Positions 1 through 64,000 of a stretch of DNA of 64,000 nt are shown here, piece by piece (within the stretch, counting starts at the first letter, position 1; each line of letters opens with the position of its first letter). Source of the stretch: Henriciella sp. (GTDB taxonomy: Bacteria > Pseudomonadota > Alphaproteobacteria > Caulobacterales > Hyphomonadaceae); NCBI GenBank assembly GCA_029238175.1, contig JAQWGO010000050.1:1-64000 (forward strand), read 5' to 3'. The position numbers and the translations under genes were made by a program. The notes beneath the pieces were generated by a model. It was not told the DNA's origin. It made no database searches and saw nothing but the letters and a program-made list of their open reading frames with translations.

Positions 1-280
1 CAGATCCTGGCCTCTATTTGGTATCTTATGGGCAAGCCCACCGTCGGACAGGTTGCTGCCCGGGGCGATACTATAAAGACCCGACTATAACCGAGCATGG
101 GGTTTCGGTTCCACCATGCCTAGCCACAGACCGCCGCTCCCGCCCTCAAAACCACGCCGTTCATGATCAGCCCTGCGTGAGGATGGGATGAGCGGAGTAT
201 AGGTTGAGAGTTGTGGGGCGGGGATAGATTTATTTTTCGCCGCAGATTTGGGCGGGCGCGGAAAGTGAGTTGAGGCGAAT

Positions 281-658
281 CTATTTTCGATCGCCGCTTT
301 TCAACCTGTCGTATACGATCCAAAGGAACGCAAGCGCCGCCAGAACCAACACGATTATCTTTGCATGCCTAAGGTGGATAATCGCGTCACCCAGTCCTTG
401 GATATAAAGCATGTAAGCGTTTAGTGACAGCCAAACATAGTATGAAACCGCCGCAAACACGACACCTAAGAAAAGAAGGAACCAGATCTTGTGACCCCGC
501 TTCCATATAATTTTTGCGGCTTTAAAAACGCCGATTGAGAGCACAAACCACGCTATAAGCGTCACCCAAACCTCCGGATGCCCCAAATACCAAATGATAT
601 GTTGAGCCCATTCCGGCTGGCCTCCGCCGTGAGACGTCTCAAAGAAATTATCAGACAT
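281..658 (-). CDS. small membrane protein with haem-copper-oxidase-like GHPEV motif
   Basis: 125 aa ORF, about 3 hydrophobic helices; contains QHIIWYLGHPEVW, resembling helix VI of cytochrome oxidase subunit I. Confidence 0.6.
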   Translation of the reverse strand: MSDNFFETSHGGGQPEWAQHIIWYLGHPEVWVTLIAWFVLSIGVFKAAKIIWKRGHKIWFLLFLGVVFAAVSYYVWLSLNAYMLYIQGLGDAIIHLRHAKIIVLVLAALAFLWIVYDRLKSGDRK

Positions 659-782
659 AAGGTGATCTATCCGGAGCGATATTCAATTACAACTCAGACA
701 GCGGTTTAGAGGCTGACGTGGCGGGAATATTTCATGTGCCACCGATACCTGTTATCTTCACAACAAATAGCGAGGACAGGTT

Positions 783-2126
783 ATGCAACTCATCAGCGAC
801 GAAATTTTAGTTGATACTGGGCAAGTTGATCCCACTCATAAGGGCACCTATCCGGCTTTTGGCGGGTTTGATCTCGCTAACCCGGCGTCTTGGACGTCTG
901 GCCACCCGAATGATTATTATAAGCGTATGCGCGAGGAAGCGCCCGTGCATTGGTCACCGGGGCAAAAGCAGTTTTCTGGGTTTTGGTCTGTCACGCGCTA
1001 TGACGATATCAAAACGGTTGAGCTGAACCCGCAGGTTTTTTCCTCGCAGCGCGGGAGTATCAACCTGGGCGTTGGGCCGCGCGAGAAGTGGCGGCCGAAA
1101 AAGCTGATCCCGGCGGCATTTAACTCGCTGATCAATCTGGACGCGCCGCACCATATGGAAATGCGCATCCAGCAGAAAGACTTCTTCATCCCGGCCTATG
1201 TCGCGAAAGTGCGCGACCGCGTCGCGGCGCATATTGACCATTTGCTGGACGAAATGGAACGCAAAGGCCCGGTTGTGGACTTTGTGAAAATGTTCTCTGA
1301 GCAGGTGCCGCTGTTCACGCTGTGCGAAATGCTGGGCGTGGATGAAGCCGATCGCCCCAAGATTGTCGGCTGGATGCATTATCTGGAAATGGCTTCGCAA
1401 TACACGGTCAATCCGTGGTCGGTGATCATGAAGAACCCGCTGTTCCCGATGCGGTTCTTTAAGGCCGTGAACGAGATGTTCGCCTACGGCGAAGAGGTTA
1501 TGGCCGACCGGAAAGCCAATCCGCGCGAAGACTTGCTAACACTGATCGCGCAGTCAAAGCTTGGCGGCGAAGAGTTAAGCCAAGAATATCTGGATGGATC
1601 ATGGCTGCTGATCATCTTTGCGGGCAATGATACGAGCCGCAACTCCCTGACCGGAACGATACAGTTGATGCAGGACTTTCCTGATCAGCGACAGATGGTT
1701 TTGGATGATCCAAGCCTGATCCCGCGTATGTCGCAGGAAGCCTTGCGTCTAGTCTCTCCGGTCAAGCATATGCGGCGGACCGCGCTTGAGGACTTTGAGC
1801 TGAACGGTCAGATAATCGCCAAGGATGAGAAAGTCGCGATGTGGTTTGGCGCTGCGAACCGCGACCCTGACATTTTCCCCAATCCGGACACGTTCGATAT
1901 GATGCGCGACAATGTCGATAAGCACCTCGCCTTCGGGCACGGCGTTCATAAATGTCTGGGCGCCCGGATTGCGCAGATGCAGCTGCGCTTGTCGTTTGAG
2001 AAAATCTTTGAGCGTTTCCCGAATATCGCTCCGGTTAGCCCGGTGGTTTACGCGCCAAATGCGCTGGTCAATGCGATGTCTAGCTTGAAGGTCAACTTGT
2101 ACGGTATTGGCGGCACGAAGCCATAA
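783..2126 (+). CDS. cytochrome P450
   Basis: 447 aa; I-helix AGNDTSR and haem-binding FGHGVHKCLGARIA. Confidence 0.95.
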   Translation: MQLISDEILVDTGQVDPTHKGTYPAFGGFDLANPASWTSGHPNDYYKRMREEAPVHWSPGQKQFSGFWSVTRYDDIKTVELNPQVFSSQRGSINLGVGPREKWRPKKLIPAAFNSLINLDAPHHMEMRIQQKDFFIPAYVAKVRDRVAAHIDHLLDEMERKGPVVDFVKMFSEQVPLFTLCEMLGVDEADRPKIVGWMHYLEMASQYTVNPWSVIMKNPLFPMRFFKAVNEMFAYGEEVMADRKANPREDLLTLIAQSKLGGEELSQEYLDGSWLLIIFAGNDTSRNSLTGTIQLMQDFPDQRQMVLDDPSLIPRMSQEALRLVSPVKHMRRTALEDFELNGQIIAKDEKVAMWFGAANRDPDIFPNPDTFDMMRDNVDKHLAFGHGVHKCLGARIAQMQLRLSFEKIFERFPNIAPVSPVVYAPNALVNAMSSLKVNLYGIGGTKP

Positions 2127-2208
2127 ACCAGAGTTGATTCAACGATGGGTGTTTCATGTAAAGATAATTGTGTATCCAGCGCAATTGTCTTGTCGTGGAG
2201 TACTTGTC

Positions 2209-3303
2209 TTGAACTTAATCACCCGATTTCTGGCATGCCTTGCGATACTGGGTCTATCTTCAGCGTGCGCAGTTGCAGCCCCGCAGCCGTTCGAGCCAGA
2301 GCTGCGTGATGAGATTGAGCAATATCTCAGCGATACCAAACAAGAATATGGGATAGCCGGATATTCGATCGCTATCCTGCACAATGGCGAAACGCGTTAC
2401 TCCGGCACAGCAGGCTATGCGAGTATTGAGCTGGCGGCCGACGTGAATGACGACACGGTTTTTCAGGTTTTCTCGGTTTCGAAGCTATTTACGATTGTGA
2501 CGCTGATGCAGCTTGTTGAAGCGGGGCTTGTCGATCTTGATGCGCCGCTAGCGCAATATGTTCACGGCCTGCCCGATACCTGGCAGGAGGTAACAGTTCG
2601 CCAAGCCATGTCGCACAGTTCTGGACTGCCGGAATACTATAATTGGCCACAGAAGACGCCTGAAACCGCCGCAGAAGCGCTTGAAGTCGCGTTTGCTGCG
2701 CCGATGGAGTTCGAACGCGGAACCAAGACGAAGTATAATCAAACGAACTATTTGCTGCTGAAACAAGTGATTGAGCATGTGACCGGAAATACGCTTGAAG
2801 ACGAAGTTCAGGCCCGCATGATACAAGCCCACGGATTAGCGCAAACCCAGTACGCGGGTGAGTTTGAAGTCGTTCATCGGCGCGCCGTGATGTATCGCTC
2901 TTCCAAGACCGGGATCAAACACAACATTTTTATCGATCAACCAGATTACATGTTTGCGAGCACGGGGTTGAACAGCCCCGCGCGTGATCTGGCGATATGG
3001 TTTGAGAAACTTCTTGATCACCAGCTGATCTCAGAAGCCTCACTGAAGGCCATGTGGACCCCGATGCAGTTGACTGATGGCAGCACCGCAAATTTTGCGA
3101 ATGGCTGGGAGTATTCAGATTATAAGGGCATGATCGCCTTCGGCCATGGCGGGGGAAACCGCGCCGATGTCAGACATTTCACGAAAGACGGTCAAAGCGT
3201 TACCGTAATCTACCTCAGCAATGGTAGCGAACGCGAGTTTTGGCCCGGCAATGTGTCTTGGGCGCTGGCTGATATCGTATTCGCTGCAAGGGGCAATGAT
3301 TGA
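2209..3303 (+). CDS. serine hydrolase, class C beta-lactamase-like family
   Basis: SVSK (SxxK), YNQTNY, HGGG motifs; signal-like N-terminus. Start uncertain (ORF extends to 2107; TTG at 2209 chosen). Confidence 0.85.
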   Translation: MNLITRFLACLAILGLSSACAVAAPQPFEPELRDEIEQYLSDTKQEYGIAGYSIAILHNGETRYSGTAGYASIELAADVNDDTVFQVFSVSKLFTIVTLMQLVEAGLVDLDAPLAQYVHGLPDTWQEVTVRQAMSHSSGLPEYYNWPQKTPETAAEALEVAFAAPMEFERGTKTKYNQTNYLLLKQVIEHVTGNTLEDEVQARMIQAHGLAQTQYAGEFEVVHRRAVMYRSSKTGIKHNIFIDQPDYMFASTGLNSPARDLAIWFEKLLDHQLISEASLKAMWTPMQLTDGSTANFANGWEYSDYKGMIAFGHGGGNRADVRHFTKDGQSVTVIYLSNGSEREFWPGNVSWALADIVFAARGND

Positions 3304-3326
3304 GCAATCCCCTTGGGCAAAACCGC

Positions 3327-4793
3327 CTACACTAACTCATAGTCCTCGATCTTAACCTCTGCGACGGCTTTGGCGTAGTCGGCGGTGTTGTGGGACCAGT
3401 TTTGGGTGATTTTGCCCTGCGCGTTCTTGTACCAGCTATTGCAGGCGGGATCGGCCCAGACGGTGCCAGCGAGATCTGCTTGTAGCTGGGCATTGAACCG
3501 ATCTTGGGCGGCGCGCGTTGGGGTCATCGCCTTTGCGCCCGCTTTATCCAATCCGTCAAAAGCTTTGATCATATATTCGACCTGCCGTTCGATCATAAAG
3601 GTGATGGCGTTATGGCCGAGATTTGTATTCGGACCGTAGAGAACAAACAGGTTGGGGAAGTCCGTCACGGTGATACCCAGATAGGCCTCTGGCGAGTCGG
3701 CCCAGACTTGATTTAAGTGAGTATCATTGCGCCCGACGACATCGACCGACCAACGCCAACCGGTTGTTTCAAACCCGGTCGCAAAGGCGATAACGTCAAG
3801 GGCGACGAGTTTATCGTTCGCCAGACGGATGCCGCCCGCTTCGATGGCTTTAATACCTGTGGTTTCCAGATCGGTATTGTCTCGCATAAGCGCCGGGAAA
3901 TAGTCATCGGAGATTAGAATGCGGCGGCAGCCAATCGGATAGTCTGGCGTTAGTTTCTCACGCAAATCGGCGTCAGGGACTTGAGCGGCCATATGGTTAG
4001 TCGCGATGCGGTGATAGGCGGCGCGGCCTTCGGGTGTCCATTTGAAGACCTGCCAGAAATACGTGTCGGCCTGTTCGTATATGATTTCGCGGTTCATGGC
4101 GCCGAGTTTGACCGCCAGTTCTGGACTGGTCATGAGAAGCACGCCTTCTTCGGCGCTCATCGCCACATCGCGGCGCGGTACGACCCAATTAGGACTGCGC
4201 TGGAAGACAGTTAAGTGATCAGCAACCTCTGCGACCTCTGGGATGATCTGGACTGCGCTGGCGGCAGAGCCGATGACGCCGACTTTTTTACCTTCAAGAG
4301 AGACCGTGTGATCCCACGCCGCAGAGTGGAGGACTTCGCCTTCAAAACTGTCTTTACCCTCAATCGCGGGCCAGTTGGGGCGGTTGAGTTGACCAAGGGC
4401 GCCGACAAGCGCGTCCCCGGTTTTTGTTCTGCCGCTTGCCGTGGTTACGCACCACGTCTTGGTCACTTCATCCCACTCAGCAGAGACGGCTTCATCGCCC
4501 AAGTGGATTTTTGAGCGGAGCTGATAGCGATCAGTAATCTCTTCAGCATAGGCTTGGATTTCAGCGCCTTGGGGATAGGCGCGGGACCAATTCACACTCT
4601 GTGCGAAACTGAATTGGTAAAGCGCGACCGGTACATCACACGCGACACCGGGATAGGTGTTTTGCGCCCAAGTTCCGCCAACACGGTCCATCTTTTCAAT
4701 AATTGTGAACGTGTGCCCGGCTTCTTGCAGCTTAATCGCTGCGCAAAGGCCGCCCAGTCCTGCGCCGATAATGACAACATTTTTGCCAGCCAT
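3327..4793 (-). CDS. flavin-containing monooxygenase (Baeyer-Villiger type)
   Basis: N-terminal GAGLGGLCAAIKLQEAG Rossmann motif, GxWxxNxYPGVACD, second dinucleotide motif VIGSAASAVQ. Confidence 0.9.
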   Translation of the reverse strand: MAGKNVVIIGAGLGGLCAAIKLQEAGHTFTIIEKMDRVGGTWAQNTYPGVACDVPVALYQFSFAQSVNWSRAYPQGAEIQAYAEEITDRYQLRSKIHLGDEAVSAEWDEVTKTWCVTTASGRTKTGDALVGALGQLNRPNWPAIEGKDSFEGEVLHSAAWDHTVSLEGKKVGVIGSAASAVQIIPEVAEVADHLTVFQRSPNWVVPRRDVAMSAEEGVLLMTSPELAVKLGAMNREIIYEQADTYFWQVFKWTPEGRAAYHRIATNHMAAQVPDADLREKLTPDYPIGCRRILISDDYFPALMRDNTDLETTGIKAIEAGGIRLANDKLVALDVIAFATGFETTGWRWSVDVVGRNDTHLNQVWADSPEAYLGITVTDFPNLFVLYGPNTNLGHNAITFMIERQVEYMIKAFDGLDKAGAKAMTPTRAAQDRFNAQLQADLAGTVWADPACNSWYKNAQGKITQNWSHNTADYAKAVAEVKIEDYELV

Positions 4794-4880
4794 GATGCTT
4801 TTCCTCCGGTCATTTTCTTTTGACCGCAGGATGCCGCATCATGGCTTCAAGGCAAGTGTGCCGCGAGGATAATCTTTAGA

Positions 4881-5474
4881 TTACTGGAACTGCCAGTAAA
4901 CGCGGACGCCGATATTATCGAGGCCCTGATTACGTCCATTACCAAGGATTTGCCCGTGCGACAGGTGATCATACTGAAGCTGCAGGCCCCAATTTTCGCC
5001 CATCTGACGGTTTAGAGCCAAGCTTGTCCGGAAGAGATCGTCAGATCCGAACAAGACGTTCTCTTCACCAAAACGATCGCTTTCTGGTGTGCCTTGAATG
5101 AATGGGTTTGAATTGTTGCCATCATGGATGACGTAACCAATGCCTGGCTCAAACGACCATTTTTCCGCAAAATCGAAATTCCAAAGGAAACCGACGCCGC
5201 CATAGCTCGTATTGCCTGCTGTGTTCACTGAAACTGTCGCGTAAGGGCGCGGAGACAGAAGAATGCTCATAAAGTCAGGCGACTTAAAGACAATCTCGCC
5301 GGTCACGTTCGGACCGTCTTCTTTGTCAGCATTATCACAATCAAGCACGCAGATATTGTGCTGAGCGACGCCCAAGCGAACTTCTTCAACAAGTTGAGCT
5401 GATGCTGGAAGCGCGGCACCTAGGCCAAGCGCCAAAGCGCAAACAGATAGACGGTATTTCATAACTAACCCCAT
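4881..5474 (-). CDS. acyloxyacyl hydrolase / lipid A 3-O-deacylase (PagL-like) outer membrane protein
   Basis: Signal peptide; C-terminal YDHLSHGQILGNGRNQGLDNIGVRVYWQF typical of PagL (His-Ser catalytic region). Confidence 0.8.
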   Translation of the reverse strand: MGLVMKYRLSVCALALGLGAALPASAQLVEEVRLGVAQHNICVLDCDNADKEDGPNVTGEIVFKSPDFMSILLSPRPYATVSVNTAGNTSYGGVGFLWNFDFAEKWSFEPGIGYVIHDGNNSNPFIQGTPESDRFGEENVLFGSDDLFRTSLALNRQMGENWGLQLQYDHLSHGQILGNGRNQGLDNIGVRVYWQFQ

Positions 5475-5538
5475 AATTTTGTGGCTCTCTGAACCACGCT
5501 TATATTTATATTACAACCGAAAACAAAGCCATCACGCC

Positions 5539-6393
5539 TTAGGCGCTAGCTTGTTCTCTGGCTGGATGGGCAGGATAGACGCCCAATATTTTTAGCGATG
5601 AGGAGAAGAACCCAAGCTCTTCAAGCGCCAATTGTACGGAGCGTTGATCAGGATGACCTTCGATCTCTGCATAGAATTGTGAAGCGTTGAACGAGCCCTC
5701 AAGCTGGTAGCTTTCAAGCTTCGTCATGTTGACGCCATTGGTCGCAAAACCGCCAAGCGCTTTGTATAGCGCAGATGGGATGTTTCGGACTTGGAAGAGG
5801 AAAGCCGTCACAGACTGTCGATTATCAGGCAGGTCATCCAATGGTTGAGGCGCCATGATGACAAAACGCGTTGTATTATGCTTTGCGTCTTCGATATCCC
5901 ACGCCAAAATCTCAAGACCGTATTCATGGGCGGCAAGGGCTGGTGCGATTGCAGCGGCGCTTGGATCTGCGCGCTCAGAAACAATGCGCGCGGCACCAGC
6001 CGTATCGGCCGCTGTGACAGCCACGATTTTGCGCTCTCTTAGGTATTGCCGGCACTGCCCAAGCGCCATGACATGCGAATAGGCGCGTTTAATATCTTCG
6101 ATTTTGCTGCCTTTAAGGCCCATCAGCTGGAACTTGATGCGCATGAAATGCTCACCAATCATATGCAGGCTGGTCGATGGTAGAAGGTGGTGAATATCGC
6201 CAACACGGCCAGCGATCGTGTTTTCAACCGGGATCATGGCGAGCTGAGCTTCGCCGCTTTCAACCATCGCGATGACGTCTTCAAAAGTCCGGCAAGGGAT
6301 GGCTTCATACTGAGGATATACTTCACGGCATGCGATATGGGAGTTTGAGCCGCGCTCGCCCTGATAAGCGATTTTTCCGGTCGTCTGTGTCAT
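5539..6393 (-). CDS. pheA: prephenate dehydratase
   Basis: N-terminal IAYQGERGSNSHIA, ENTIAGRV, C-terminal ACT-domain ESYQLEGSFNASQFYAEIEGH. Confidence 0.93.
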   Translation of the reverse strand: MTQTTGKIAYQGERGSNSHIACREVYPQYEAIPCRTFEDVIAMVESGEAQLAMIPVENTIAGRVGDIHHLLPSTSLHMIGEHFMRIKFQLMGLKGSKIEDIKRAYSHVMALGQCRQYLRERKIVAVTAADTAGAARIVSERADPSAAAIAPALAAHEYGLEILAWDIEDAKHNTTRFVIMAPQPLDDLPDNRQSVTAFLFQVRNIPSALYKALGGFATNGVNMTKLESYQLEGSFNASQFYAEIEGHPDQRSVQLALEELGFFSSSLKILGVYPAHPAREQASA

Positions 6394-6397
6394 CGTA

Positions 6398-7141
6398 TTA
6401 AGCCCTTAATCCTGCATATACTAAGCGAGCTGCTTCTAAGTCAGCAGGCGTATCAACCCCATTTGGGGGCGCACCGGTTAAGACACTGCAACCAAACTGC
6501 ATTCCAATTTCCAAAGCCCGCAACTGTTCAAGGCTTTCGCGTTGCTCAAGAGCGCTAGGAGGCGCCGATACAAAGCGTTCAAGTGACGCGCGCCGATAGG
6601 CATAGACACCGACATGATGCCATAGCGGGCCATCACCTGTCGGGGCAGTTGCTCTGGTAAAGTAAAGCGCCCTACCCTCCGTCGCATCTGGTTTTAGAGC
6701 GAGCACGGCTTTTACAACATTCGGGTCATCGCGCTCTTCATCATGCGTGATGACCGAAGCGAGCGTGGCAATGTCGCAAGCCGGGTCATTCAACGGCCTC
6801 AAAACGGCGCTCAGCGCAGCCGGGTCAAGTGTTGGCATATCGCCTTGTAGATTAACCAGCACATCGAACGCGCCTGCAGGATCATACTTCTGCGCCGCCG
6901 CCCAAACACGGTCTGAGCCGGATGGCAGGTCAGGGTCGGTCATGACAGCCGCAAAGCCAGCTGCTTCCACGGCATCTATAATCTCTTGCTCAGCGGCTGC
7001 GACTAAGACAGGGCCGATATTTGCTGCTGCCGCACGCTCACACACGCGGACAATCATTGGCTTGCCGTCAATATCGGCGAGCGGTTTGCCGGGTAAGCGT
7101 GACGACGCCATGCGGGCGGGGATAATCACAAGAGGCTTCAT
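6398..7141 (-). CDS. kdsB: 3-deoxy-manno-octulosonate cytidylyltransferase
   Basis: MKPLVIIPARMASSRLPGKPLADIDGKPMI; start refined from ORF start 7273 to 7141. Confidence 0.93.
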   Translation of the reverse strand: MKPLVIIPARMASSRLPGKPLADIDGKPMIVRVCERAAAANIGPVLVAAAEQEIIDAVEAAGFAAVMTDPDLPSGSDRVWAAAQKYDPAGAFDVLVNLQGDMPTLDPAALSAVLRPLNDPACDIATLASVITHDEERDDPNVVKAVLALKPDATEGRALYFTRATAPTGDGPLWHHVGVYAYRRASLERFVSAPPSALEQRESLEQLRALEIGMQFGCSVLTGAPPNGVDTPADLEAARLVYAGLRA

Positions 7142-7271
7142 ATTAGGCAAATCCCTTTGCAATGCGGTTAAACAAGTGCGCCGTTTCGCCGCTGAAAAAG
7201 CCCCGCGCGCGTTTCGCCACATGTGTCTATATTGATTGACAACGCATAGCGTGTCAGAAGGCACGCGCAAC

Positions 7272-8123
7272 ATGACATTTCAGAGGAACGACCTGATGGG
7301 CGAGCTCGGATTAAATAAAATTTTTGGCGCACTTCTGGCGATTGCCCTCGTGGTTATGGGCCTAAGAGAAGTATCTACAATTGTTTTCGGCGGCGGGCAT
7401 CATGGCTCTCACGAATACGCAACGGCCAAGGAATGGGCTGAGTCGAACTTCAAAGGCTACCGGGTCAACATCGCTGAAGTTGGCGGCGGCGGTACGATTA
7501 TCGAAGAAATTTACGACCTAGGCCTACTCTTGCTTTCAGCCGATGCCGCTAAAGGTGAGCGTTCTTTCAAAGGAAAGTGCGCGTCATGCCACACGGTTGA
7601 AGCGGGCGGCGCAAACGGCACTGGTCCAAACCTCTACGATACAATGGGCGCGGCGAAGCAAAGTCATTCTGGGTTTAACTATTCTGGCGCGCTGGCAAAT
7701 ACAGAAGGCACTTGGACTTGGGAACGTATGGATGCCTGGTTGGAGAATCCGTCCAAGTATGCCCGCGGCACAAGCATGGCTTTTGCTGGAATGAAGCGTG
7801 ATGACGAACGTGCAAACGTTTTGGCTTATCTTGCATCTTACAGCACGATCACCCCAGAGATGCCTGCACCGCTTCCGGCTATTATTGCTGAGGGCGACGC
7901 TGAAGAAGCTGCCGGTGATTTAGCAACGACAGATGAGACTGTCATTGAGGCAGACGAAGCTGGCACCGTTACTGATGCAATTGAAGCGGCGACGGACGCT
8001 GGTGAAGACGCGGTTGCAGCTGTAGAGAGCGCCATCGAAGACGTTCAAGCTGAAGGTTCAGACGCGATTGAAGCAGTTGTGGAAGCTGCTGAAGAAGCCG
8101 TTGAAAACGCTACTGACGAATAA
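7272..8123 (+). CDS. membrane-anchored c-type cytochrome with long acidic Ala/Glu-rich C-terminal tail
   Basis: CASCH haem motif, distal Met region, N-terminal TM; start refined to ATG 7272. Confidence 0.9.
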   Translation: MTFQRNDLMGELGLNKIFGALLAIALVVMGLREVSTIVFGGGHHGSHEYATAKEWAESNFKGYRVNIAEVGGGGTIIEEIYDLGLLLLSADAAKGERSFKGKCASCHTVEAGGANGTGPNLYDTMGAAKQSHSGFNYSGALANTEGTWTWERMDAWLENPSKYARGTSMAFAGMKRDDERANVLAYLASYSTITPEMPAPLPAIIAEGDAEEAAGDLATTDETVIEADEAGTVTDAIEAATDAGEDAVAAVESAIEDVQAEGSDAIEAVVEAAEEAVENATDE

Positions 8124-8979
8124 GCCAGTCTGGCGTTACGCCTTTCAAATTTTGAATATCTATACGGCGAGCCCCCAAAGGTTCGCCGTATTGCTTTGCG
8201 ATCCTGTCAATTGACGTGTGTAGAGGCTCTGCAGCGACACCCATATGATATCCATTAGCGTGGATTAGAATTTCCGCATCAAGCATGATGCCAACATGAC
8301 CCTTCCAGAACACCAAATCATTGCGCCGGAGCGCGCCCGGTTCAAGCCAATTTGGAATGAAGTTACCGCTCCACGCGTCCTGCATGTTGCTGTCTCTGGG
8401 CAGTACAACACCGCAAGCGGCAAAGGCTTGTTGCATGAGGCCGGAACAATCAATTCCAAGGCTCTCGCGCCCACCCCAAAGGTAGGGGGTATGCATATAT
8501 TGCAGGGCCACAGCGGCTGGATCGACCTCATATTCATCAATCAGGGCAAGTTGATCCTCAACCACCCAACCAATGCGCGCCACTTTAAGGAACCGGCCTT
8601 CGCGCTGACCTTCGCTAACCAGTTTGGCGCCGAGGGAAATTGGAAAGAAAGGCGGTGATTTGATTGAAGGCTCCGGGAAAGCATAGGCGCGCAAGGCCTT
8701 CAACCGGTGTGTCGGCTGTAGAACGGGCGCAGATAACGCTTCCATCAAGGCCCAACCGACATATCCGTCTGCATGGTTCTGGATCAGACCAAAATCACCA
8801 TCCTCATGATGCAACGTAACGATCTCACCATGCAACGCTTGGCTAACCATTTCGGAATGCTGTTCAGGCGTTTTACGCATGGCAACAATTGCGGCGCTGA
8901 CCTGCATAGCCAAACCTTGCCCGCCATCAGGCAGGTTCATGCGTGGGTCTGTTATCGGATCTAAAACTGTTGCTGTCAT
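8110..8979 (-). CDS. NlpC/P60 family C40 peptidase
   Basis: SLGIDCSGLMQQAF catalytic Cys, HVGIML catalytic His, SH3-like N-terminus. Confidence 0.88.
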   Translation of the reverse strand: MTATVLDPITDPRMNLPDGGQGLAMQVSAAIVAMRKTPEQHSEMVSQALHGEIVTLHHEDGDFGLIQNHADGYVGWALMEALSAPVLQPTHRLKALRAYAFPEPSIKSPPFFPISLGAKLVSEGQREGRFLKVARIGWVVEDQLALIDEYEVDPAAVALQYMHTPYLWGGRESLGIDCSGLMQQAFAACGVVLPRDSNMQDAWSGNFIPNWLEPGALRRNDLVFWKGHVGIMLDAEILIHANGYHMGVAAEPLHTSIDRIAKQYGEPLGARRIDIQNLKGVTPDWLIRQ

Positions 8980-8988
8980 CGGAGCCTA

Positions 8989-9369
8989 CTAGGCGACCGC
9001 GCGCCCAGCCTGTACTTGTTGTTCGCCGCTAAGTTCACCGGCCTCTGAGGCTAGAATAAGACCGCCAAAGCTGCGAAGCCAAGTCATACCTTCAACTGTG
9101 CGTTCGATATGCACACTGCGCAGGTCATTCTCGTCCGGGATGCGTTTGATGAAATGGTTCTTTTCAAGCACATCAAGTGCCCGTGTCACGGCTGGCTTTG
9201 CGATGTTCAAATGAGCAGAGAGACCACGAACTGTGTGCGGACCCGGAACAAGCGCGACCGTCATAAGCACCGCCTGCTGGCGTGCCGTCATGTCGGATTC
9301 GTCGCTGCGGACATAGGCCGTTAGCGCCATCCGCCATAGGTCTAATGCTTGCCGCTGTGTCATTGCCAT
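8989..9369 (-). CDS. MarR-type winged-helix transcriptional regulator
   Basis: TVRGLSAHLNIAKPAVTRALDVLEKNHFIKR helix-turn-helix. Confidence 0.85.
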   Translation of the reverse strand: MAMTQRQALDLWRMALTAYVRSDESDMTARQQAVLMTVALVPGPHTVRGLSAHLNIAKPAVTRALDVLEKNHFIKRIPDENDLRSVHIERTVEGMTWLRSFGGLILASEAGELSGEQQVQAGRAVA

Positions 9370-9456
9370 GTCGCTTACCTCTACTTGAGCCTAATCTCAG
9401 TTCGTAAGCGAATCAGAATCCGATTTGCGACTCGCGTAAAGAGTCGAGTCTATATT

Positions 9457-9903
9457 TTAGGTGTGGATAGATTCATTTAGGCTCGGCAGCCCAAACATTG
9501 CGAGCTGAAGACTAGCCGCAATCCGTTCGGCGCGCTGCATAAAATATGGAATCGCATCTTCAGAGGGCGCGATATCTTCGAGCGTTTTATAAAATAGGCC
9601 GAGCCAGATTTGAAAATCGGCTTTTTCAATACCTTCGAGCTTCATATGCGTTGGTACGGGCTTGCCACTATACTGACCCGTGCTGAGCGCAACAGATGAC
9701 CAGAAGGCCTTCATCACTGGCATATGCGCATCCCAATCATGGATCGCATCATCAAAGATCGGGCCGAGGCGCTCGTCGCGGCGGATGCGGGTGTAGAAAC
9801 TATCGACGAGTGTTGAGATGAAAGCCTCATCTATGCCCATCGCTGCGGCGTTCGCCTGTATCTCGGTGCGCCGCTCTTCTGCGCTTCTTACTCTATACGT
9901 CAT
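9457..9903 (-). CDS. group III truncated haemoglobin
   Basis: 148 aa; LVDSFYTRIRRDERLGPIF and W..H...M..FW pattern. Confidence 0.85.
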   Translation of the reverse strand: MTYRVRSAEERRTEIQANAAAMGIDEAFISTLVDSFYTRIRRDERLGPIFDDAIHDWDAHMPVMKAFWSSVALSTGQYSGKPVPTHMKLEGIEKADFQIWLGLFYKTLEDIAPSEDAIPYFMQRAERIAASLQLAMFGLPSLNESIHT

Positions 9904-9952
9904 AGGGCCTAATTGGTGAGGCCAAGCGCAAGGCGCAATGAGGCATAATCTC

Positions 9953-10195
9953 TTAGAGGGTATCTAAAGCAGGCGGCGTACGAGCTGTTTTGGTTCGGAG
10001 CGTATGCTTGGTCGCGCGGCCCGTTACCCGCTTGCGCCACATACGAAAGCTGGAAGGCTTCATTTCGCGGCGCATGATCGCAATGACCTCTTTCTCTTTG
10101 AGGCCCGTTTGGGTTTCGATCGCATCGAATGAGGTTTCATCATCCCACGCCATTTCAATAATAGCGCTGGTATCTGGATCAATTTGGTCTGTCAT
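9953..10195 (-). CDS. TIGR03643-like small conserved protein
   Basis: IIEMAWDDETSFDAIETQTGLKEKEVIAIMRREMKPSSFRMWRKRVTGR. Confidence 0.75.
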   Translation of the reverse strand: MTDQIDPDTSAIIEMAWDDETSFDAIETQTGLKEKEVIAIMRREMKPSSFRMWRKRVTGRATKHTLRTKTARTPPALDTL

Positions 10196-10232
10196 GGGGA
10201 GAGAGTTAGACCTCTCCCCAAAACTTTCGAGA

Positions 10233-11831
10233 TTAGAAACTCAGCACTTTGGCATAACGCACATGCGGCAAGCCTTTGAGCTGTTTCATCATCGTGTCGG
10301 ATGGCTCGCTGTCGATGCCAATAAGAGCGATCGCTTCACCGCCAGCATCTGTTCGGCCAAGGTGGAAGGTTGCGATATTGATGTCTTCGCCGCCCAAGAG
10401 AGCGCCAAGCGCGCCAATAAAGCCCGGCTTATCAAGGTTGTTAACATAGAGCAGTTTGGAGGCGAAATCGCCCTCTAGCGCCATGCCTTTAATCTCAACA
10501 ATTCGCGGTTGCCCAGCGATCATTGTGCCCGCTAGCGAGCGCCAACCCGCGTCGCTATCATTCTCAGTGCGTTTCACCTTGACCTTGATGCGGATCAAGC
10601 TGTCATAGACCGGGCTGTCATCGGTTTTAGTCTCTGACAGCTTTACGCCGCTTTCAGCCAGAATAGCTGGTGCAGACACCATATTCACGTCACCGCGAGA
10701 CGCACGCAGAAGGCCTGCAAGCGCCGCAGCTGTGAGTGGTTTACGGTTAAGGTCTGCGACCTCACCCTCATATTCCAGAACGACTTCTTCAAAGCCATAA
10801 TCACTGATCTGACCCGCGAAGAGGCCGAGCTTTTCAGCCAATGCAGCAAACGGCTTAAGGCGCGGCGCTTCGTCAGCCGTGATAGAAGGCATGTTGAGCG
10901 CATTGGTGACCGCGCCAGTTAGCAGATAGTCGCTCATCTGCTCTGCAACTTGTAAGGCGACGTTTTCTTGAGCTTCACTTGTTGCCGCACCGAGATGCGG
11001 GGTCGCGATGAAGTTTGGCGCGCCGAATAGGACGTTTTCTTTGGCTGGTTCAGATGCGAACACATCGAAGGCCGCAGCGCCGATATGGCCGGACTTGAGG
11101 CCCGCAGCGACAGCGTCTTCATCGACCAAACCGCCGCGGGCGCAGTTCACAAGGATGACGCCCTTCTTGGTTTTGGCGAGCGCCTCTTTGCTCAAGATGT
11201 TGCGCGTCTGGTCAGTAAGCGGCGTATGCAGCGTAATGACATCAGCGCGGGCCAGCATGGCGTCGAGGTTTTCTGCTTTCTCTACGCCAATTTCCAACGC
11301 GCGCTCTTCGGTTAGGAAGGGATCAAACGCGAGGACTTTCATGGTCAGGCCTTTGGCGCGCTCGGCAACGCGGGCACCAATATTGCCGCAGCCGATTAGG
11401 CCAAGGGTTTTGTAAGACAGTTCAGTGCCCATGAAGGCTTTTTTCGGCCACTCACCAGCTTGCGTGCCGGCATTTGCCGCTGGGATTTGGCGCGCCGCCG
11501 AAAACATCATTGCGATGGCGTGTTCAGCAGTTGTGACCGCGTTACCGAACGGCGTGTTCATGACGACGACGCCCTTCGCGGTGGCAGCTTTGATATCGAT
11601 ATTATCGACACCGATACCCGCACGGCCAATGACCTTTAGGTTGCTCGCCGCGGCGATAACCTCTGCATTTGGCTTACACGCAGAACGCACGACAAGACCG
11701 TCATATTGCGGAATTTCAGCGATTAGCTCTTCAGTGTTTAGGCCGACTTTGATTTCAGTTTCGATGCCGCGCGCTTTGAAAATATCGACAGCGGCGGGGG
11801 AGAGCGTGTCTCCGATAAGGACTTTAGGCAT
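10233..11831 (-). CDS. serA: D-3-phosphoglycerate dehydrogenase
   Basis: 532 aa; GLIGCGNIGARVAERAKGL, VVRSACKPNAE, C-terminal ACT domain. Confidence 0.95.
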   Translation of the reverse strand: MPKVLIGDTLSPAAVDIFKARGIETEIKVGLNTEELIAEIPQYDGLVVRSACKPNAEVIAAASNLKVIGRAGIGVDNIDIKAATAKGVVVMNTPFGNAVTTAEHAIAMMFSAARQIPAANAGTQAGEWPKKAFMGTELSYKTLGLIGCGNIGARVAERAKGLTMKVLAFDPFLTEERALEIGVEKAENLDAMLARADVITLHTPLTDQTRNILSKEALAKTKKGVILVNCARGGLVDEDAVAAGLKSGHIGAAAFDVFASEPAKENVLFGAPNFIATPHLGAATSEAQENVALQVAEQMSDYLLTGAVTNALNMPSITADEAPRLKPFAALAEKLGLFAGQISDYGFEEVVLEYEGEVADLNRKPLTAAALAGLLRASRGDVNMVSAPAILAESGVKLSETKTDDSPVYDSLIRIKVKVKRTENDSDAGWRSLAGTMIAGQPRIVEIKGMALEGDFASKLLYVNNLDKPGFIGALGALLGGEDINIATFHLGRTDAGGEAIALIGIDSEPSDTMMKQLKGLPHVRYAKVLSF

Positions 11832-11933
11832 AATTTACTCCGAATGCCCCGGACTGAATCCGGGGTCTGGTCATAAACATTTGTGGTGTGAGTGAGAGGT
11901 CCCGGGTCAGGCCCGGGAGCTTCGGCTGAGCCC

Positions 11934-13100
11934 TTAAAGGACCGCAAGCTCTTCAGCGAAGGCCCAGTCGAGCCAAGGCGTTAGCTTCGCAACGTCATCA
12001 GGCTCAACCGTCGCACCGCACCAAATGCGAAGCCCCGGAGGCGCCTTCGCATAAGCGGCAGCGTCGTAGCAGGCGTCCTCAGCTTCAAGCCGCTTCATCA
12101 TACGTTTGACGAAATCGCGCTGGGCAGCCTCATCAAGTTTCGCAATGGTTGGCTCAACGATGCGGAAAGTGACACCTGTGTTGGAACGTACGTCCTCATC
12201 CGGGCAAAGGAATTCAACCCAATCGGTTTCTTTTTCCCACTTGGTCAGGATTTCGAGCGAACGATCAGAGCGCGCTTTTAGACCTTCATAACCGCCGCAA
12301 GTTTCAGACGCCCAATCGAGCGCTTTGAGATAATCCTCAACCGCCAGCATAGATGGCGTATTGATCGTCGCGCCTTCAAATAGCGCCTCATTAAGCTTGC
12401 CGCCTTTGGTCATGCGGAAGAGTTTTGGCAGCGGACGTGCCGGCTTATAGCTTTCAAGGCGGCGGACGGCGTTTGGGCTGAGGATAAGCATGCCGTGGGC
12501 CGCTTCACCGCCGAGCACTTTCTGCCAGCTATAGGTGATGACATCGAGCTTTTCCCACTCAATATCCTGCGCGAATACAGCCGAGGTCGCGTCGCAAATC
12601 ACAACACGGTCAGGGTTTGGTTTAATCCAGTCAGCATTCAGCACGCGCACGCCAGAAGTCGTACCGTTCCAAGTAAAAACAATGTCTGCGTCATCGCGGG
12701 CTTTTTCAAACTCTGGCAAAATACCATAGTCGCCCGTGTGAATGTTACAGTCAGGAAGCTGAAGCTCGTTCACCGCATCTGTGACCCAGTCTTTCCCGAA
12801 GCTTTCCCACGCAAAGATATCGGTCGCGCGTTGGCCTAGCATGGACCACATGCACATCTCAACCGCGCCGGTATCAGATGCAGGGACAATGGCAACGCGG
12901 TAGCCTTCAGGCAGGCCGAGAATGTCTTTGGTGCGCTCAATCGCCTGTTTCAGCTTGCCTTTGGCGTGAGCTGAACGGTGAGAGCGGCCAAAAGCCGTTG
13001 TTTCGAGTTGTTCTAGGGAAAAGCCCGGACGCTTTGCAGTCGGTCCTGAGCTAAAATGCGGGCACGCAGGGCGTGCGCCGGGTTTGGCGAGATCAGTCAT
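11934..13100 (-). CDS. serC: phosphoserine transaminase
   Basis: 388 aa; PLP Lys region TYSWQKVLGGEAAHGMLILS; upstream of serA. Confidence 0.93.
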   Translation of the reverse strand: MTDLAKPGARPACPHFSSGPTAKRPGFSLEQLETTAFGRSHRSAHAKGKLKQAIERTKDILGLPEGYRVAIVPASDTGAVEMCMWSMLGQRATDIFAWESFGKDWVTDAVNELQLPDCNIHTGDYGILPEFEKARDDADIVFTWNGTTSGVRVLNADWIKPNPDRVVICDATSAVFAQDIEWEKLDVITYSWQKVLGGEAAHGMLILSPNAVRRLESYKPARPLPKLFRMTKGGKLNEALFEGATINTPSMLAVEDYLKALDWASETCGGYEGLKARSDRSLEILTKWEKETDWVEFLCPDEDVRSNTGVTFRIVEPTIAKLDEAAQRDFVKRMMKRLEAEDACYDAAAYAKAPPGLRIWCGATVEPDDVAKLTPWLDWAFAEELAVL

Positions 13101-13104
13101 CTGT

Positions 13105-13150
13105 TTGTACTCCTATCCTTACAGATAGGCTGACCCCCGTTGGGGAGGGC
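13105..13150 (-). ncRNA. candidate serC leader RNA motif (two tandem hairpins, second overlapping the SD)
   Basis: On minus strand CCCC-AAC-GGGG then CCTATC-TGTAAG-GATAGG immediately before the serC ATG; resembles the published alphaproteobacterial serC motif by position and two-hairpin layout. Confidence 0.45.
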
Positions 13151-13237
13151 TGGCCCGCCGCCGCTATGACACACTTGGCAAGCGGGCGCAAAACATGTTT
13201 CTGCAACTAACGCACTTGTTACAATGATGAGCTAAAT

Positions 13238-13780
13238 ATGACGCCATTAATCGTTGATAATATCATTCCTGAGGCTGAACAGGCCCGCATTGAGCAGGCA
13301 TTGTTTGGGTTTGATATGCCGTGGACATTGTATGCAAATACAAATGCGGCTGACCTAAAAACCAAGCCGGGTGATGCACCTCAGTTCGTGCATGGGTTTA
13401 TTCAGGACGGGGGCGTGCTCAGCGGGCACGCAGCAATTCCGACCTCAATTGTAGAGGGTGCAGGCCTTCCGGCGGCGTCAATCCTGCGCGCGAAGGCGAA
13501 TATTTTAATGCGGGAGCCTGAGGAATTGGTGCATCCCCGCCATATCGACGAACCGAACCCGCATCTAGTCATGATCTATTATGTGAATGATGCCGACGGC
13601 GACACCTGCCTGTTCAAAGGAAAAGAGATCGTCCAACGCATTGCCCCAAAACGCGGGCGCGCGGTCTTTTTTAATGGTGCAACATTTCATGCATCATCCT
13701 CGCCCCTAAAGGCGAGGTTTCGCTGTGTTGTGAACTTGAATTTGGCGCCAGATGTCTCGCTAGACGCGCTTCAACGCTAA
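13238..13780 (+). CDS. 2OG-Fe(II) oxygenase-like protein
   Basis: HIDEPNPHLVMIYYVND (HxD) ... FFNGATFHASSSPLKARFRCVVNL (distal His and Arg). Confidence 0.75.
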   Translation: MTPLIVDNIIPEAEQARIEQALFGFDMPWTLYANTNAADLKTKPGDAPQFVHGFIQDGGVLSGHAAIPTSIVEGAGLPAASILRAKANILMREPEELVHPRHIDEPNPHLVMIYYVNDADGDTCLFKGKEIVQRIAPKRGRAVFFNGATFHASSSPLKARFRCVVNLNLAPDVSLDALQR

Positions 13781-14211
13781 GCCGCGACGCGGGCTGTTAT
13801 GGTTGCGCCCGGCATTTGCTCCAAAAAGAAGTCATGGAAGCTTTCAGCGCGCTGGATGAAGCGGTTGAAGGGTAGTTTCGCTTTGAAAACCGCTTGTGGC
13901 GCAACGTTCGCCCCGCAATTCATCGCTGTGATGACGGCTTGATCGCGCTCAGGCTGAGCTGAGCAAATGGCGATTCGGTGTTTGCCCATGTTCGCGACGC
14001 GCGCGATGGTCATGTCACCGTCAAAACTGTCAGGAAGCGTGAGATCGAGCACAACAAGATCGAAACGCTCTAGTCGGAGGCGGCGTTCGGCCTCCATCAA
14101 GGTCGATGCCATTACCAGATCAACTGGCACCCTTGCCCGCGCCGCTTTGTCAGCAGCGACCAGCAATAATTCACGTACCGGCTCATGATCTTCGACCCAG
14201 AGAACTTTCAT
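13777..14211 (-). CDS. stand-alone response regulator receiver
   Basis: MKVLWVEDHEPVRELL, phospho-Asp region DLVVLDLTLPDS; start refined from 14502 to 14211. Confidence 0.75.
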   Translation of the reverse strand: MKVLWVEDHEPVRELLLVAADKAARARVPVDLVMASTLMEAERRLRLERFDLVVLDLTLPDSFDGDMTIARVANMGKHRIAICSAQPERDQAVITAMNCGANVAPQAVFKAKLPFNRFIQRAESFHDFFLEQMPGATITARVAA

Positions 14212-14434
14212 CAAATATACCCTTACTACTCTACTATGTTTCCCTGGCGCTTCTCGCCGTGCCCTCTTCTGAACACACTTTGCCACCGACAGATTACAAG
14301 ATGGTAAAGCAGAAATGACCAAAGTGTTGACAATGCTACAGATCGCGAGGCGCTGAAGCTGGCTATCGCCTTGCCGCAATGAAGTGTGATAGGATTGCAA
14401 CAAGGGCCCTAGAAGCCAATGGAGACGGGGAAAT

Positions 14435-15340
14435 ATGACCGAAAACACGCTGCCCGCGAGCACACCTAAATCGGCCTTTTTGGTCGATATTGAGGGCAGC
14501 ACTGAACATATTGTCGATCGACTGATAAAAGAAAGATGTCCGTCTTTTGTTGAACATTGGTCATGGCCCGTGACGCGTCCGATCCTCTATTCACTGCTTG
14601 GATACAACAAAGCGCGGCGCACGACCGATCATATGGAGACCCTCAACGGGACCGAGAGCTTCGATTATCTGTCTAAAGAGCTCGCGGTTGAACTGACACT
14701 CAAACAAGTTGAACGGATGCCAAAAACCGGACGCTTGGTCGTAGCGGCCAATCATCCAACGGGATTAGCCGATGGTGTTGCGGTTTGGGATGCCCTGCGC
14801 CGCGTTCGCGAGGACATTGTTTTCTTTGCCAATGCAGATGCTTTGCGGGTCAATCCGGGCTTCACGGACGCTTTGATCCCGGTTGAGTGGGTGTTGGATA
14901 AGCGCTCACCTGCGAAAACACGTGAAACGCTCCGCATGGCAAAAGAGGCGTTTGCCAATGAAAAGTGCGTTGTAATCTTTCCATCCGGCAAACTGGCGAA
15001 AAAAGTTGACGGCGTTCTGACCGAGCAAGACTGGATGCCAACCGTCGTAAGTCTTGCGCGGAAGCATAAAGCCCCGGTTCAGCCGCTAAATGTTCAAGCA
15101 ACGAATTCATGGCTCTATTATTTCTTCTCTAAGGTGAATGGTGAGCTTCGTGACATCACCCTTTTCCATGAGTTGTTGAACAAGAAGAATAGCCCTTTTG
15201 AAATGATCTTCGGGCCGCTGATTTCGCCTGAGACATTCGAGGGCGACGCTAATACGCATACTCTCGCATTGCGCGAATACGTGTCATCACATCTCGCCGC
15301 TGACGAGAATGCTGATTTCGCTACCGCTAAAAAACAGTAG
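14435..15340 (+). CDS. PlsC-like acyltransferase
   Basis: VVAANHPTGLADGVAVWDAL, VVIFPSGKLAKK. Confidence 0.75.
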   Translation: MTENTLPASTPKSAFLVDIEGSTEHIVDRLIKERCPSFVEHWSWPVTRPILYSLLGYNKARRTTDHMETLNGTESFDYLSKELAVELTLKQVERMPKTGRLVVAANHPTGLADGVAVWDALRRVREDIVFFANADALRVNPGFTDALIPVEWVLDKRSPAKTRETLRMAKEAFANEKCVVIFPSGKLAKKVDGVLTEQDWMPTVVSLARKHKAPVQPLNVQATNSWLYYFFSKVNGELRDITLFHELLNKKNSPFEMIFGPLISPETFEGDANTHTLALREYVSSHLAADENADFATAKKQ

Positions 15341-15431
15341 TGAAAACAGCGCAAAACCTGCGCGTTCCGACGCTGTTCATGTTACATTTCGGATAGACTG
15401 GCCTTTCCACCAACAAAGGGGAAAAGGTTTG

Positions 15432-16616
15432 ATGGAAAATATCTTCAATAATTTATCGGCGCAGGCCCAGTCATTTGGACCCAAGCTGATCACAGCAGCA
15501 ATCATTTTGCTTGTTGCTTTCATTATCGCAAAACTAGTCTCTTGGGCGCTGCGCAGCGGTGTTGATAAGATTGGTATTGAAAAGCTTGAGGCGGGCGAGA
15601 AACCGCAACTTGGTAAAAGTCTTGGCATGGCTGGTTTCTGGATCACGTTGCTAATTGGTCTTGTTGCCGCGCTGGACAAGCTTGGCATGGATCAAGTGAC
15701 TGCGCCGCTGCGCACGCTGCTTGATCAGATCATGGCCTTCTTGCCAAACGTCATAGGTGCAGCCGTCATCATGGCGATCTTTACGGTTGTTGCGATTGTC
15801 GTGCGCAAAACAACGAAGTCTGTTCTGACATTTGCAGATGGTGCGCCAGCTCAGCTTGGTCTGACAGCATCGCCAATGAATATTTCGGGCGTCACAAGTA
15901 TCGTTCTTTTCGCGCTTCTGATCCTTACGGGTCTGGGCGTTTCATTGGATACGCTACAAATGGATGCGATTTCTGGCCCCGTTGGCGGCCTGATCGATAG
16001 TATTCTTGGTGCAGTTCCTAACATCATTGTGGCCTTGATCGTTCTTGGCCTCTTCCTATTCATTGGGAAATTCGTCACCGACCTTATTCGTAAGACCCTG
16101 CCGAACACAGGCTTGAACAAGGCAGTTGCCGAGCTTGGTCTGCTGAAAGGCGCCGATGGAGGCATGACGGCGACATCTGTGATCGCCAACCTGTCTATGT
16201 TCTTCATCGTTTTGATCGGCCTTGTTCAGGCAATTGATCTTTTAAAATTCGACATGCTGTCTCAGTATATGGACGTGATCCTTGGCATGGCATCGCAAAT
16301 TGCCTTTGGTGCGGTGATCATCGCAGCAGGTGCGTTCCTAGCGAACTTGGTCTCAAACGCTATTGCTTCTTCTGGTAGCGGCGCAACAGACACAGCGGCG
16401 GCCATTGTAAAATGGGTGATTATCGGTCTTGCGCTTATCATGGGCATCTCACGCATGGGTCTTGACCCAACAGGCGGTGAGTTCGTTCTAGATGTTGCCA
16501 AATTGCTCGCCATGGGCGCGGCGGTTGGCGTTGCTGGCGCGATTGCTATCGGCTTTGGCTGGGGCGGACGCGAATGGTTCGGCAAACAGCTTGAGAGCTG
16601 GAAGTCGTTTAAATAG
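15432..16616 (+). CDS. mechanosensitive-channel-related multi-TM protein (conserved TM-helix repeats)
   Basis: Repeated AxxIILVAFIIAKLVSWALR-type helices; start refined to ATG 15432. Confidence 0.75.
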   Translation: MENIFNNLSAQAQSFGPKLITAAIILLVAFIIAKLVSWALRSGVDKIGIEKLEAGEKPQLGKSLGMAGFWITLLIGLVAALDKLGMDQVTAPLRTLLDQIMAFLPNVIGAAVIMAIFTVVAIVVRKTTKSVLTFADGAPAQLGLTASPMNISGVTSIVLFALLILTGLGVSLDTLQMDAISGPVGGLIDSILGAVPNIIVALIVLGLFLFIGKFVTDLIRKTLPNTGLNKAVAELGLLKGADGGMTATSVIANLSMFFIVLIGLVQAIDLLKFDMLSQYMDVILGMASQIAFGAVIIAAGAFLANLVSNAIASSGSGATDTAAAIVKWVIIGLALIMGISRMGLDPTGGEFVLDVAKLLAMGAAVGVAGAIAIGFGWGGREWFGKQLESWKSFK

Positions 16617-16640
16617 CATACGCTAAAGACGAAAAGAAAA

Positions 16641-16668
16641 GGCCGCTCCTGATGGAGCGGCCTTTTTT
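16641..16668 (+). terminator. bidirectional intrinsic terminator
   Basis: GGCCGCTCC-TGAT-GGAGCGGCC-TTTTTT, A-rich on the 5' side, between convergent genes. Confidence 0.9.
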
Positions 16669-16692
16669 ACATCTTGTATGTAGAGAGCTGAT

Positions 16693-19443
16693 TTAAGCTT
16701 TCTGCGCTGCCGCGCTGAGTGAGCCGTGGCAGTGTTTGTACTTCTTACCAGAGCCACATGGGCACGGCGCATTGCGAGGCGTGTTCGCCCAGGTGTCTTC
16801 AGCTTGCGCGGCCATGGAATGCGGGGCCTGTTCAGCGACATTCTGAGGCGTATTATCGCGTTCATTAATGCCCGTGTCAGGATCAAGGCTTGTCTCAAAA
16901 AATTGCTGCGCAGGACGCGGAGCAGGTTCAGGAGGCGCCTCTTGTAGTTGCACATTCATCAACCATTGCGTCACTTCAAGACGCATCTCTGACAGCATGT
17001 CGTAGAAGAGTTTGAAGGCTTCTTCTTTAAACTCGTTCAAAGGATCGCGCTGGCCGTACGAGCGCAGGTGGATCACTGAACGCAGCTGGTCGATTTGCTG
17101 AAGGTGGTGACGCCATTTGCCATCCAAGACCTGCAGCAAGATTTGCTTTTCGATCTGGCGGAACTGACCGTCCGCCGCCATAGAGACCTTGGTATTGTAA
17201 GCGGTCGCTGCGGCTTCGATAACGCGCTCTGCGATCTCAGCGTTTGCGACGCCTTCTTCACCAGCCCAATCAGCGATTGGTAGCTCCAAGCCAAGCATTT
17301 CAACACAGCGGGCGCGTAATCCTTCAACGTCCCACAGCTCAGCATGCGCTTTTTCGGGCATATGTTGCGCAACCATGCCTTCGATCATCTGCTCGCGCAT
17401 ATCCTCAATCTCATCGAGGACGCTTTCGGCGTGCATGAAGTCGATACGCTGCTCAAAGATCACTTTGCGCTGGTCATTGATGACGTCATCATATTTCAGG
17501 ACGTTTTTACGAATATCGAAGTTTCGCGCTTCGATTTTCTTTTGAGATGTCTCAATCGCCTTGTTCATCCAAGGGTGAGTGATGCCCTCATCCTCTTTAA
17601 TACCAAGGCCTTTCATGATCGAATTCAGACGCTCTGCTGCAAACACGCGCATGAGGTCATCTTCGACAGAGATAAAGAATTTCGAGCGACCCGGATCACC
17701 CTGACGACCGGTACGGCCGCGCAGCTGGTTATCGATCCGGCGGCTTTCGTGGCGCTCTGTGCCCAGAACATAGAGACCGCCCGCATCAAGGGCTTTTTTC
17801 TTAGCAACCTCAACTTCGGCTTTGACCTGGCTTTCGATGAGGCTGACTTCGCCTTCAGTCGGTTCAACACCTTTTTTAGCGACATGCGCCTCGATTGCCT
17901 TCTCAATAAGCATTTCGAGGTTGCCGCCGAGCTGAATATCAGTACCGCGACCCGCCATGTTCGTCGCCACTGTAATCGCGCCGGGGACGCCCGCATTGGC
18001 GACAATCTCAGCCTCTTGAGCGTGGTGACGCGCATTCAGAACGCGGTGCGGGATTTTCGCCGCAGTCAAATAGGTTGAAACAACTTCAGATTTTTCAATC
18101 GAAGCTGTACCTAGAAGCACAGGCTGCCCTTTGGCGCGAGCTTCGCGAACCTCTTCAACGATCTCTTTAAGCTTTGCAGACTGAAGGCGATAAACAACAT
18201 CGTCATCATCAATCCGCTGGATCGGCTTGTTGGTTGGCAGTTCAAACGTACCGAGGCTGTAAATGTCACCGAACTCTGCCGCTTCGGTCATGGCGGTACC
18301 CGTCATGCCGCCCAGTTTTTCGTACAGACGGAAATAATTCTGGAATGTGATCGAGGCCAGTGTCTGGTTTTCTGGCTTAATGTCGACGTCTTCCTTGGCT
18401 TCGATCGCTTGGTGCAAACCTTCAGAGAGACGGCGACCATCCATCATACGGCCCGTAAACTCGTCGATCAGCATGACTTCGCCATCTTTCACCACATAGT
18501 CTTTATCGCGGTGGAAAAGTTTGTGCGCTTTCAGCGCTTGGTTAGCGTGATGCACGATTGTGACGTTTGCAGGTTCCCAGAGAGAGCCCTCTAGAATGCC
18601 TTCGGAAGCCAGAAGGTCTTCCATTTTCTCTAGGCCTTCTTCGGTGAAGACAACCGACTTCATCTTTTCGTCAAGGTCTACATCTTCATCGCTTAGCATC
18701 GGGATGACGCGGTCGACTGTGCGGTAAAGCTCCGAACGGTCATCTGTTGGGCCTGAAATGATGAGCGGTGTACGGGCTTCATCGATCAGGATGGAGTCAA
18801 CTTCATCAACAATCGCAAAAGAATGTGACCGCTGAACCATCTGATCCAGCGAGTATTTCATATTATCGCGCAGATAGTCGAACCCATACTCATTGTTCGT
18901 GCCATACGTGATGTCAGCTTGATAAGCCGCGCGGCGCTCTGCATCGTCAATGCCTTGCTTGATGACACCCGTCGACATGCCGAGGAAGCCGTAAAGCTTG
19001 CCCATCCATGCCGCGTCACGTGCCGCAAGATAATCGTTCACGGTAACAACGTGCACGCCCTTACCCAAGAGCGCGTTCAAGTAGACCGGCAGTGTCGCCA
19101 CGAGGGTTTTACCCTCACCGGTGCGCATTTCGGCAATGGCACCATTGTGGAGGACCATGCCGCCGAGAAGTTGCACGTCGAAATGGCGCATGCCTAGCGA
19201 GCGTTTTGCGCCCTCGCGGACAACGGCAAAGGCTTCGTCCAGAATATCGTCTAGGGTCGCGCCATCAGCGAGGCGCTTCTTAAATTCCACTGTTTTCGCG
19301 CGAAGGGCGTCATCAGAGAGCGCCTCAATCATCGGTTCAAGAGTGTTTATTTTCTGAACGCGGCGCCGCAGGGGCTTTAACTGACGGTCATTGACGGAGC
19401 CAAAAATCTTTTGCGCAAAGGACAGCATTTGAGGGTACACCAC
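16693..19443 (-). CDS. secA: preprotein translocase ATPase SecA
   Basis: 916 aa; [26 protein letters not shown]-terminal [14 protein letters not shown] zinc motif. Confidence 0.98.
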
Positions 19444-19612
19444 TCACTTATTTTAAAGTCGAACGCCCCAGTAACCATAAAAGGCTTTCCAAGGTGTGCA
19501 CATCAGCAAAGACATGCAGACAACAACTAGCCTCTCGACCAGAACTCCAAGCGGACTTAAGAACGCCGCAATACAGTGTCAATTAGCAGTGTGCCTCAGA
19601 GGACCCTTTCAG

Positions 19613-20530
19613 ATGCAGTTTAAAAACCGCTCCCTTGGATTAATTCTAGCGTTCGGCATCAGCTTTGGCGGACTAGCAGCTTGTGACAATCAGACCAGCA
19701 CGCTGTCTAGCGCGCGGCAAGTTGATGCTGCGACAGCGGCTCTGGTCAACGGTGAGCCCATATATATTAGCGATGTTGAGCTTGAAGCCGTGGCGCAAGG
19801 ACTGATCAATCCAGGCGATGCTTTCGGGACGAGCCATCCCGATTTCCAGGGCGTCTTGGAACAGCTGGTCGACCAGAGATTGCTGGCGCAAGAAGCAGTC
19901 CGCAGAGGCTTGGATCAGGACTCTGCCGCGCGCCGCCGCCTCGAAGCAGGACGCGAGCGACTGCTGGGCAACATTCTTGTAGAGAGCCTTGTTGCAAACG
20001 AAGTGAATGAATCAGCGATCGACGAAATGTACGATGCGCAGGTCAAACTGCAGCAATTAGACGATGAAGTAAGACTGCGCCATATCCTCGTGGAGACCAA
20101 GGAGCAAATCGACGCCATTCTCAAAGAGGTGAATGGCGGCCGCGACTTCACCGAAGCTGCGTTTGAGTATTCTGATGATATTCGCACACGGATTGATGGG
20201 GGTGATTTTGGCTGGGTTGGTCCAAATGAAATGCCTGAACCTTTTCCATCGGTGATTGGCAATACCGAAACTGGATCAGTATCCGAACCGTTTGAAACGG
20301 ATCGTGGCTGGCACATTTTGCGCGTTGATGAGCGCCGGACCAAACCGCCAAAAACCAAAGAAGAAATGCGTCCTGAAATAGTAACCTTCCTGACTTTCAC
20401 GCAGATCAGTGATGTTTTGCGCGACTTGAGGACAACGGCTGATATTCGCCAGCGTGAACCGGTGACGCGGCCACCTGAAGCAGTTGATGAGACATCGGCA
20501 GACACACCAGTTGAGACTGAATCAGAATGA
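19613..20530 (+). CDS. parvulin-type peptidyl-prolyl isomerase lipoprotein
   Basis: Lipobox-like FGGLAAC, PpiC domain LRHILVETKEQIDAI...GGDFGWVGPNEM; start refined to 19613. Confidence 0.85.
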   Translation: MQFKNRSLGLILAFGISFGGLAACDNQTSTLSSARQVDAATAALVNGEPIYISDVELEAVAQGLINPGDAFGTSHPDFQGVLEQLVDQRLLAQEAVRRGLDQDSAARRRLEAGRERLLGNILVESLVANEVNESAIDEMYDAQVKLQQLDDEVRLRHILVETKEQIDAILKEVNGGRDFTEAAFEYSDDIRTRIDGGDFGWVGPNEMPEPFPSVIGNTETGSVSEPFETDRGWHILRVDERRTKPPKTKEEMRPEIVTFLTFTQISDVLRDLRTTADIRQREPVTRPPEAVDETSADTPVETESE

Positions 20531-21777
20531 ACTTGAAGTCTTCGCCTTTTGCGCCGGAAAGATTTCCTGATCTGCCAAACATTGCCGGCGTGCGCGCGGC
20601 CACAGCGTCACGCGGGTTTTATGCAGGGCGCGGGCTGGAGCGTGACGACGTGTTCCTATTCGCGTTCGACGAAGGCACGACGTGTGCAGGTGTTTTCACG
20701 ATGTCTGCGACGGCTTCCGCTGACGTTCGCTGGTGCCGTGAGGCATTGGATGCTGGGAACGGGTATGCGCGTGGACTAGTTGCGAATGCAGGAAACTCAA
20801 ATGCCTTTACGGGGGCGAAGGGCGTTCTAAAAAATGATGCCACGCTAGCCGCGATGGTCAAAGCGCTGGGGGCAAAGAAGGAAGAGTGCTTTCTAGCCGC
20901 GACGGGCGTGATTGGCGAACCTCTACCCGATCCAAACTATGTCGGCAGTGCGGTATCCGGCATGGCCAGCAACTTATCAGCGCCTGATTGGCACGCTTGC
21001 GCCAAAGCGTTCATGACGACCGATACGTTCCCGAAGGGCGCAGCGTCTAGCTGCACGATTGATGGCAAACAGATTAGTTTGTCAGGGCTAGCCAAAGGGT
21101 CGGGCATGATTGCGCCAAATATGGCGACGATGCTGTCTTATGTCTTCACGGATATGGCGATTGCGCCTGATATTCTGGACCAAGTCTTGCGCCAGTCCTG
21201 CAATGCCAGCTTTAATTCGATTTCAGTGGATAGCGACACATCGACATCTGATACGCTGATGGTATTTGCGACCGGGGCGTCCGGCATTGCACCCGTTACC
21301 AATATTGATGACCCGCGCCTTGAACCCTTCCGTGTGGCCTTACATGAGATCTGCCTCGAACTCGCGCTTCAAGTCGTCAAAGATGGTGAAGGCGCGACCA
21401 AGTTCGTCACAATTCACCTTGACGGGGCTGAAACGGACGCGTCAGCCCGCATCATGGCGGCTGATATTGCGAATAGTCCGCTGGTTAAAACGGCGCTGGC
21501 TGCGAATGACGCAAACTGGGGACGCGTGGTTATGGCTGTCGGAAAATCAGGGGAACCGATTGATTTGAACCAGTTAAGTATCTGGTTTGGCGACGTGCAA
21601 GTTGCCGAAGCTGGCGGGCGCTCGGATTCATATGATGAAACCTTGGCCAGTGCAGAATGCGAAAAAGCGGAAATCACGATCCGCATTCGGGTTGGGTCAG
21701 GCTCCGGACGTTCGACAATTTACACTTGCGACCTAACCCACGCCTATGTCGACATTAATGGAGCTTATCGCACGTGA
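20527..21777 (+). CDS. argJ: glutamate N-acetyltransferase/amino-acid acetyltransferase
   Basis: KGSGMIAPNMATMLSYVFTD autoproteolysis motif. Confidence 0.95.
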   Translation: MNLKSSPFAPERFPDLPNIAGVRAATASRGFYAGRGLERDDVFLFAFDEGTTCAGVFTMSATASADVRWCREALDAGNGYARGLVANAGNSNAFTGAKGVLKNDATLAAMVKALGAKKEECFLAATGVIGEPLPDPNYVGSAVSGMASNLSAPDWHACAKAFMTTDTFPKGAASSCTIDGKQISLSGLAKGSGMIAPNMATMLSYVFTDMAIAPDILDQVLRQSCNASFNSISVDSDTSTSDTLMVFATGASGIAPVTNIDDPRLEPFRVALHEICLELALQVVKDGEGATKFVTIHLDGAETDASARIMAADIANSPLVKTALAANDANWGRVVMAVGKSGEPIDLNQLSIWFGDVQVAEAGGRSDSYDETLASAECEKAEITIRIRVGSGSGRSTIYTCDLTHAYVDINGAYRT

Positions 21778-22208
21778 AAATTGTCTATGTCGTTGCTGCC
21801 GCGCTGATTAACAAGGACGGATTAATCATGCTGGCTCAGCGCCCTGAGGGTAAATCCATGGCTGGACTATGGGAATTTCCGGGTGGGAAAATCGAAGAGA
21901 ATGAGACGCCTGAACAAGCGCTCGCACGTGAACTCGAAGAAGAATTGCGCATCCAAGTCGACCCTACGGCCTTGGAACCAATTACATTTGCCAGTCATTC
22001 TTACGAAGATTTTCACCTTTTGATGCCACTTTATGCTCTGAAAACATGGCAAGGCTCACCAGAACCTGCCGAAGGACAAACGCTAGACTGGGTCGCGCCG
22101 CAAGATTTGCGTCGCTATCCGGCCCCTGCTGCGGACGTCCCTCTGTTTGATTTTCTGGTGCAGTATTACGAGGGCATGGGCAATGCGGAAGTTGTGGGTA
22201 CATCTTAA
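21774..22208 (+). CDS. mutT: 8-oxo-dGTP diphosphatase (Nudix)
   Basis: Nudix box GKIEENETPEQALARELEEEL. Confidence 0.92.
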   Translation: MKIVYVVAAALINKDGLIMLAQRPEGKSMAGLWEFPGGKIEENETPEQALARELEEELRIQVDPTALEPITFASHSYEDFHLLMPLYALKTWQGSPEPAEGQTLDWVAPQDLRRYPAPAADVPLFDFLVQYYEGMGNAEVVGTS

Positions 22209-22380
22209 GCGATTTCAGTTCGATCGCAAAGGCGCGACCGCAATTGAGTACGGCTTGATTATGGCCCTGATGACGTTGGCCCTTATCGGCGCACTCGCTT
22301 CGACCGGCAAAAGCACCGGCGAAAAATGGGACAATGTTGCTGAAAAAGTCGGCACCAGCATGGAAGACGCCGGTACTTAA
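22183..22380 (+). CDS. Flp-type pilin subunit (orphan)
   Basis: RKGATAIEYGLIMALMTLALIGAL pilin signature; overlaps the end of mutT by 26 nt. Confidence 0.7.
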   Translation: MRKLWVHLKRFQFDRKGATAIEYGLIMALMTLALIGALASTGKSTGEKWDNVAEKVGTSMEDAGT

Positions 22381-22418
22381 GCAAGGTCTCGACTTGACCA
22401 AAGCTTCGGATTAGCCAC

Positions 22419-22437
22419 CCTCCTTGATCTCAGGAGG
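22419..22437 (+). promoter_or_regulatory. SD-sequestering hairpin upstream of epoxide hydrolase
   Basis: CCTCCT-TGATCTC-AGGAGG perfect 6-bp stem 5 nt before ATG 22443. Confidence 0.5.
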
Positions 22438-22442
22438 ATGCC

Positions 22443-23612
22443 ATGTCCGAACCCGTTCCATTTAAGATTGATATCTCACAGACAAGGCTTGAGAGCCTGC
22501 GTTCGCGCGTGAAGGCTTATAAGTGGTTCGATGCGCCTGCTGGCGTGAGCGATTGGCAGCTCGGCATGTCGACACCCGTTTTAAAAGACCTGCAAAAGTA
22601 CTGGCTAGAGCGCTATGACTGGCGCGCCGAGGAAGCAAAACTAAACGAGTATCCGCAATATATCGCCGAGGTCGATGGCTTGGATATCCACTTCATCCAC
22701 GTCATTGGTGAAGCAGAAGGTAAGCGGCCACTGTTGCTAACGCATGGCTGGCCCGGTTCTATATTTGAGTTTTATGATGCGATTGGCCCCCTCGCATTTC
22801 CGAGCCAATATGGCGGGAAATCTGAAGATGCGTTCGACCTGATCATACCATCCCTGCCGGGTTACGGGTTTTCTGGAAAGCCCAAATCCCCGCTTGGGCA
22901 GCGCGCGACGGCGAAGCTTTGGAATACGCTGATGCAGGATGTGCTGGGCTATGAAACTTATCTGGCCCAAGGCGGTGATTGGGGCGGGATGGTCACGTCT
23001 TGGCTCGGCTTTGATCACGGCGCGCATGACGGCAAAGGCGGTTGCGAAGCCATTCACCTAAACATGATTGGTCTTCGCCCGACCCCGGCAACGCCGCAGA
23101 ATGATGCAGAATTGAAATGGCTACAGAACACGCAAGTTGGGATGCAGATGGAAGGCAGCTATTTCATGCAGCAAGCCACCAAGCCGCAAACGCTTGCTAT
23201 GTCACTGATGGACAGTCCGATGGGGACTGCGGCTTGGATATTGGAGAAATTCCACGGCTGGTCAGACCTTGAGGGTGATGACCTCTACAGCGTTTATACG
23301 CGTGACCAATTGATCACCAATATCATGATCTATCTGATCAACGACGCGATCGCGACGTCGGTTTGGTACTATGCCGCCTTTATGGGCGAAGGTGGTGCGA
23401 GCCTACCAGAAGGTGAACGCTGTGAGACACCAACCGGGTTTGCGAACTTTCCGGGCGAGAAGCTATATGCACCCCCGCCGCGGAGCTGGTGTGATCGCGC
23501 TTATAATATCAATCATTGGTCAGATATGCCCAAGGGCGGGCATTTTGCCGCGATGGAAGTGCCGGAATTGTTCGTCTCAGACGTTCGAAAATGGGCGCGC
23601 AGCTTAGGCTAG
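22443..23612 (+). CDS. epoxide hydrolase (alpha/beta hydrolase with N-terminal EHN domain)
   Basis: LTHGWPGSIFEFYDAI, GGDWGGMVTSWLG, C-terminal GGHFAAMEVPELF. Confidence 0.92.
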   Translation: MSEPVPFKIDISQTRLESLRSRVKAYKWFDAPAGVSDWQLGMSTPVLKDLQKYWLERYDWRAEEAKLNEYPQYIAEVDGLDIHFIHVIGEAEGKRPLLLTHGWPGSIFEFYDAIGPLAFPSQYGGKSEDAFDLIIPSLPGYGFSGKPKSPLGQRATAKLWNTLMQDVLGYETYLAQGGDWGGMVTSWLGFDHGAHDGKGGCEAIHLNMIGLRPTPATPQNDAELKWLQNTQVGMQMEGSYFMQQATKPQTLAMSLMDSPMGTAAWILEKFHGWSDLEGDDLYSVYTRDQLITNIMIYLINDAIATSVWYYAAFMGEGGASLPEGERCETPTGFANFPGEKLYAPPPRSWCDRAYNINHWSDMPKGGHFAAMEVPELFVSDVRKWARSLG

Positions 23613-24965
23613 GCCGACAGTTTTGAGCGCAGCTTGTTGGCGGGCGGCAAGTTTAACTTCGTCAAAGCCTTCAAGGCTTTCCTCAAACAATTGGTGATAA
23701 TTCAGCTCTGCGCCAAGCCGCAAGTAAGCTGCGCCTAGGCCGATGGCAGCACGGTCCATGAAAACGAACTCTCGCGGGATTGTCACAGGGCCTTTTTCTT
23801 TAAGCAATTTGCGGACAGCGAAAGCTTCTTTCCGGCCATATTCACCCGGCTTGATCCCATCTGCGACTGATCGCACCCGGTTATCCAATAGCGGACCATA
23901 GATAAACTTCGCCCAGATATTCAGAACCTCTGCCAGCTCTTTTGTCAGACCTTTGAAACCCCACTTTTCATAGGCGGCATAAGCAGCATCAAAGTCATCG
24001 TTTAGGGTGGCGCGATAAAGATCGACCACGCCAGCAACAAAGCTTGGCGGGAATATCCGGATACAGCCAAAATCGAGCAGGTTGAGGCCTTGCCCCCCCT
24101 TCGTGACTTGATAATTGCCCAGGTGCGGGTCGCCGTGAATGACCGCCGATCCGGTGAACGGTTTCCACCACGTCCAGAACAGATTTCGGGCAATCGTATT
24201 GCGGACCTCTTGCGGCGCATCTTCGTAAGCGCTCAGGTTTTCACCATTCACCCATGTCATGGTCAGCAAACGATCCGTACACAGCTCGGCGACCGGCTCT
24301 GGCAGGCTTACAAAGTCAGCGTCTTTCAGCATATGGGCGTAGAGCGCCATGTGTTTGGCTTCGCGTTCATAATCTAACTCTTCGCGCAGACGATCAGTAA
24401 TCTCGCCAACCATCTCTGACGGGTCAATTGAGCCATCAAGGCGCTTGAACAGGCCCAGCATGGTTTTTAGCTGACCGACGTCGCTTTCCACCGCAGACGA
24501 CATGTCTGGATATTGCAGCTTGCAGGCGACCTCTCGGCCATCGGGCAACGTTGCCTTATGCACTTGACCTAGGCTTGCAGCATGGGCGGCTTCTTTGCCA
24601 AACGCAGTGAACTTGCTTTGCCAATCAGCGCCAAGTTCAGCGCGCATGCGCCGGCGCACGAAAGGCCACCCCATTGCCGGGGCTTGGGCTTGGAGCTGGC
24701 TAAGTTCTTCGGCATATTCAGGCGGCAAAAAGTCTGGAATGGTCGACACCATCTGCGCAACTTTCATCAACGGACCTTTGGATTTACCCAATGCCGCCGC
24801 GAGTGATTTGGCGATCCGCTCATCGCCTTTGTCACCGCCGAACAGAGAATTCGCGGCAAAGCTGAGCCCTGCCCCAGATAGGTTTGTACCAACTTTCACC
24901 GTCCGCCCGATACGGGCTGTCAGGCGATTGCGTTCCGGGTCATCTGTCTCTGGCGTATCCGACAT
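23604..24965 (-). CDS. ABC1/UbiB-family kinase-like protein
   Basis: AKSLAAALGKSKGPLMKVAQMVS (KxGQ-like), VIHGDPHLGNYQV, LLDFGCIR. Confidence 0.92.
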   Translation of the reverse strand: MSDTPETDDPERNRLTARIGRTVKVGTNLSGAGLSFAANSLFGGDKGDERIAKSLAAALGKSKGPLMKVAQMVSTIPDFLPPEYAEELSQLQAQAPAMGWPFVRRRMRAELGADWQSKFTAFGKEAAHAASLGQVHKATLPDGREVACKLQYPDMSSAVESDVGQLKTMLGLFKRLDGSIDPSEMVGEITDRLREELDYEREAKHMALYAHMLKDADFVSLPEPVAELCTDRLLTMTWVNGENLSAYEDAPQEVRNTIARNLFWTWWKPFTGSAVIHGDPHLGNYQVTKGGQGLNLLDFGCIRIFPPSFVAGVVDLYRATLNDDFDAAYAAYEKWGFKGLTKELAEVLNIWAKFIYGPLLDNRVRSVADGIKPGEYGRKEAFAVRKLLKEKGPVTIPREFVFMDRAAIGLGAAYLRLGAELNYHQLFEESLEGFDEVKLAARQQAALKTVGLA

Positions 24966-25042
24966 TATCTGCGCTTCCGATGCTCATGGTAGACTTAGGT
25001 TTAATGCCCCTCAAAACTAGACGCTTCGGTGTCGCAGGACAT

Positions 25043-26287
25043 TTACGTTGCAGCATCATCTCGAATACCAGAGCTCATATCTTGGACTTTGCGAAGGTCA
25101 GGAAACAAAACCGCCCATAATGCGGTAACGCCAATCGCCACGTAGCCGCCTGCAACAACTGTGAACACTGTGCCCCAACGCGCCGCCATAAACCCAGCGC
25201 GGGCCTCACCTATCTGATTGGAGGCGCCGATAAAAATTGAGTTTACGGCATTCACGCGCCCGCGCACACCATCCGGCGTCCAAAGCTGGATCAATGTTTC
25301 ACGTACATAGACAGAAATCATGTCGAATGCCCCGATCAAGACGAGTGCTAAGACCGACAGCCAGACCAATTGGGAATACCCGAACACGACATGCATAACG
25401 CCAAACAGCGCCGTAAACACAAACAGGATCAAACCCGCATGTTTTTTTACTTCAAACGAGGTGATAACCAAAACCATCAGCATGGCCCCGATCCCCGGAG
25501 CGGCCCGCAGAACGCCGTATCCAAACTCACCAATCTCAAGAACATCTTTGGCGTAGACTGGCAGCAGCGCGACGGCGCCGCCAAGCAATACGGCGAACAG
25601 GTCTAGAGACATCGCCCCAAGGACGATCTTGGTCTTCCAAACATAGCTAAACCCGCTGAGCAGAGTTGTAAGCGTTGTGCGTGACGTATCCCGCGCCTGT
25701 TCTGGCTTTGGAATTGTAAAAATCAGAACGGCCGTACAGAGCGAAACAATCGCCGCCACACCGTATGCCACATTGATGGAAACAGCCGTTAAAGCTCCGC
25801 CGATTGCAGGGCCGAGAATCGTCGCCATCTGCCACGAAGATGCATTCCAACTTACAGCGTTCGGAAAATCCTCTCGCGGTACGATATTCACCACCAGTGA
25901 GTTTACCGACGGCGAATAAAAAGCCCGCGCGATACCCATAATCGTCACGACAGTCAGAACGAACAAAACACTAAACTGACCTAAAGCCGTCATCGCTAAT
26001 AGGGTCAGGCCGCAACTCATCTGAAGGAAGATGGAGACGCCCATAATGACACGGCGTCCAAGCTTATCAGCCGCCAGTCCGGTGACGAGAACCAACAGCA
26101 ATGAGGGTAAAAACTGCACGAGCCCAATCCAGCCAAGATAGAGCGGGTTTCCTGTCTCTGCATAGATCTGCCATGCCACAGTTACCGACAGGATGTTTCC
26201 TGCGAGGGCCGCCCCGAACCGCGACACGAAATAGCGCTGGTAGGACACATGTTTGAAGGCTGCAAAACGGCCTGACATGTCATTCAC
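25043..26287 (-). CDS. MFS transporter
   Basis: About 12 TM; GLAADKLGRRVIMG loop motif. Confidence 0.88.
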   Translation of the reverse strand: MNDMSGRFAAFKHVSYQRYFVSRFGAALAGNILSVTVAWQIYAETGNPLYLGWIGLVQFLPSLLLVLVTGLAADKLGRRVIMGVSIFLQMSCGLTLLAMTALGQFSVLFVLTVVTIMGIARAFYSPSVNSLVVNIVPREDFPNAVSWNASSWQMATILGPAIGGALTAVSINVAYGVAAIVSLCTAVLIFTIPKPEQARDTSRTTLTTLLSGFSYVWKTKIVLGAMSLDLFAVLLGGAVALLPVYAKDVLEIGEFGYGVLRAAPGIGAMLMVLVITSFEVKKHAGLILFVFTALFGVMHVVFGYSQLVWLSVLALVLIGAFDMISVYVRETLIQLWTPDGVRGRVNAVNSIFIGASNQIGEARAGFMAARWGTVFTVVAGGYVAIGVTALWAVLFPDLRKVQDMSSGIRDDAAT

Positions 26288-26378
26288 TCCCGGTTTCAGA
26301 ATAGGGCTGGGCTTTATGCCTCAAACGGATGCCAGTCTACCCCTGCCCTTTTTTGCGCGTTCCCCCTATATTCCCCTA

Positions 26379-28724
26379 ATGTCAGATACGAATCGCCCGC
26401 ACCCTTCCTCTATGAGCATTTCCCAAATGGCCGCCGCGCGTGCGCCGCAGGCCAGTGCTGAGGCTGATTATTTAGATGGTTTAAACCCTGAACAGCGCGA
26501 CGCCGTGCTGTCGACAGAGGGCCCACTTCTTGTCTTGGCAGGGGCGGGGACAGGTAAAACGCGTGTGCTGACGACACGTCTTGCCCACATTATCGGGACG
26601 CGCCTAGCATATCCAAGCCAAACACTAACCGTGACTTTTACCAATAAAGCTGCACGGGAAATGCGCGAGCGGGCGCTAAAACTGACCGGGGAAGCCGGAG
26701 AAGGGCTGCGCTGGCTTGGGACGTTCCACTCCATCAGCGCGCAGATTTTGCGCAAGCATGCCGAGCTTGTTGGCTTGAAATCCAGCTTCACCATTCTCGA
26801 TACCGATGATCAGATCCGTCTTTGCAAACAGATCATCGAAGCTGAAAATATTGATCCAAAACGCTGGACTCCGCGTTTTCTGGCCAGCTTAATTGATGGT
26901 TGGAAAAACCGCGCACTCCTGCCTGCGAAAGTGCCCGCCGATGAGGCTTATAATTTCGCTGATGGTAAAGGCATCAAAGCTTATGAGATTTACCAGAACC
27001 GCCTGCGTGTCCTGAACGCGTGTGATTTTGGCGATCTGCTGATCCACAATATTACGATCTTCCAAGAGAATGCGGACCTTCTTGCCGACTTCCATGCCAA
27101 GTTTAAATATATTCTGGTCGACGAGTATCAGGATACGAACGTCGCCCAATACCTATGGCTGCGCCTGCTGGCCCAAGGGACCGGGAACATTTGCTGCGTT
27201 GGTGATGATGACCAGTCGATCTATGGCTGGCGCGGGGCCGAGGTGGACAACATCCTGCGGTTTGAGAAAGATTTTCCCGGCGCGAAAACAGTGCGGCTGG
27301 AGCGTAATTATCGCTCAACTGAGCCAATCCTTGCCTGCGCATCATCGGTTATAGCGCACAACAAGAGCCGCCTTGGTAAAACGCTTTTCGTGGGTGGTGA
27401 CTGGAAAGACGATCCTGACGCGAAGAAGGTTCAAGTCCGCGGCCTGTGGGATGGCGAGGCCGAGGCCCGCATGATCTGTGATGAGATTGAGAGCCACGTC
27501 AATAAAGGCGGTAAAACCTCTTACGAAGACTGCGCCATTCTGGTGCGCGCGTCATGGCAGATGCGTCTGTTTGAAGAGCGGCTAATTATTCTTGGCATTC
27601 CATACCGCGTTATCGGTGGCCCGCGCTTTTTCGAGCGGGCGGAAATCCGCGATGCGATGGCTTACCTTCGCCTGATCCGCAGCCCGGATGATGATTTGGC
27701 GTTTGAGCGGGTGGTGAATCAGCCGAAACGCGGCGTTGGCAATACAACCGTGCAAAAGCTGCAACGCTATGCCCGTGATGATGGGCGCAGCCTTTACACG
27801 TTGACGCCGATGGTCCTGCAAACGGACGAGATTAAGGGCCCCGGCAAGCGCGGGCTGACCCAGTTTATCGATCAGATCAATATGTGGCGTGACCGCCTGA
27901 ATAACGGCATGAGCCATACTGAGTTGGCGCAGGTTATTCTGGATGAAAGCGGCTATACTGATATGCTGCAAAAGGATCGATCCCCGCAGGCGCAGACGCG
28001 GCTGGATAACCTCAAAGAGCTTATCAACGCGATGGGGGAGTTTGATAATCTAACCGGCTTCCTTGAACATGTAGAGCTGGTTATGGATGTCTCGCGCCAA
28101 GATGGCGGGGAAGAGGTTCAAATTCTGACCCTGCACGGCGCAAAGGGGCTGGAATGGCCAGTCGTCTTCCTGCCCGGTTGGGAAGAGGAAGTATTCCCGT
28201 CTAAACGCAGCCTTGATGAGAGCGGCATGAAGGGCCTCGAAGAGGAGCGCCGCCTTGCCTATGTCGGCATCACGCGTGCGAGAGAGGTTTGCCGGATTTC
28301 ATTCGTTGCTAACCGCCAGATATTCGGGCGCTGGCAATCGGTTTTACCAAGCCGTTTTGTTGATGAGCTGGACCCGGCGCATGTTGAGGCCAATAGTGAG
28401 ACGGGATACTCCACCCTGCCCGGCGGCGATGATGGTTTTGTCGGCACAGTTGAGGATTTAGGCGACCGTTCTTCCTACACCTCGCCGGGTTGGAAACGCC
28501 TGAAAGAGAATGCGGGCAAGTATGGGAGCAGCCCCGTCATCGACGGCAAAGCGACCTTGGTGGCAAGCGAGAGCGGCAGCTCAGGCTTCAAACTCGGCCA
28601 GCGGGTTTTCCATGACAAATTTGGTTATGGGAAAGTGATGGACGCGAACGGGACCAAGCTGACCGTGGCGTTTGAGAAGGCTGGATTGAAGAAGGTTATT
28701 TCGACGTTTGTGACGGGGGTTTGA
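26379..28724 (+). CDS. uvrD: UvrD/PcrA-type superfamily 1 DNA helicase
   Basis: LAGAGTGKTRVLTTRLAHII, VDEYQDTNVAQY, DDQSIYGWRGA; start between 26253 and 26379 uncertain. Confidence 0.93.
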   Translation: MSDTNRPHPSSMSISQMAAARAPQASAEADYLDGLNPEQRDAVLSTEGPLLVLAGAGTGKTRVLTTRLAHIIGTRLAYPSQTLTVTFTNKAAREMRERALKLTGEAGEGLRWLGTFHSISAQILRKHAELVGLKSSFTILDTDDQIRLCKQIIEAENIDPKRWTPRFLASLIDGWKNRALLPAKVPADEAYNFADGKGIKAYEIYQNRLRVLNACDFGDLLIHNITIFQENADLLADFHAKFKYILVDEYQDTNVAQYLWLRLLAQGTGNICCVGDDDQSIYGWRGAEVDNILRFEKDFPGAKTVRLERNYRSTEPILACASSVIAHNKSRLGKTLFVGGDWKDDPDAKKVQVRGLWDGEAEARMICDEIESHVNKGGKTSYEDCAILVRASWQMRLFEERLIILGIPYRVIGGPRFFERAEIRDAMAYLRLIRSPDDDLAFERVVNQPKRGVGNTTVQKLQRYARDDGRSLYTLTPMVLQTDEIKGPGKRGLTQFIDQINMWRDRLNNGMSHTELAQVILDESGYTDMLQKDRSPQAQTRLDNLKELINAMGEFDNLTGFLEHVELVMDVSRQDGGEEVQILTLHGAKGLEWPVVFLPGWEEEVFPSKRSLDESGMKGLEEERRLAYVGITRAREVCRISFVANRQIFGRWQSVLPSRFVDELDPAHVEANSETGYSTLPGGDDGFVGTVEDLGDRSSYTSPGWKRLKENAGKYGSSPVIDGKATLVASESGSSGFKLGQRVFHDKFGYGKVMDANGTKLTVAFEKAGLKKVISTFVTGV

Positions 28725-29108
28725 GTGACTAAAGCTACAATGCAGAAGCTCCCTAACACGCTGCTACAAAAAGCAAGTTTACGAGGGAATGAATACGCTT
28801 GGCTGTTGCGAGACATTCCTGAGGTTATCAATACAGCTGAGCATTTAGGCTTAATAAATCAGGGCGGACAGTTACAATTTCGTATCCCCGACGCAACTTG
28901 TGAAGCCAAGGAAATTGAAGTTGATAGCTTCGGTGTTAAAGACTGCTCCAAAGCGGCCATAAGATGCAGAGATGCATTCAACGCCGTTATTTCCAAGCAC
29001 GATTTTCGAGCGCGCGCCCGAGACTGGAAAATTCTGAGGGACTTTGAAAAACAAGGAGGCGATTTAGAAAGCCACACTTTTTTCGTGTGGTATTTAACTG
29101 AAGCCTAA
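28725..29108 (+). CDS. hypothetical protein
   Basis: 127 aa ORF (GTG start) directly abutting the helicase stop codon. Confidence 0.55.
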
Positions 29109-30262
29109 TGCTTCGCTTCGCCGCCCATGCCGTCCCAGAATTTCTTGACGCGGCCAACAAAGCCTTCGCTTTCCGGGTTGCAGTCGGCGCCTGAGCATTC
29201 GCAAAACTCGCGCATCAGCTCTTTTTGGCGCGCCGATAGGTTGCGCGGGGTTTCGACAAACATTTCGATATAGAGGTCGCCCGTCTGACCAGAGCCACGA
29301 AGCGACGGCATGCCTTTACCGCGTAGGCGGAGCTTGCGGCCCGTTTGGGCACCTTCTGGAATGGTGACACGCTGGCGCGCACCATCGATGGTTGGAATCT
29401 CAATCTCACCGCCCAGCGAGGCCGTGACCATGCTGACCGGGGTTCGGCAATAGAGGTTTGGTCCATCGCGCTCAAAAATGTCATGCTCTTCGACATTCAC
29501 GAAGATATATAGGTCGCCCTTTGGCCCGCCATGCGCGCCGGGTTCACCCTCGCCTGACAGACGAATACGCATACCGGTTTCGACGCCGGCTGGAATTTTC
29601 ACTGACAGGTTGCGATCTTCCTGAACCTGACCTGCGCCGCGGCAGGTTTTACATGGCTTGGAAATAACTTGGCCACGCCCAGAACAACGCGCACAAGCGC
29701 GCTCCATCGTGAAGAAGCCTTGCTGGGCACGCACGCGGCCCGCGCCGCCGCATGTTTCGCAAGTTTCAGGGCTTGTGCCCGGCTCTGCGCCGGACCCATC
29801 ACACGTGCCGCAATCAACGGCGCTTGGCACATTGATGGTTGTTTCTTTACCCGCGAACGCCTCTTCCAAAGCGATATCCATGTCATAGCGCAGATCATTG
29901 CCGCGCTGTGGTCCGCCGCGTTGGCGTCCACCGCCAAAGGGAGAACCGCCGCCAAAGACTTGGCTGAAAATGTCCTGGAACATGTCGCTTGGGTCGCCGC
30001 CGCCGCCAAACGGATTGCCGCCGCCCATGCCACCATCTTCAAAGGCGCGGTGGCCGAAGCGATCATAAGCTGCGCGTTTGTCAGCGTCAGATAGGATGGC
30101 GTAGGCTTCGCCAACTTCTTTGAACTTGGCCTCAGCAGCATCGTCGCCAGCATTCTGGTCAGGGTGATATTTCATCGCCAGCTTGCGATAGGCGCTTTTC
30201 AGGGCCTTTTCATCGACGCCTTTATCGACGCCGAGCACTTCATAGTAATCGCGTTTACTCAT
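29105..30262 (-). CDS. dnaJ: chaperone DnaJ
   Basis: [18 protein letters not shown], four CxxCxGxG repeats. Confidence 0.98.
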
Positions 30263-30310
30263 TGCTGACTAACTCACCTATTCCACTCTCTCACCACGCA
30301 AAGTGGGGAG

Positions 30311-30360
30311 GTCCGCGCCGCAGTGCAAGGCCCTCACCTGCACTGCTAAGCGGACTTTTT
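30311..30360 (+). terminator. strong hairpin with T-tract on the + strand, antisense to the end of gltB
   Basis: GTCCGC-gcc-GCAGTGCA-loop-TGCACTGC-taa-GCGGAC-TTTTT. Confidence 0.6.
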
Positions 30361-33300
30361 CAGGCCTGTTTCACCAAAGACACGATTAGATATCTCTTTC
30401 GGGACGATCATCAGCGTTTCAGAGAGTGTTTGATCCCACTCTTTCAGTAGCTCTTTCGCCCGTGCGCTGCGCGTACGCTCGACGTGAATTTCAAGCAGCA
30501 TTTTGAAGACATCAATATGCTTTTGCTCCATATCGGCAAGCGGATACCAGTCAATCGCGTCAGGGTTGGCGACCTGTTCGAAGCGCTTTTCCTGATCCCA
30601 AATGAAGGCGACGCCGCCCGTCATACCCGCGCCGAAATTGTCTCCAACTTCGCCAAGGATCGCGACCCGGCCGCCCGTCATGTACTCGCAGCCATTCGCG
30701 CCACAGCCTTCAATAACTGCTTCGGCACCTGAATTGCGGACCGCAAATCGTACGCCCGCTTGGCCCGCCGCATAGAGCTTACCGCTGGTTGCGCCATAGA
30801 GGCAGGTATTGCCGATAATCGTGTTATCGCCAGCAACGAACGGCGAATCCGCAGGCGGGCGAAGCTGAATCGTCGCGCCGCTAAGGCCTTTGCCGACATA
30901 ATCATTGGCGTCGCCGATCACGTCGAGCAGTAAGCCTTGGACGCTAAACGCGCCAAGCGATTGTCCGGCACTCCCTGTTAAGCGGATGTGTAGCCGGCCC
31001 TCTGGCAGTGCTTTTTCGCCAAACTTACGAACGATCGATGAGCTGGAGCGTGCACCAATAGACCGCAATACATTCTGGACCTCATAGGTCAGCTGCATCT
31101 TCTCACCGCGGCTGAAGAAAGGCTCCGCATCGCGCAAGATTTGAGCGTCCAGCGTATCCGGCACTTCTTCGCGGCGGTTTGGCGTATACTCAACAGCCGT
31201 TGCCGTATCGACCTGTACCAGAAGCGGATTGAGGTCGAGGTCATCAAGGTGCGGGGCACCGCGGCTGACCTGCGCAAGCAAGTCTGTTCGACCAATCGCC
31301 TCATCAAGCGATTTCAGGCCAAGCGACGCCAGAATGCGGCGTACATCTTCGGCAATAAAACTCATCAGGTTGACGACTTTATCAGCGCTGCCGGTGAATT
31401 TCTTGCGCAAGTCTTCGTCTTGAGTACAGACGCCAACCGGGCAAGTGTTCGAATGGCACTGGCGCACCATAATACACCCCATTGCGACAAGGCTGGCGGT
31501 CCCGATACCATACTCTTCAGCGCCGAGCATCGCTGCAATAACGATGTCGCGGCCTGTTCGGAGTCCGCCATCTGTACGCAGTGTAACTTTATCGCGGAGA
31601 TTATTGAGGCTGAGGACTTGGTGGGCTTCGGCGAGACCCATTTCCCATGGCAGGCCTGCATATTTGATACTTGTTTGCGGGCTTGCACCGGTACCGCCAA
31701 CACCGCCAGCGATCAGGATCACATCAGCTTTGGCCTTCGCCACACCCGCCGCAACTGTGCCGACGCCGGATTGGGCGACAAGCTTTACGCAAACACGGCA
31801 ATCCGGGTTGATTTGCTTCAGATCGTAGATCAGCTGGGCCAAGTCTTCGATTGAGTAAATATCGTGGTGCGGCGGCGGAGAAATTAGCGTCACACCCGGC
31901 GTTGCGTGGCGGTTTTTTGCAATGAATTCAGTAACTTTGAAGCCTGGAAGCTGTCCACCTTCGCCCGGCTTTGCGCCTTGGGCAATCTTGATCTCAACTT
32001 CACGGCAATGGTTTAGATACTCAGCCGTGACGCCAAAGCGACCGGAGGCCACCTGCTTCACCGCAGAGTTCATATTGTCGCCATTTGGCAAAGGACGATA
32101 GCGCTCACGAACCTCGCCGCCCTCACCTGAAACTGATTTCGCGCCGATGCGGTTCATCGCAACATTTAGCGTGCCGTGCGCTTCGGGGCTAAGCGCACCA
32201 AGCGACATACCGGGCGTTACAAAGCGCTTGCGAATTTCGTTGACTGATTGAACATCAGAAAGCGGTTCCGCAGGGCCAGCTTCTTTAAAGTCCAGAAGGT
32301 CCCGCAATTGAATTGGTTGCGGCCCATTCCGAACGTTCACGGCTTTCTGGTATTTATCGTAAAGCTCATATTCACCGCGATCACAGGCTGCTTGCAGCAT
32401 GTGGATCAAATTGCCGTCCAGCGCGTGAGGCTCACTCCGTGCACGGAGTCGATAAAACCCGCCGATAGGAAGCGAGATGACGTCCTCATGAAACGCATCC
32501 TCGTGCCGTGTAAGCGCATTCTCTTCCAGACCCGCAAGACCAAGACCAGAAATACGGCTTGGCAGACCCGGGAAATAGTCCGCAACAAGCGCACGGGAAA
32601 GGCCGAGCGCCTCAAAATTATAACCACCGCGATAAGACGAGATGACAGAAATCCCCATCTTGGACAGGATCTTGAGCAAGCCGGCTTCGATAGCGCCTTT
32701 ATAGTTCAAGACAGCTTCGCCAAGCGTAATATCACCCAACAGACCACGCGCATGGCGGTCAGCAATGGCTTCCTGCGCAAGATACGCGTTCACGCAGGTC
32801 GCGCCCGTACCAATAAGTACGGCGAAATAGTGCGTGTCGACGCATTCGGCGGAGCGAATGGTAAGAGAGCAGAAAGAGCGTAAGCCCTGTGCCACCAAAT
32901 GGCTGTGCACGGCGCCTGTTGCCAAGATCATTGGAACAGCAACTTTGTCTGGCCCCTGATGTTCGTCGGTCAGGATGATGTGTTCGCGGCCTGCGCGGAC
33001 AGCATCTTCGGCTTCCTGCCGGATACGTGACAAGGCATCTTTCAACGCGCCGCCGCTACCTGTGGCCTTCGCTGCATCAAATGTACAATCGATAACTTTA
33101 ACACCATCGTGCAGCATACGGATCAGTCGGTCATACATACCGGTTGAGAGGACAGGGCTTTCCAACACGAACACGTCCTGTTGACGCGCATCAGTGGTGA
33201 GGACGTTCCCGAGGTTCTTAAACCGCGTCTTGAGGCTCATCACCCGGTCTTCGCGAAGTGGATCCACTGGAGGGTTGGTGACTTGCGAAAAGTTTTGACG

Positions 33301-34878
33301 GAAGAAATGACTTAGCGGACGGAAATTCTCTGACAGAACTGCAACGGGGCTATCGTCCCCCATTGAACCGATCGCTTCTTTGGCATTCTCAGCCATTGGA
33401 GCGAGGATCAACTCCAAAGTCTCTAAAGTGAACCCAGAAACCGCCTGACGACGCAAAAGTTCTTCTTTCTCAAAAAGGCGTGGCTCATCACCTGGCCCAA
33501 TTTCAGGGTCTAAGGCACGAACATTCTTGAGCCATTTCTCATATGGATGCTCAGCCGCAAGCTGATCTACGATTTCAGTATGTTCGTAGAATTTACCGTT
33601 CTCCAAATCAGCAGCGATCATTCCGCCAGCCTGAACGTGGCCACGGCGCACAACTTCATGCCCATCAAGCGGGCACATCCCGGTTTCAGACCCCACCGCA
33701 AGAACGCCGTCTGCTGTTAGCGCGTAACGGAGCGGACGTAGGCCATTGCGATCAAGGCCAGCAACCGCCCAGCGCCCATCATAGGCGCAGATAGCTGCAG
33801 GGCCGTCCCATGGCTCCATCACTGAGTTACAATAAGCATAGAGCGCAGCATGCTTTTCGGGCATAATGGAGGCGCGTTTAGACCATGCTTCTGGGATCAA
33901 AAGCGCTTTCGTCATTGGCGCGGTTCGGCCAGCCTTACAAAGGATTTCAAAGACTGAATCTAAAGCCCCAGAATCCGACGATCCTTGTGGGGCAACGGGT
34001 TTTACGTCCTCAACATGATCACCGAACGTGCCGGAAACCATCTTGATTTCGTGGCTTTTCATCCAATTCAGATTGCCGCGTAGCGTGTTAATCTCACCAT
34101 TATGCGCGAGCATGCGGAAAGGCTGTGCGAGCGACCATTGCGGAAACGTGTTGGTGGAATAGCGTTGATGATAAATTGCAATTGCGGAGACGAATCGCTC
34201 ATCCTTCAAGTCGAGATAGAAGTTATCGATATCTTCGGCGAGAAACATGCCTTTATAGATTAGCGATTTGTGGCTGAGTGAGCAGATATAGAAGCTCGGA
34301 ATTCCCGCTTCGCGCGCCCGCCGTTCAATCCGGCGACGACAGATATAGAGCGCGCGCTCTAACTCGTCCGCATCGCGGCCGCGGCCATCGCGGAACATGA
34401 TTTGTTCGATTTCAGGGCGCGTGTCCGCAGCTTTCTGTCCAATGATAGAAACATCGACAGGCGGCTGGCGCCAACCGTAGATATAGAACCCGAAATGCAA
34501 TATCTCAGTCTCGACAATAGACCTAGCGGCCTCTTGCATACCCAAATCGGTACGCGGCAGAAAGATTTGGCCCACACAGATCGGATCATCTGTCGGCTTG
34601 TGGCCGGTCCGGCTGACTTGATCGCGGAAAAATTCCTGCGGCACCTCAAGGCGGATTCCGGCTCCGTCGCCCGTTTTACCGTCAGCATCAACAGCGCCTC
34701 GGTGCCAAACATTTTTCAGGGCCTTAATGCCCATCTCTACGATTTCGCGGCGGGGCTTACCATCGAGCGCAGCCACAAGACCAACACCGCAAGCGCTGTG
34801 CTCATCTTCGGGGTTATAGGCATTTGCATCGATCAAGCGCTGACGCTGCTCAAGATAATTGTCAACATATTCGGTCAT
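30346..34878 (-). CDS. gltB: glutamate synthase (NADPH) large subunit
   Basis: CGVGLVAALDGKP amidotransferase N-terminus; GGVGGTGASPQTSIKYAG; start refined to 34878. Confidence 0.97.
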   Translation of the reverse strand: MTEYVDNYLEQRQRLIDANAYNPEDEHSACGVGLVAALDGKPRREIVEMGIKALKNVWHRGAVDADGKTGDGAGIRLEVPQEFFRDQVSRTGHKPTDDPICVGQIFLPRTDLGMQEAARSIVETEILHFGFYIYGWRQPPVDVSIIGQKAADTRPEIEQIMFRDGRGRDADELERALYICRRRIERRAREAGIPSFYICSLSHKSLIYKGMFLAEDIDNFYLDLKDERFVSAIAIYHQRYSTNTFPQWSLAQPFRMLAHNGEINTLRGNLNWMKSHEIKMVSGTFGDHVEDVKPVAPQGSSDSGALDSVFEILCKAGRTAPMTKALLIPEAWSKRASIMPEKHAALYAYCNSVMEPWDGPAAICAYDGRWAVAGLDRNGLRPLRYALTADGVLAVGSETGMCPLDGHEVVRRGHVQAGGMIAADLENGKFYEHTEIVDQLAAEHPYEKWLKNVRALDPEIGPGDEPRLFEKEELLRRQAVSGFTLETLELILAPMAENAKEAIGSMGDDSPVAVLSENFRPLSHFFRQNFSQVTNPPVDPLREDRVMSLKTRFKNLGNVLTTDARQQDVFVLESPVLSTGMYDRLIRMLHDGVKVIDCTFDAAKATGSGGALKDALSRIRQEAEDAVRAGREHIILTDEHQGPDKVAVPMILATGAVHSHLVAQGLRSFCSLTIRSAECVDTHYFAVLIGTGATCVNAYLAQEAIADRHARGLLGDITLGEAVLNYKGAIEAGLLKILSKMGISVISSYRGGYNFEALGLSRALVADYFPGLPSRISGLGLAGLEENALTRHEDAFHEDVISLPIGGFYRLRARSEPHALDGNLIHMLQAACDRGEYELYDKYQKAVNVRNGPQPIQLRDLLDFKEAGPAEPLSDVQSVNEIRKRFVTPGMSLGALSPEAHGTLNVAMNRIGAKSVSGEGGEVRERYRPLPNGDNMNSAVKQVASGRFGVTAEYLNHCREVEIKIAQGAKPGEGGQLPGFKVTEFIAKNRHATPGVTLISPPPHHDIYSIEDLAQLIYDLKQINPDCRVCVKLVAQSGVGTVAAGVAKAKADVILIAGGVGGTGASPQTSIKYAGLPWEMGLAEAHQVLSLNNLRDKVTLRTDGGLRTGRDIVIAAMLGAEEYGIGTASLVAMGCIMVRQCHSNTCPVGVCTQDEDLRKKFTGSADKVVNLMSFIAEDVRRILASLGLKSLDEAIGRTDLLAQVSRGAPHLDDLDLNPLLVQVDTATAVEYTPNRREEVPDTLDAQILRDAEPFFSRGEKMQLTYEVQNVLRSIGARSSSSIVRKFGEKALPEGRLHIRLTGSAGQSLGAFSVQGLLLDVIGDANDYVGKGLSGATIQLRPPADSPFVAGDNTIIGNTCLYGATSGKLYAAGQAGVRFAVRNSGAEAVIEGCGANGCEYMTGGRVAILGEVGDNFGAGMTGGVAFIWDQEKRFEQVANPDAIDWYPLADMEQKHIDVFKMLLEIHVERTRSARAKELLKEWDQTLSETLMIVPKEISNRVFGETGLKKSA

Positions 34879-34882
34879 GGGC

Positions 34883-35305
34883 TTATTCCGCTCCATCAGA
34901 GGCAAACATTGCCATTACTTCGGCGCCAGTAAGCTTCTTCGCATCGTCTTTTACATCATAATAGTCTGGCTTTTGGTCGATAAAATAATGGCGATTGATT
35001 TTAAGGCCTTCGGGCAAATCGAAAGATCCGGTTTCGCCCATCCAGTACGCACCATCCAAAGTGCGATAGAACAGGGTTGAGCCACAGGTCTTACAGAATC
35101 CACGCTCAGCCCATTCAGAGCTTTGATACCAGCCCACATTCGCTTTGCCTTCGGTGATTTCGATACCGCCCTCAAACCCAACAGAGACAGCCGGGCCGCC
35201 ATGCCAGCGGCGGCACATTTCACAATGGCAAGATCCGATATCTGGTGCGCCCTTACCCTGTATTTTCACGGCGCCGCAAAGGCATTGTCCTGATGAACCA
35301 CTCAT
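34883..35305 (-). CDS. GFA-family (CENP-V/GFA) zinc protein
   Basis: GQCLCGAVKI...CHCEMCRRWHGG...FCKTCGSTLFYR. Confidence 0.88.
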   Translation of the reverse strand: MSGSSGQCLCGAVKIQGKGAPDIGSCHCEMCRRWHGGPAVSVGFEGGIEITEGKANVGWYQSSEWAERGFCKTCGSTLFYRTLDGAYWMGETGSFDLPEGLKINRHYFIDQKPDYYDVKDDAKKLTGAEVMAMFASDGAE

Positions 35306-36747
35306 TCTGCTGCTACCTTTTCCGATTTTGCGACCGCGCGCATTGCTTTGTGCATTTGTTCTGCAGCTTCGCGCCCGTCGACGATGGCCCAGACAACCAA
35401 GGATGCACCGCGGACAATATCGCCCGCCGCATAAACGCCCGGCAAGCTGGTCTCTAGCGTCTTAAAATCGACTTTGATCGCGCCCCACCGATTTACAGTC
35501 AGCGCCTGCTCATCAAACAAAGCAGGTAAATCTTCCGGGTCAAAGCCCAGAGCCTTAATGACCATGTCGGCTTTCATATCGACGGTTTCGTCTGTCTTCT
35601 CCGGCGATTGGCGACCGGATGCATCAGGTGCACCTAGCTTCATGCGGCGCACTTTGACGCCTTTGACAGAGTTGTCTTTGGATTCCAGCACTGCCTCCGG
35701 ACCAGAGAGCCACTCAAAGACAACGCCCTCTTCTTCCGCATTCTGAACTTCACGCTGAGAGCCCGGCATATTTGCCCGGTCGCGGCGATAGAGGCAGGTG
35801 ACTGATTTCGCGCCTTGGCGGACAGCTGTTCGGACACAGTCCATCGCCGTATCGCCGCCGCCAATAACAACCACGCGCTTGCCTTCAGCGTTCAGTGTGC
35901 CGTCATCATAGGTTGGCACTTTATCGCCGAAACCAACCTTATTGGAGGCCGTCAAAAAATCGAGCGCAGGGAAAACGCCAGACGCACCGATGCCGGGAAC
36001 TTTCAGATCACGCGCTTTATAAACGCCGGTCGCAATAAGAACCGTATCATGCGTGTCGCGCAGCTCATTCAGCGTAATATCAGGGCCGATATTGCAATTG
36101 AACCGGAATGAGATGCCGCTGTCTTCGAGATATTTGATCCGGCGCTCAACAATGTCTTTCTCAAGCTTGAAGCCCGGGATACCATAGACAAGCAGGCCGC
36201 CGCCGCGATCATAACGATCATAGACTGTGACTTGATAGCCTTTGCGGCGAAGCTGTTCCGCCGCCGCAAGGCCGCCAGGCCCTGCCCCGATAATCCCGGC
36301 TGACTGAGCGCGCTCACGCGGGGGTGTTATGGGTTTAATCCACCCCTTTTCCCAAGCGGTGTCAGTGATATGTCGCTCAATCGAACCAATTGTAACGGTG
36401 CCGTGGCCAGATTGCTCGATTGTACAGATGCCTTCGCACAGGCGATCTTGCGGGCAGATGCGGCCACAAATCTCTGGCATATTATTGGTCGCGCTGGAGA
36501 CGGCGTAAGCCTCTTCAAGCCGATCCTCAGCCGCGAGCTTTAACCAGTCTGGAATGTTGTTCTGAAGTGGACAGCCCTGCTGGCAAAATGGCACGCCGCA
36601 TTGCGAGCATCGGGAGGCTTGATCAATGGCCGCCTCTTGAGCGTAATCGCCATAAATCTCAGCAAAGTCAGCTGTGCGCGCTTCCGCAGCGCGTTTTTTT
36701 GGCATTGATCGCTCAACTTTGATGAATCGCAGCATATTTTGCGCCAT
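35302..36747 (-). CDS. gltD: glutamate synthase small subunit
   Basis: CSQCGVPFCQQGCPLQNNIPDW, IIGAGPGGLAAAEQLRRKG, AAGDIVRGASLVVWAI; start refined to 36747. Confidence 0.96.
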   Translation of the reverse strand: MAQNMLRFIKVERSMPKKRAAEARTADFAEIYGDYAQEAAIDQASRCSQCGVPFCQQGCPLQNNIPDWLKLAAEDRLEEAYAVSSATNNMPEICGRICPQDRLCEGICTIEQSGHGTVTIGSIERHITDTAWEKGWIKPITPPRERAQSAGIIGAGPGGLAAAEQLRRKGYQVTVYDRYDRGGGLLVYGIPGFKLEKDIVERRIKYLEDSGISFRFNCNIGPDITLNELRDTHDTVLIATGVYKARDLKVPGIGASGVFPALDFLTASNKVGFGDKVPTYDDGTLNAEGKRVVVIGGGDTAMDCVRTAVRQGAKSVTCLYRRDRANMPGSQREVQNAEEEGVVFEWLSGPEAVLESKDNSVKGVKVRRMKLGAPDASGRQSPEKTDETVDMKADMVIKALGFDPEDLPALFDEQALTVNRWGAIKVDFKTLETSLPGVYAAGDIVRGASLVVWAIVDGREAAEQMHKAMRAVAKSEKVAAE

Positions 36748-36980
36748 AAGAGCCTCCACAAGAATGATCTTGCTTATCACCGACACAGATGATGGCCGCA
36801 AGGGCTGATTAATCCAATAAATATTATTTTGGTATATTTAATGCAAAAATTCCTGAGATTCTTCTCGATCAAGAATGACCTTATTGGGTATATATATTTT
36901 TATGATATATATTATTACGCCTGGCTTATAGCGCGAACTATGCCACAAGAATGCCTTAGCTTGTCGTGTATTGAGGCTCT

Positions 36981-37832
36981 ATGTCATTTATCCAACTTGC
37001 CATCATCGCGCTTATCCAAGGCATAACGGAATGGCTACCCATCTCGTCTTCCGGGCATGTCCTCTTAGCTGCTGATTATTTTGCGCTGAAGGGGCGCGAC
37101 GAACTCCTCATCAACGCCATGGCGCATCTGGGAACGTTGTTCGCCGTACTCCTTTACTTCTGGCGAGATGTATCGCGCGCGATTTCTGGCGGCTTCGAAC
37201 TGATCGCGGCGCCATTCTCCAAGAAAGCCCTAAGCTCGTCAGCTAAGTTAGCGACAAACATACTCGCCTCTCTGCCGTTCACCCTTATCATTGTTGTCGC
37301 CTACGAAGCATTGATGCCTGACGCCACCAAGTCTGCGCTCAGAAGTGTCTGGACTGTTGCCGCGACAACCATCATATTCGGACTCGCATTGTGGTGGGCT
37401 GACGCAAAAGGTGCTCAATCCCGCAAGGAGCGCGATATGGGTGTGCGCGATGCAATCCTTATTGGCGCCACGCAAGCCATTGCCGCCATCCTGCCGGGAA
37501 CCAGCCGTTCTGGTATCACGATGACCACAGCCAGAGCGCTGGGCTTTAACAGGACAGAGTCTGCACGCTTTTCGATGCTGATCGGGGCCCCGTTACTTGC
37601 AGCCGTTGGAGCCTATGCCTTCTATCAGCTTGGAACAGAAACTTCGCCCGAAGGCATTGCAACCCTAACGGATGGATTGATCGTCGCGGGCCTGTCTTTC
37701 GTGTCAGGCATCGTCTCCATCGGCGCGCTTATGGCCATTTTGAAACGGATGAGCTTTCTACCCTTTGTTATCTACCGCCTTGGCCTCGGCATCGGTTTAG
37801 TCGTTTCAGCCCCCATTTTGGGACTGATTTAG
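36981..37832 (+). CDS. uppP: undecaprenyl-diphosphatase
   Basis: ALIQGITEWLPISSSGHVLL, PGTSRSGITMT. Confidence 0.96.
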   Translation: MSFIQLAIIALIQGITEWLPISSSGHVLLAADYFALKGRDELLINAMAHLGTLFAVLLYFWRDVSRAISGGFELIAAPFSKKALSSSAKLATNILASLPFTLIIVVAYEALMPDATKSALRSVWTVAATTIIFGLALWWADAKGAQSRKERDMGVRDAILIGATQAIAAILPGTSRSGITMTTARALGFNRTESARFSMLIGAPLLAAVGAYAFYQLGTETSPEGIATLTDGLIVAGLSFVSGIVSIGALMAILKRMSFLPFVIYRLGLGIGLVVSAPILGLI

Positions 37833-37844
37833 GCATTTAAAAAC

Positions 37845-37871
37845 TGTCCCGACACTTTTTTCCTAGCGTCT
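37845..37871 (+). promoter_or_regulatory. promoter-like element, copy A (TGTCCCGACAC...GCGTCT)
   Basis: 20/27 identical to the element at 38694-38720; TGTCCC-N16-CGTC spacing typical of ECF-sigma promoters. Confidence 0.5.
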
Positions 37872-37946
37872 TGGCAGGTTCGTGCTTTTATTATGAGACG
37901 CGACAATAAGAATGAGGGCCGTTGGTCCTGCCATTTGGGAAGAGAC

Positions 37947-38657
37947 ATGAAACGCCGCGAAAAGAAAAGTGAGAGCCTGGATATCCGTCTGCCATATGAG
38001 CAGAAACGGGAATTCATGGATGCCACCCGCAAACAGGGTGAAACCGCATCCGAAGCTCTAAGGCGTTTTATTGCTGCTTACACTGAGGAAGCGCGACTGA
38101 CCGAGAAAACAAACCCGGTTCAGGAGATTAGAATGACCCTTGCTCGCCACCGCCTTAAAACCCTTGCTAGCGCCACCGGCGCGGCCATTGGCGTCTTTGC
38201 CATTACAGCCCTGCCCTCAGCAGCGAATCAAACCGCTTTCGAGCGCCTCGACAAAAACCAAGATGGCCTCATTACCGAGGGTGAAATTCTTCCCGGGGAA
38301 GATGCGGACATTATCGCGAAACTCGACACAGACGGCTCGGGCGGCGTCAGCCAAGCGGAGTTAGAAGCTGCGGGAAACAAGATCGTCATTCACAAGAGCG
38401 AAAGCACGACCGGTGACGACGACAAGGAAATCGTGCGCAAGAAAGTCAAAATCATCGAGTTCAGCGATGAACCTCGGGACGGCGCAGCAACCAAAATGAC
38501 TAGCAATGTCGAGAAGCGCGTTATCGTCAAACGTCTCGGCGATAAGGAATTGTCTCAAGAAGAATTAGACGCCTTGATTAAGGAGGCACTCGAAGAAGCG
38601 GGCGTGGACAGCGACATTGATTTCGACATCGATATTGAAGAGATCATCGAGGAATAG
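37947..38657 (+). CDS. RHH-like domain + TM/signal helix + EF-hand protein
   Basis: SLDIRLPYEQKREFMDATRKQGETASEALRRFIAAY (RHH-like); hydrophobic segment; DKNQDGLITEGEI and DTDGSGGVSQAEL EF-hand loops. Confidence 0.8.
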   Translation: MKRREKKSESLDIRLPYEQKREFMDATRKQGETASEALRRFIAAYTEEARLTEKTNPVQEIRMTLARHRLKTLASATGAAIGVFAITALPSAANQTAFERLDKNQDGLITEGEILPGEDADIIAKLDTDGSGGVSQAELEAAGNKIVIHKSESTTGDDDKEIVRKKVKIIEFSDEPRDGAATKMTSNVEKRVIVKRLGDKELSQEELDALIKEALEEAGVDSDIDFDIDIEEIIEE

Positions 38658-38691
38658 CGCCCCAAAAATTTAATCAGTATGCCAGTCAAAC

Positions 38692-38720
38692 CGTGTCCGG
38701 ACACGAATTTGCTGGCGTAT
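38692..38720 (+). promoter_or_regulatory. promoter-like element, copy B, containing perfect 14-bp palindrome CGTGTCCGGACACG
   Basis: Palindrome 38692-38705; TGTCCG-N16-CGTA. Confidence 0.5.
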
Positions 38721-38794
38721 GAACTCGTTTTCGGTTTTCTTTCAGGTCTGATCAGGGCTCGATGTGTGGGTCCGACGGGAGCCTTGGAAAAAGC

Positions 38795-39420
38795 ATGACG
38801 AAGAAGCGTATCGAAAAGAAAACTGACATGATTGAAGTGCGCATGCCGCACTCCAAAAAAGAGGCCTTCAAAGCCGCATGTGAAGCCGAAGGCATCACGG
38901 TCAGTCATGCCGTACGTAGCTTTGTTGATGCTTACCTCAAGCGCTCGCGCCGGATGAAAATCCAACGCATCACAAAGGATGTCTCAATGACCCTTATTCG
39001 TAACCCGATAAAGACCACATCAAGCCTTGGCGCCGTGCTCGCAGCAACAATTACTGCGATCGCATTTTCGGCCACGCCAAGCGCCGCAGAAAACTATGTA
39101 GCCCCCTCAACCTAACTACTATAGAGTATCCAGCCGAGCTCGCTCTACAGGGCGTTACGGCGGCGTGTGAGGCGCGGTTTGATATTGCGCCTAGCGGCAG
39201 AGTAGAGGGCGCCGTGGACGTAGACTGCACCCATGACGGTTTTGACCAAAGCGTCAGAGCCGCCGTCTACACGCTAGAATATGATCAAAAAATAGTCGAC
39301 GGAAAAGCCGTTGAACAACTTGACGTTGTCTATCCGTTTGAATTTGAGATCGTCACCTTAGATGGGCCGGTTGATGATTTCGCGGAACCCAACCTAACAG
39401 GCCCTATTGAGGCTGAGTAA
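38795..39420 (+). pseudogene. RHH-like domain + TM/signal helix + TonB C-terminal-like domain, interrupted by a 1-nt frameshift
   Basis: First part stops at 39115; continuation in the -1 frame LNLTTIEYPAELALQGVTAACEARFDIAPSGRVEGAVDVDC...FEI from about 39106 to 39420. Adding one C to the CCCCC run (about 39101-39105) restores one ORF. Confidence 0.65.
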
Positions 39421-39426
39421 CTCGCC

Positions 39427-40434
39427 TTAAGCGCTTTCGCTCTTTTGGTGATACTGGCCATAAGGGCGGAAGCGATAGAGGTAGCTTGGCACAATCGCTT
39501 CGATACTTTCGACTTCGGTAACACCAAGATCCGCAAGCGTCAGCGCGCCCTCGGAGACGACATTGTCGCTTTTCAACATTTCAACCTGATTGCCGGTAAT
39601 AGGCGGACCGCCAAGAATGCCGGACGACAGTGGCCAGATGTACCGGAACAAAGCCCCAAAGGTCAGGCCCAGTGGCTTGGCGATAAAGAACGGCAACGGC
39701 AAGCTGTAGCGTTTACGATCAATCGTTTCGCCAATGAACTTGTAAATCTCATTGAATGAATAGGCGGTAGGGCCGCCCAATTCATAAGTCTTGCCTGCGG
39801 CGTCTTCCATACTGACCGCATTCGCAATCGCTTCGGCAACATCGCCCGCATAGACAGGTTGGACTTTGCTTTCACCGCCGCCAATAGCTGGTAGGAATGG
39901 TGCAACCGTAGAGAGTGGGTGCGACGCCATCGAAGCAAAGCGGTTGAAGAATTCATCTTCTGGGCCGAACACAATGCTAGGGCGCAGGATAACCGCTTCT
40001 GGCAAGACGGCGCGAATACCGGCTTCGGCTTCGCCCTTGGTTTCAGCGTAATCAGCCTTCGCCTCTGGATCAGCGCCAATTGCGGACACGTGCACAAGGC
40101 GCTTTATATCCGCAGCAACACATGCTTCGGCGATATTCAGCGCACCATCACGTTGCGCCGCTTCAAAGCTTTGACGGCCTTTTTCAAACAAGATGCCGAC
40201 AAGATTTACAACTGCATCAGCGCCTTCGACAGCGCGGGCAACAGAAGCTTTATTACGGACATTCGCCTGAACGATATCGACCCAGCCCGGCGATCCGGCC
40301 AGACGTACTTCACCGGCTAGATGAGGACGGCGCACAGCGACGCGAACCCGGTAACCCGCTTTAACAAGCGTACGTGTTGCGTAGCGGCCTATGAAGCCTG
40401 AACCACCAAATACGGTAACGAGTCCCTTAGACAT
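39427..40434 (-). CDS. NAD(P)-dependent epimerase-like, complex I NDUFA9-type family
   Basis: VTVFGGSGFIGRYATRTLVKAGYRVRVAVR; ILRPSIVFGPEDEFFNRFA. Confidence 0.88.
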   Translation of the reverse strand: MSKGLVTVFGGSGFIGRYATRTLVKAGYRVRVAVRRPHLAGEVRLAGSPGWVDIVQANVRNKASVARAVEGADAVVNLVGILFEKGRQSFEAAQRDGALNIAEACVAADIKRLVHVSAIGADPEAKADYAETKGEAEAGIRAVLPEAVILRPSIVFGPEDEFFNRFASMASHPLSTVAPFLPAIGGGESKVQPVYAGDVAEAIANAVSMEDAAGKTYELGGPTAYSFNEIYKFIGETIDRKRYSLPLPFFIAKPLGLTFGALFRYIWPLSSGILGGPPITGNQVEMLKSDNVVSEGALTLADLGVTEVESIEAIVPSYLYRFRPYGQYHQKSESA

Positions 40435-40556
40435 GGACGTGTCCTCCGAGCAAAGCTCAATCAAATATCTTCTGCCGCGCTTTCACCATGAGATGAGGCA
40501 ATTGTCCATGTGCCGAATAGCGCAACGCCCAAAGATTATGCAGCTTCTCACGCACA

Positions 40557-40584
40557 AAAAGCCCCGCATCGCTGCAGGGCTTTT
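40557..40584 (-). terminator. intrinsic terminator downstream of the M56 gene
   Basis: Minus strand AAAAGCCC-TGC-AGCGA-TGC-GGGGCTTTTTG. Confidence 0.75.
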
Positions 40585-40648
40585 CCGCTCTCGAAAGTCA
40601 AGCCGCATTGAAGCTTGGTTCCAGGGAGTGAGAGCTAGGTTGGTTGGC

Positions 40649-42991
40649 TTAGTTGATTGAAACGGATGCGCCGCTTGAGAGGTCTTTACTGACTTCTTTT
40701 GGATTGCCGCTGACCCGGACAGCAGATCCACTTGAGGCATCAACATCAACACGGTTTGAAGCATAAACGCTGATTGAAGATCCGCTGGAGGCGTCAACAT
40801 TGGCACGGCTGCACTCAAGCTTGTCCATTCTAACAGATGAGCCTGATGAGGCATCCAAGAACAGTGTCTTACAGGCCCCTTCAAGGGTTAGTGCAGACCC
40901 ACTTGACTCATCAACGCGCAGATCACCGGCAACAACACTGCCTTGGAATGATGATCCTGATCCCGCATCAACGCTCTTCAAAGACTTTGATGACGCGTAG
41001 ACCGTTAGTTTCGGGCCTTGATTGCCATACGAATTATGCTTGCCTTTGCGGTATACTTTTAAAGTCCGGCCTTCGACTTTGACATCAACATGATCCCAGC
41101 TACCACGCTCAAGCTTGGCGGTTACCGACGCATTGGGGTCTTGAGTATAAACAACTGAGAGGCCACTACCAACTTCGACTTTGTCGAAAGACTTCGTGCC
41201 AAAGTCACGTGTTTCTGTACCTGAGACCATCTTTGCGCTACTCGCATCGCTATAAGCAGCTGAACTCGCATAGCTATAAGCAGCTGAGTTACGCTCTGAA
41301 CGCTTTTGGGCGCGCTCAACTTGACGCTCAGCTTTCTCTGCCGCGCGCTCTACTTGGCGCTCCGCACGCTCAGCATCGCGTTCAGCCTTCTCAGAAGCGC
41401 GCTCTGCATCTCGTTCAACGCGTTCCACTTGAGCTTCGACCAGCATCTCAACCCTTTGAGCCCATTCATCGGCGCGCGCTTCAATACTATCTGAATGTCT
41501 AGCCGCCCAAGCTTCGATCATGGGCTCCATATCTTCACCCCAAGTCTCAGCCTGTTGCTCGACGAGCTCTCCCCAAGCTTCCATTTCTTCGCCCCAGGCC
41601 TCCATATTGGATTCCCACGCCGCATAGGCTTCACTATTCTTAAAACCCTCAAAGTCCTCTGTGTTTAAGGACATATGAAAGCTGCTCCCATCCTGATCCA
41701 TGCTCATACCTGGCAAGGCGGGGAGAGCTGGCATTTCAGGCATAGGAGGCATAACGGGCATATCATCTGTTGAGAACTCAAACGTCTCTCCGTCGACGGT
41801 CACTATAAATGACATTTTTCCATTATCTTCGACAAAAGTGCTTGTCTCTGTGCGGCTTTTTTCACCGCCATCAAGTTCCTGAGCGACTGAAGAAGCGGTT
41901 GCGAAAACGGCGCCAGCGCCAAGAGCGACCGCAAGGGTGCCACCAAGCAGGCGACTGCGTAGGGAGGGAGTTGGATTCGTCATCATTATTAGTCTTTCTT
42001 TTATAGGATGAGCGAGGGTTAAGCTCGCGGCAGCGATCCGACGATCTGAGGGACGGGCAAGACGCGCTGCTTTGACCAACGTACGGCCATAGGCAGCAGG
42101 CGACAGCTTGGCCCGATTAATAACATCCGCATCACAAGCAGACTCTTGGTCTGTGCGGAAGGCGTGCAATCCAAGGTGGACAAGCGGATTGAACCACTGG
42201 GTTGCGGCAATGATACGCGCGGCTTGGAAAGCCCAAAGGTCGCGGCGCTTAAGGTGCATAAGCTCGTGAATGATCGCATCGCGGCGCTCACCAATTGTAT
42301 AGTCATCCTCAAACCACATTGGCAGCAGAATGACAGGGTTCTTGAGTCCGGTCACAAGCGGGCCAGAGCAAAGAAGACTGGCACGAACTTCCGGCACACG
42401 CTTCAAGCCAAGCTGGCGAGCGATGCGAACGGTTTCAGTAGCGGTTTCTTCGTTTGCGGGCTGGGAATCATCCTCGATCAACTGCAAGAATTGGCGCTGT
42501 TGATAGATAGAGCGTCCGAGCCAGAGGACCGTCCCAGCAACCCAGACGATCGTCAGGATCAGGGGCGCCTGGACCAGGACGGCCTCTAGCAAGCTTGTTC
42601 CAGAGGTTGCAGCCTCTGTCGTTGTTTGAATGAAAGTCGCAGCAGGCTCAAACGCGCGCTCAGGCACTGCTGTTGCGGGCTCTGCAGCAATCATTTCGGC
42701 GGGATCAGGCGACGTATTGAACACGATGGCCGGCGCAGTGAATTCATTTGGGGTTGCAGAACTTGGCGTTCCCGGTGTCCATCTCAGCAATCCAGATAGC
42801 GACCAATTGCCAGGCAAAGGCGGCATCACAAAGCGCACAAGCGGCAAGGCCCATAGCAGGTAGCCAGCCTTAGCACCGAAGCGGCGCGAGAACGGCTTTC
42901 GGACAACCAATACTAACGTGATCAATAATCCGACGGCGAATGTTGTGCGCAGGGCTTCCTGCACGACTGGGTGAAATTCTGTCCAGCTCAT
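40649..42991 (-). CDS. BlaR1-like M56 metallopeptidase fused to coiled-coil stalk and GIN/DUF2807-like C-terminal domain
   Basis: IIHELMHLKRRDLWAFQ (HExxH), N-terminal TMs, ERDAERAERQVERAAEKAERQVERAQKRSER coil, C-terminal repeated SSGS-type beta-helix DASSGSSVRMDKLECSRANVDASSGSSIS. Confidence 0.85.
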   Translation of the reverse strand: MSWTEFHPVVQEALRTTFAVGLLITLVLVVRKPFSRRFGAKAGYLLWALPLVRFVMPPLPGNWSLSGLLRWTPGTPSSATPNEFTAPAIVFNTSPDPAEMIAAEPATAVPERAFEPAATFIQTTTEAATSGTSLLEAVLVQAPLILTIVWVAGTVLWLGRSIYQQRQFLQLIEDDSQPANEETATETVRIARQLGLKRVPEVRASLLCSGPLVTGLKNPVILLPMWFEDDYTIGERRDAIIHELMHLKRRDLWAFQAARIIAATQWFNPLVHLGLHAFRTDQESACDADVINRAKLSPAAYGRTLVKAARLARPSDRRIAAASLTLAHPIKERLIMMTNPTPSLRSRLLGGTLAVALGAGAVFATASSVAQELDGGEKSRTETSTFVEDNGKMSFIVTVDGETFEFSTDDMPVMPPMPEMPALPALPGMSMDQDGSSFHMSLNTEDFEGFKNSEAYAAWESNMEAWGEEMEAWGELVEQQAETWGEDMEPMIEAWAARHSDSIEARADEWAQRVEMLVEAQVERVERDAERASEKAERDAERAERQVERAAEKAERQVERAQKRSERNSAAYSYASSAAYSDASSAKMVSGTETRDFGTKSFDKVEVGSGLSVVYTQDPNASVTAKLERGSWDHVDVKVEGRTLKVYRKGKHNSYGNQGPKLTVYASSKSLKSVDAGSGSSFQGSVVAGDLRVDESSGSALTLEGACKTLFLDASSGSSVRMDKLECSRANVDASSGSSISVYASNRVDVDASSGSAVRVSGNPKEVSKDLSSGASVSIN
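41241..41288. repeat. 24-bp in-frame tandem repeat x2
   Basis: CTCGCATCGCTATAAGCAGCTGAA / CTCGCATAGCTATAAGCAGCTGAG (22/24 identical). Confidence 0.85.
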
Positions 42992-43356
42992 TGCTTTAGT
43001 CTCCCCAACAAAGCCTCGAGTTCTTCAATATCATCGTCGCTCAATCCACGCGCATCTGCGAGTTGCGCGACGAGCGGTGCGGCGCGGCCACCGAAAAGTC
43101 GGTCGACCAGTTGGCCTGCACTTTTTGTCTGATAGGCGCGTTCCTCAACAGCTGGGCTGTAAAGGTAGCGGCGACCGTCCTGTTCGAAGGACAATGCGCC
43201 CTTATCAGCAAGACGAGACAGCAGAGTCTTTACCGTGCGGATGCTCCAGTCTTGCTTATTCTGAAGCGCTTCAGCAACGTCCGAGGCACCAAGACCTGGC
43301 GTCTTCCAAAGCACTTTCATAATTTCAAGTTCGGCTGTTGTGATTTGTAAACTCAC
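42988..43356 (-). CDS. BlaI/MecI/CopY-family repressor
   Basis: ITTAELEIMKVLWKTPGLGASDVAEALQNKQDWSIRTVKTLLSRLADKGAL. Confidence 0.93.
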   Translation of the reverse strand: MSLQITTAELEIMKVLWKTPGLGASDVAEALQNKQDWSIRTVKTLLSRLADKGALSFEQDGRRYLYSPAVEERAYQTKSAGQLVDRLFGGRAAPLVAQLADARGLSDDDIEELEALLGRLKQ

Positions 43357-43397
43357 GGGGGCAACCTCCTACTGAATACGCGACTCTTATCGCAATC

Positions 43398-43413
43398 GAC
43401 TACAGTTGTGGTC
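43398..43413. promoter_or_regulatory. BlaI-like operator
   Basis: GACTACA-GT-TGTGGTC inverted repeat, close to the TACA-N2-TGTA bla/mec dyad. Confidence 0.55.
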
Positions 43414-43508
43414 AATAGGGTTTTTATGACTCTTTTGAAATATTTGAGTTTGCCGCATGGCGCCGCCGGAAATTTAATGGCAAAAGCCAGCGCAAGGGAG
43501 TTTTACCT

Positions 43509-44228
43509 ATGTCCTTACTCACGCGCCGCATCTCTAGAGTCCACAAAATCGTCGGCCTGGTCGTTGGCATTCAACTCTTCTTCTGGACCGTCAGTGGCCT
43601 GTTTTTCACGCTTTACCCAATTGACGTCATTCGCGGCGACCCTTGGCGCCCAAAGATTGAACATGGCTCGCTTGAAAAGATGACCGTTGCTGTTGATGCA
43701 AAGGCCGCTGCTGCGAAAGTTGAGGGTAACTGGCTGGGTGCAGAATTGAAACCGTTTCTGGATCGCCCCGTCTGGCTAATCAGCACAAGTGAAACCAGAG
43801 CGATGGTGGATGCCGAAACAGGAGAGCTTTGGTCGCCGCTAGATCCGGTTTCGTTTCGCGCACTACAACGTCGCTTTGCAGACAGCGAAGGTAAAACGCA
43901 AATTCCGGGCAGGAATGCGACGGCGACCTATCTTACAAAATCGGCACCAAGAGAATATGGCGGCGCCCTGCCTGCTTGGGTGATTGAAGACAAAACCACA
44001 CAGCAAAAGATCTATTTTGATGCAAACACCGGCGCTGTGAAAGCTGTCCGTACAACCAATTGGCGAATCTTCGATGTCTTATGGCGCTTCCATATTATGG
44101 ACGTGACAGGTGAAGATCGCTTCAACACGTGGTGGATGAAACTGTTCGCCTTCTTAGCGCTGACAATGGTTTTGAGCGGGTTTGTCTTGATTATAGACCG
44201 GGTCAGAAAAGGCCGATTGCTGCGTTAG
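43509..44228 (+). CDS. PepSY-domain membrane protein
   Basis: RRISRVHKIVGLVVGIQLFFWTVSGLFFTLYPIDVIRG, C-terminal TM. Confidence 0.8.
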   Translation: MSLLTRRISRVHKIVGLVVGIQLFFWTVSGLFFTLYPIDVIRGDPWRPKIEHGSLEKMTVAVDAKAAAAKVEGNWLGAELKPFLDRPVWLISTSETRAMVDAETGELWSPLDPVSFRALQRRFADSEGKTQIPGRNATATYLTKSAPREYGGALPAWVIEDKTTQQKIYFDANTGAVKAVRTTNWRIFDVLWRFHIMDVTGEDRFNTWWMKLFAFLALTMVLSGFVLIIDRVRKGRLLR

Positions 44229-45693
44229 TCTTTATCGCCGCTGCCGGGTGGAACCATTTCCACTTTGATCGTTGATCCCGGTGTGATGAGAACATCCTCA
44301 TGACGCATTGGAATATCGATGCCAGCTTTTTGGAACTCATCCCAGACTGACAACATCGCCTCTGAGCCGACATTACTGACACCATTTTCAGGATCATCAA
44401 TCCAGAAGCGCGCTTCGATCTCAACAGCCTCCTCACCAAACTCCATGACGAGGCATTTTGGGGCGGGGTCTTGAAGGATGCGGTCAATTGCTGAAACACC
44501 TTTGACGACAAGTTCGCAAGCCGTGCGAAGGTCGGTTTCATACTCAACGCGCAAGCGGCGCTTAATCCGCACCTGTTTATTAGAGTAAGCCCAGTTGATC
44601 ACTTTGTCGGTGATCAGCATCTCATTCGGGATTAAATGCTCTTTGCCATCACGCGTGATGACGGATGCATAGCGAAGCCCAAGCGATTTTACGACACCAT
44701 AAGTCTCGTCCACCTCAATGACATCGTCAGGTTTGATTGAGCGGTCGGTCAGCAGAATGACGCCTGAGATAAAATTCGCCACGATCTGCTGCATGCCGAA
44801 ACCGAGGCCGAGGCCGACACCGATCGCGCCGCCCAGAACCGCAAGACCGGATAGCGGAATACCAAGACCCGCCATGGCAAGCAGCGCCGCCGCGAAGAAT
44901 AGACCGATCTGAACCGCATTCCCCATCAAGATGCGGATCGATGGCTCAACCTTTGGAAGTTCATCAACGCGGGTTTTAAGTTTCTTTGAGAGCCAGCTAG
45001 CGCCGAACATGAACACTGCAACGGTCAAAATAGCCTGAATTATGAAGACAGGGCTGATTGTGCGGCCACCATAGCCGGGGCCAACTGAAGAGAGCCAATT
45101 GAACGCCTCGTCATGCACGCCAACAGCATAAAGCACCGCAAAAGCCCAGATGGCCCAACCCGCTGGCTTGCGGAGCGCATCTGGTAGGAATGCTGTAACA
45201 ATGCGGATAAGCAGCCATGCGAGCGATAGCGATGACGCAATGCGCACGAGTGTGCTGTCCATTCCCGCGCCGGCCATGGCGGCCTGCGCAGCATAAAGGA
45301 ATACCGCCCACAGCGCCGGGCGCACCAATCGTGGCGCGTCTCATCAATGAGGACGCGGATATTCTCAGGAAGGCGCATGACGCCAGACATGACGAGTTTG
45401 CGCACACGCGGCGCAATCATGATGCCAGCGACAAGCGCAGCGAGTATTGCAAAAGCCTGCCAGATGATTGGCAACAAAATATCCGCGCTCAAGATATTCG
45501 CTTGAGCCCAACCCATAGGGTCAGCGACAATCGGATCGGCCCAGCTAAACATGCCGGGCCCCGAAGCTGTAACAGCATCGGCAGTGGGTGCGGCAGCTTC
45601 TACTGTATCAGAAACAGGGCGACAGACTTCCGCGCCGCCGTCGGGGGCCGGAAAGCATTCTTTCAAAACGGGTTTCAAGTCTTCGTTTTCCAT
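44225..45693 (-). pseudogene. MscS-family mechanosensitive channel, frameshifted
   Basis: N-terminal part in ORF starting 45693 (to ...RVLIDETRHD), remainder in a different frame (PRLVRPALWAVFLYAAQ... GGAIGVGLGLGFGMQQIVANFISGVILLTDRSIKPDDVIEV); junction about 45320-45345. Confidence 0.75.
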
Positions 45694-45732
45694 GACCGGC
45701 GCACCTGCAAATAATACGCCGCTGGGATTAGC

Positions 45733-46650
45733 TTAGACCGGAGGATATGGGAACACCGAAGTTGTTGCGCCAAGGTCAGTAAAGCTACCTTCCATGGCGC
45801 CAAAGCCATGTTCGATCAGCGTTTCTGGGGTCCAGCCCTCTAAACGTGACACAGATTTCACCGGGCGAGGCTGGCTGAACAGCACGACCTCATTTCCGCG
45901 AACGCTAAAAATTTGGCCGTTCACATGCTTAGCATCATCGGCGCACAGCGTGACCGCCAATTGTGCAACCTGATCAGCGCGCATTCCAGTTCGCATGCGC
46001 TCTACACGCTTGGCGCCAGCCTCGTCTTTAACCGGAATAGACGCAATCATACGGGTCCAAGCAAATGGCGCGATGACGTTAGAGCGGACATTCTTACGTG
46101 TGCCCTCCATCGCGACAATTCGGGATAGACCTGCAATGCCCATTTTGGCCGCCGCATAGTTTGCCTGACCAATATTACCGATCAGGCCGGACGTTGAGGT
46201 AAACAGAACAAACGCGCCGTCTTCCTGTTCACGGAAATGCTCAACAGCAGCTCGGGTCACGTTGAATGAACCATGCCAGTGCACGTCGATGACGGCTTTC
46301 CAGTCCGCTTCAGACATTTTGTGGAAAATGCCATCTCGCAAGATACCAGCGGGATTGATGATGCCATGCAGACCGCCAAATGTGTCTTTGGCTTGGGTCA
46401 CCATATCTTCAACCGCGCCGAGATCAGTTACGCTTTCAGAGTTGAAGACCGCTTCGCCGCCCGCCGCGATAATCTCATTCGCGACCGTTTCAGCCGGGCC
46501 TGCGCCGCCAGCATCATCACCGGTAAGGCTGCCACCAAGATCATTTACGACAACCTTTGCGCCGTTTGCTGCCGCCATCAGCGCGCACTCGCGACCAATC
46601 CCGTTACCACCGCCAGTGACCAATATAACTTTGCCGTCTAGAATACCCAT
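45733..46650 (-). CDS. SDR-family oxidoreductase
   Basis: VILVTGGGNGIGRECALMAA, YAAAKMGIAGLSR. Confidence 0.92.
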   Translation of the reverse strand: MGILDGKVILVTGGGNGIGRECALMAAANGAKVVVNDLGGSLTGDDAGGAGPAETVANEIIAAGGEAVFNSESVTDLGAVEDMVTQAKDTFGGLHGIINPAGILRDGIFHKMSEADWKAVIDVHWHGSFNVTRAAVEHFREQEDGAFVLFTSTSGLIGNIGQANYAAAKMGIAGLSRIVAMEGTRKNVRSNVIAPFAWTRMIASIPVKDEAGAKRVERMRTGMRADQVAQLAVTLCADDAKHVNGQIFSVRGNEVVLFSQPRPVKSVSRLEGWTPETLIEHGFGAMEGSFTDLGATTSVFPYPPV

Positions 46651-46732
46651 GATGCGCTCCGCTCGTCAGAATTTTGTTGGCCTTAAAGGCCACGGAAGCG
46701 TCACTCAGGCAAGCCTTCACGAAGCGGAATGA

Positions 46733-47752
46733 TTATAACTTCTCTAGAGCTTTCACGATTGTTGCCATATCCTCTGGAAGCGGCGTTTCGACGAATATGT
46801 CTTCGCCTGTTACCGGGTGCACAAAGCCCAAGCTCGCAGCATGCAGGGCTTGGCGGGTGAGCTTGCGCGCCGCTTGCGTGGCGGCGTCAAACGCCTCACC
46901 TGATCCGTAAGCTTTGATGCCGCGATGGCGGCCATAGACGGGATCGCCAATCAAAGACGTGCCTTTATATGCCAGATGCACCCTGATCTGATGTGTTCGC
47001 CCTGTTTCCAAACGACACTCAATTAGGGCTGCGGCAGGCCGGGCTTCGACTTTGCTGATATGACCATAGGCAGCTAGGGCCTTGTAATGCGTGACCGCGT
47101 GCTTGCCTTCGCGGCCCTCGTCCTCTTCGACAACCGCCATTTTTTTACGATCAATTCTAGAGCGGGCAATTGGCATATTTACAGTGCCCGCCATGGGGCG
47201 TGGTGCGCCGCGCGTAAGTGCCAGATAGGTGCGCTGAATATCATGTTCGGCGAACAGGGCGCTCAACCCTTTGTGCGCGGCTTCAGTTTTCGCAACTACC
47301 AATACCCCGGTCGTGTTCTTGTCGATCCGGTGGACAATTCCTGGTCGCTCTACGCCGCCAATCCCGGGTAGTTGACCCGCGCAATGGTGGAGTAACGCAT
47401 TGACCAATGTGCCTTGCCAACTGCCGGGGGCGGGATGCACGGCCATGCCAGCAGGCTTATTGACCATGATCAGATGCTCATCTTCGAACAACACATCGAG
47501 CGGAATATCTTCGGGTTCCGGTATCGCTGCAACCGCCTGAGGCATGGCGACAATATACGTCACTCCCGCGACGACGCCCGCACGCGGGTCGTCTTGTACA
47601 GCCTCGACACCCTTGGCCGACTGACGCACAGCGCCCTCTTTCACCAAGGTCTTGGCGCGAGAACGCGATAGGGTCTCGATCTCTTCGCTCAAAAAGCGGT
47701 CAAGGCGTGTGCCTGAATGGGCGGGGGTGGCCAAAGCTGATAATTCTGTCAT
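46733..47752 (-). CDS. RluA-family pseudouridine synthase
   Basis: S4-like N-terminus TRLDRFLSEEI, GIVHRIDKNTTGVLVVAKT, GRTHQIRVHLAYKG; start refined to 47752. Confidence 0.93.
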   Translation of the reverse strand: MTELSALATPAHSGTRLDRFLSEEIETLSRSRAKTLVKEGAVRQSAKGVEAVQDDPRAGVVAGVTYIVAMPQAVAAIPEPEDIPLDVLFEDEHLIMVNKPAGMAVHPAPGSWQGTLVNALLHHCAGQLPGIGGVERPGIVHRIDKNTTGVLVVAKTEAAHKGLSALFAEHDIQRTYLALTRGAPRPMAGTVNMPIARSRIDRKKMAVVEEDEGREGKHAVTHYKALAAYGHISKVEARPAAALIECRLETGRTHQIRVHLAYKGTSLIGDPVYGRHRGIKAYGSGEAFDAATQAARKLTRQALHAASLGFVHPVTGEDIFVETPLPEDMATIVKALEKL

Positions 47753-47828
47753 GAACTTCTTATAGACCTTACTTACCAGAAAGGTCATGCTGTAACTGCG
47801 AATACAGATGACATGTCGGAGGATAACC

Positions 47829-49556
47829 ATGTCAAAGCTCACAAGACGGGGCCTATTGGGCGCCAGTGGTAGCCTATTAGGTCTAGCCGCATGCGGTAAA
47901 GAGGCATTACCCGAGGCGGAGACACGAGTAACCGTTAGCGCCGATGATCGACCTGGTTATCCAGGCACCGTCACATTTGATCACGGTGTCGCGTCTGGGG
48001 ACCCTCTCCCTGATAGCGTAATCATCTGGACTCGCGTGACCCCTGACTCGGCATTTCCCGATGAGTCAGTTCCTGTGAGTTATGGCGTATTTTCTGACGC
48101 TGAAATGACAACCCCCATCGCATATGGTGAGGGATATGCGCGCGCAAATCGCGACTTTACCGTAAAAGTTAGCGTGGACGGACTGAGTCCAGATACCGAG
48201 TATTTTTATCGGTTTATTGCGCGGACTGTTGGCGGTGACGTTAAATCAGTCAACGGACGCACCAAGACGACCGCCCAAGGCGGCGACGCCCCGGTCCGGT
48301 TTGCAGTTATCTCTTGCTCCAATTATCCTTTTGGGCGCTTCCACGTCTATCGAGAGATCAGCAAAACACCCGATCTCGACGCTGTGATCCATCTTGGTGA
48401 CTACCTGTATGAGTATGGCCTTGATGGCTATGGCGCGAGTGTCGGCAAAGAGATTGGCCGCAACCATGAGCCGCCGCTAGAGATCGTTACGCTTGATGAT
48501 TATCGCACGCGGCACGCACAGTATAAAACTGACGCAGACTTGCAGGCCGCGCACGCGGCGGCGCCTTGGCTTAGCACATGGGATGACCACGAAAGCGCCA
48601 ACGATTCCTATCGCACCGGCGCCGAAAACCACAACCCGGAAGCGGGCGAAGGCAATTGGACAGATCGCAAACAAGCGGCCGTACAGGCCTACCTTGAATG
48701 GATGCCAGTCCGCGATCCGGAAGTCGGTAAGGCGCGCGAAGCTCTTTATCGCCGCTTCGACTTTGGCGATGTTGCGTCAGTTCTATGCCTAGAAACACGG
48801 CTGACGGGGCGGTCTGAAGAGATTAGCTGGTTTACTGAAATTGGCGGCATAGAGCCTGCTCAAATTCCGTTTGCTGCGGCCGGAACAATGGTAAAAGTGC
48901 AAAACCCAGAGCGCACAATGCTTGGCCCGGTTCAAGAAGCGTGGCTCGACGGTGAGCTAAAAGATAGCGCGAAGAAAACAGCATGGCAGGTCCTCGCCAA
49001 CCAAATCGTCATGGCACGTGTTCGCCCGCCGAATTTTGCGAAAAGTTTGACCGACGCGCAGAAGGCCGCGCAAGATGTCAACTATATCAGCCTATTGATC
49101 GACTTCAGTCAGCTAGGCCTGCCGTGGAACTTGGACGCTTGGGATGGCTTTCCAGCCGCCCGCGATCGCCTTTATAAAAGCGCAAAAGACGCCAATGCAC
49201 GCCTTGTGACACTCACGGGCGACACGCACACGGCTTGGGCCAATACGTTGTTGGACGCTGACGGCGACCAGCGCGGCGTCGAGTTTGGCTGTACCGCTGT
49301 CACGTCCCCCGGCTTTGGCACGTATATGAAGGCCGTCGATGACATTGGCGAACAGTTCGCGGCCGCCAATGCAGAAGTCGATTTCTACGACCCGCATGAT
49401 AATGGCTGGACGCTGGTTACGCTGACGAAAGATGAGGCGAAAGCCGATTATAAGAAGGTTAGCGATGTGAAGCTGCCAGCTTATACGACCAGCGAAGTTG
49501 CGACATTCACAACGACCCGCACTTCATCAGGAATGACGCCCTTAAAACGCGTTTAG
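47829..49556 (+). CDS. alkaline phosphatase D (PhoD)-like, Tat lipoprotein-like
   Basis: Twin-arginine-like TRRGLLG with lipobox LAAC; FDHGVASGDPLPDSVIIWTRVTP; WDDHESANDSY. Confidence 0.92.
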   Translation: MSKLTRRGLLGASGSLLGLAACGKEALPEAETRVTVSADDRPGYPGTVTFDHGVASGDPLPDSVIIWTRVTPDSAFPDESVPVSYGVFSDAEMTTPIAYGEGYARANRDFTVKVSVDGLSPDTEYFYRFIARTVGGDVKSVNGRTKTTAQGGDAPVRFAVISCSNYPFGRFHVYREISKTPDLDAVIHLGDYLYEYGLDGYGASVGKEIGRNHEPPLEIVTLDDYRTRHAQYKTDADLQAAHAAAPWLSTWDDHESANDSYRTGAENHNPEAGEGNWTDRKQAAVQAYLEWMPVRDPEVGKAREALYRRFDFGDVASVLCLETRLTGRSEEISWFTEIGGIEPAQIPFAAAGTMVKVQNPERTMLGPVQEAWLDGELKDSAKKTAWQVLANQIVMARVRPPNFAKSLTDAQKAAQDVNYISLLIDFSQLGLPWNLDAWDGFPAARDRLYKSAKDANARLVTLTGDTHTAWANTLLDADGDQRGVEFGCTAVTSPGFGTYMKAVDDIGEQFAAANAEVDFYDPHDNGWTLVTLTKDEAKADYKKVSDVKLPAYTTSEVATFTTTRTSSGMTPLKRV

Positions 49557-49796
49557 ACTTGTGTGACAAAATTGGTGGATCGGCTTTCGGTCGATCCGCC
49601 CGATTTGTTGCAGTAACAACCACTTCCCAAAGCCCCCTAAAAATGCAATACGCGCGGGATTGAGGCGAGCTTCTGGCTCTCTAGCCCGGCTGGACGACAT
49701 CCCGGCCTTGGCTGAATTGTACGGCGCCGCACTCAACACCCCGGCCAATAGGCCATTTTTGTAACCGCCTTACGGCGACAAATAGAAAGTATGACG

Positions 49797-50066
49797 ATGT
49801 CGATTACACTTGAGCGTAAAGCTGAACTGATCAAAAAATTCGCCCGCACCGAAGGCGATACAGGCTCTCCGGAAGTCCAGGTTGCGATCCTTACAGAACG
49901 GATTAACAATCTTACTGGTCACTTCCAGACCAATAAAAAAGATAACCACTCGCGTCGCGGCCTCCTTACTATGGTTGCCACACGACGTAAGCTTCTCGAC
50001 TATGTGAAGCGCAAAGAAGTAGCGCGTTATGATGCGCTGATTAAAGAGCTCGGCATTCGCCGCTAG
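49797..50066 (+). CDS. rpsO: 30S ribosomal protein S15
   Basis: [29 protein letters not shown]. Confidence 0.98.
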
Positions 50067-50079
50067 GCTCGACCAAACA

Positions 50080-50113
50080 AGCCCGCCGATCATGGGGATC
50101 TGGCGGGCTTTTT
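50080..50113 (+). terminator. rpsO-pnp intercistronic hairpin/terminator
   Basis: GCCCGCC-GATC...GATC-T-GGCGGGC-TTTTT. Confidence 0.8.
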
Positions 50114-50138
50114 CGTATGTACATGAAAGACAAAACGT

Positions 50139-52265
50139 ATGTTTGATAAACACTCAGTCTCGCTGGAATGGGCCGGCCGGACACTGAAAATCGAAACGGG
50201 CCAAGTGGCTCGCCAAGCCGACGGCGCTGTGATGATCACCTATGGTGAAACAACGCTGCTCGCGACCGCAACATTCGCAAAATCTGCGAAGCCGGGACAA
50301 GACTTCTTCCCGTTGACGGTCAACTATATGGAAAAATATTACGCATCAGGCCGTATCCCAGGTGGCTTCTTCAAACGTGAAGGCCGCCCGACAGAAAAAG
50401 AGACGCTAACGTCTCGCCTGATCGACCGCCCAATTCGTCCGCTTTTCGTTGAAGGCTTTAAGAACGAAGTACAGGTTGTCCTGACTGCTGTTTCTTACGA
50501 TCTTGAAAACGATCCAGACGTCATCGGCATGATCGGCGCTTCTGCGGCGCTCGTCCTTTCTGGCGCTCCATTCATGGGCCCAATCGGCGCGGCACGCGTG
50601 GGTTACAAAGATGGTGAGTACATCATCAACCCAACAATCGATCAGATGGAAGATACTGATCTTGACCTTGTTGTCGCGGGAACAAAAGACGCGGTGATGA
50701 TGGTTGAATCTGAAGCGAAAGAGCTTTCAGAAGAGATCATGCTCGGCGCGGTTATGGCTGGCCATGATGCGATGCAGCCAGTGATCGATGCAATTATTCA
50801 GCTTGCTGAAGCTGCCGCTAAAGAGCCATTTGAATTTGAAGCTGAAGATGTTTCGTCTGAATTGAAGGCGATCCAAGATCTTGTTGGCAGCGAGCTTTCA
50901 AAAGCTTACCAGTTGACTGAAAAGCTTGAGCGTCAGGCTGCGGTTGGTGAAGCACGTAAAAAAGCTGCTGAAGCGCTCGTTGCGACTGAAGACAAGCCGG
51001 ACGGCATGCCAGACGGCGTTTTTAAAACGGCGTTCAAAAAAGCCGAAGCCAAAACAGTTCGCGGTGACGTGATCAAAACCGGTAAACGTATCGATGGTCG
51101 CGGCCTTGCCGACATCCGCCCGATCCTTGCTGAAGCTGGCTTCTTGCCACGAACACACGGTTCTGCATTGTTCACACGTGGTGAAACACAAGCAATCTGT
51201 GTAGCTACGCTGGGTACATCTGACGATGAGCAGTACATTGATGGCCTCGATGGCCTGCACAAAGCCAAGTTCATGCTGCACTATAACTTCCCGCCATACT
51301 CTGTCGGGGAAACAGGTCGCATGGGTGGCACTAGCCGCCGCGAAACAGGTCACGGTAAACTTGCATGGCGCGCCCTAAAAGCCGTTCTGCCAGAGCACGA
51401 AGACTTCCCATACACGATCCGCATGGTGTCAGAGATTACTGAATCTAACGGTTCATCTTCTATGGCGACGGTTTGTGGTTGTTCACTTGCGATGATGGAT
51501 GCAGGCGTACCGCTAAAGCGTCCCGTGTCTGGTATCGCAATGGGTCTGATCAAGGATGAAGAGGGCATTGCTGTCCTGTCTGATATCCTTGGTGACGAAG
51601 ACCACCTTGGTGACATGGACTTTAAAGTGGCCGGTACAGAAGCTGGTCTAACCAGCCTTCAGATGGACATTAAGATCGCTGGTATCACAAAAGACATCAT
51701 GGAAACTGCGCTTGAACAGGCCAAGGGCGGGCGTATGCACATCCTTGCTGAGATGGCTAAAGGTCTTGACGGTGCTCGCGAAGAGCTTGCCGAGAACGCA
51801 CCACAGATGGAAATCATCAAAGTGCCTTCTGATAAGATCCGTGACGTTATCGGTTCTGGCGGCAAAGTTATCCGCGGTATCGTTGAAGAGTCGGGCGCTA
51901 AAGTGAACATCGATGATGACGGTACAGTGCAGGTTTCTGCGATTGACCGCCCGTCTATCGAAAAAGCACTTAAGATGATCAAAGAGATCGTTGCTGAGCC
52001 AGAAGTTGGCGAAATCTACGAAGGTAAGGTCGTTTCGATCAAAGACTTCGGCGCATTCGTAAACTTCTTCGGTCCAAAGGACGGCCTTGTACACGTTAGC
52101 CAAATGGCGAACGAGCGTATCGGTCACCCGAAAGACGTCGTCTCTGAAGGCCAGACAGTTTACGTTAAACTGATGGGTTTCGATGATCGCGGCAAAGTCC
52201 GCCTTTCAATGAAGAACGTTGATCAGGAAACTGGCAAAGAAGCGGCTCAGGAAGACGGCGAGTAA
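50139..52265 (+). CDS. pnp: polyribonucleotide nucleotidyltransferase
   Basis: 708 aa; KH ([27 protein letters not shown]) and S1 domains; downstream of rpsO. Confidence 0.98.
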
Positions 52266-52300
52266 TCGTCCCACCCCTCACCCGTTAGCGCCTAAAGAAA

Positions 52301-52327
52301 GGCCGTCTCATTTGAGACGGCCTTTTT
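52301..52327 (+). terminator. intrinsic terminator after pnp
   Basis: GGCCGTCTC-ATTT-GAGACGGCC-TTTTT. Confidence 0.92.
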
Positions 52328-52395
52328 CTTTGGAAAATATTCCGGCACCAGTGTAATTTTAATCCGAAATCGGACATATTTGAATTGACACGGAA

Positions 52396-53253
52396 TTGTC
52401 ACATAAGTTACCGATGGGTATGTTACAAAAATATGACACCCTTAAATCATCCATCCTGTTAGCAATCGCGGCCGCAGGGGGACTTACGATCGCTCCATTT
52501 GCAACCGCTGAAGTGGCCTGCCACGGGGCCGATGGCTATGGTCCTACAGTCGCCACTTATGTTACAGAAGCATCTGCTTGCATTGCCGCATCTGACGCGA
52601 TCCGTACAGATTTTGCAGACGAGCTAGTTGAGCGCATGAACCGCGACCGTGCTGCAACAGGAATTAAAGCCTTACAGCGACGCACAAGTCTCGATAAAGC
52701 AGCCCAAGCGCATGCACTGGACATGGCCACACGTAATTATGCTGATCATCTAGATAAAGAAGGCCGCGATCACCTTTTCCGCGTGCGCGCTTTTGACAGA
52801 TCCATGTTGGCTGGAAACACAGGCGCAAATGTCTTGATTTCAGAAAGCGGTGCTGATGCAGCGGATATATACGTTGCCATGCTGGAAGATGAGCTGAATG
52901 CTGAAAACCTCGCGCGCGAAGGGTTCACGCATGTTGGGCTTGGTGTCGTGAGGCACGGGGGCATATCATACGTTGTCCAAGTCTTCACGACGATGGAAGG
53001 CGAACTGACGCAAGATTTACCCCTGACGCTTGCAGGGACGACACCAATACGTGCCAATCTGGCGGGCAAAAGCAATGAAGCTGTTGCTTGGGGCATAACA
53101 GATGCAGTATCAGGCGAAGTTATAGCCAAGGGAAATACAAGCCGCGTTCGCGCATCCCGCCTAGGAACGTCGCCTGCCGCTGCCTTAGACATTGTGGTGA
53201 GCGCGAGTACAGACTTGCTCGTATTGAAGGGACCTTTAGTCTCAGCGCGCTAA
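52396..53253 (+). CDS. CAP/SCP-domain secreted protein
   Basis: ELVERMNRDRAATGIKALQRRTSLDKAAQAHALDMATRNYADH...THVGLGVV. Confidence 0.85.
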   Translation: MSHKLPMGMLQKYDTLKSSILLAIAAAGGLTIAPFATAEVACHGADGYGPTVATYVTEASACIAASDAIRTDFADELVERMNRDRAATGIKALQRRTSLDKAAQAHALDMATRNYADHLDKEGRDHLFRVRAFDRSMLAGNTGANVLISESGADAADIYVAMLEDELNAENLAREGFTHVGLGVVRHGGISYVVQVFTTMEGELTQDLPLTLAGTTPIRANLAGKSNEAVAWGITDAVSGEVIAKGNTSRVRASRLGTSPAAALDIVVSASTDLLVLKGPLVSAR

Positions 53254-53451
53254 AAATGTACCAGATACAAAAACGAGGCCATAAACTTTTTCGCGACCAA
53301 AGAAGCCGCCTGAATGCGCCTGACGTTTCCCATCGAGAAGAACTTCATCCCACAGCAAGTTACGACGCCATTGCAGCACGTGCATTCGTTCATCTTTGGT
53401 GATCTTGATATCTACTTCATGTAAACCGAGGCGGACGAGTTCTGCGTGCAT
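53242..53451 (-). CDS. small hypothetical protein
   Basis: 69 aa ORF with plausible promoter and SD upstream; no recognised family. Confidence 0.5.
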   Translation of the reverse strand: MHAELVRLGLHEVDIKITKDERMHVLQWRRNLLWDEVLLDGKRQAHSGGFFGREKVYGLVFVSGTFLAR

Positions 53452-53472
53452 AAAAAAAGCCCTTTCAGATTA

Positions 53473-53512
53473 TTATCGAATAACGATAACATCCAAAAAG
53501 GCTTTCAGTCAA
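53473..53512 (-). promoter_or_regulatory. sigma70-like promoter with overlapping 17-bp dyad
   Basis: Minus strand TTGACT-N17-TTATCGTTATTCGATAA. Confidence 0.4.
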
Positions 53513-53530
53513 ACAGATTTTTTATTGACG

Positions 53531-54151
53531 CTACTTCTCCGCGTGGCGCAGGAAGCGGTTGCGTAAGTCTTTGTCGGTTTTGAACACGCCCGTAAACTGG
53601 GTCGTGATCGTTGTGACGTCTTTGTGGTGAACGCCGCGCGTCGACATGCACTGGTGCTCTGCATCGATAAGAACTGCAACACCCATAGGAGCGAGGCTTT
53701 CAGTGATCGCATCACAGATTTGAGCGGTCATCGTTTCTTGTGTCTGCAACCGCTTTGAGAATATCTCAACAACGCGCGCAAGCTTGGAAATACCAACAAC
53801 AGCCTGCGTCGGCATATATGCGACATAAGCCTTGCCGAGGAAGGGTGCCATGTGATGCTCACAATGGCTCTCAACGTCGATATTTCTCAACATCACGATA
53901 TCATCATAGCCCTGCACGTCATCGAACGTGCGAGAGAGATATGTTACGGGATCTTCGTCATATCCAGCGAACCATTCTTTATAGGCTTTCACGACGCGCT
54001 TTGGCGTATCGAGAAGCCCTTCACGCTTAGGGTCGTCTCCAGCCCATGCGATAAGTGTGCGGACTGCGTCCATGGCTTCTTCTTGTGAAGGACGAACAAC
54101 TTCTTCTGCGCGCACGATTTGATCTTTCGGAGTGATGGCATCCATGGCCAT
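53531..54151 (-). CDS. folE: GTP cyclohydrolase I
   Basis: DIVMLRNIDVESHCEHHMAPFLGKAYVAYMP; start between 54205 and 54145 uncertain. Confidence 0.96.
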   Translation of the reverse strand: MAMDAITPKDQIVRAEEVVRPSQEEAMDAVRTLIAWAGDDPKREGLLDTPKRVVKAYKEWFAGYDEDPVTYLSRTFDDVQGYDDIVMLRNIDVESHCEHHMAPFLGKAYVAYMPTQAVVGISKLARVVEIFSKRLQTQETMTAQICDAITESLAPMGVAVLIDAEHQCMSTRGVHHKDVTTITTQFTGVFKTDKDLRNRFLRHAEK

Positions 54152-54421
54152 TGTATTAATCCTTAGCTGAGGGACGGAGGTCGAGCCGTGCTCACAGCGG
54201 TTCAATCAAGAACGTGCAAACCTGGACTTAACGCCCGCCCGGGGGTTGGACCCTCAGGGCGATAGTTAGGGACATAAGCACACATGCACCATGTTTCCAG
54301 ACTCTCTCTACGGCAAGCCATCACGATTGGATGACATGTATACAAAAATCTACGATATTTTTATCCGGCGCACTATGTCATCAGTTCGAAACGACAGAAT
54401 TCGAAGGCGAGCGATCTTGCC

Positions 54422-56296
54422 ATGACAGGCAAGGCAATAGTGATGACAGACCAAGCAAACATTGATCGCGGATCGACCTTCGCATCGGAAATTGAAGCCG
54501 ACAAAGCTCACCGCAGGAAAGCCCGGACCGCAAAACCACTACGCCGGCTCGCACCTTTTGTCCTTGCCTATCCCGGACTTTTGGCCGCATTCACGGTCTT
54601 TCTGTTCCTAGCATCTGCACTAACGCTAACATTGCCGGCGGCATTTAGGCTGGTGGTCGATTGCGGCTTCGGAGGCGCGTCAGACTCAGCGGCCTGCACC
54701 AATTTCACGCTCGGAACAGACCTGTCAGCTTATTTTGTTGGCGGGATTATCGTCGCGCTGCTTTTAGGCATGGTGAGCGCCCTTAGATACTATTTCATAT
54801 CCCGGTTAGGTGAACGCGTCATCGCGGATATCCGCAAGACCGTTTATGATCACCTGCTCAACCTTAGCCCAACATTCTATGCCCAAACGCGAACAGGTGA
54901 GGTTCTGTCGCGACTAACAACAGACACAACGCTGATCCAGACTGTGATCGGATCTTCAATCTCTATTGCGTTACGGACAACGGCAACGACCTCTGGTGCC
55001 CTCATTTTGATGGTGATTGTGAGCTGGAAACTATCCCTGCTCGTCCTCGCATTGGGCCCTCTTATCATACTGCCCGTCATGGCGTTCGGTCGGCGCATCC
55101 AACGCCTGTCACGGTCCAGCCAAGATAGTCTTGCAAATGCATCAGCGCGGGCCAGCGAAAGCTTGCGTGCGATTGAAACGGTTCAAGCTTTCACGCGCGA
55201 ACCGGAAGAGCGCGCCAATTTTGCTGGTGCAGTGGAACAGACTTACGGCGTCGCCTTGCGCCGAATACGCGTTAGAGCGTCAATGACGGCGATTATTTTC
55301 TCATTCATTCTCGCTGGCCTGATCGCGGTGCTTTGGTTTGGCGCTGTTCAAGTCAAAGGCGGCGCGATTACACCCGGCGCGATGACACAGTTTGTGATGT
55401 ATGCCTTCGTTGCCATTAGCGGCGTCAGCATGCTGACAGAAACATATGCTGAGGTCATGCGCGCAGCAGGTGCCACCGAGCGCCTTATGGAAATTCTCGC
55501 CGCGACGCCAGACATAAAAGCGCCCTCAAACCCACGGCAGCTACCTAAGCCGATCAGGGGCCGTATCGCGTTCGAAAGTGTGGACTTTTACTATCCCGCA
55601 CGGCCCGAGGCTGCGGCATTGAAAGGCGTGTCCTTTCAGGTTGAGCCGGGCCAAACGGTTGCCTTAGTTGGCCCGTCGGGCGCGGGCAAAAGCACGATGT
55701 TTCAACTGCTATTGCGCCTCTACGACCCTCAAGCGGGTAGCGTTCAAGTCGATAATATCGATATTAGGGAGCTGGACCCCAGCGCCCTGCGCGAAGGACT
55801 CTCGATCGTACAACAGAACGCCCCATTGTTTGGAGGTAGCGCGGCTGAGAATATTCGTTTTGGACGATCAAATGCCAGCGACGAAGACATGATTGCTGCG
55901 GCCAAAGCTGCGAATGCGCACGACTTTATCATGGCGCTTCCAGACGGCTATGACACACAATTAGGAGAAGCAGCGACAACGCTATCGGGCGGTCAACGTC
56001 AACGTCTCGCAATCGCGCGCGCCATTCTTCGCGAGGCACCGATCCTATTACTAGATGAGGCCACTAGCGCACTAGATTCAGAAAGCGAGCGCGCCATTCA
56101 GGATGCGTTTGAGCGCCTGTCAGCCGACCGCACAACGATTGTCATCGCCCACAGACTCGCAACTGTCCTCAAAGCCGACAAGATCGCTGTTATGGAAGAC
56201 GGACATATTGTCGATCAAGGCACACATGCCGAGCTTTTAGAGCGCGGCGGGCTTTATGCACGATTTGTTGAATTACAATTTGGAATGCAGACTTGA
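54422..56296 (+). CDS. ABC transporter, fused permease-ATPase (MsbA/ABCB type)
   Basis: VGPSGAGKSTMFQLLLRLY Walker A, LSGGQRQRLAIARAI, ILLLDEATSALD. Confidence 0.95.
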   Translation: MTGKAIVMTDQANIDRGSTFASEIEADKAHRRKARTAKPLRRLAPFVLAYPGLLAAFTVFLFLASALTLTLPAAFRLVVDCGFGGASDSAACTNFTLGTDLSAYFVGGIIVALLLGMVSALRYYFISRLGERVIADIRKTVYDHLLNLSPTFYAQTRTGEVLSRLTTDTTLIQTVIGSSISIALRTTATTSGALILMVIVSWKLSLLVLALGPLIILPVMAFGRRIQRLSRSSQDSLANASARASESLRAIETVQAFTREPEERANFAGAVEQTYGVALRRIRVRASMTAIIFSFILAGLIAVLWFGAVQVKGGAITPGAMTQFVMYAFVAISGVSMLTETYAEVMRAAGATERLMEILAATPDIKAPSNPRQLPKPIRGRIAFESVDFYYPARPEAAALKGVSFQVEPGQTVALVGPSGAGKSTMFQLLLRLYDPQAGSVQVDNIDIRELDPSALREGLSIVQQNAPLFGGSAAENIRFGRSNASDEDMIAAAKAANAHDFIMALPDGYDTQLGEAATTLSGGQRQRLAIARAILREAPILLLDEATSALDSESERAIQDAFERLSADRTTIVIAHRLATVLKADKIAVMEDGHIVDQGTHAELLERGGLYARFVELQFGMQT

Positions 56297-56326
56297 AACC
56301 ATAGAGACGAGCGATATTGGTTAGCT

Positions 56327-57388
56327 ATGCAGTTGATCAACAAAATACTCTTCGTCATTTTTTCTCTTTTTGTCGTGCAGCCATCTATGGCTGAAGATTT
56401 CAAAAATAGTGTTTCAAGTAGCCAACCGGTATCAATTGGCGCCACATATACAATTCATTCAACAGTTCTTGATCAAAACCGACGTATCACAATTCGGCTG
56501 CCAGACGTATATAGCACCAGATCACGTGATACGTTCCCATTAATTGTAATGGTCGATGGCGGCCCAAGTCAGGACTTCCCTCATATTGCTGGGCTTCTAC
56601 AGTACGCAGATCTGAACCACACACTATTGCCGGTCATCCTCGTAGGGGTCGAAACGATTGATCGACAGTATGAAATGACGCCTCCAGCACAAGACCCCCG
56701 TTACGATGAGCTGTTTGAAAGGCGGGGCGGGGCAGCGCAGTTTCGCGCCTATATTAGAGAAGACGTCCTGCCATGGATTGAAACAAACTACCGGATATCA
56801 GACGACCGAACACTTATTGGAGAGTCGTTAGGAGGACTTTTCGTTATCGACACGCTGCTGAGCGAGCCAGATCTTTTCAAAAAATACGCTGCGATCAGTC
56901 CTAGCTTGTGGTGGGACGATCTTGCAATTGCAAAGTCTGCCAAGCAATCTCTAGGTTCACTAAAACGGGGTGACCGCAAGTTATATGTGACGATGGGAAA
57001 TGAAGGCTGGAAAATGCAAGAAGGCCTAGATGTCCTACTTGAATCTTTGCGCGATATCAGTCCCCGAAAATTGAGTTGGATTTATACAGATCGGCGCAAT
57101 TCTGAGGAGCATGGCAGCATTTACAATCCATCTGCACTCGACGCATTTCGTCACTTTTATACGGCGCCTTTTCGCGTGGGGGCTGCGCGCAGTACCTTTT
57201 ATATGTTCGAGGGCGGCATAGCGCCCAAAATATCTAGACGTGCCGACCGCAGCCTTCGCAGGACCTGTTCTGCAAAAACGGCGCACAGAACTACATTCGA
57301 AGAGATCAACGCTGATCCAGTGGAATGGAATAGTGTCTGCGTGCTTGTTAAAACCGGACCAGCTGCAACAGAAACAAATATCCGCTAG
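56327..57388 (+). CDS. esterase-like alpha/beta hydrolase (Fes/IroE/YieL-type)
   Basis: Signal peptide; [39 protein letters not shown]. Confidence 0.82.
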
Positions 57389-59199
57389 TCACCATCCATC
57401 CGCAGCGCCGCCACAAATGCCTCTTGCGGGATTTCGACTTTGCCGAACTGGCGCATGCGCTGCTTACCCTTTTTCTGCTTTTCAAGCAGTTTCTTCTTTC
57501 GGGTCGCGTCGCCGCCATAGCATTTTGCGGTCACGTCTTTGCGTAGCGCTGAGATCGTTTCGCGCGCAATGACTTTACCGCCGATCGCAGCCTGAACCGG
57601 GATTTTGAACATTTGCCGCGGAATGAGGTCTTTCAAGCGCTCACACATTTGACGGCCCCTACCCTCTGCGCGGTCTCGGTGAACTAGCATAGCAAGCGCA
57701 TCTACCGGCTCATCATTAACCAGTATACTCATCTTCACGAGGTTTTCGGCGCGGTGGCCGATAATCTCATAATCAAAGCTCGCATAACCGCGCGAGATCG
57801 ACTTCAATCGATCATAGAAATCGAATACAACCTCGTTAAGTGGCAGCTCATACTGCACCATAGCCCGTCCGCCGACATAAGAGAGTTCCGTTTGAATACC
57901 CCGTCTGTCCTGACAAAGTTTCAAAATGGAACCTAGATATTCGTCGGGCGTATAGATTGTTGACTTAATCCACGGCTCCCGGATTTCCGCGACCTGTACA
58001 ATATCCGGCATATCAGCTGGATTATGCAGCTCAACCTCAGACCCGTCAGTCATTGTCATCTCATAGACAACGCTTGGCGCGGTTGCGATGAGATCAAGAT
58101 CAAACTCACGGCTTAGACGTTCTTGAATGATCTCTAAGTGAAGCAACCCAAGGAACCCGCACCGGAAACCCATACCGAGCGCGGCCGATGTCTCCATCTC
58201 CCAAGTAAAGCTTGCATCATTCAGACGCAGCTTGCTCATCGCAGCGCGCAAATCCTCAAAGTCACCGGCATCCATTGGGAAGAGACCGCAGAAAACAACC
58301 GGCTGAACTTCCTTATAGCCCGGCAGAGCTTCAGTTACGCCGCCTTTTTCCAAGGTGATCGTGTCACCAATCGCGCAATCTGCAACTTCTTTGATCGAGG
58401 CGACAAAGAAACCAACCTCGCCCGGACCCAGCTCATCTGTATCAGTCGGTTTCGGACGGAATGTGCCGACTTTATCCAACTCGTAAGTTGCACCCGTCTT
58501 CATCATTTTGATCTTTTGCTTGCGCTTCATCACGCCGTCAAAGATACGTACGATAACCACGACCCCGAGATAGGGGTCATAATAAGCATCAACCAGTGAA
58601 GCCTTCAGCGGCTTATCAACTTCGCCTTCTGGCGGGGGCGGCAAACGATTGACGATTGCCTCAAGCACATCCTCAATGCCGAAGCCTGTTTTAGCAGAAA
58701 TTTCGACAGCGTCTGACGCATCAAGCCCGATAACATCCTCGATCTGCTGCTTTACAGCAGGCACATCGGCGGCTGGAAGGTCAATTTTATTCAGAACAGG
58801 CACGATTTCATGATTTTGATCAATCGCCTGATAGACGTTGGCAAGGGTTTGCGCCTCAACCCCTTGTGACGCATCCACAATCAGAAGCGATCCCTCACAA
58901 GCGGCTAGACAGCGCGATACTTCATAAGAAAAGTCCACGTGACCGGGCGTATCCATCAGGTTCAACGCATAGGTTTCACCATCCTTGGCCGTATAATCAA
59001 TTCGCACGGTCTGCGCTTTGATCGTAATACCGCGCTCTTTCTCAATATCCATCGAGTCGAGCACTTGCTCTGACATTTCCCGATCAGTCAGCGTCCCAGT
59101 GCTTTGGATCAAGCGATCCGCAAGCGTCGACTTACCGTGGTCAATGTGGGCCACAATGGAGAAGTTTCGGATTTTATCGCGTGGTGTCATAAGGGCCAT
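57385..59199 (-). CDS. lepA: elongation factor 4
   Basis: [36 protein letters not shown]. Confidence 0.98.
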
Positions 59200-59289
59200 A
59201 TAGCCGCGCTTACACGCCGCGCCTAGCGCCTTTCGCTGCGGCGTCTTATGTCTTAGCAGAATGATGCAGTTAATGAGGCAAAAAACGGC

Positions 59290-59772
59290 ATGATCAGGCT
59301 CTATAAACGCGGCGCCGACGGCAAGGCTCTAGCCTATCATGAAGCGTGGGTTGAACCTGAAAATCGGCGCATCGTCGAACATTGGGGCCTTCTAGGCGAA
59401 GAAGGCGAAACCGATACTTATCGGATCAAATTGCTTGGTTCTCTAAAAAAGCAGTTCAATAGCGTTCTGGACCCAGCGCGCGGCGAAGGGTTCACCGAAA
59501 TTGCCGAGGGCGATTATGCTTCGCTCATCATCGAGTATGAAACCGCTGGCGGCGTAATTGGTGAAAGTACCGACAAACGTGACAACCTCGAAGAAGCCCT
59601 TAACCAAAAGCTGGGCTGGACAGGGCTTGGCTATTGCGAAGGCATTGAGACCGACGCGGGCACGATGGCTGTTGCGTGCTTTGTTGTCGATTATGATCTT
59701 GCCTTACAAATTATCGAAACCAGTCTTAAAGACACTGAGTTCGGTGATTATTCCCGAATTTACCAAGAATAG
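59290..59772 (+). CDS. hypothetical protein with WGR-like N-terminus
   Basis: [38 protein letters not shown]. Confidence 0.65.
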
Positions 59773-59786
59773 GCTAGAAGATTGCC

Positions 59787-60899
59787 ATGGCCGATGCGCA
59801 GACCTTGATTGACAAAACGCCGACGAAACAAGTTGGCATGACGCCCGAAGGCTGGCTAACCGATAGCTGGTATCTGGCTGCGCCTTCAGCTGAAATCAAA
59901 GCGGGCAAGCAGGTCCGCAAAATGATCCTTGGTCAGCCGATTGTCGTTGGCCGCACAGAAGCTGGCGAACCCTTTGCGCTGCGCGACATCTGTCCGCATC
60001 GTCTTGTTCCCCTAAGCGCGGGCCGCCAGGTCGAGACTGACGGTCAAGCAACATTGGAATGTCCCTATCATGGTTGGCGTTTTGGCACTGATGGCGTGTG
60101 CAAGCACATGCCAAGCCTTACCGAAGACAGCCCATACGACCCGACCAAAACAAAAGTACGCCGCTATCCCACTCATGAGGCCAATGGCGCGCTATACTTA
60201 TTCATTTCGGATAATCCCCGCTTTGATGATGTGCCGGATGTGCCTGTTCCCAATTTTGGGCTGCTGCCGGACAAACCAAAGTTCATTGTCGAGGATGTTT
60301 TCAACGCCCATATGGATGACGCTGTTGTCGGCTTGATGGATCCAGCGCACGTTCCGTTCGTCCATAATCAATGGTGGTGGCGCCCGCCCTCAGTCGGATT
60401 GAAGCTGAAAGAAAAGCAATTCAGTCCCGCCGAACGCGGCTGGGCGATCGATCGACATAAAACAAGTTCCAATTCGAAACTCTATAAATGGGTATTTGGA
60501 GATAATGTTGAAACCGAGATCATTTTCCAGCTTCCGGGTTATCGTTGGGAGATTATTTCAAACGACAAAGCACGTTTGCTGACGCTGACATGCCTCACGC
60601 CTGAAGGCTCAAAGAAAACGCGCGTCACGCAGTTCACATGGTGGACAGGCGCACCGCTGCTAAATCTCACGATCCCAATCGCTAAGCCGATGGGCAGAAA
60701 ATTCCTGCGCCAAGACGGCGACATGGTTGATCTGCAAAACCTAGGCATGGACCATCAAAAATCGATGATGTGGATCGACGACATCGATATTCAGGCAAAA
60801 TGGTATCAGATGCTAAAGAAGGAATGGACCGCAAGCCGGGCTGGCGGTCGTCCTTTTGAGAATAAGATTAAGCCCAGAACGTTGAAGTGGCGCAGTTAG
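59787..60899 (+). CDS. Rieske [2Fe-2S] aromatic-ring-hydroxylating oxygenase-like
   Basis: CPHRLVPLSAG...CPYHGWRF Rieske motif; DPAHVPFVHNQWWW. Confidence 0.92.
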   Translation: MADAQTLIDKTPTKQVGMTPEGWLTDSWYLAAPSAEIKAGKQVRKMILGQPIVVGRTEAGEPFALRDICPHRLVPLSAGRQVETDGQATLECPYHGWRFGTDGVCKHMPSLTEDSPYDPTKTKVRRYPTHEANGALYLFISDNPRFDDVPDVPVPNFGLLPDKPKFIVEDVFNAHMDDAVVGLMDPAHVPFVHNQWWWRPPSVGLKLKEKQFSPAERGWAIDRHKTSSNSKLYKWVFGDNVETEIIFQLPGYRWEIISNDKARLLTLTCLTPEGSKKTRVTQFTWWTGAPLLNLTIPIAKPMGRKFLRQDGDMVDLQNLGMDHQKSMMWIDDIDIQAKWYQMLKKEWTASRAGGRPFENKIKPRTLKWRS

Positions 60900-61774
60900 C
60901 GCGTCGGGACCGGCGCATCGCCGCGATAGTCGTAGAAGCCGCGGCCACATTTTTTGCCAACCCATCCAGCTTCAACATATTTAACAAGAAGCGGGCAAGG
61001 ACGATATTTAGTGTCGGCTAAGCCATCGTGCAGAACCTGCATAATAGAGAGACACGTATCTAGACCAATAAAGTCCGCCAGCTCTAGCGGACCCATCGGA
61101 TGGTTCGCACCCAGCTTCATTGCCGTATCAATACTTTCCACCGTCCCGACGCCTTCATAGAGTGCGTAGACAGCTTCATTGATCATGGGGACCAGAACAC
61201 GGTTCACGATAAAGGCGGGGTAGTCTTCGGCGTTGATCGTCGTCTTTCCGATACGTTCGGCAAACCCTATTGCAGCCTGATAGGTCGCGTCATCTGTCGC
61301 CAAGCCACGGATGATCTCCATCAGCTTCATCAACGGCACCGGGTTCATAAAGTGAAGACCGATAAAACGCTCTGGGCGATCAGTTGTCGAAGCTAGTCTT
61401 GTGACAGAAATAGACGAGGTATTGGTCGCCAGAATAGCGTGCGCAGGGACGACTTTGCAAAGCCCCGCAAAGATTTTCTCTTTGATTTCACGGTTTTCGG
61501 TTGCGGCCTCAATCGCCAAGTCAACCACATCAAATCTCGCGGAATCCGTCGACGTTTGAATGCGGGCTTGAGCAGCCTTCATCTCATCTACGCTGATCAT
61601 GTCACGTGAGACCTGACGCGTCATGTTCTTCTCGATCGTGGCAATGCCTTTATCAAGAGCATCCTGAGAGATATCGTTCATGAGGACATCATAACCGGCC
61701 AGCGCACATACATGCGCAATACCATTGCCCATCTGACCCGCGCCAACGACGCCTATCGTTTTTATATCGGTCAA
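60896..61774 (-). CDS. 3-hydroxybutyryl-CoA dehydrogenase
   Basis: IGVVGAGQMGNGIAHVCALAGYDV; GLHFMNPVPLMKLMEIIRG. Confidence 0.94.
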   Translation of the reverse strand: MTDIKTIGVVGAGQMGNGIAHVCALAGYDVLMNDISQDALDKGIATIEKNMTRQVSRDMISVDEMKAAQARIQTSTDSARFDVVDLAIEAATENREIKEKIFAGLCKVVPAHAILATNTSSISVTRLASTTDRPERFIGLHFMNPVPLMKLMEIIRGLATDDATYQAAIGFAERIGKTTINAEDYPAFIVNRVLVPMINEAVYALYEGVGTVESIDTAMKLGANHPMGPLELADFIGLDTCLSIMQVLHDGLADTKYRPCPLLVKYVEAGWVGKKCGRGFYDYRGDAPVPTR

Positions 61775-61899
61775 ACCACGCTCCTACGAGAACATTATTT
61801 CTACGTCATCTAGCTCGCTTGCGCAGTGCAGCAAAGCAAGCCCCATGAGGCCTTTGAAACAAACACAAGCATTCGGTGTCACCTAAGGGCAACAGAGAC

Positions 61900-63120
61900 T
61901 TACGCCATTGCGCGCTTGATCTCATCAACCAAATCCAAACGCTCCCAGCTGAAACCGCCATCAGCCTCAGGGTCACGGCCAAAGTGGCCGTACGCCGCTG
62001 TGCGCGCATAGATTGGCTGGTTGAGACCGAGCGTTGTGCGGATGCCGCGCGGACTGAGGTCCATAACCTGCATCAACACATCTTCTAACTTCCGCTCATC
62101 CACGTCACCTGTATCATGCAGATTCACATTGATGGACAAAGGCTGCGCCACGCCAATCGCGTAGCTGACTTGAAGCGTACAGCGCTCTGCCAAACCAGCA
62201 GCAACAACGTTTTTCGCCAGATAACGGCTGGCATAGGCCGCTGAACGGTCAACCTTCGTTGGATCCTTGCCACTAAACGCGCCGCCGCCATGAGGCGCAG
62301 CGCCGCCATAAGTATCAACGATGATCTTACGACCCGTCAGGCCCGCATCACCATCGGGACCGCCGATTACGAACTTGCCTGTTGGGTTGACGTAGAATTT
62401 TTCTTCTGCTGGGAACCAACCTTCAGGCAGCACTGATTGCACAACCGGACGCACCAGCTCGCGAATGTCATGCGCGCTCAAGCCATCTACATGCTGAGTG
62501 GAAACAACGACTGTGTCCACATCAACTGGTTTTCCATTTGAATAGAGCAATGTCACTTGGCTTTTGGCATCCGGCAGGAATTCAGAGCGCTCACCCGAAT
62601 GACGAAGCTCAGCCATACGCTTTAGGATCTGGTGCGAATATACCAGCGTCGCAGGCATAAGCTCAGGTGTCTCAGAGCTCGCATAACCGAACATAATGCC
62701 TTGGTCGCCAGCCCCTTCTTCGGTGAAGGTCCCGGTTCCAGCATCTACGCCTGCTGCAATGTCAACTGATTGCTCGTGAAGCCAGTTCTCGAGCTTCAGG
62801 TTCTTCCAATGGAAACCATCTTGCTCGTAACCAATATCTTTAACTGCGGCGCGGACAACTGCCTCAACCTGATCACGTGTGATTGTATCTGGGCCACGCA
62901 TCTCACCCAGCAATGCGACACGATTCGTTGTTGTCGCTGTTTCACAGGCAACACGCACTAAGGATGCGTCAAAGCCCGCCGCGATTGCCTCGCGGAAGTA
63001 TAGATCGACCACTTCATCAGAGATCCGATCACAGACCTTATCAGGGTGGCCTTCAGAAACGCTTTCGCTGGTGAACAGAAAATCGGATGGCGTCACGTGT
63101 GCGCTCCTTAAAATTATCAA
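61900..63120 (-). CDS. metK: S-adenosylmethionine synthetase
   Basis: [34 protein letters not shown]. Confidence 0.98.
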
Positions 63121-63161
63121 CTAAAAGGTGTTCTAGTCCGGACGTTCTTAAGGCAAAGGCC

Positions 63162-63587
63162 TTAACTGTCCGTGGATTTTTCAAATGATGCTGCAGCAGC
63201 CCTGATTGTATCAAGTAGAGAGCGCCGTAGAGAGGCGTCTCCGATCTTTTGGAACGCTGTCACCAGCTCCATCGCTTCGCCGTCAATCACGGGCAAGGAT
63301 GGCGGTGCATCAGCCTCATGCACAGTCATCATGGCTGGCACTGTTTCCAACAAATCATCAACGCCTTCATAGAAGTATGTGATCGGAACAGTTAGCGCAC
63401 TTGCCATCTCAAACAGGCGGCCCGCTGAAATGCGGTTCACGCCTTTTTCGTATTTTTGGACTTGCTGAAAAGTCAAGCCAAGCTCTTCACCCAGCTGCTC
63501 TTGAGTAAGCTTTAGCTCACGGCGGCGCCATCGTAGGCGCTGTCCGACGATGCGATCGATACCGCTTGGAACCTTATTCTCGGACAT
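63162..63587 (-). CDS. XRE-family HTH transcriptional regulator
   Basis: GQRLRWRRRELKLTQEQLGEELGLTFQQVQKYEKGVNRISAGRL. Confidence 0.92.
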   Translation of the reverse strand: MSENKVPSGIDRIVGQRLRWRRRELKLTQEQLGEELGLTFQQVQKYEKGVNRISAGRLFEMASALTVPITYFYEGVDDLLETVPAMMTVHEADAPPSLPVIDGEAMELVTAFQKIGDASLRRSLLDTIRAAAASFEKSTDS

Positions 63588-63621
63588 ACTCTACCCGCTT
63601 GTTGTGTTATTAGCGTTACGC

Positions 63622-64000
63622 TTAACGTCGCCAAGAGACAAAAGCTAGCCCTGCCATCAGGACAAGCGTGAGCCAATAAAATGTCTCACCAAACCTTTGA
63701 TACGGTGTTGATGTCAGTTTTGCAGGCAATCCGGCCCTTACCACAGAGGATCGCCATCCAGCAGGATCACCCGGCGCAGGGTTACCGCGAGCGACCTCAC
63801 GGCCATACCCGTCCACCATGGCCGTCATCCCGCGCGTGGCGACCCGGGCCATGGGCAAACCACTTTCGATGGCGCGGTATCGATTTTGAGCATAATGCTG
63901 TGCAGGGCCCAACCCGAATGGAGCTTGAAACCATGCATCATTCGATATCACAACAATCCACTCCGCCGCGTCGCGCTGCGGGCTGGCTTTGCGCACCATT
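63622..64000 (-). CDS. lnt: apolipoprotein N-acyltransferase, C-terminal part (truncated by window edge)
   Basis: ISNDAWFQAPFGLGPAQHYAQNRYRAIESGLPMARVATRGMTAMVDGYG. Confidence 0.92.
   Translation of the reverse strand, partial: MVRKASPQRDAAEWIVVISNDAWFQAPFGLGPAQHYAQNRYRAIESGLPMARVATRGMTAMVDGYGREVARGNPAPGDPAGWRSSVVRAGLPAKLTSTPYQRFGETFYWLTLVLMAGLAFVSWRR

Follow-up and report, generated by a model that had tools for sequence, protein, structure and literature searches.

The window analysed here, a 64,000-nucleotide stretch of Henriciella sp. DNA, contains two adjacent genes that appear to belong to a previously undescribed group of membrane-linked ribbon-helix-helix (RHH) self-regulators in Caulobacter relatives. 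Taken as a whole, we consider it probable that these genes encode autoregulated, membrane-inserted RHH regulators. We predict that the RHH head remains in the cytoplasm and that a signal-peptide-like segment threads EF-hands or a TonB_C domain across the inner membrane. RHH dimers would bind, within the promoter of the gene that encodes them, a palindromic operator (O1) and, more weakly, a second copy (O2); the residue equivalent to Arc Gln9 would read base specificity.

Two genes with RHH heads and exported domains

The first gene (37947..38657, forward strand, as are all features below unless noted) encodes a 236-aa protein in which an RHH domain is followed by a linker, a signal peptide or transmembrane (TM) segment, an EF-hand pair, and an acidic tail. 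The RHH domain (residues 7-47, KKSESLDIR ... ALRRFIAAY; 37965..38087) is predicted by AlphaFold at pLDDT 91-98 and has relatives in Pfam and the PDB. The hydrophobic segment (38133..38225) ends in PSAA. The EF-hand pair (38229..38369) has loops of the canonical Ca2+-binding type and exceeds the Pfam cut-offs for EF-hand_6 (8.4e-7; score 28.6, cut-off 25) and EF-hand_1 (27.8, cut-off 25.4). Its fold is predicted with good confidence by AlphaFold, and the Foldseek matches are calmodulin, parvalbumin, and lanmodulin. The first-pass annotation had placed EF-hands downstream of a DNA-binding head and a hydrophobic segment, and this is borne out: all of these parts lie within a single open frame, which would yield a full-length fusion of about 26 kDa. 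Comparison of 10 orthologues indicates purifying selection throughout, with pN/pS values of 0.18 for the RHH domain, 0.22 for the linker, 0.17 for the signal segment, and 0.15 for the EF region.

The second gene (38795..39115) encodes an RHH domain, a linker, and a signal peptide or TM segment. Its RHH domain (38825..38935) matches RelB (6e-4) and ParG (1.6e-3) in Pfam, both below the gathering cut-offs, and is also recognized via AlphaFold and Foldseek. The signal-peptide-like segment (38987..39088) ends in PSAA and is preceded by AAAGGA and an in-frame ATG. As claimed at the outset, the N-termini of the two genes are paralogous and continue into a similar hydrophobic segment (37% identity, E 1.4e-12). 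The frame closes after ...AENYVAPST, at a stop codon (39113..39115), and the TonB_C domain (39109..39420; Pfam TonB_C 2.1e-6, with intact relatives) lies in the -1 frame. The proposal of two neighbouring genes with swapped exported domains thus stands for the EF-hand gene, which occupies one frame, and falls for the TonB_C domain, which is out of frame in this assembly.

The frameshift is located between about 39089 and 39112, and intact RHH-TM-TonB_C genes are present in other Henriciella. One relative, L028, is also frameshifted. A programmed frameshift in the second gene was considered and rejected: the run does not form a classical slippery heptamer, the frame of intact relatives continues without a shift, and L028, similarly broken, has its break at a different place. 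Mutation or assembly error is the likelier explanation; the TonB_C branch may be decaying, or the two assemblies may be in error. Genes neighbouring the pair in the window and in relatives are uppP-like and epimerase-like. Elsewhere in the window (40649-42991, reverse strand), a BlaR1-like M56 peptidase is fused to a DUF2807 head-GIN domain.

Several lines of evidence place the heads among RHH proteins, as had been proposed for both N-termini from their residue pattern. Pfam matches across the family are mainly to RHH families (RelB, RHH_1, RHH_9, ParG, and NikA-like), with RelB found in 13/16, RHH_9 in 8/16, and RHH_1 in 7/16. Sequence matches in the PDB include DinJ (1.8e-5), ORF56, ParG, and RelB. 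In AlphaFold monomer predictions the two helices exceed pLDDT 90. Foldseek retrieved ParG, PutA (ranks 2 and 5), NikA, Arc, AmrZ, and CopG, with the weak E-values of a 51-residue RHH (best 0.07). The heads share the strand-helix-helix order, a conserved ribbon with near-invariant E/D and R, and a G-x-[ST]-x-S turn. The family head very probably binds DNA.

The order of RHH domain, linker, membrane segment, and exported domain recurs in one open frame in at least 125 distinct relatives, most of which belong to Caulobacterales. Matches were identified in 81 of 150 related genomes searched, and the strong ones are almost all uninterrupted through the head, linker, and membrane part. Named relatives come from Henriciella, Ponticaulis, Hyphomonas, Hellea, Parvularcula, Caulobacter, Phenylobacterium, Brevundimonas, Aminobacter, and Sphingomonas; elsewhere in the class, matches are sparse. 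Besides EF-hands and TonB_C, the exported domain can be a beta domain lacking a Pfam match (a beta-rich form occurs in L066, L069, L071-L075, L282, L298, and L301). The suggested combination of RHH head, TM segment, and variable domain was recovered in this search. The broader idea of a modular, membrane-tethered DNA-binding platform holds for the one-frame assembly of head, membrane segment, and exchangeable exported domain, but in this genome the TonB_C module has been frameshifted off. Among the EF-hand proteins of Caulobacter listed in a 2026 paper (PMC13171946) is a probable transmembrane protein with one or two EF-hands, which may belong to the same family.

A hydrophobic segment follows the head in 117 of 121 members, and the net charge of +3 before it and -1 after it indicates an N-in orientation by the positive-inside rule. 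Membrane insertion is very likely on these grounds. The segments that end in PSAA look like cleavable signal peptides rather than anchors alone, and cleavage by signal peptidase is a reasonably likely outcome. Some members have no clear cleavage site (e.g., L073 and L113), so cleavage is not essential in all.

In the first gene, AGGAG precedes an in-frame ATG at 38133 (38122..38135), a possible internal start that would produce the signal peptide and EF-hands without the RHH domain. Dual translation is one alternative reading: the internal ATG and its Shine-Dalgarno sequence would give a normal secreted protein, and the upstream start an RHH fusion serving mainly as a co-made autorepressor. 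Both AGGAG and the AAAGGA of the second gene are correctly spaced. Across Hyphomonadaceae, an ATG at the signal peptide start carries a Shine-Dalgarno match of at least 5 nt in 45% of cases versus 20% of synonymous recodings, and synonymous sites have diverged less in the linker (pS 0.41 versus 0.55-0.69). However, the enrichment is only about two-fold among relatives that are not independent. Furthermore, no ATG, GTG, or TTG occurs in the linker of 33 of 84 non-redundant members, including all listed minimal Caulobacteraceae types, so these members could supply the exported part only within the fusion. We regard dual translation as possible, although not as the favoured account. The same fusion-only members, along with one-frame fusions across families, indicate that head and TM segment are translated together, which the first-pass annotation had named as a point on which its proposal could fail.

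A candidate operator and the ribbon residue that tracks it

About 100 bp upstream of both genes we identified the palindrome TGTCNNGAC[AG], usually (G)TGTCCGGACA(C), which is present at this position in 87 of 123 family members (71%). Chance is ruled out as its source, as after shuffling a mean of 1.2 members carried it (about 1%). Not mentioned in the first-pass annotation, this palindrome supplies the main evidence of the present analysis. O1 of the first gene, TGTCCCGACA (37845..37854), lies 102 bp before the start codon, and O1 of the second, GTGTCCGGACAC (38693..38704), is perfectly palindromic over 12 bp and lies about 101 bp upstream of the start. The composite-site model assigns them E-values of 4.3e-6 and 1.4e-7, respectively, with both sequences in its training set. 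A second, weaker copy is centred 22 bp past O1, which corresponds to two helical turns. In both window genes this O2 is degenerate (CGTCTTGGCA, 37867..37876, and CGTATGAACT, 38716..38725), and was recognized from alignment and from position-specific conservation in 56 aligned upstream regions. A clear palindrome is absent from the own promoter of 36 of the 123 members; among members linked to the signal peptidase gene lepB (see below), half have it before lepB only. In three members with a His ribbon (L054, L055, and L068; KKTTHLE[VI]R), the upstream element differs and is half-palindromic (CCGGACACGAAA / GTCCATGCACG). No Rfam match was obtained for an RNA element at the locus. We conclude that the palindrome is almost certainly the operator of the RHH heads.

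The operator core tracks a single residue of the ribbon, the position marked x in KKSE-x-[LI]-E-[VI]-R. Lys at this position accompanies a CATG core in 10 of 10 cases versus 0 of 78 in others (Fisher 2e-13), and Arg accompanies ACGT-like cores (ACGT, ACGG, and CCGT) in 8 of 10 versus 0 of 78 (7e-10). Ser, Thr, or Met is found mostly with a CCGG core. In a gapless, by-eye alignment of the head with Arc, x, E, and R fall on Gln9, Asn11, and Arg13, the residues through which Arc contacts bases (PMC12645479). On an RHH tree built from 41 columns with x masked, Lys changes six times; two independent contrasts fall on well-supported branches and both agree, and Arg corresponds to one clade. This covariation ties the RHH head to the palindrome and, within the limits of the tree, indicates that ribbon residues read operator bases. 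It is strong but tree-limited evidence that the head binds the palindrome. A head with Thr at x would prefer TGTCCGGACA, and Lys there would shift the preference to TGTCATGACA. In the orthologues of the first gene (L006-L015), Asp in place of Glu in the ribbon (LDIR) goes with the asymmetric cores CCTG, CCCG, and CAGG, making this a possible second specificity position, seen in one clade only.

Targets and the possible role of the membrane part

The composite-site model spans 41 nt and was partly trained on its own matches. All sites that it found at E<1e-3 in 61 genomes either precede family genes or are relics. One relic operator (L209:2870, G019:C39) survives in the same interval, between uppP and the epimerase gene, in a Henriciella genome from which the second gene has disappeared, and another precedes a broken family gene. 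From this confinement of strong sites within the window's family, we infer that the window genes regulate themselves, which we consider highly probable. A wider regulon in Hyphomonadaceae was sought and none was found: lone TGTCCGGACA sites in the window's own genome are inside large ORFs (by eye prfB- and purL-like), and across the genome TGTCNNGACA shows no enrichment (35 occurrences versus 31 for the reversed pattern). A scan of the window region found no sigma-70-like promoter. By analogy with other RHH autoregulators, binding would be expected to repress, and binding to the two sites may be cooperative.

Exclusive self-regulation throughout the family was dropped as an explanation once the background control revealed palindromes before neighbouring genes, mostly lepB in Caulobacteraceae. 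In that control the motif was present in 63 of 818 non-family upstream regions (7.7%), a figure raised by the presence of lepB, by promoters shared between divergent genes, and by spurious ORFs. In 32 Caulobacteraceae loci, a signal peptidase I paralogue (lepB) is adjacent to the RHH gene and usually convergent with it. The operator occurs near the lepB start in 31 of these 32 loci (L129, L133, L137, L141, L143, L144, L146, L149-L151, L153, L155-L158, L160-L166, L168, L169, L057, and L062 are such loci) versus 0 of 21 canonical lepB loci, which were picked irrespective of RHH genes. Five of the RHH-adjacent genes were identified as Peptidase_S26 (E 1e-43 to 1e-50). The RHH head of Caulobacteraceae appears also to control the dedicated signal peptidase I gene next to it. 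The lepB gene of the window's genome lies at another place (G000:C65:33767), and a genome-wide search identified no palindrome just upstream of lepB. Divergent neighbours share the operator region at L108/L193 and L049/L053 (a membrane protein, YVVIFALA.., in Parvularcula and a protein starting MIRISRRSALLGAG), and are possible extra targets.

The lepB-linked proteins also stand out in their processing sites. P-[STAV]-x-A is found after the TM segment in 27 of 27 distinct lepB-linked RHH proteins versus 56 of 96 others, and two lepB-linked members (L121 and L153) have lost the EF-hand, keeping the RHH domain, TM segment, and cleavage site. Both the lepB link and the strict retention of the signal-peptidase site make a response to export or processing a better candidate, in our view, than plain calcium sensing. 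Export or signal-peptidase cleavage may alter the location or dimer state of the head, and hence DNA binding, so that whether the protein has been processed may be as important as any ligand. Tentatively, and as one idea among others, we suggest that the protein reports how much signal-peptidase or export capacity is available: the sensor would be the signal peptide that it carries, and cut and uncut forms would differ in DNA binding. Feedback would then fall on its own gene in Hyphomonadaceae, including the window, and on the dedicated signal peptidase I gene in Caulobacteraceae.

Periplasmic one-component sensing, in which Ca2+ bound to EF-hands or a TonB-box partner bound to TonB_C alters RHH dimerisation and then transcription in the manner of ToxR/CadC, seems rather unlikely; the first-pass annotation had proposed a coupling of this general kind. 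It would fit the retention of head and membrane part alongside exchangeable exported domains, the confident prediction of the EF-hand fold, and the permanently tethered appearance of L109, L073, and L113, which have no cleavable site. Nevertheless, the EF-hand is missing from the two lepB-linked members named above, cutting at the conserved P-[STAV]-x-A would part sensor from head, and regulation seems directed chiefly at the family's own gene. A reading in which a different transcription factor binds TGTCCGGACA, leaving the RHH part only as a dimerisation module, is very improbable given that the operator core co-varies with a ribbon residue equivalent to a base-contacting residue of Arc, that the ribbon E/D and R hardly vary, and that strong sites are confined to family genes, adjacent lepB, and relics. 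Least credible of all is an artefactual joining of overlapping genes or misread starts, such that RHH and exported parts never form one protein; internal ATGs with Shine-Dalgarno sequences in many members and the frameshift in the second gene would suit it, but codon-level purifying selection spans the junction and one-frame fusions recur across families and orders, even where no internal start codon exists.

Comparison with known regulators

In the open-access papers searched, we found no description of a membrane RHH regulator, of this palindrome as a bacterial operator, or of RHH control of lepB. The proposed regulator class now has an operator, a target set, and a ribbon residue matched to the core in each of three specificities (CCGG, CATG, and ACGT-like), and it places RHH heads on proteins that are predicted to be membrane inserted and exported. 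If the lepB link is true, control of signal peptidase supply becomes directly testable; we know of no such regulator of that supply.

RHH autorepressors and antitoxins, such as RelB/DinJ, ParG, CopG, Arc, and MetJ, typically regulate their own promoters. The window family shares their head fold, residue pattern, and short palindromic operators. However, those proteins are soluble, whereas here the head is fused via a signal peptide or TM segment to an exported domain. A toxin-antitoxin pair was also considered and rejected, because in the loci read the RHH genes have uppP-like, epimerase-like, or lepB neighbours and no adjacent toxin gene.

NikR is similar in that its RHH dimers bind at a spacing of about 22 bp along the same face of the DNA and are coupled to a metal-binding domain. 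In NikR, however, that domain is cytoplasmic and forms the tetramer, and there is no membrane segment. PutA carries an N-terminal RHH domain on a larger protein with another job and controls its own gene. It resembles the window family in this autoregulatory N-terminal RHH domain and in associating with membranes, but it is a proline-oxidising enzyme without a TM segment or signal peptide. Relatives of the second gene are like TonB in having a TM segment and then TonB_C (Pfam 1.1e-7). They are not canonical TonB proteins: they differ in their RHH head and cleavable-looking site after the TM segment, and the long proline-rich spacer of a TonB transducer is absent from the intact relatives. The window's own TonB_C domain has lost the reading frame of its gene.

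With ToxR and CadC, a class that it resembles in action but does not belong to, the family shares, judging from sequence, a cytoplasmic N-terminal DNA-binding head, a single TM segment in N-in orientation, and an exported C-terminal domain. The differences are that the head is RHH rather than a winged helix-turn-helix, that a signal-peptidase site usually follows the TM segment, and that self-targeting is strong.

Follow-up and report, generated by a model that had tools for sequence, protein, structure and literature searches.

The window analyzed here, a 64,000-nucleotide stretch of a contig from the marine bacterium Henriciella sp. (Hyphomonadaceae), carries on its reverse strand a repressor gene, blaI, that overlaps by 4 bp with the gene of a 780-residue membrane protein, in which an M56 protease is joined through a long stalk to a GIN (DUF2807) domain (Table 1). 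The host genome is a 2.85-Mb MAG that is 95% complete. The original prediction had described this protein as a BlaR1-type M56 protease that lacks a penicillin-binding domain, carries a GIN-like segment instead, and is encoded next to a BlaI repressor; the searches described below agree with it on all of these assignments.

Table 1. Positions of the genes, protein segments, and predicted operators in the window
Feature	Position	Strand	Basis or remark
M56 protease-coiled-coil stalk-GIN (DUF2807) fusion, 780 aa	40649..42991	(-)	ten further genomes share fusion
Peptidase_M56 domain, residues 14-337	41981..42952	(-)	Pfam E 3.6e-45; phmmer alignment to BlaR1 8exp
HELMH zinc motif, residues 242-246	42254-42268	(-)	within Peptidase_M56
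Fourth transmembrane helix (TM4), residues 348-366	41894..41950	(-)	hydropathy 1.80; chain expected periplasmic beyond
Small membrane-proximal beta unit and Pro-rich loop, residues 383-441	41669..41845	(-)	AlphaFold strands
Long helical stalk, residues 454-575, Trp then Arg/Glu-rich coil	41267..41632	(-)	AlphaFold helix, Trp spacing test
GIN/DUF2807 beta-helix domain, residues 590-780	40652..41224	(-)	Pfam E 6.3e-26, AlphaFold, Foldseek, alignment
blaI, winged-helix repressor, 122 aa	42988..43356	(-)	Penicillinase_R E 2.1e-33; MecI E 8.8e-18
Predicted BlaI operator GACCACAACTGTAGTC	43398..43413	(-)	same place in all relatives examined; overlaps -35-like TTGACC
Place of second tandem operator, degenerate in window	43373..43388	(-)	copy in relatives lies 25 bp downstream
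PepSY/PepSY_TM protein, divergent from blaI	43509..44228	(+)	Pfam; may share operator region

The N-terminal part of the fusion protein matches Peptidase_M56 (PF05569) with 154.8 bits against a Pfam cut-off of 31. In a phmmer alignment with BlaR1 (8exp), its residues H242, H246, and E283 coincide with the BlaR1 zinc ligands H201, H205, and E242, and D287 coincides with D246; the roles of the zinc-site residues in BlaR1 have been described (PMC9834060). TM1, TM3, and TM4 are visible in the hydropathy profile, TM2 falls below the threshold, and a helix at residues 40-55 was modeled by AlphaFold. BlaR1 has an N-out/C-out topology with its sensor at the C-terminus (PMC9834060), and we infer the same topology for the fusion protein. 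As Pfam finds no penicillin-binding domain and the NCBIfam model blaR1_generic scores 95 bits against a cut-off of 400, the beta-lactam sensor is absent, and strict membership in the BlaR1 family therefore fails. The segment 'AASLTLAHPIKER', which lies at a suitable distance from R333, is a candidate counterpart, by analogy, of the BlaR1 autocleavage site S283-F284.

AlphaFold was run with nine sequences, and the periplasmic part was also folded alone. The membrane part of the fusion protein was modeled poorly (pLDDT <50). Beyond it, the small beta unit comprises strands at residues 383-389, 392-399, 402-407, 430-434, and 437-441 (pLDDT about 50-75) and, in the model of the periplasmic part alone, is followed by a single helix of ~120 residues (about 454-574). 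Tryptophans occur in the stalk at positions 459, 466, 473, 484, 495, and 510; the spacing of 7, 7, 11, and 11 between residues 459 and 495, which is as would be expected for the core positions of a coiled coil, is equaled in its number of 7/11 pairs by 0.05% of coil shuffles. The regular Trp spacing pointed out in the original prediction is thus real, but a Trp-rich, charged coil is no peculiarity of the fusion protein. It is an ancestral stalk, and the proposal that the coil itself is a novel sensor was rejected, as similar coils occur in GIN-less homologues.

The C-terminal domain matches DUF2807 (PF10988) at residues 602-764 with 91.7 bits against a cut-off of 24.2. The ladder of D(A)SSGS motifs, from which a GIN domain had been predicted, corresponds to beta-helix rungs of the form D-x-SSG-S that recur about every 19 residues, and the whole segment is confidently predicted to be a beta-helix (pLDDT about 90), not a disordered tail. 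Its Cys pair, C707/C727, is invariant in the alignment of the fused proteins. In a Foldseek search of the PDB, the protein matched the DUF2807 structures 3pet, 4ygu, 3lyc, and 3jx8 and also BlaR1 (8exp), and the best matches, 3pet, 4ygu, and 3lyc, are DUF2807 'putative adhesins'.

The repressor scores 115.5 bits with Penicillinase_R (cut-off 22.6) and aligns with MecI along its whole length. At the place of the BlaI/MecI cleavage bond, N101-F102 in S. aureus BlaI, it has Q98-L99, and the surrounding motif VA-Q/H/Y-LAD is kept in the BlaI proteins of all relatives. A predicted operator, GACYACA-NN-TGTARTC, lies at a fixed distance upstream of blaI in every relative examined. Tandem operators 25 bp apart are usual before blaI in Henriciella, in other genera, and in a second family, the first copy overlapping the -35-like hexamer. 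The site at 43398-43413 is the only one with no more than one mismatch in the window's genome. The divergent PepSY gene is a weak candidate for a conserved BlaI target, as another gene intervenes in several relatives. The same genome encodes a second M56 protein, fused to an M23 peptidase and adjoining another BlaI-type gene (G000:C12:57401-58801, or L052:7402-8802); this gene is preceded by the palindrome core TACATATGTA without the GAC/GTC flanks.

The fusion was found in 10 of the 28 other Henriciella genomes, nine times at full length and once ending at a contig edge, with 55-68% identity. In closer pairs, dN/dS of the GIN part is 0.04-0.11, and all segments are under purifying selection. 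Because ten further genomes carry the fusion and dN/dS is low, an assembly or frame artifact was ruled out. Unfused Henriciella homologues have the same protease, TM4, and helical stalk, and terminate in a small conserved domain with two cysteines, for which Pfam gave no match. The Cys-pair domain also terminates the orthologues in other genera and in another family and is therefore the older form. On the evidence of these comparisons, the ancestral Cys-pair domain is replaced by GIN within Henriciella, with the protease, TM4, stalk, BlaI, and operator kept.

In the GIN tree, the domains of the 11 fused proteins all group in a single clade (100/99), and the M56 parts of these proteins nest within Henriciella in the M56 tree. 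The fused proteins are monophyletic in 6% of the M56 bootstrap trees, with the unfused G012 inside or beside the fused clade; as the M56 tree could not place G012, it is only the GIN tree that shows a single gain. Capture of the domain from a neighboring standalone Henriciella GIN gene is unsupported, as the fused GIN domains are a clade of their own with no clearly placed sister group. The sampling took in 398 genomes of the order, 385 of the class (by DUF2807 matches in long reading frames), and 399 of the phylum, and all M56-DUF2807 proteins among the matches listed came from a single Henriciella clade. A widespread fusion is not borne out by these samples, and the view that this is no common, described architecture was upheld. 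Within the open-access literature we found no paper that deals with an M56-DUF2807 fusion or with the targets of BlaI in Hyphomonadaceae, and none reporting experiments with M56 proteins of the family to which the fusion belongs. The protease and the repressor are of known families; neither the GIN fusion nor the regulon was found described in open-access papers.

The operator was then sought in 29 Henriciella genomes. Exact consensus matches away from blaI were found at ten places, eight of them just upstream of a standalone GIN gene in fused genomes (G001, G003, G007, G010, G014, G015, G024, and G026). This gene, which lies near rpsD, encodes a protein with a signal peptide. In the two remaining fused relatives, G022 and G028, the site upstream of GIN departs from the stricter pattern at two positions. 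Overall, 10/10 other fused genomes have the operator (0-2 mismatches) in front of the standalone GIN gene, about 86-103 bp from its ATG. This site adjoins a strongly conserved promoter element, and the sequence farther upstream has diverged; sites with at most two mismatches appear in at most 0.75% of shuffled GIN upstream regions. No operator was found at the standalone GIN genes of the 14 unfused Henriciella genomes (10/10 versus 0/14, Fisher p 3e-6, for a trait of single evolutionary origin in genomes that are not independent cases). The two GIN genes of the window's genome (G000:C60) are likewise without an operator, the best site having 6 mismatches. The second blaI operator has also been lost there. 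As the operon's own operator is the only one left, only autoregulation is supported in the window's genome, and the wider circuit seems to be a property of the sister species that the window species lost or never had. These two GIN genes are in tandem (G000:C60:10354-11964, or L051:6354-7965), the first being closest to the Hyphomonadaceae type of other genera and the second of the usual Henriciella type.

Other genes are preceded by the operator in unfused genomes. A one-mismatch site lies directly before a TonB-dependent receptor gene in the subclade G004, G013, and G017 (L160:1643, L165:1818, and L166:1890), where it abuts a TATYG-N5-CRATA element, a marker of GIN promoters; the same 16-mer is also present in G020. 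In G005, the start of a gene for a PF00144 serine hydrolase of the beta-lactamase family (L164:1944-3152) is overlapped by an exact operator. These two kinds of site suggest a rewiring of BlaI targets in the course of the genus's evolution. The inverted repeat TTATYG-N5-CRATAW has 9-18 distinct sites per Henriciella genome, compared with 0-1 for a reversed control pattern, and, less strictly matched, is present at every standalone GIN promoter examined (window 53473-53489; G000:C60:10293-10309; L053; L144-L152).

We consider it fairly probable that the locus encodes a BlaR1-like protease/repressor switch with a periplasmic GIN-on-stalk sensor, which regulates its own operon and, in relatives, controls a GIN protein. 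The M56 domain would be a membrane zinc protease facing the cytoplasm, and TM4 would lead to the periplasm, where the small beta unit and the ~120-residue coiled-coil stalk would bear the GIN beta-helix. A change at this cap, such as a partner or surface bound or lost, would be transmitted through the stalk and TM4 to activate the protease; the active protease would cut BlaI near Q98-L99, and the cut repressor would leave the operator and turn on the blaI-protease operon. Signaling from protease to BlaI is supported by homology. In B. licheniformis, however, BlaI has been proposed to work with a cytoplasmic coactivator, and protease action alone may therefore not suffice. In the ten sister genomes, the same operator would also control the separate secreted GIN protein, so that sensor and product would carry the same kind of domain, which suggests that both belong to one feedback circuit. 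The domain swap and the matched operator are read most simply with the GIN cap as input module and with a GIN protein among the outputs in most fused species. The claim of a protease-repressor pair with a novel sensor needs to be narrowed accordingly in scope: the pair does have a different end domain, but what is new is the GIN cap only, and its sensing role is one we infer. The predicted BlaI operator, and its occurrence at the standalone GIN gene in ten sister genomes, did not figure in the original prediction.

A more specific version of this circuit, which we put forward tentatively and regard as a possibility, is a loop in which like senses like. The GIN cap and the secreted GIN protein may bind to one another or share an envelope ligand, and the switch would gauge free GIN protein or GIN-occupied surface and adjust production through the cutting of BlaI. 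Such a loop would have arisen in one Henriciella clade by the end-domain swap together with the operator at the GIN promoter, and would have decayed in the window species.

The GIN domain might instead be an effector, the M56 protein acting as an inner-membrane anchor that displays an adhesive or scaffolding beta-helix and signals through its other parts, such as EL1 and the stalk. DUF2807 proteins are adhesins in Porphyromonas (PMC10949514), and since the stalk and the beta unit are present without GIN in relatives, the switch can work GIN-less. However, the BlaR1 sensor sits at the C-terminus, where the old Cys-pair domain was replaced, and it is in fused genomes alone that the standalone GIN gene has the BlaI operator; we therefore regard an effector role as unlikely. 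An assignment as sensor of beta-lactams or peptidoglycan damage, in which GIN would bind wall fragments and the targets would be beta-lactamase-like genes, would fit the kinship with BlaR1 and the exact operator at the PF00144 gene of the unfused G005. It is nevertheless very improbable, given that the fusion protein has no penicillin-binding domain and that neither the window's genome nor the scanned fused genomes showed a beta-lactamase-like target at an operator.

TM4 could also be an internal signal peptide, after which signal peptidase would cut, so that the gene would yield two products, a protease in the membrane and a stalk-GIN protein that is either free or anchored by a lipid. Every homologue has an Arg-rich start, a short hydrophobic core, and an end of small residues at this place, and in nearly all Henriciella a Cys follows TM4 directly in a lipobox-like TASC. 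Against this, the Cys is missing from other genera and from the window, which reads SVA|Q, internal signal peptides of this sort are rare, and the sensor stays attached in BlaR1; we hold such a cut to be improbable. In the window (about 41894-41950), the absence of the TASC Cys is owing to a three-residue gap.

The sensing switch that we favor shares with the BlaR1-BlaI and MecR1-MecI systems of Gram-positive bacteria (8exp; PMC9834060) an HExxH...E M56 protease, a TM4 leading to a C-terminal extracytoplasmic domain, an overlapping BlaI-type gene, and a TACA/TGTA-type palindromic operator at its own operon. In contrast to BlaR1 and MecR1, the Henriciella protein has no beta-lactam-binding domain but a GIN domain on a coiled-coil stalk, the target in relatives is a GIN gene and not a beta-lactamase, and the cleavage position of BlaI reads Q-L instead of N-F; identity with BlaR1 in the structural alignment is only about 18%. 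The unfused M56-BlaI pairs of Henriciella and other Hyphomonadaceae (for example L018, L021, L035, and L050) are orthologous in protease, TM4, stalk, BlaI, and tandem operators, but end in the Cys-pair domain, and the operator is missing from the standalone GIN genes of these genomes. The standalone secreted GIN proteins (G000:C60; 3pet, 3lyc, 4ygu) share fold, rungs, and, for the most part, the Cys pair with the fused GIN domain, but possess a signal peptide and no protease.

The Toastrack domains (DUF2807/DUF4097/DUF2154) of PSP/Lia envelope stress systems (PMC11237479) belong to the same superfamily, are likewise C-terminal to transmembrane helices, and are linked to a transcriptional switch. 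In Henriciella, however, GIN is paired with an M56 protease and BlaI, neither M56 nor BlaR being mentioned in the text of that paper, and is expected to be periplasmic. Toastrack domains, DUF2807 included, have been predicted to be intracellular (PMC11237479), which counts against a periplasmic GIN; conversely, the fusion would be a case against that general prediction. The LiaG equivalog model scored 24.5 against 285 bits on the fusion protein, and no PspA, PspC, or LiaF partner genes were seen among the neighboring ORFs at the locus.

GIN/DUF2807 is a widespread domain without a clear biochemical role, and the signal of M56-BlaI pairs beyond Gram-positive bacteria is largely unknown. In one gene family, and within a genus that has near relatives of both kinds, the predicted sensor was exchanged naturally and the repressor's targets changed to match, so that the stimulus of GIN and the modularity of M56 sensors can be tested directly. 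Two neighboring ORFs of the window (37893-38657 and 38762-39115) look as if they begin with a ribbon-helix-helix N-terminus followed by a hydrophobic helix, and the former continues with EF-hands recognized by Pfam, an odd combination.
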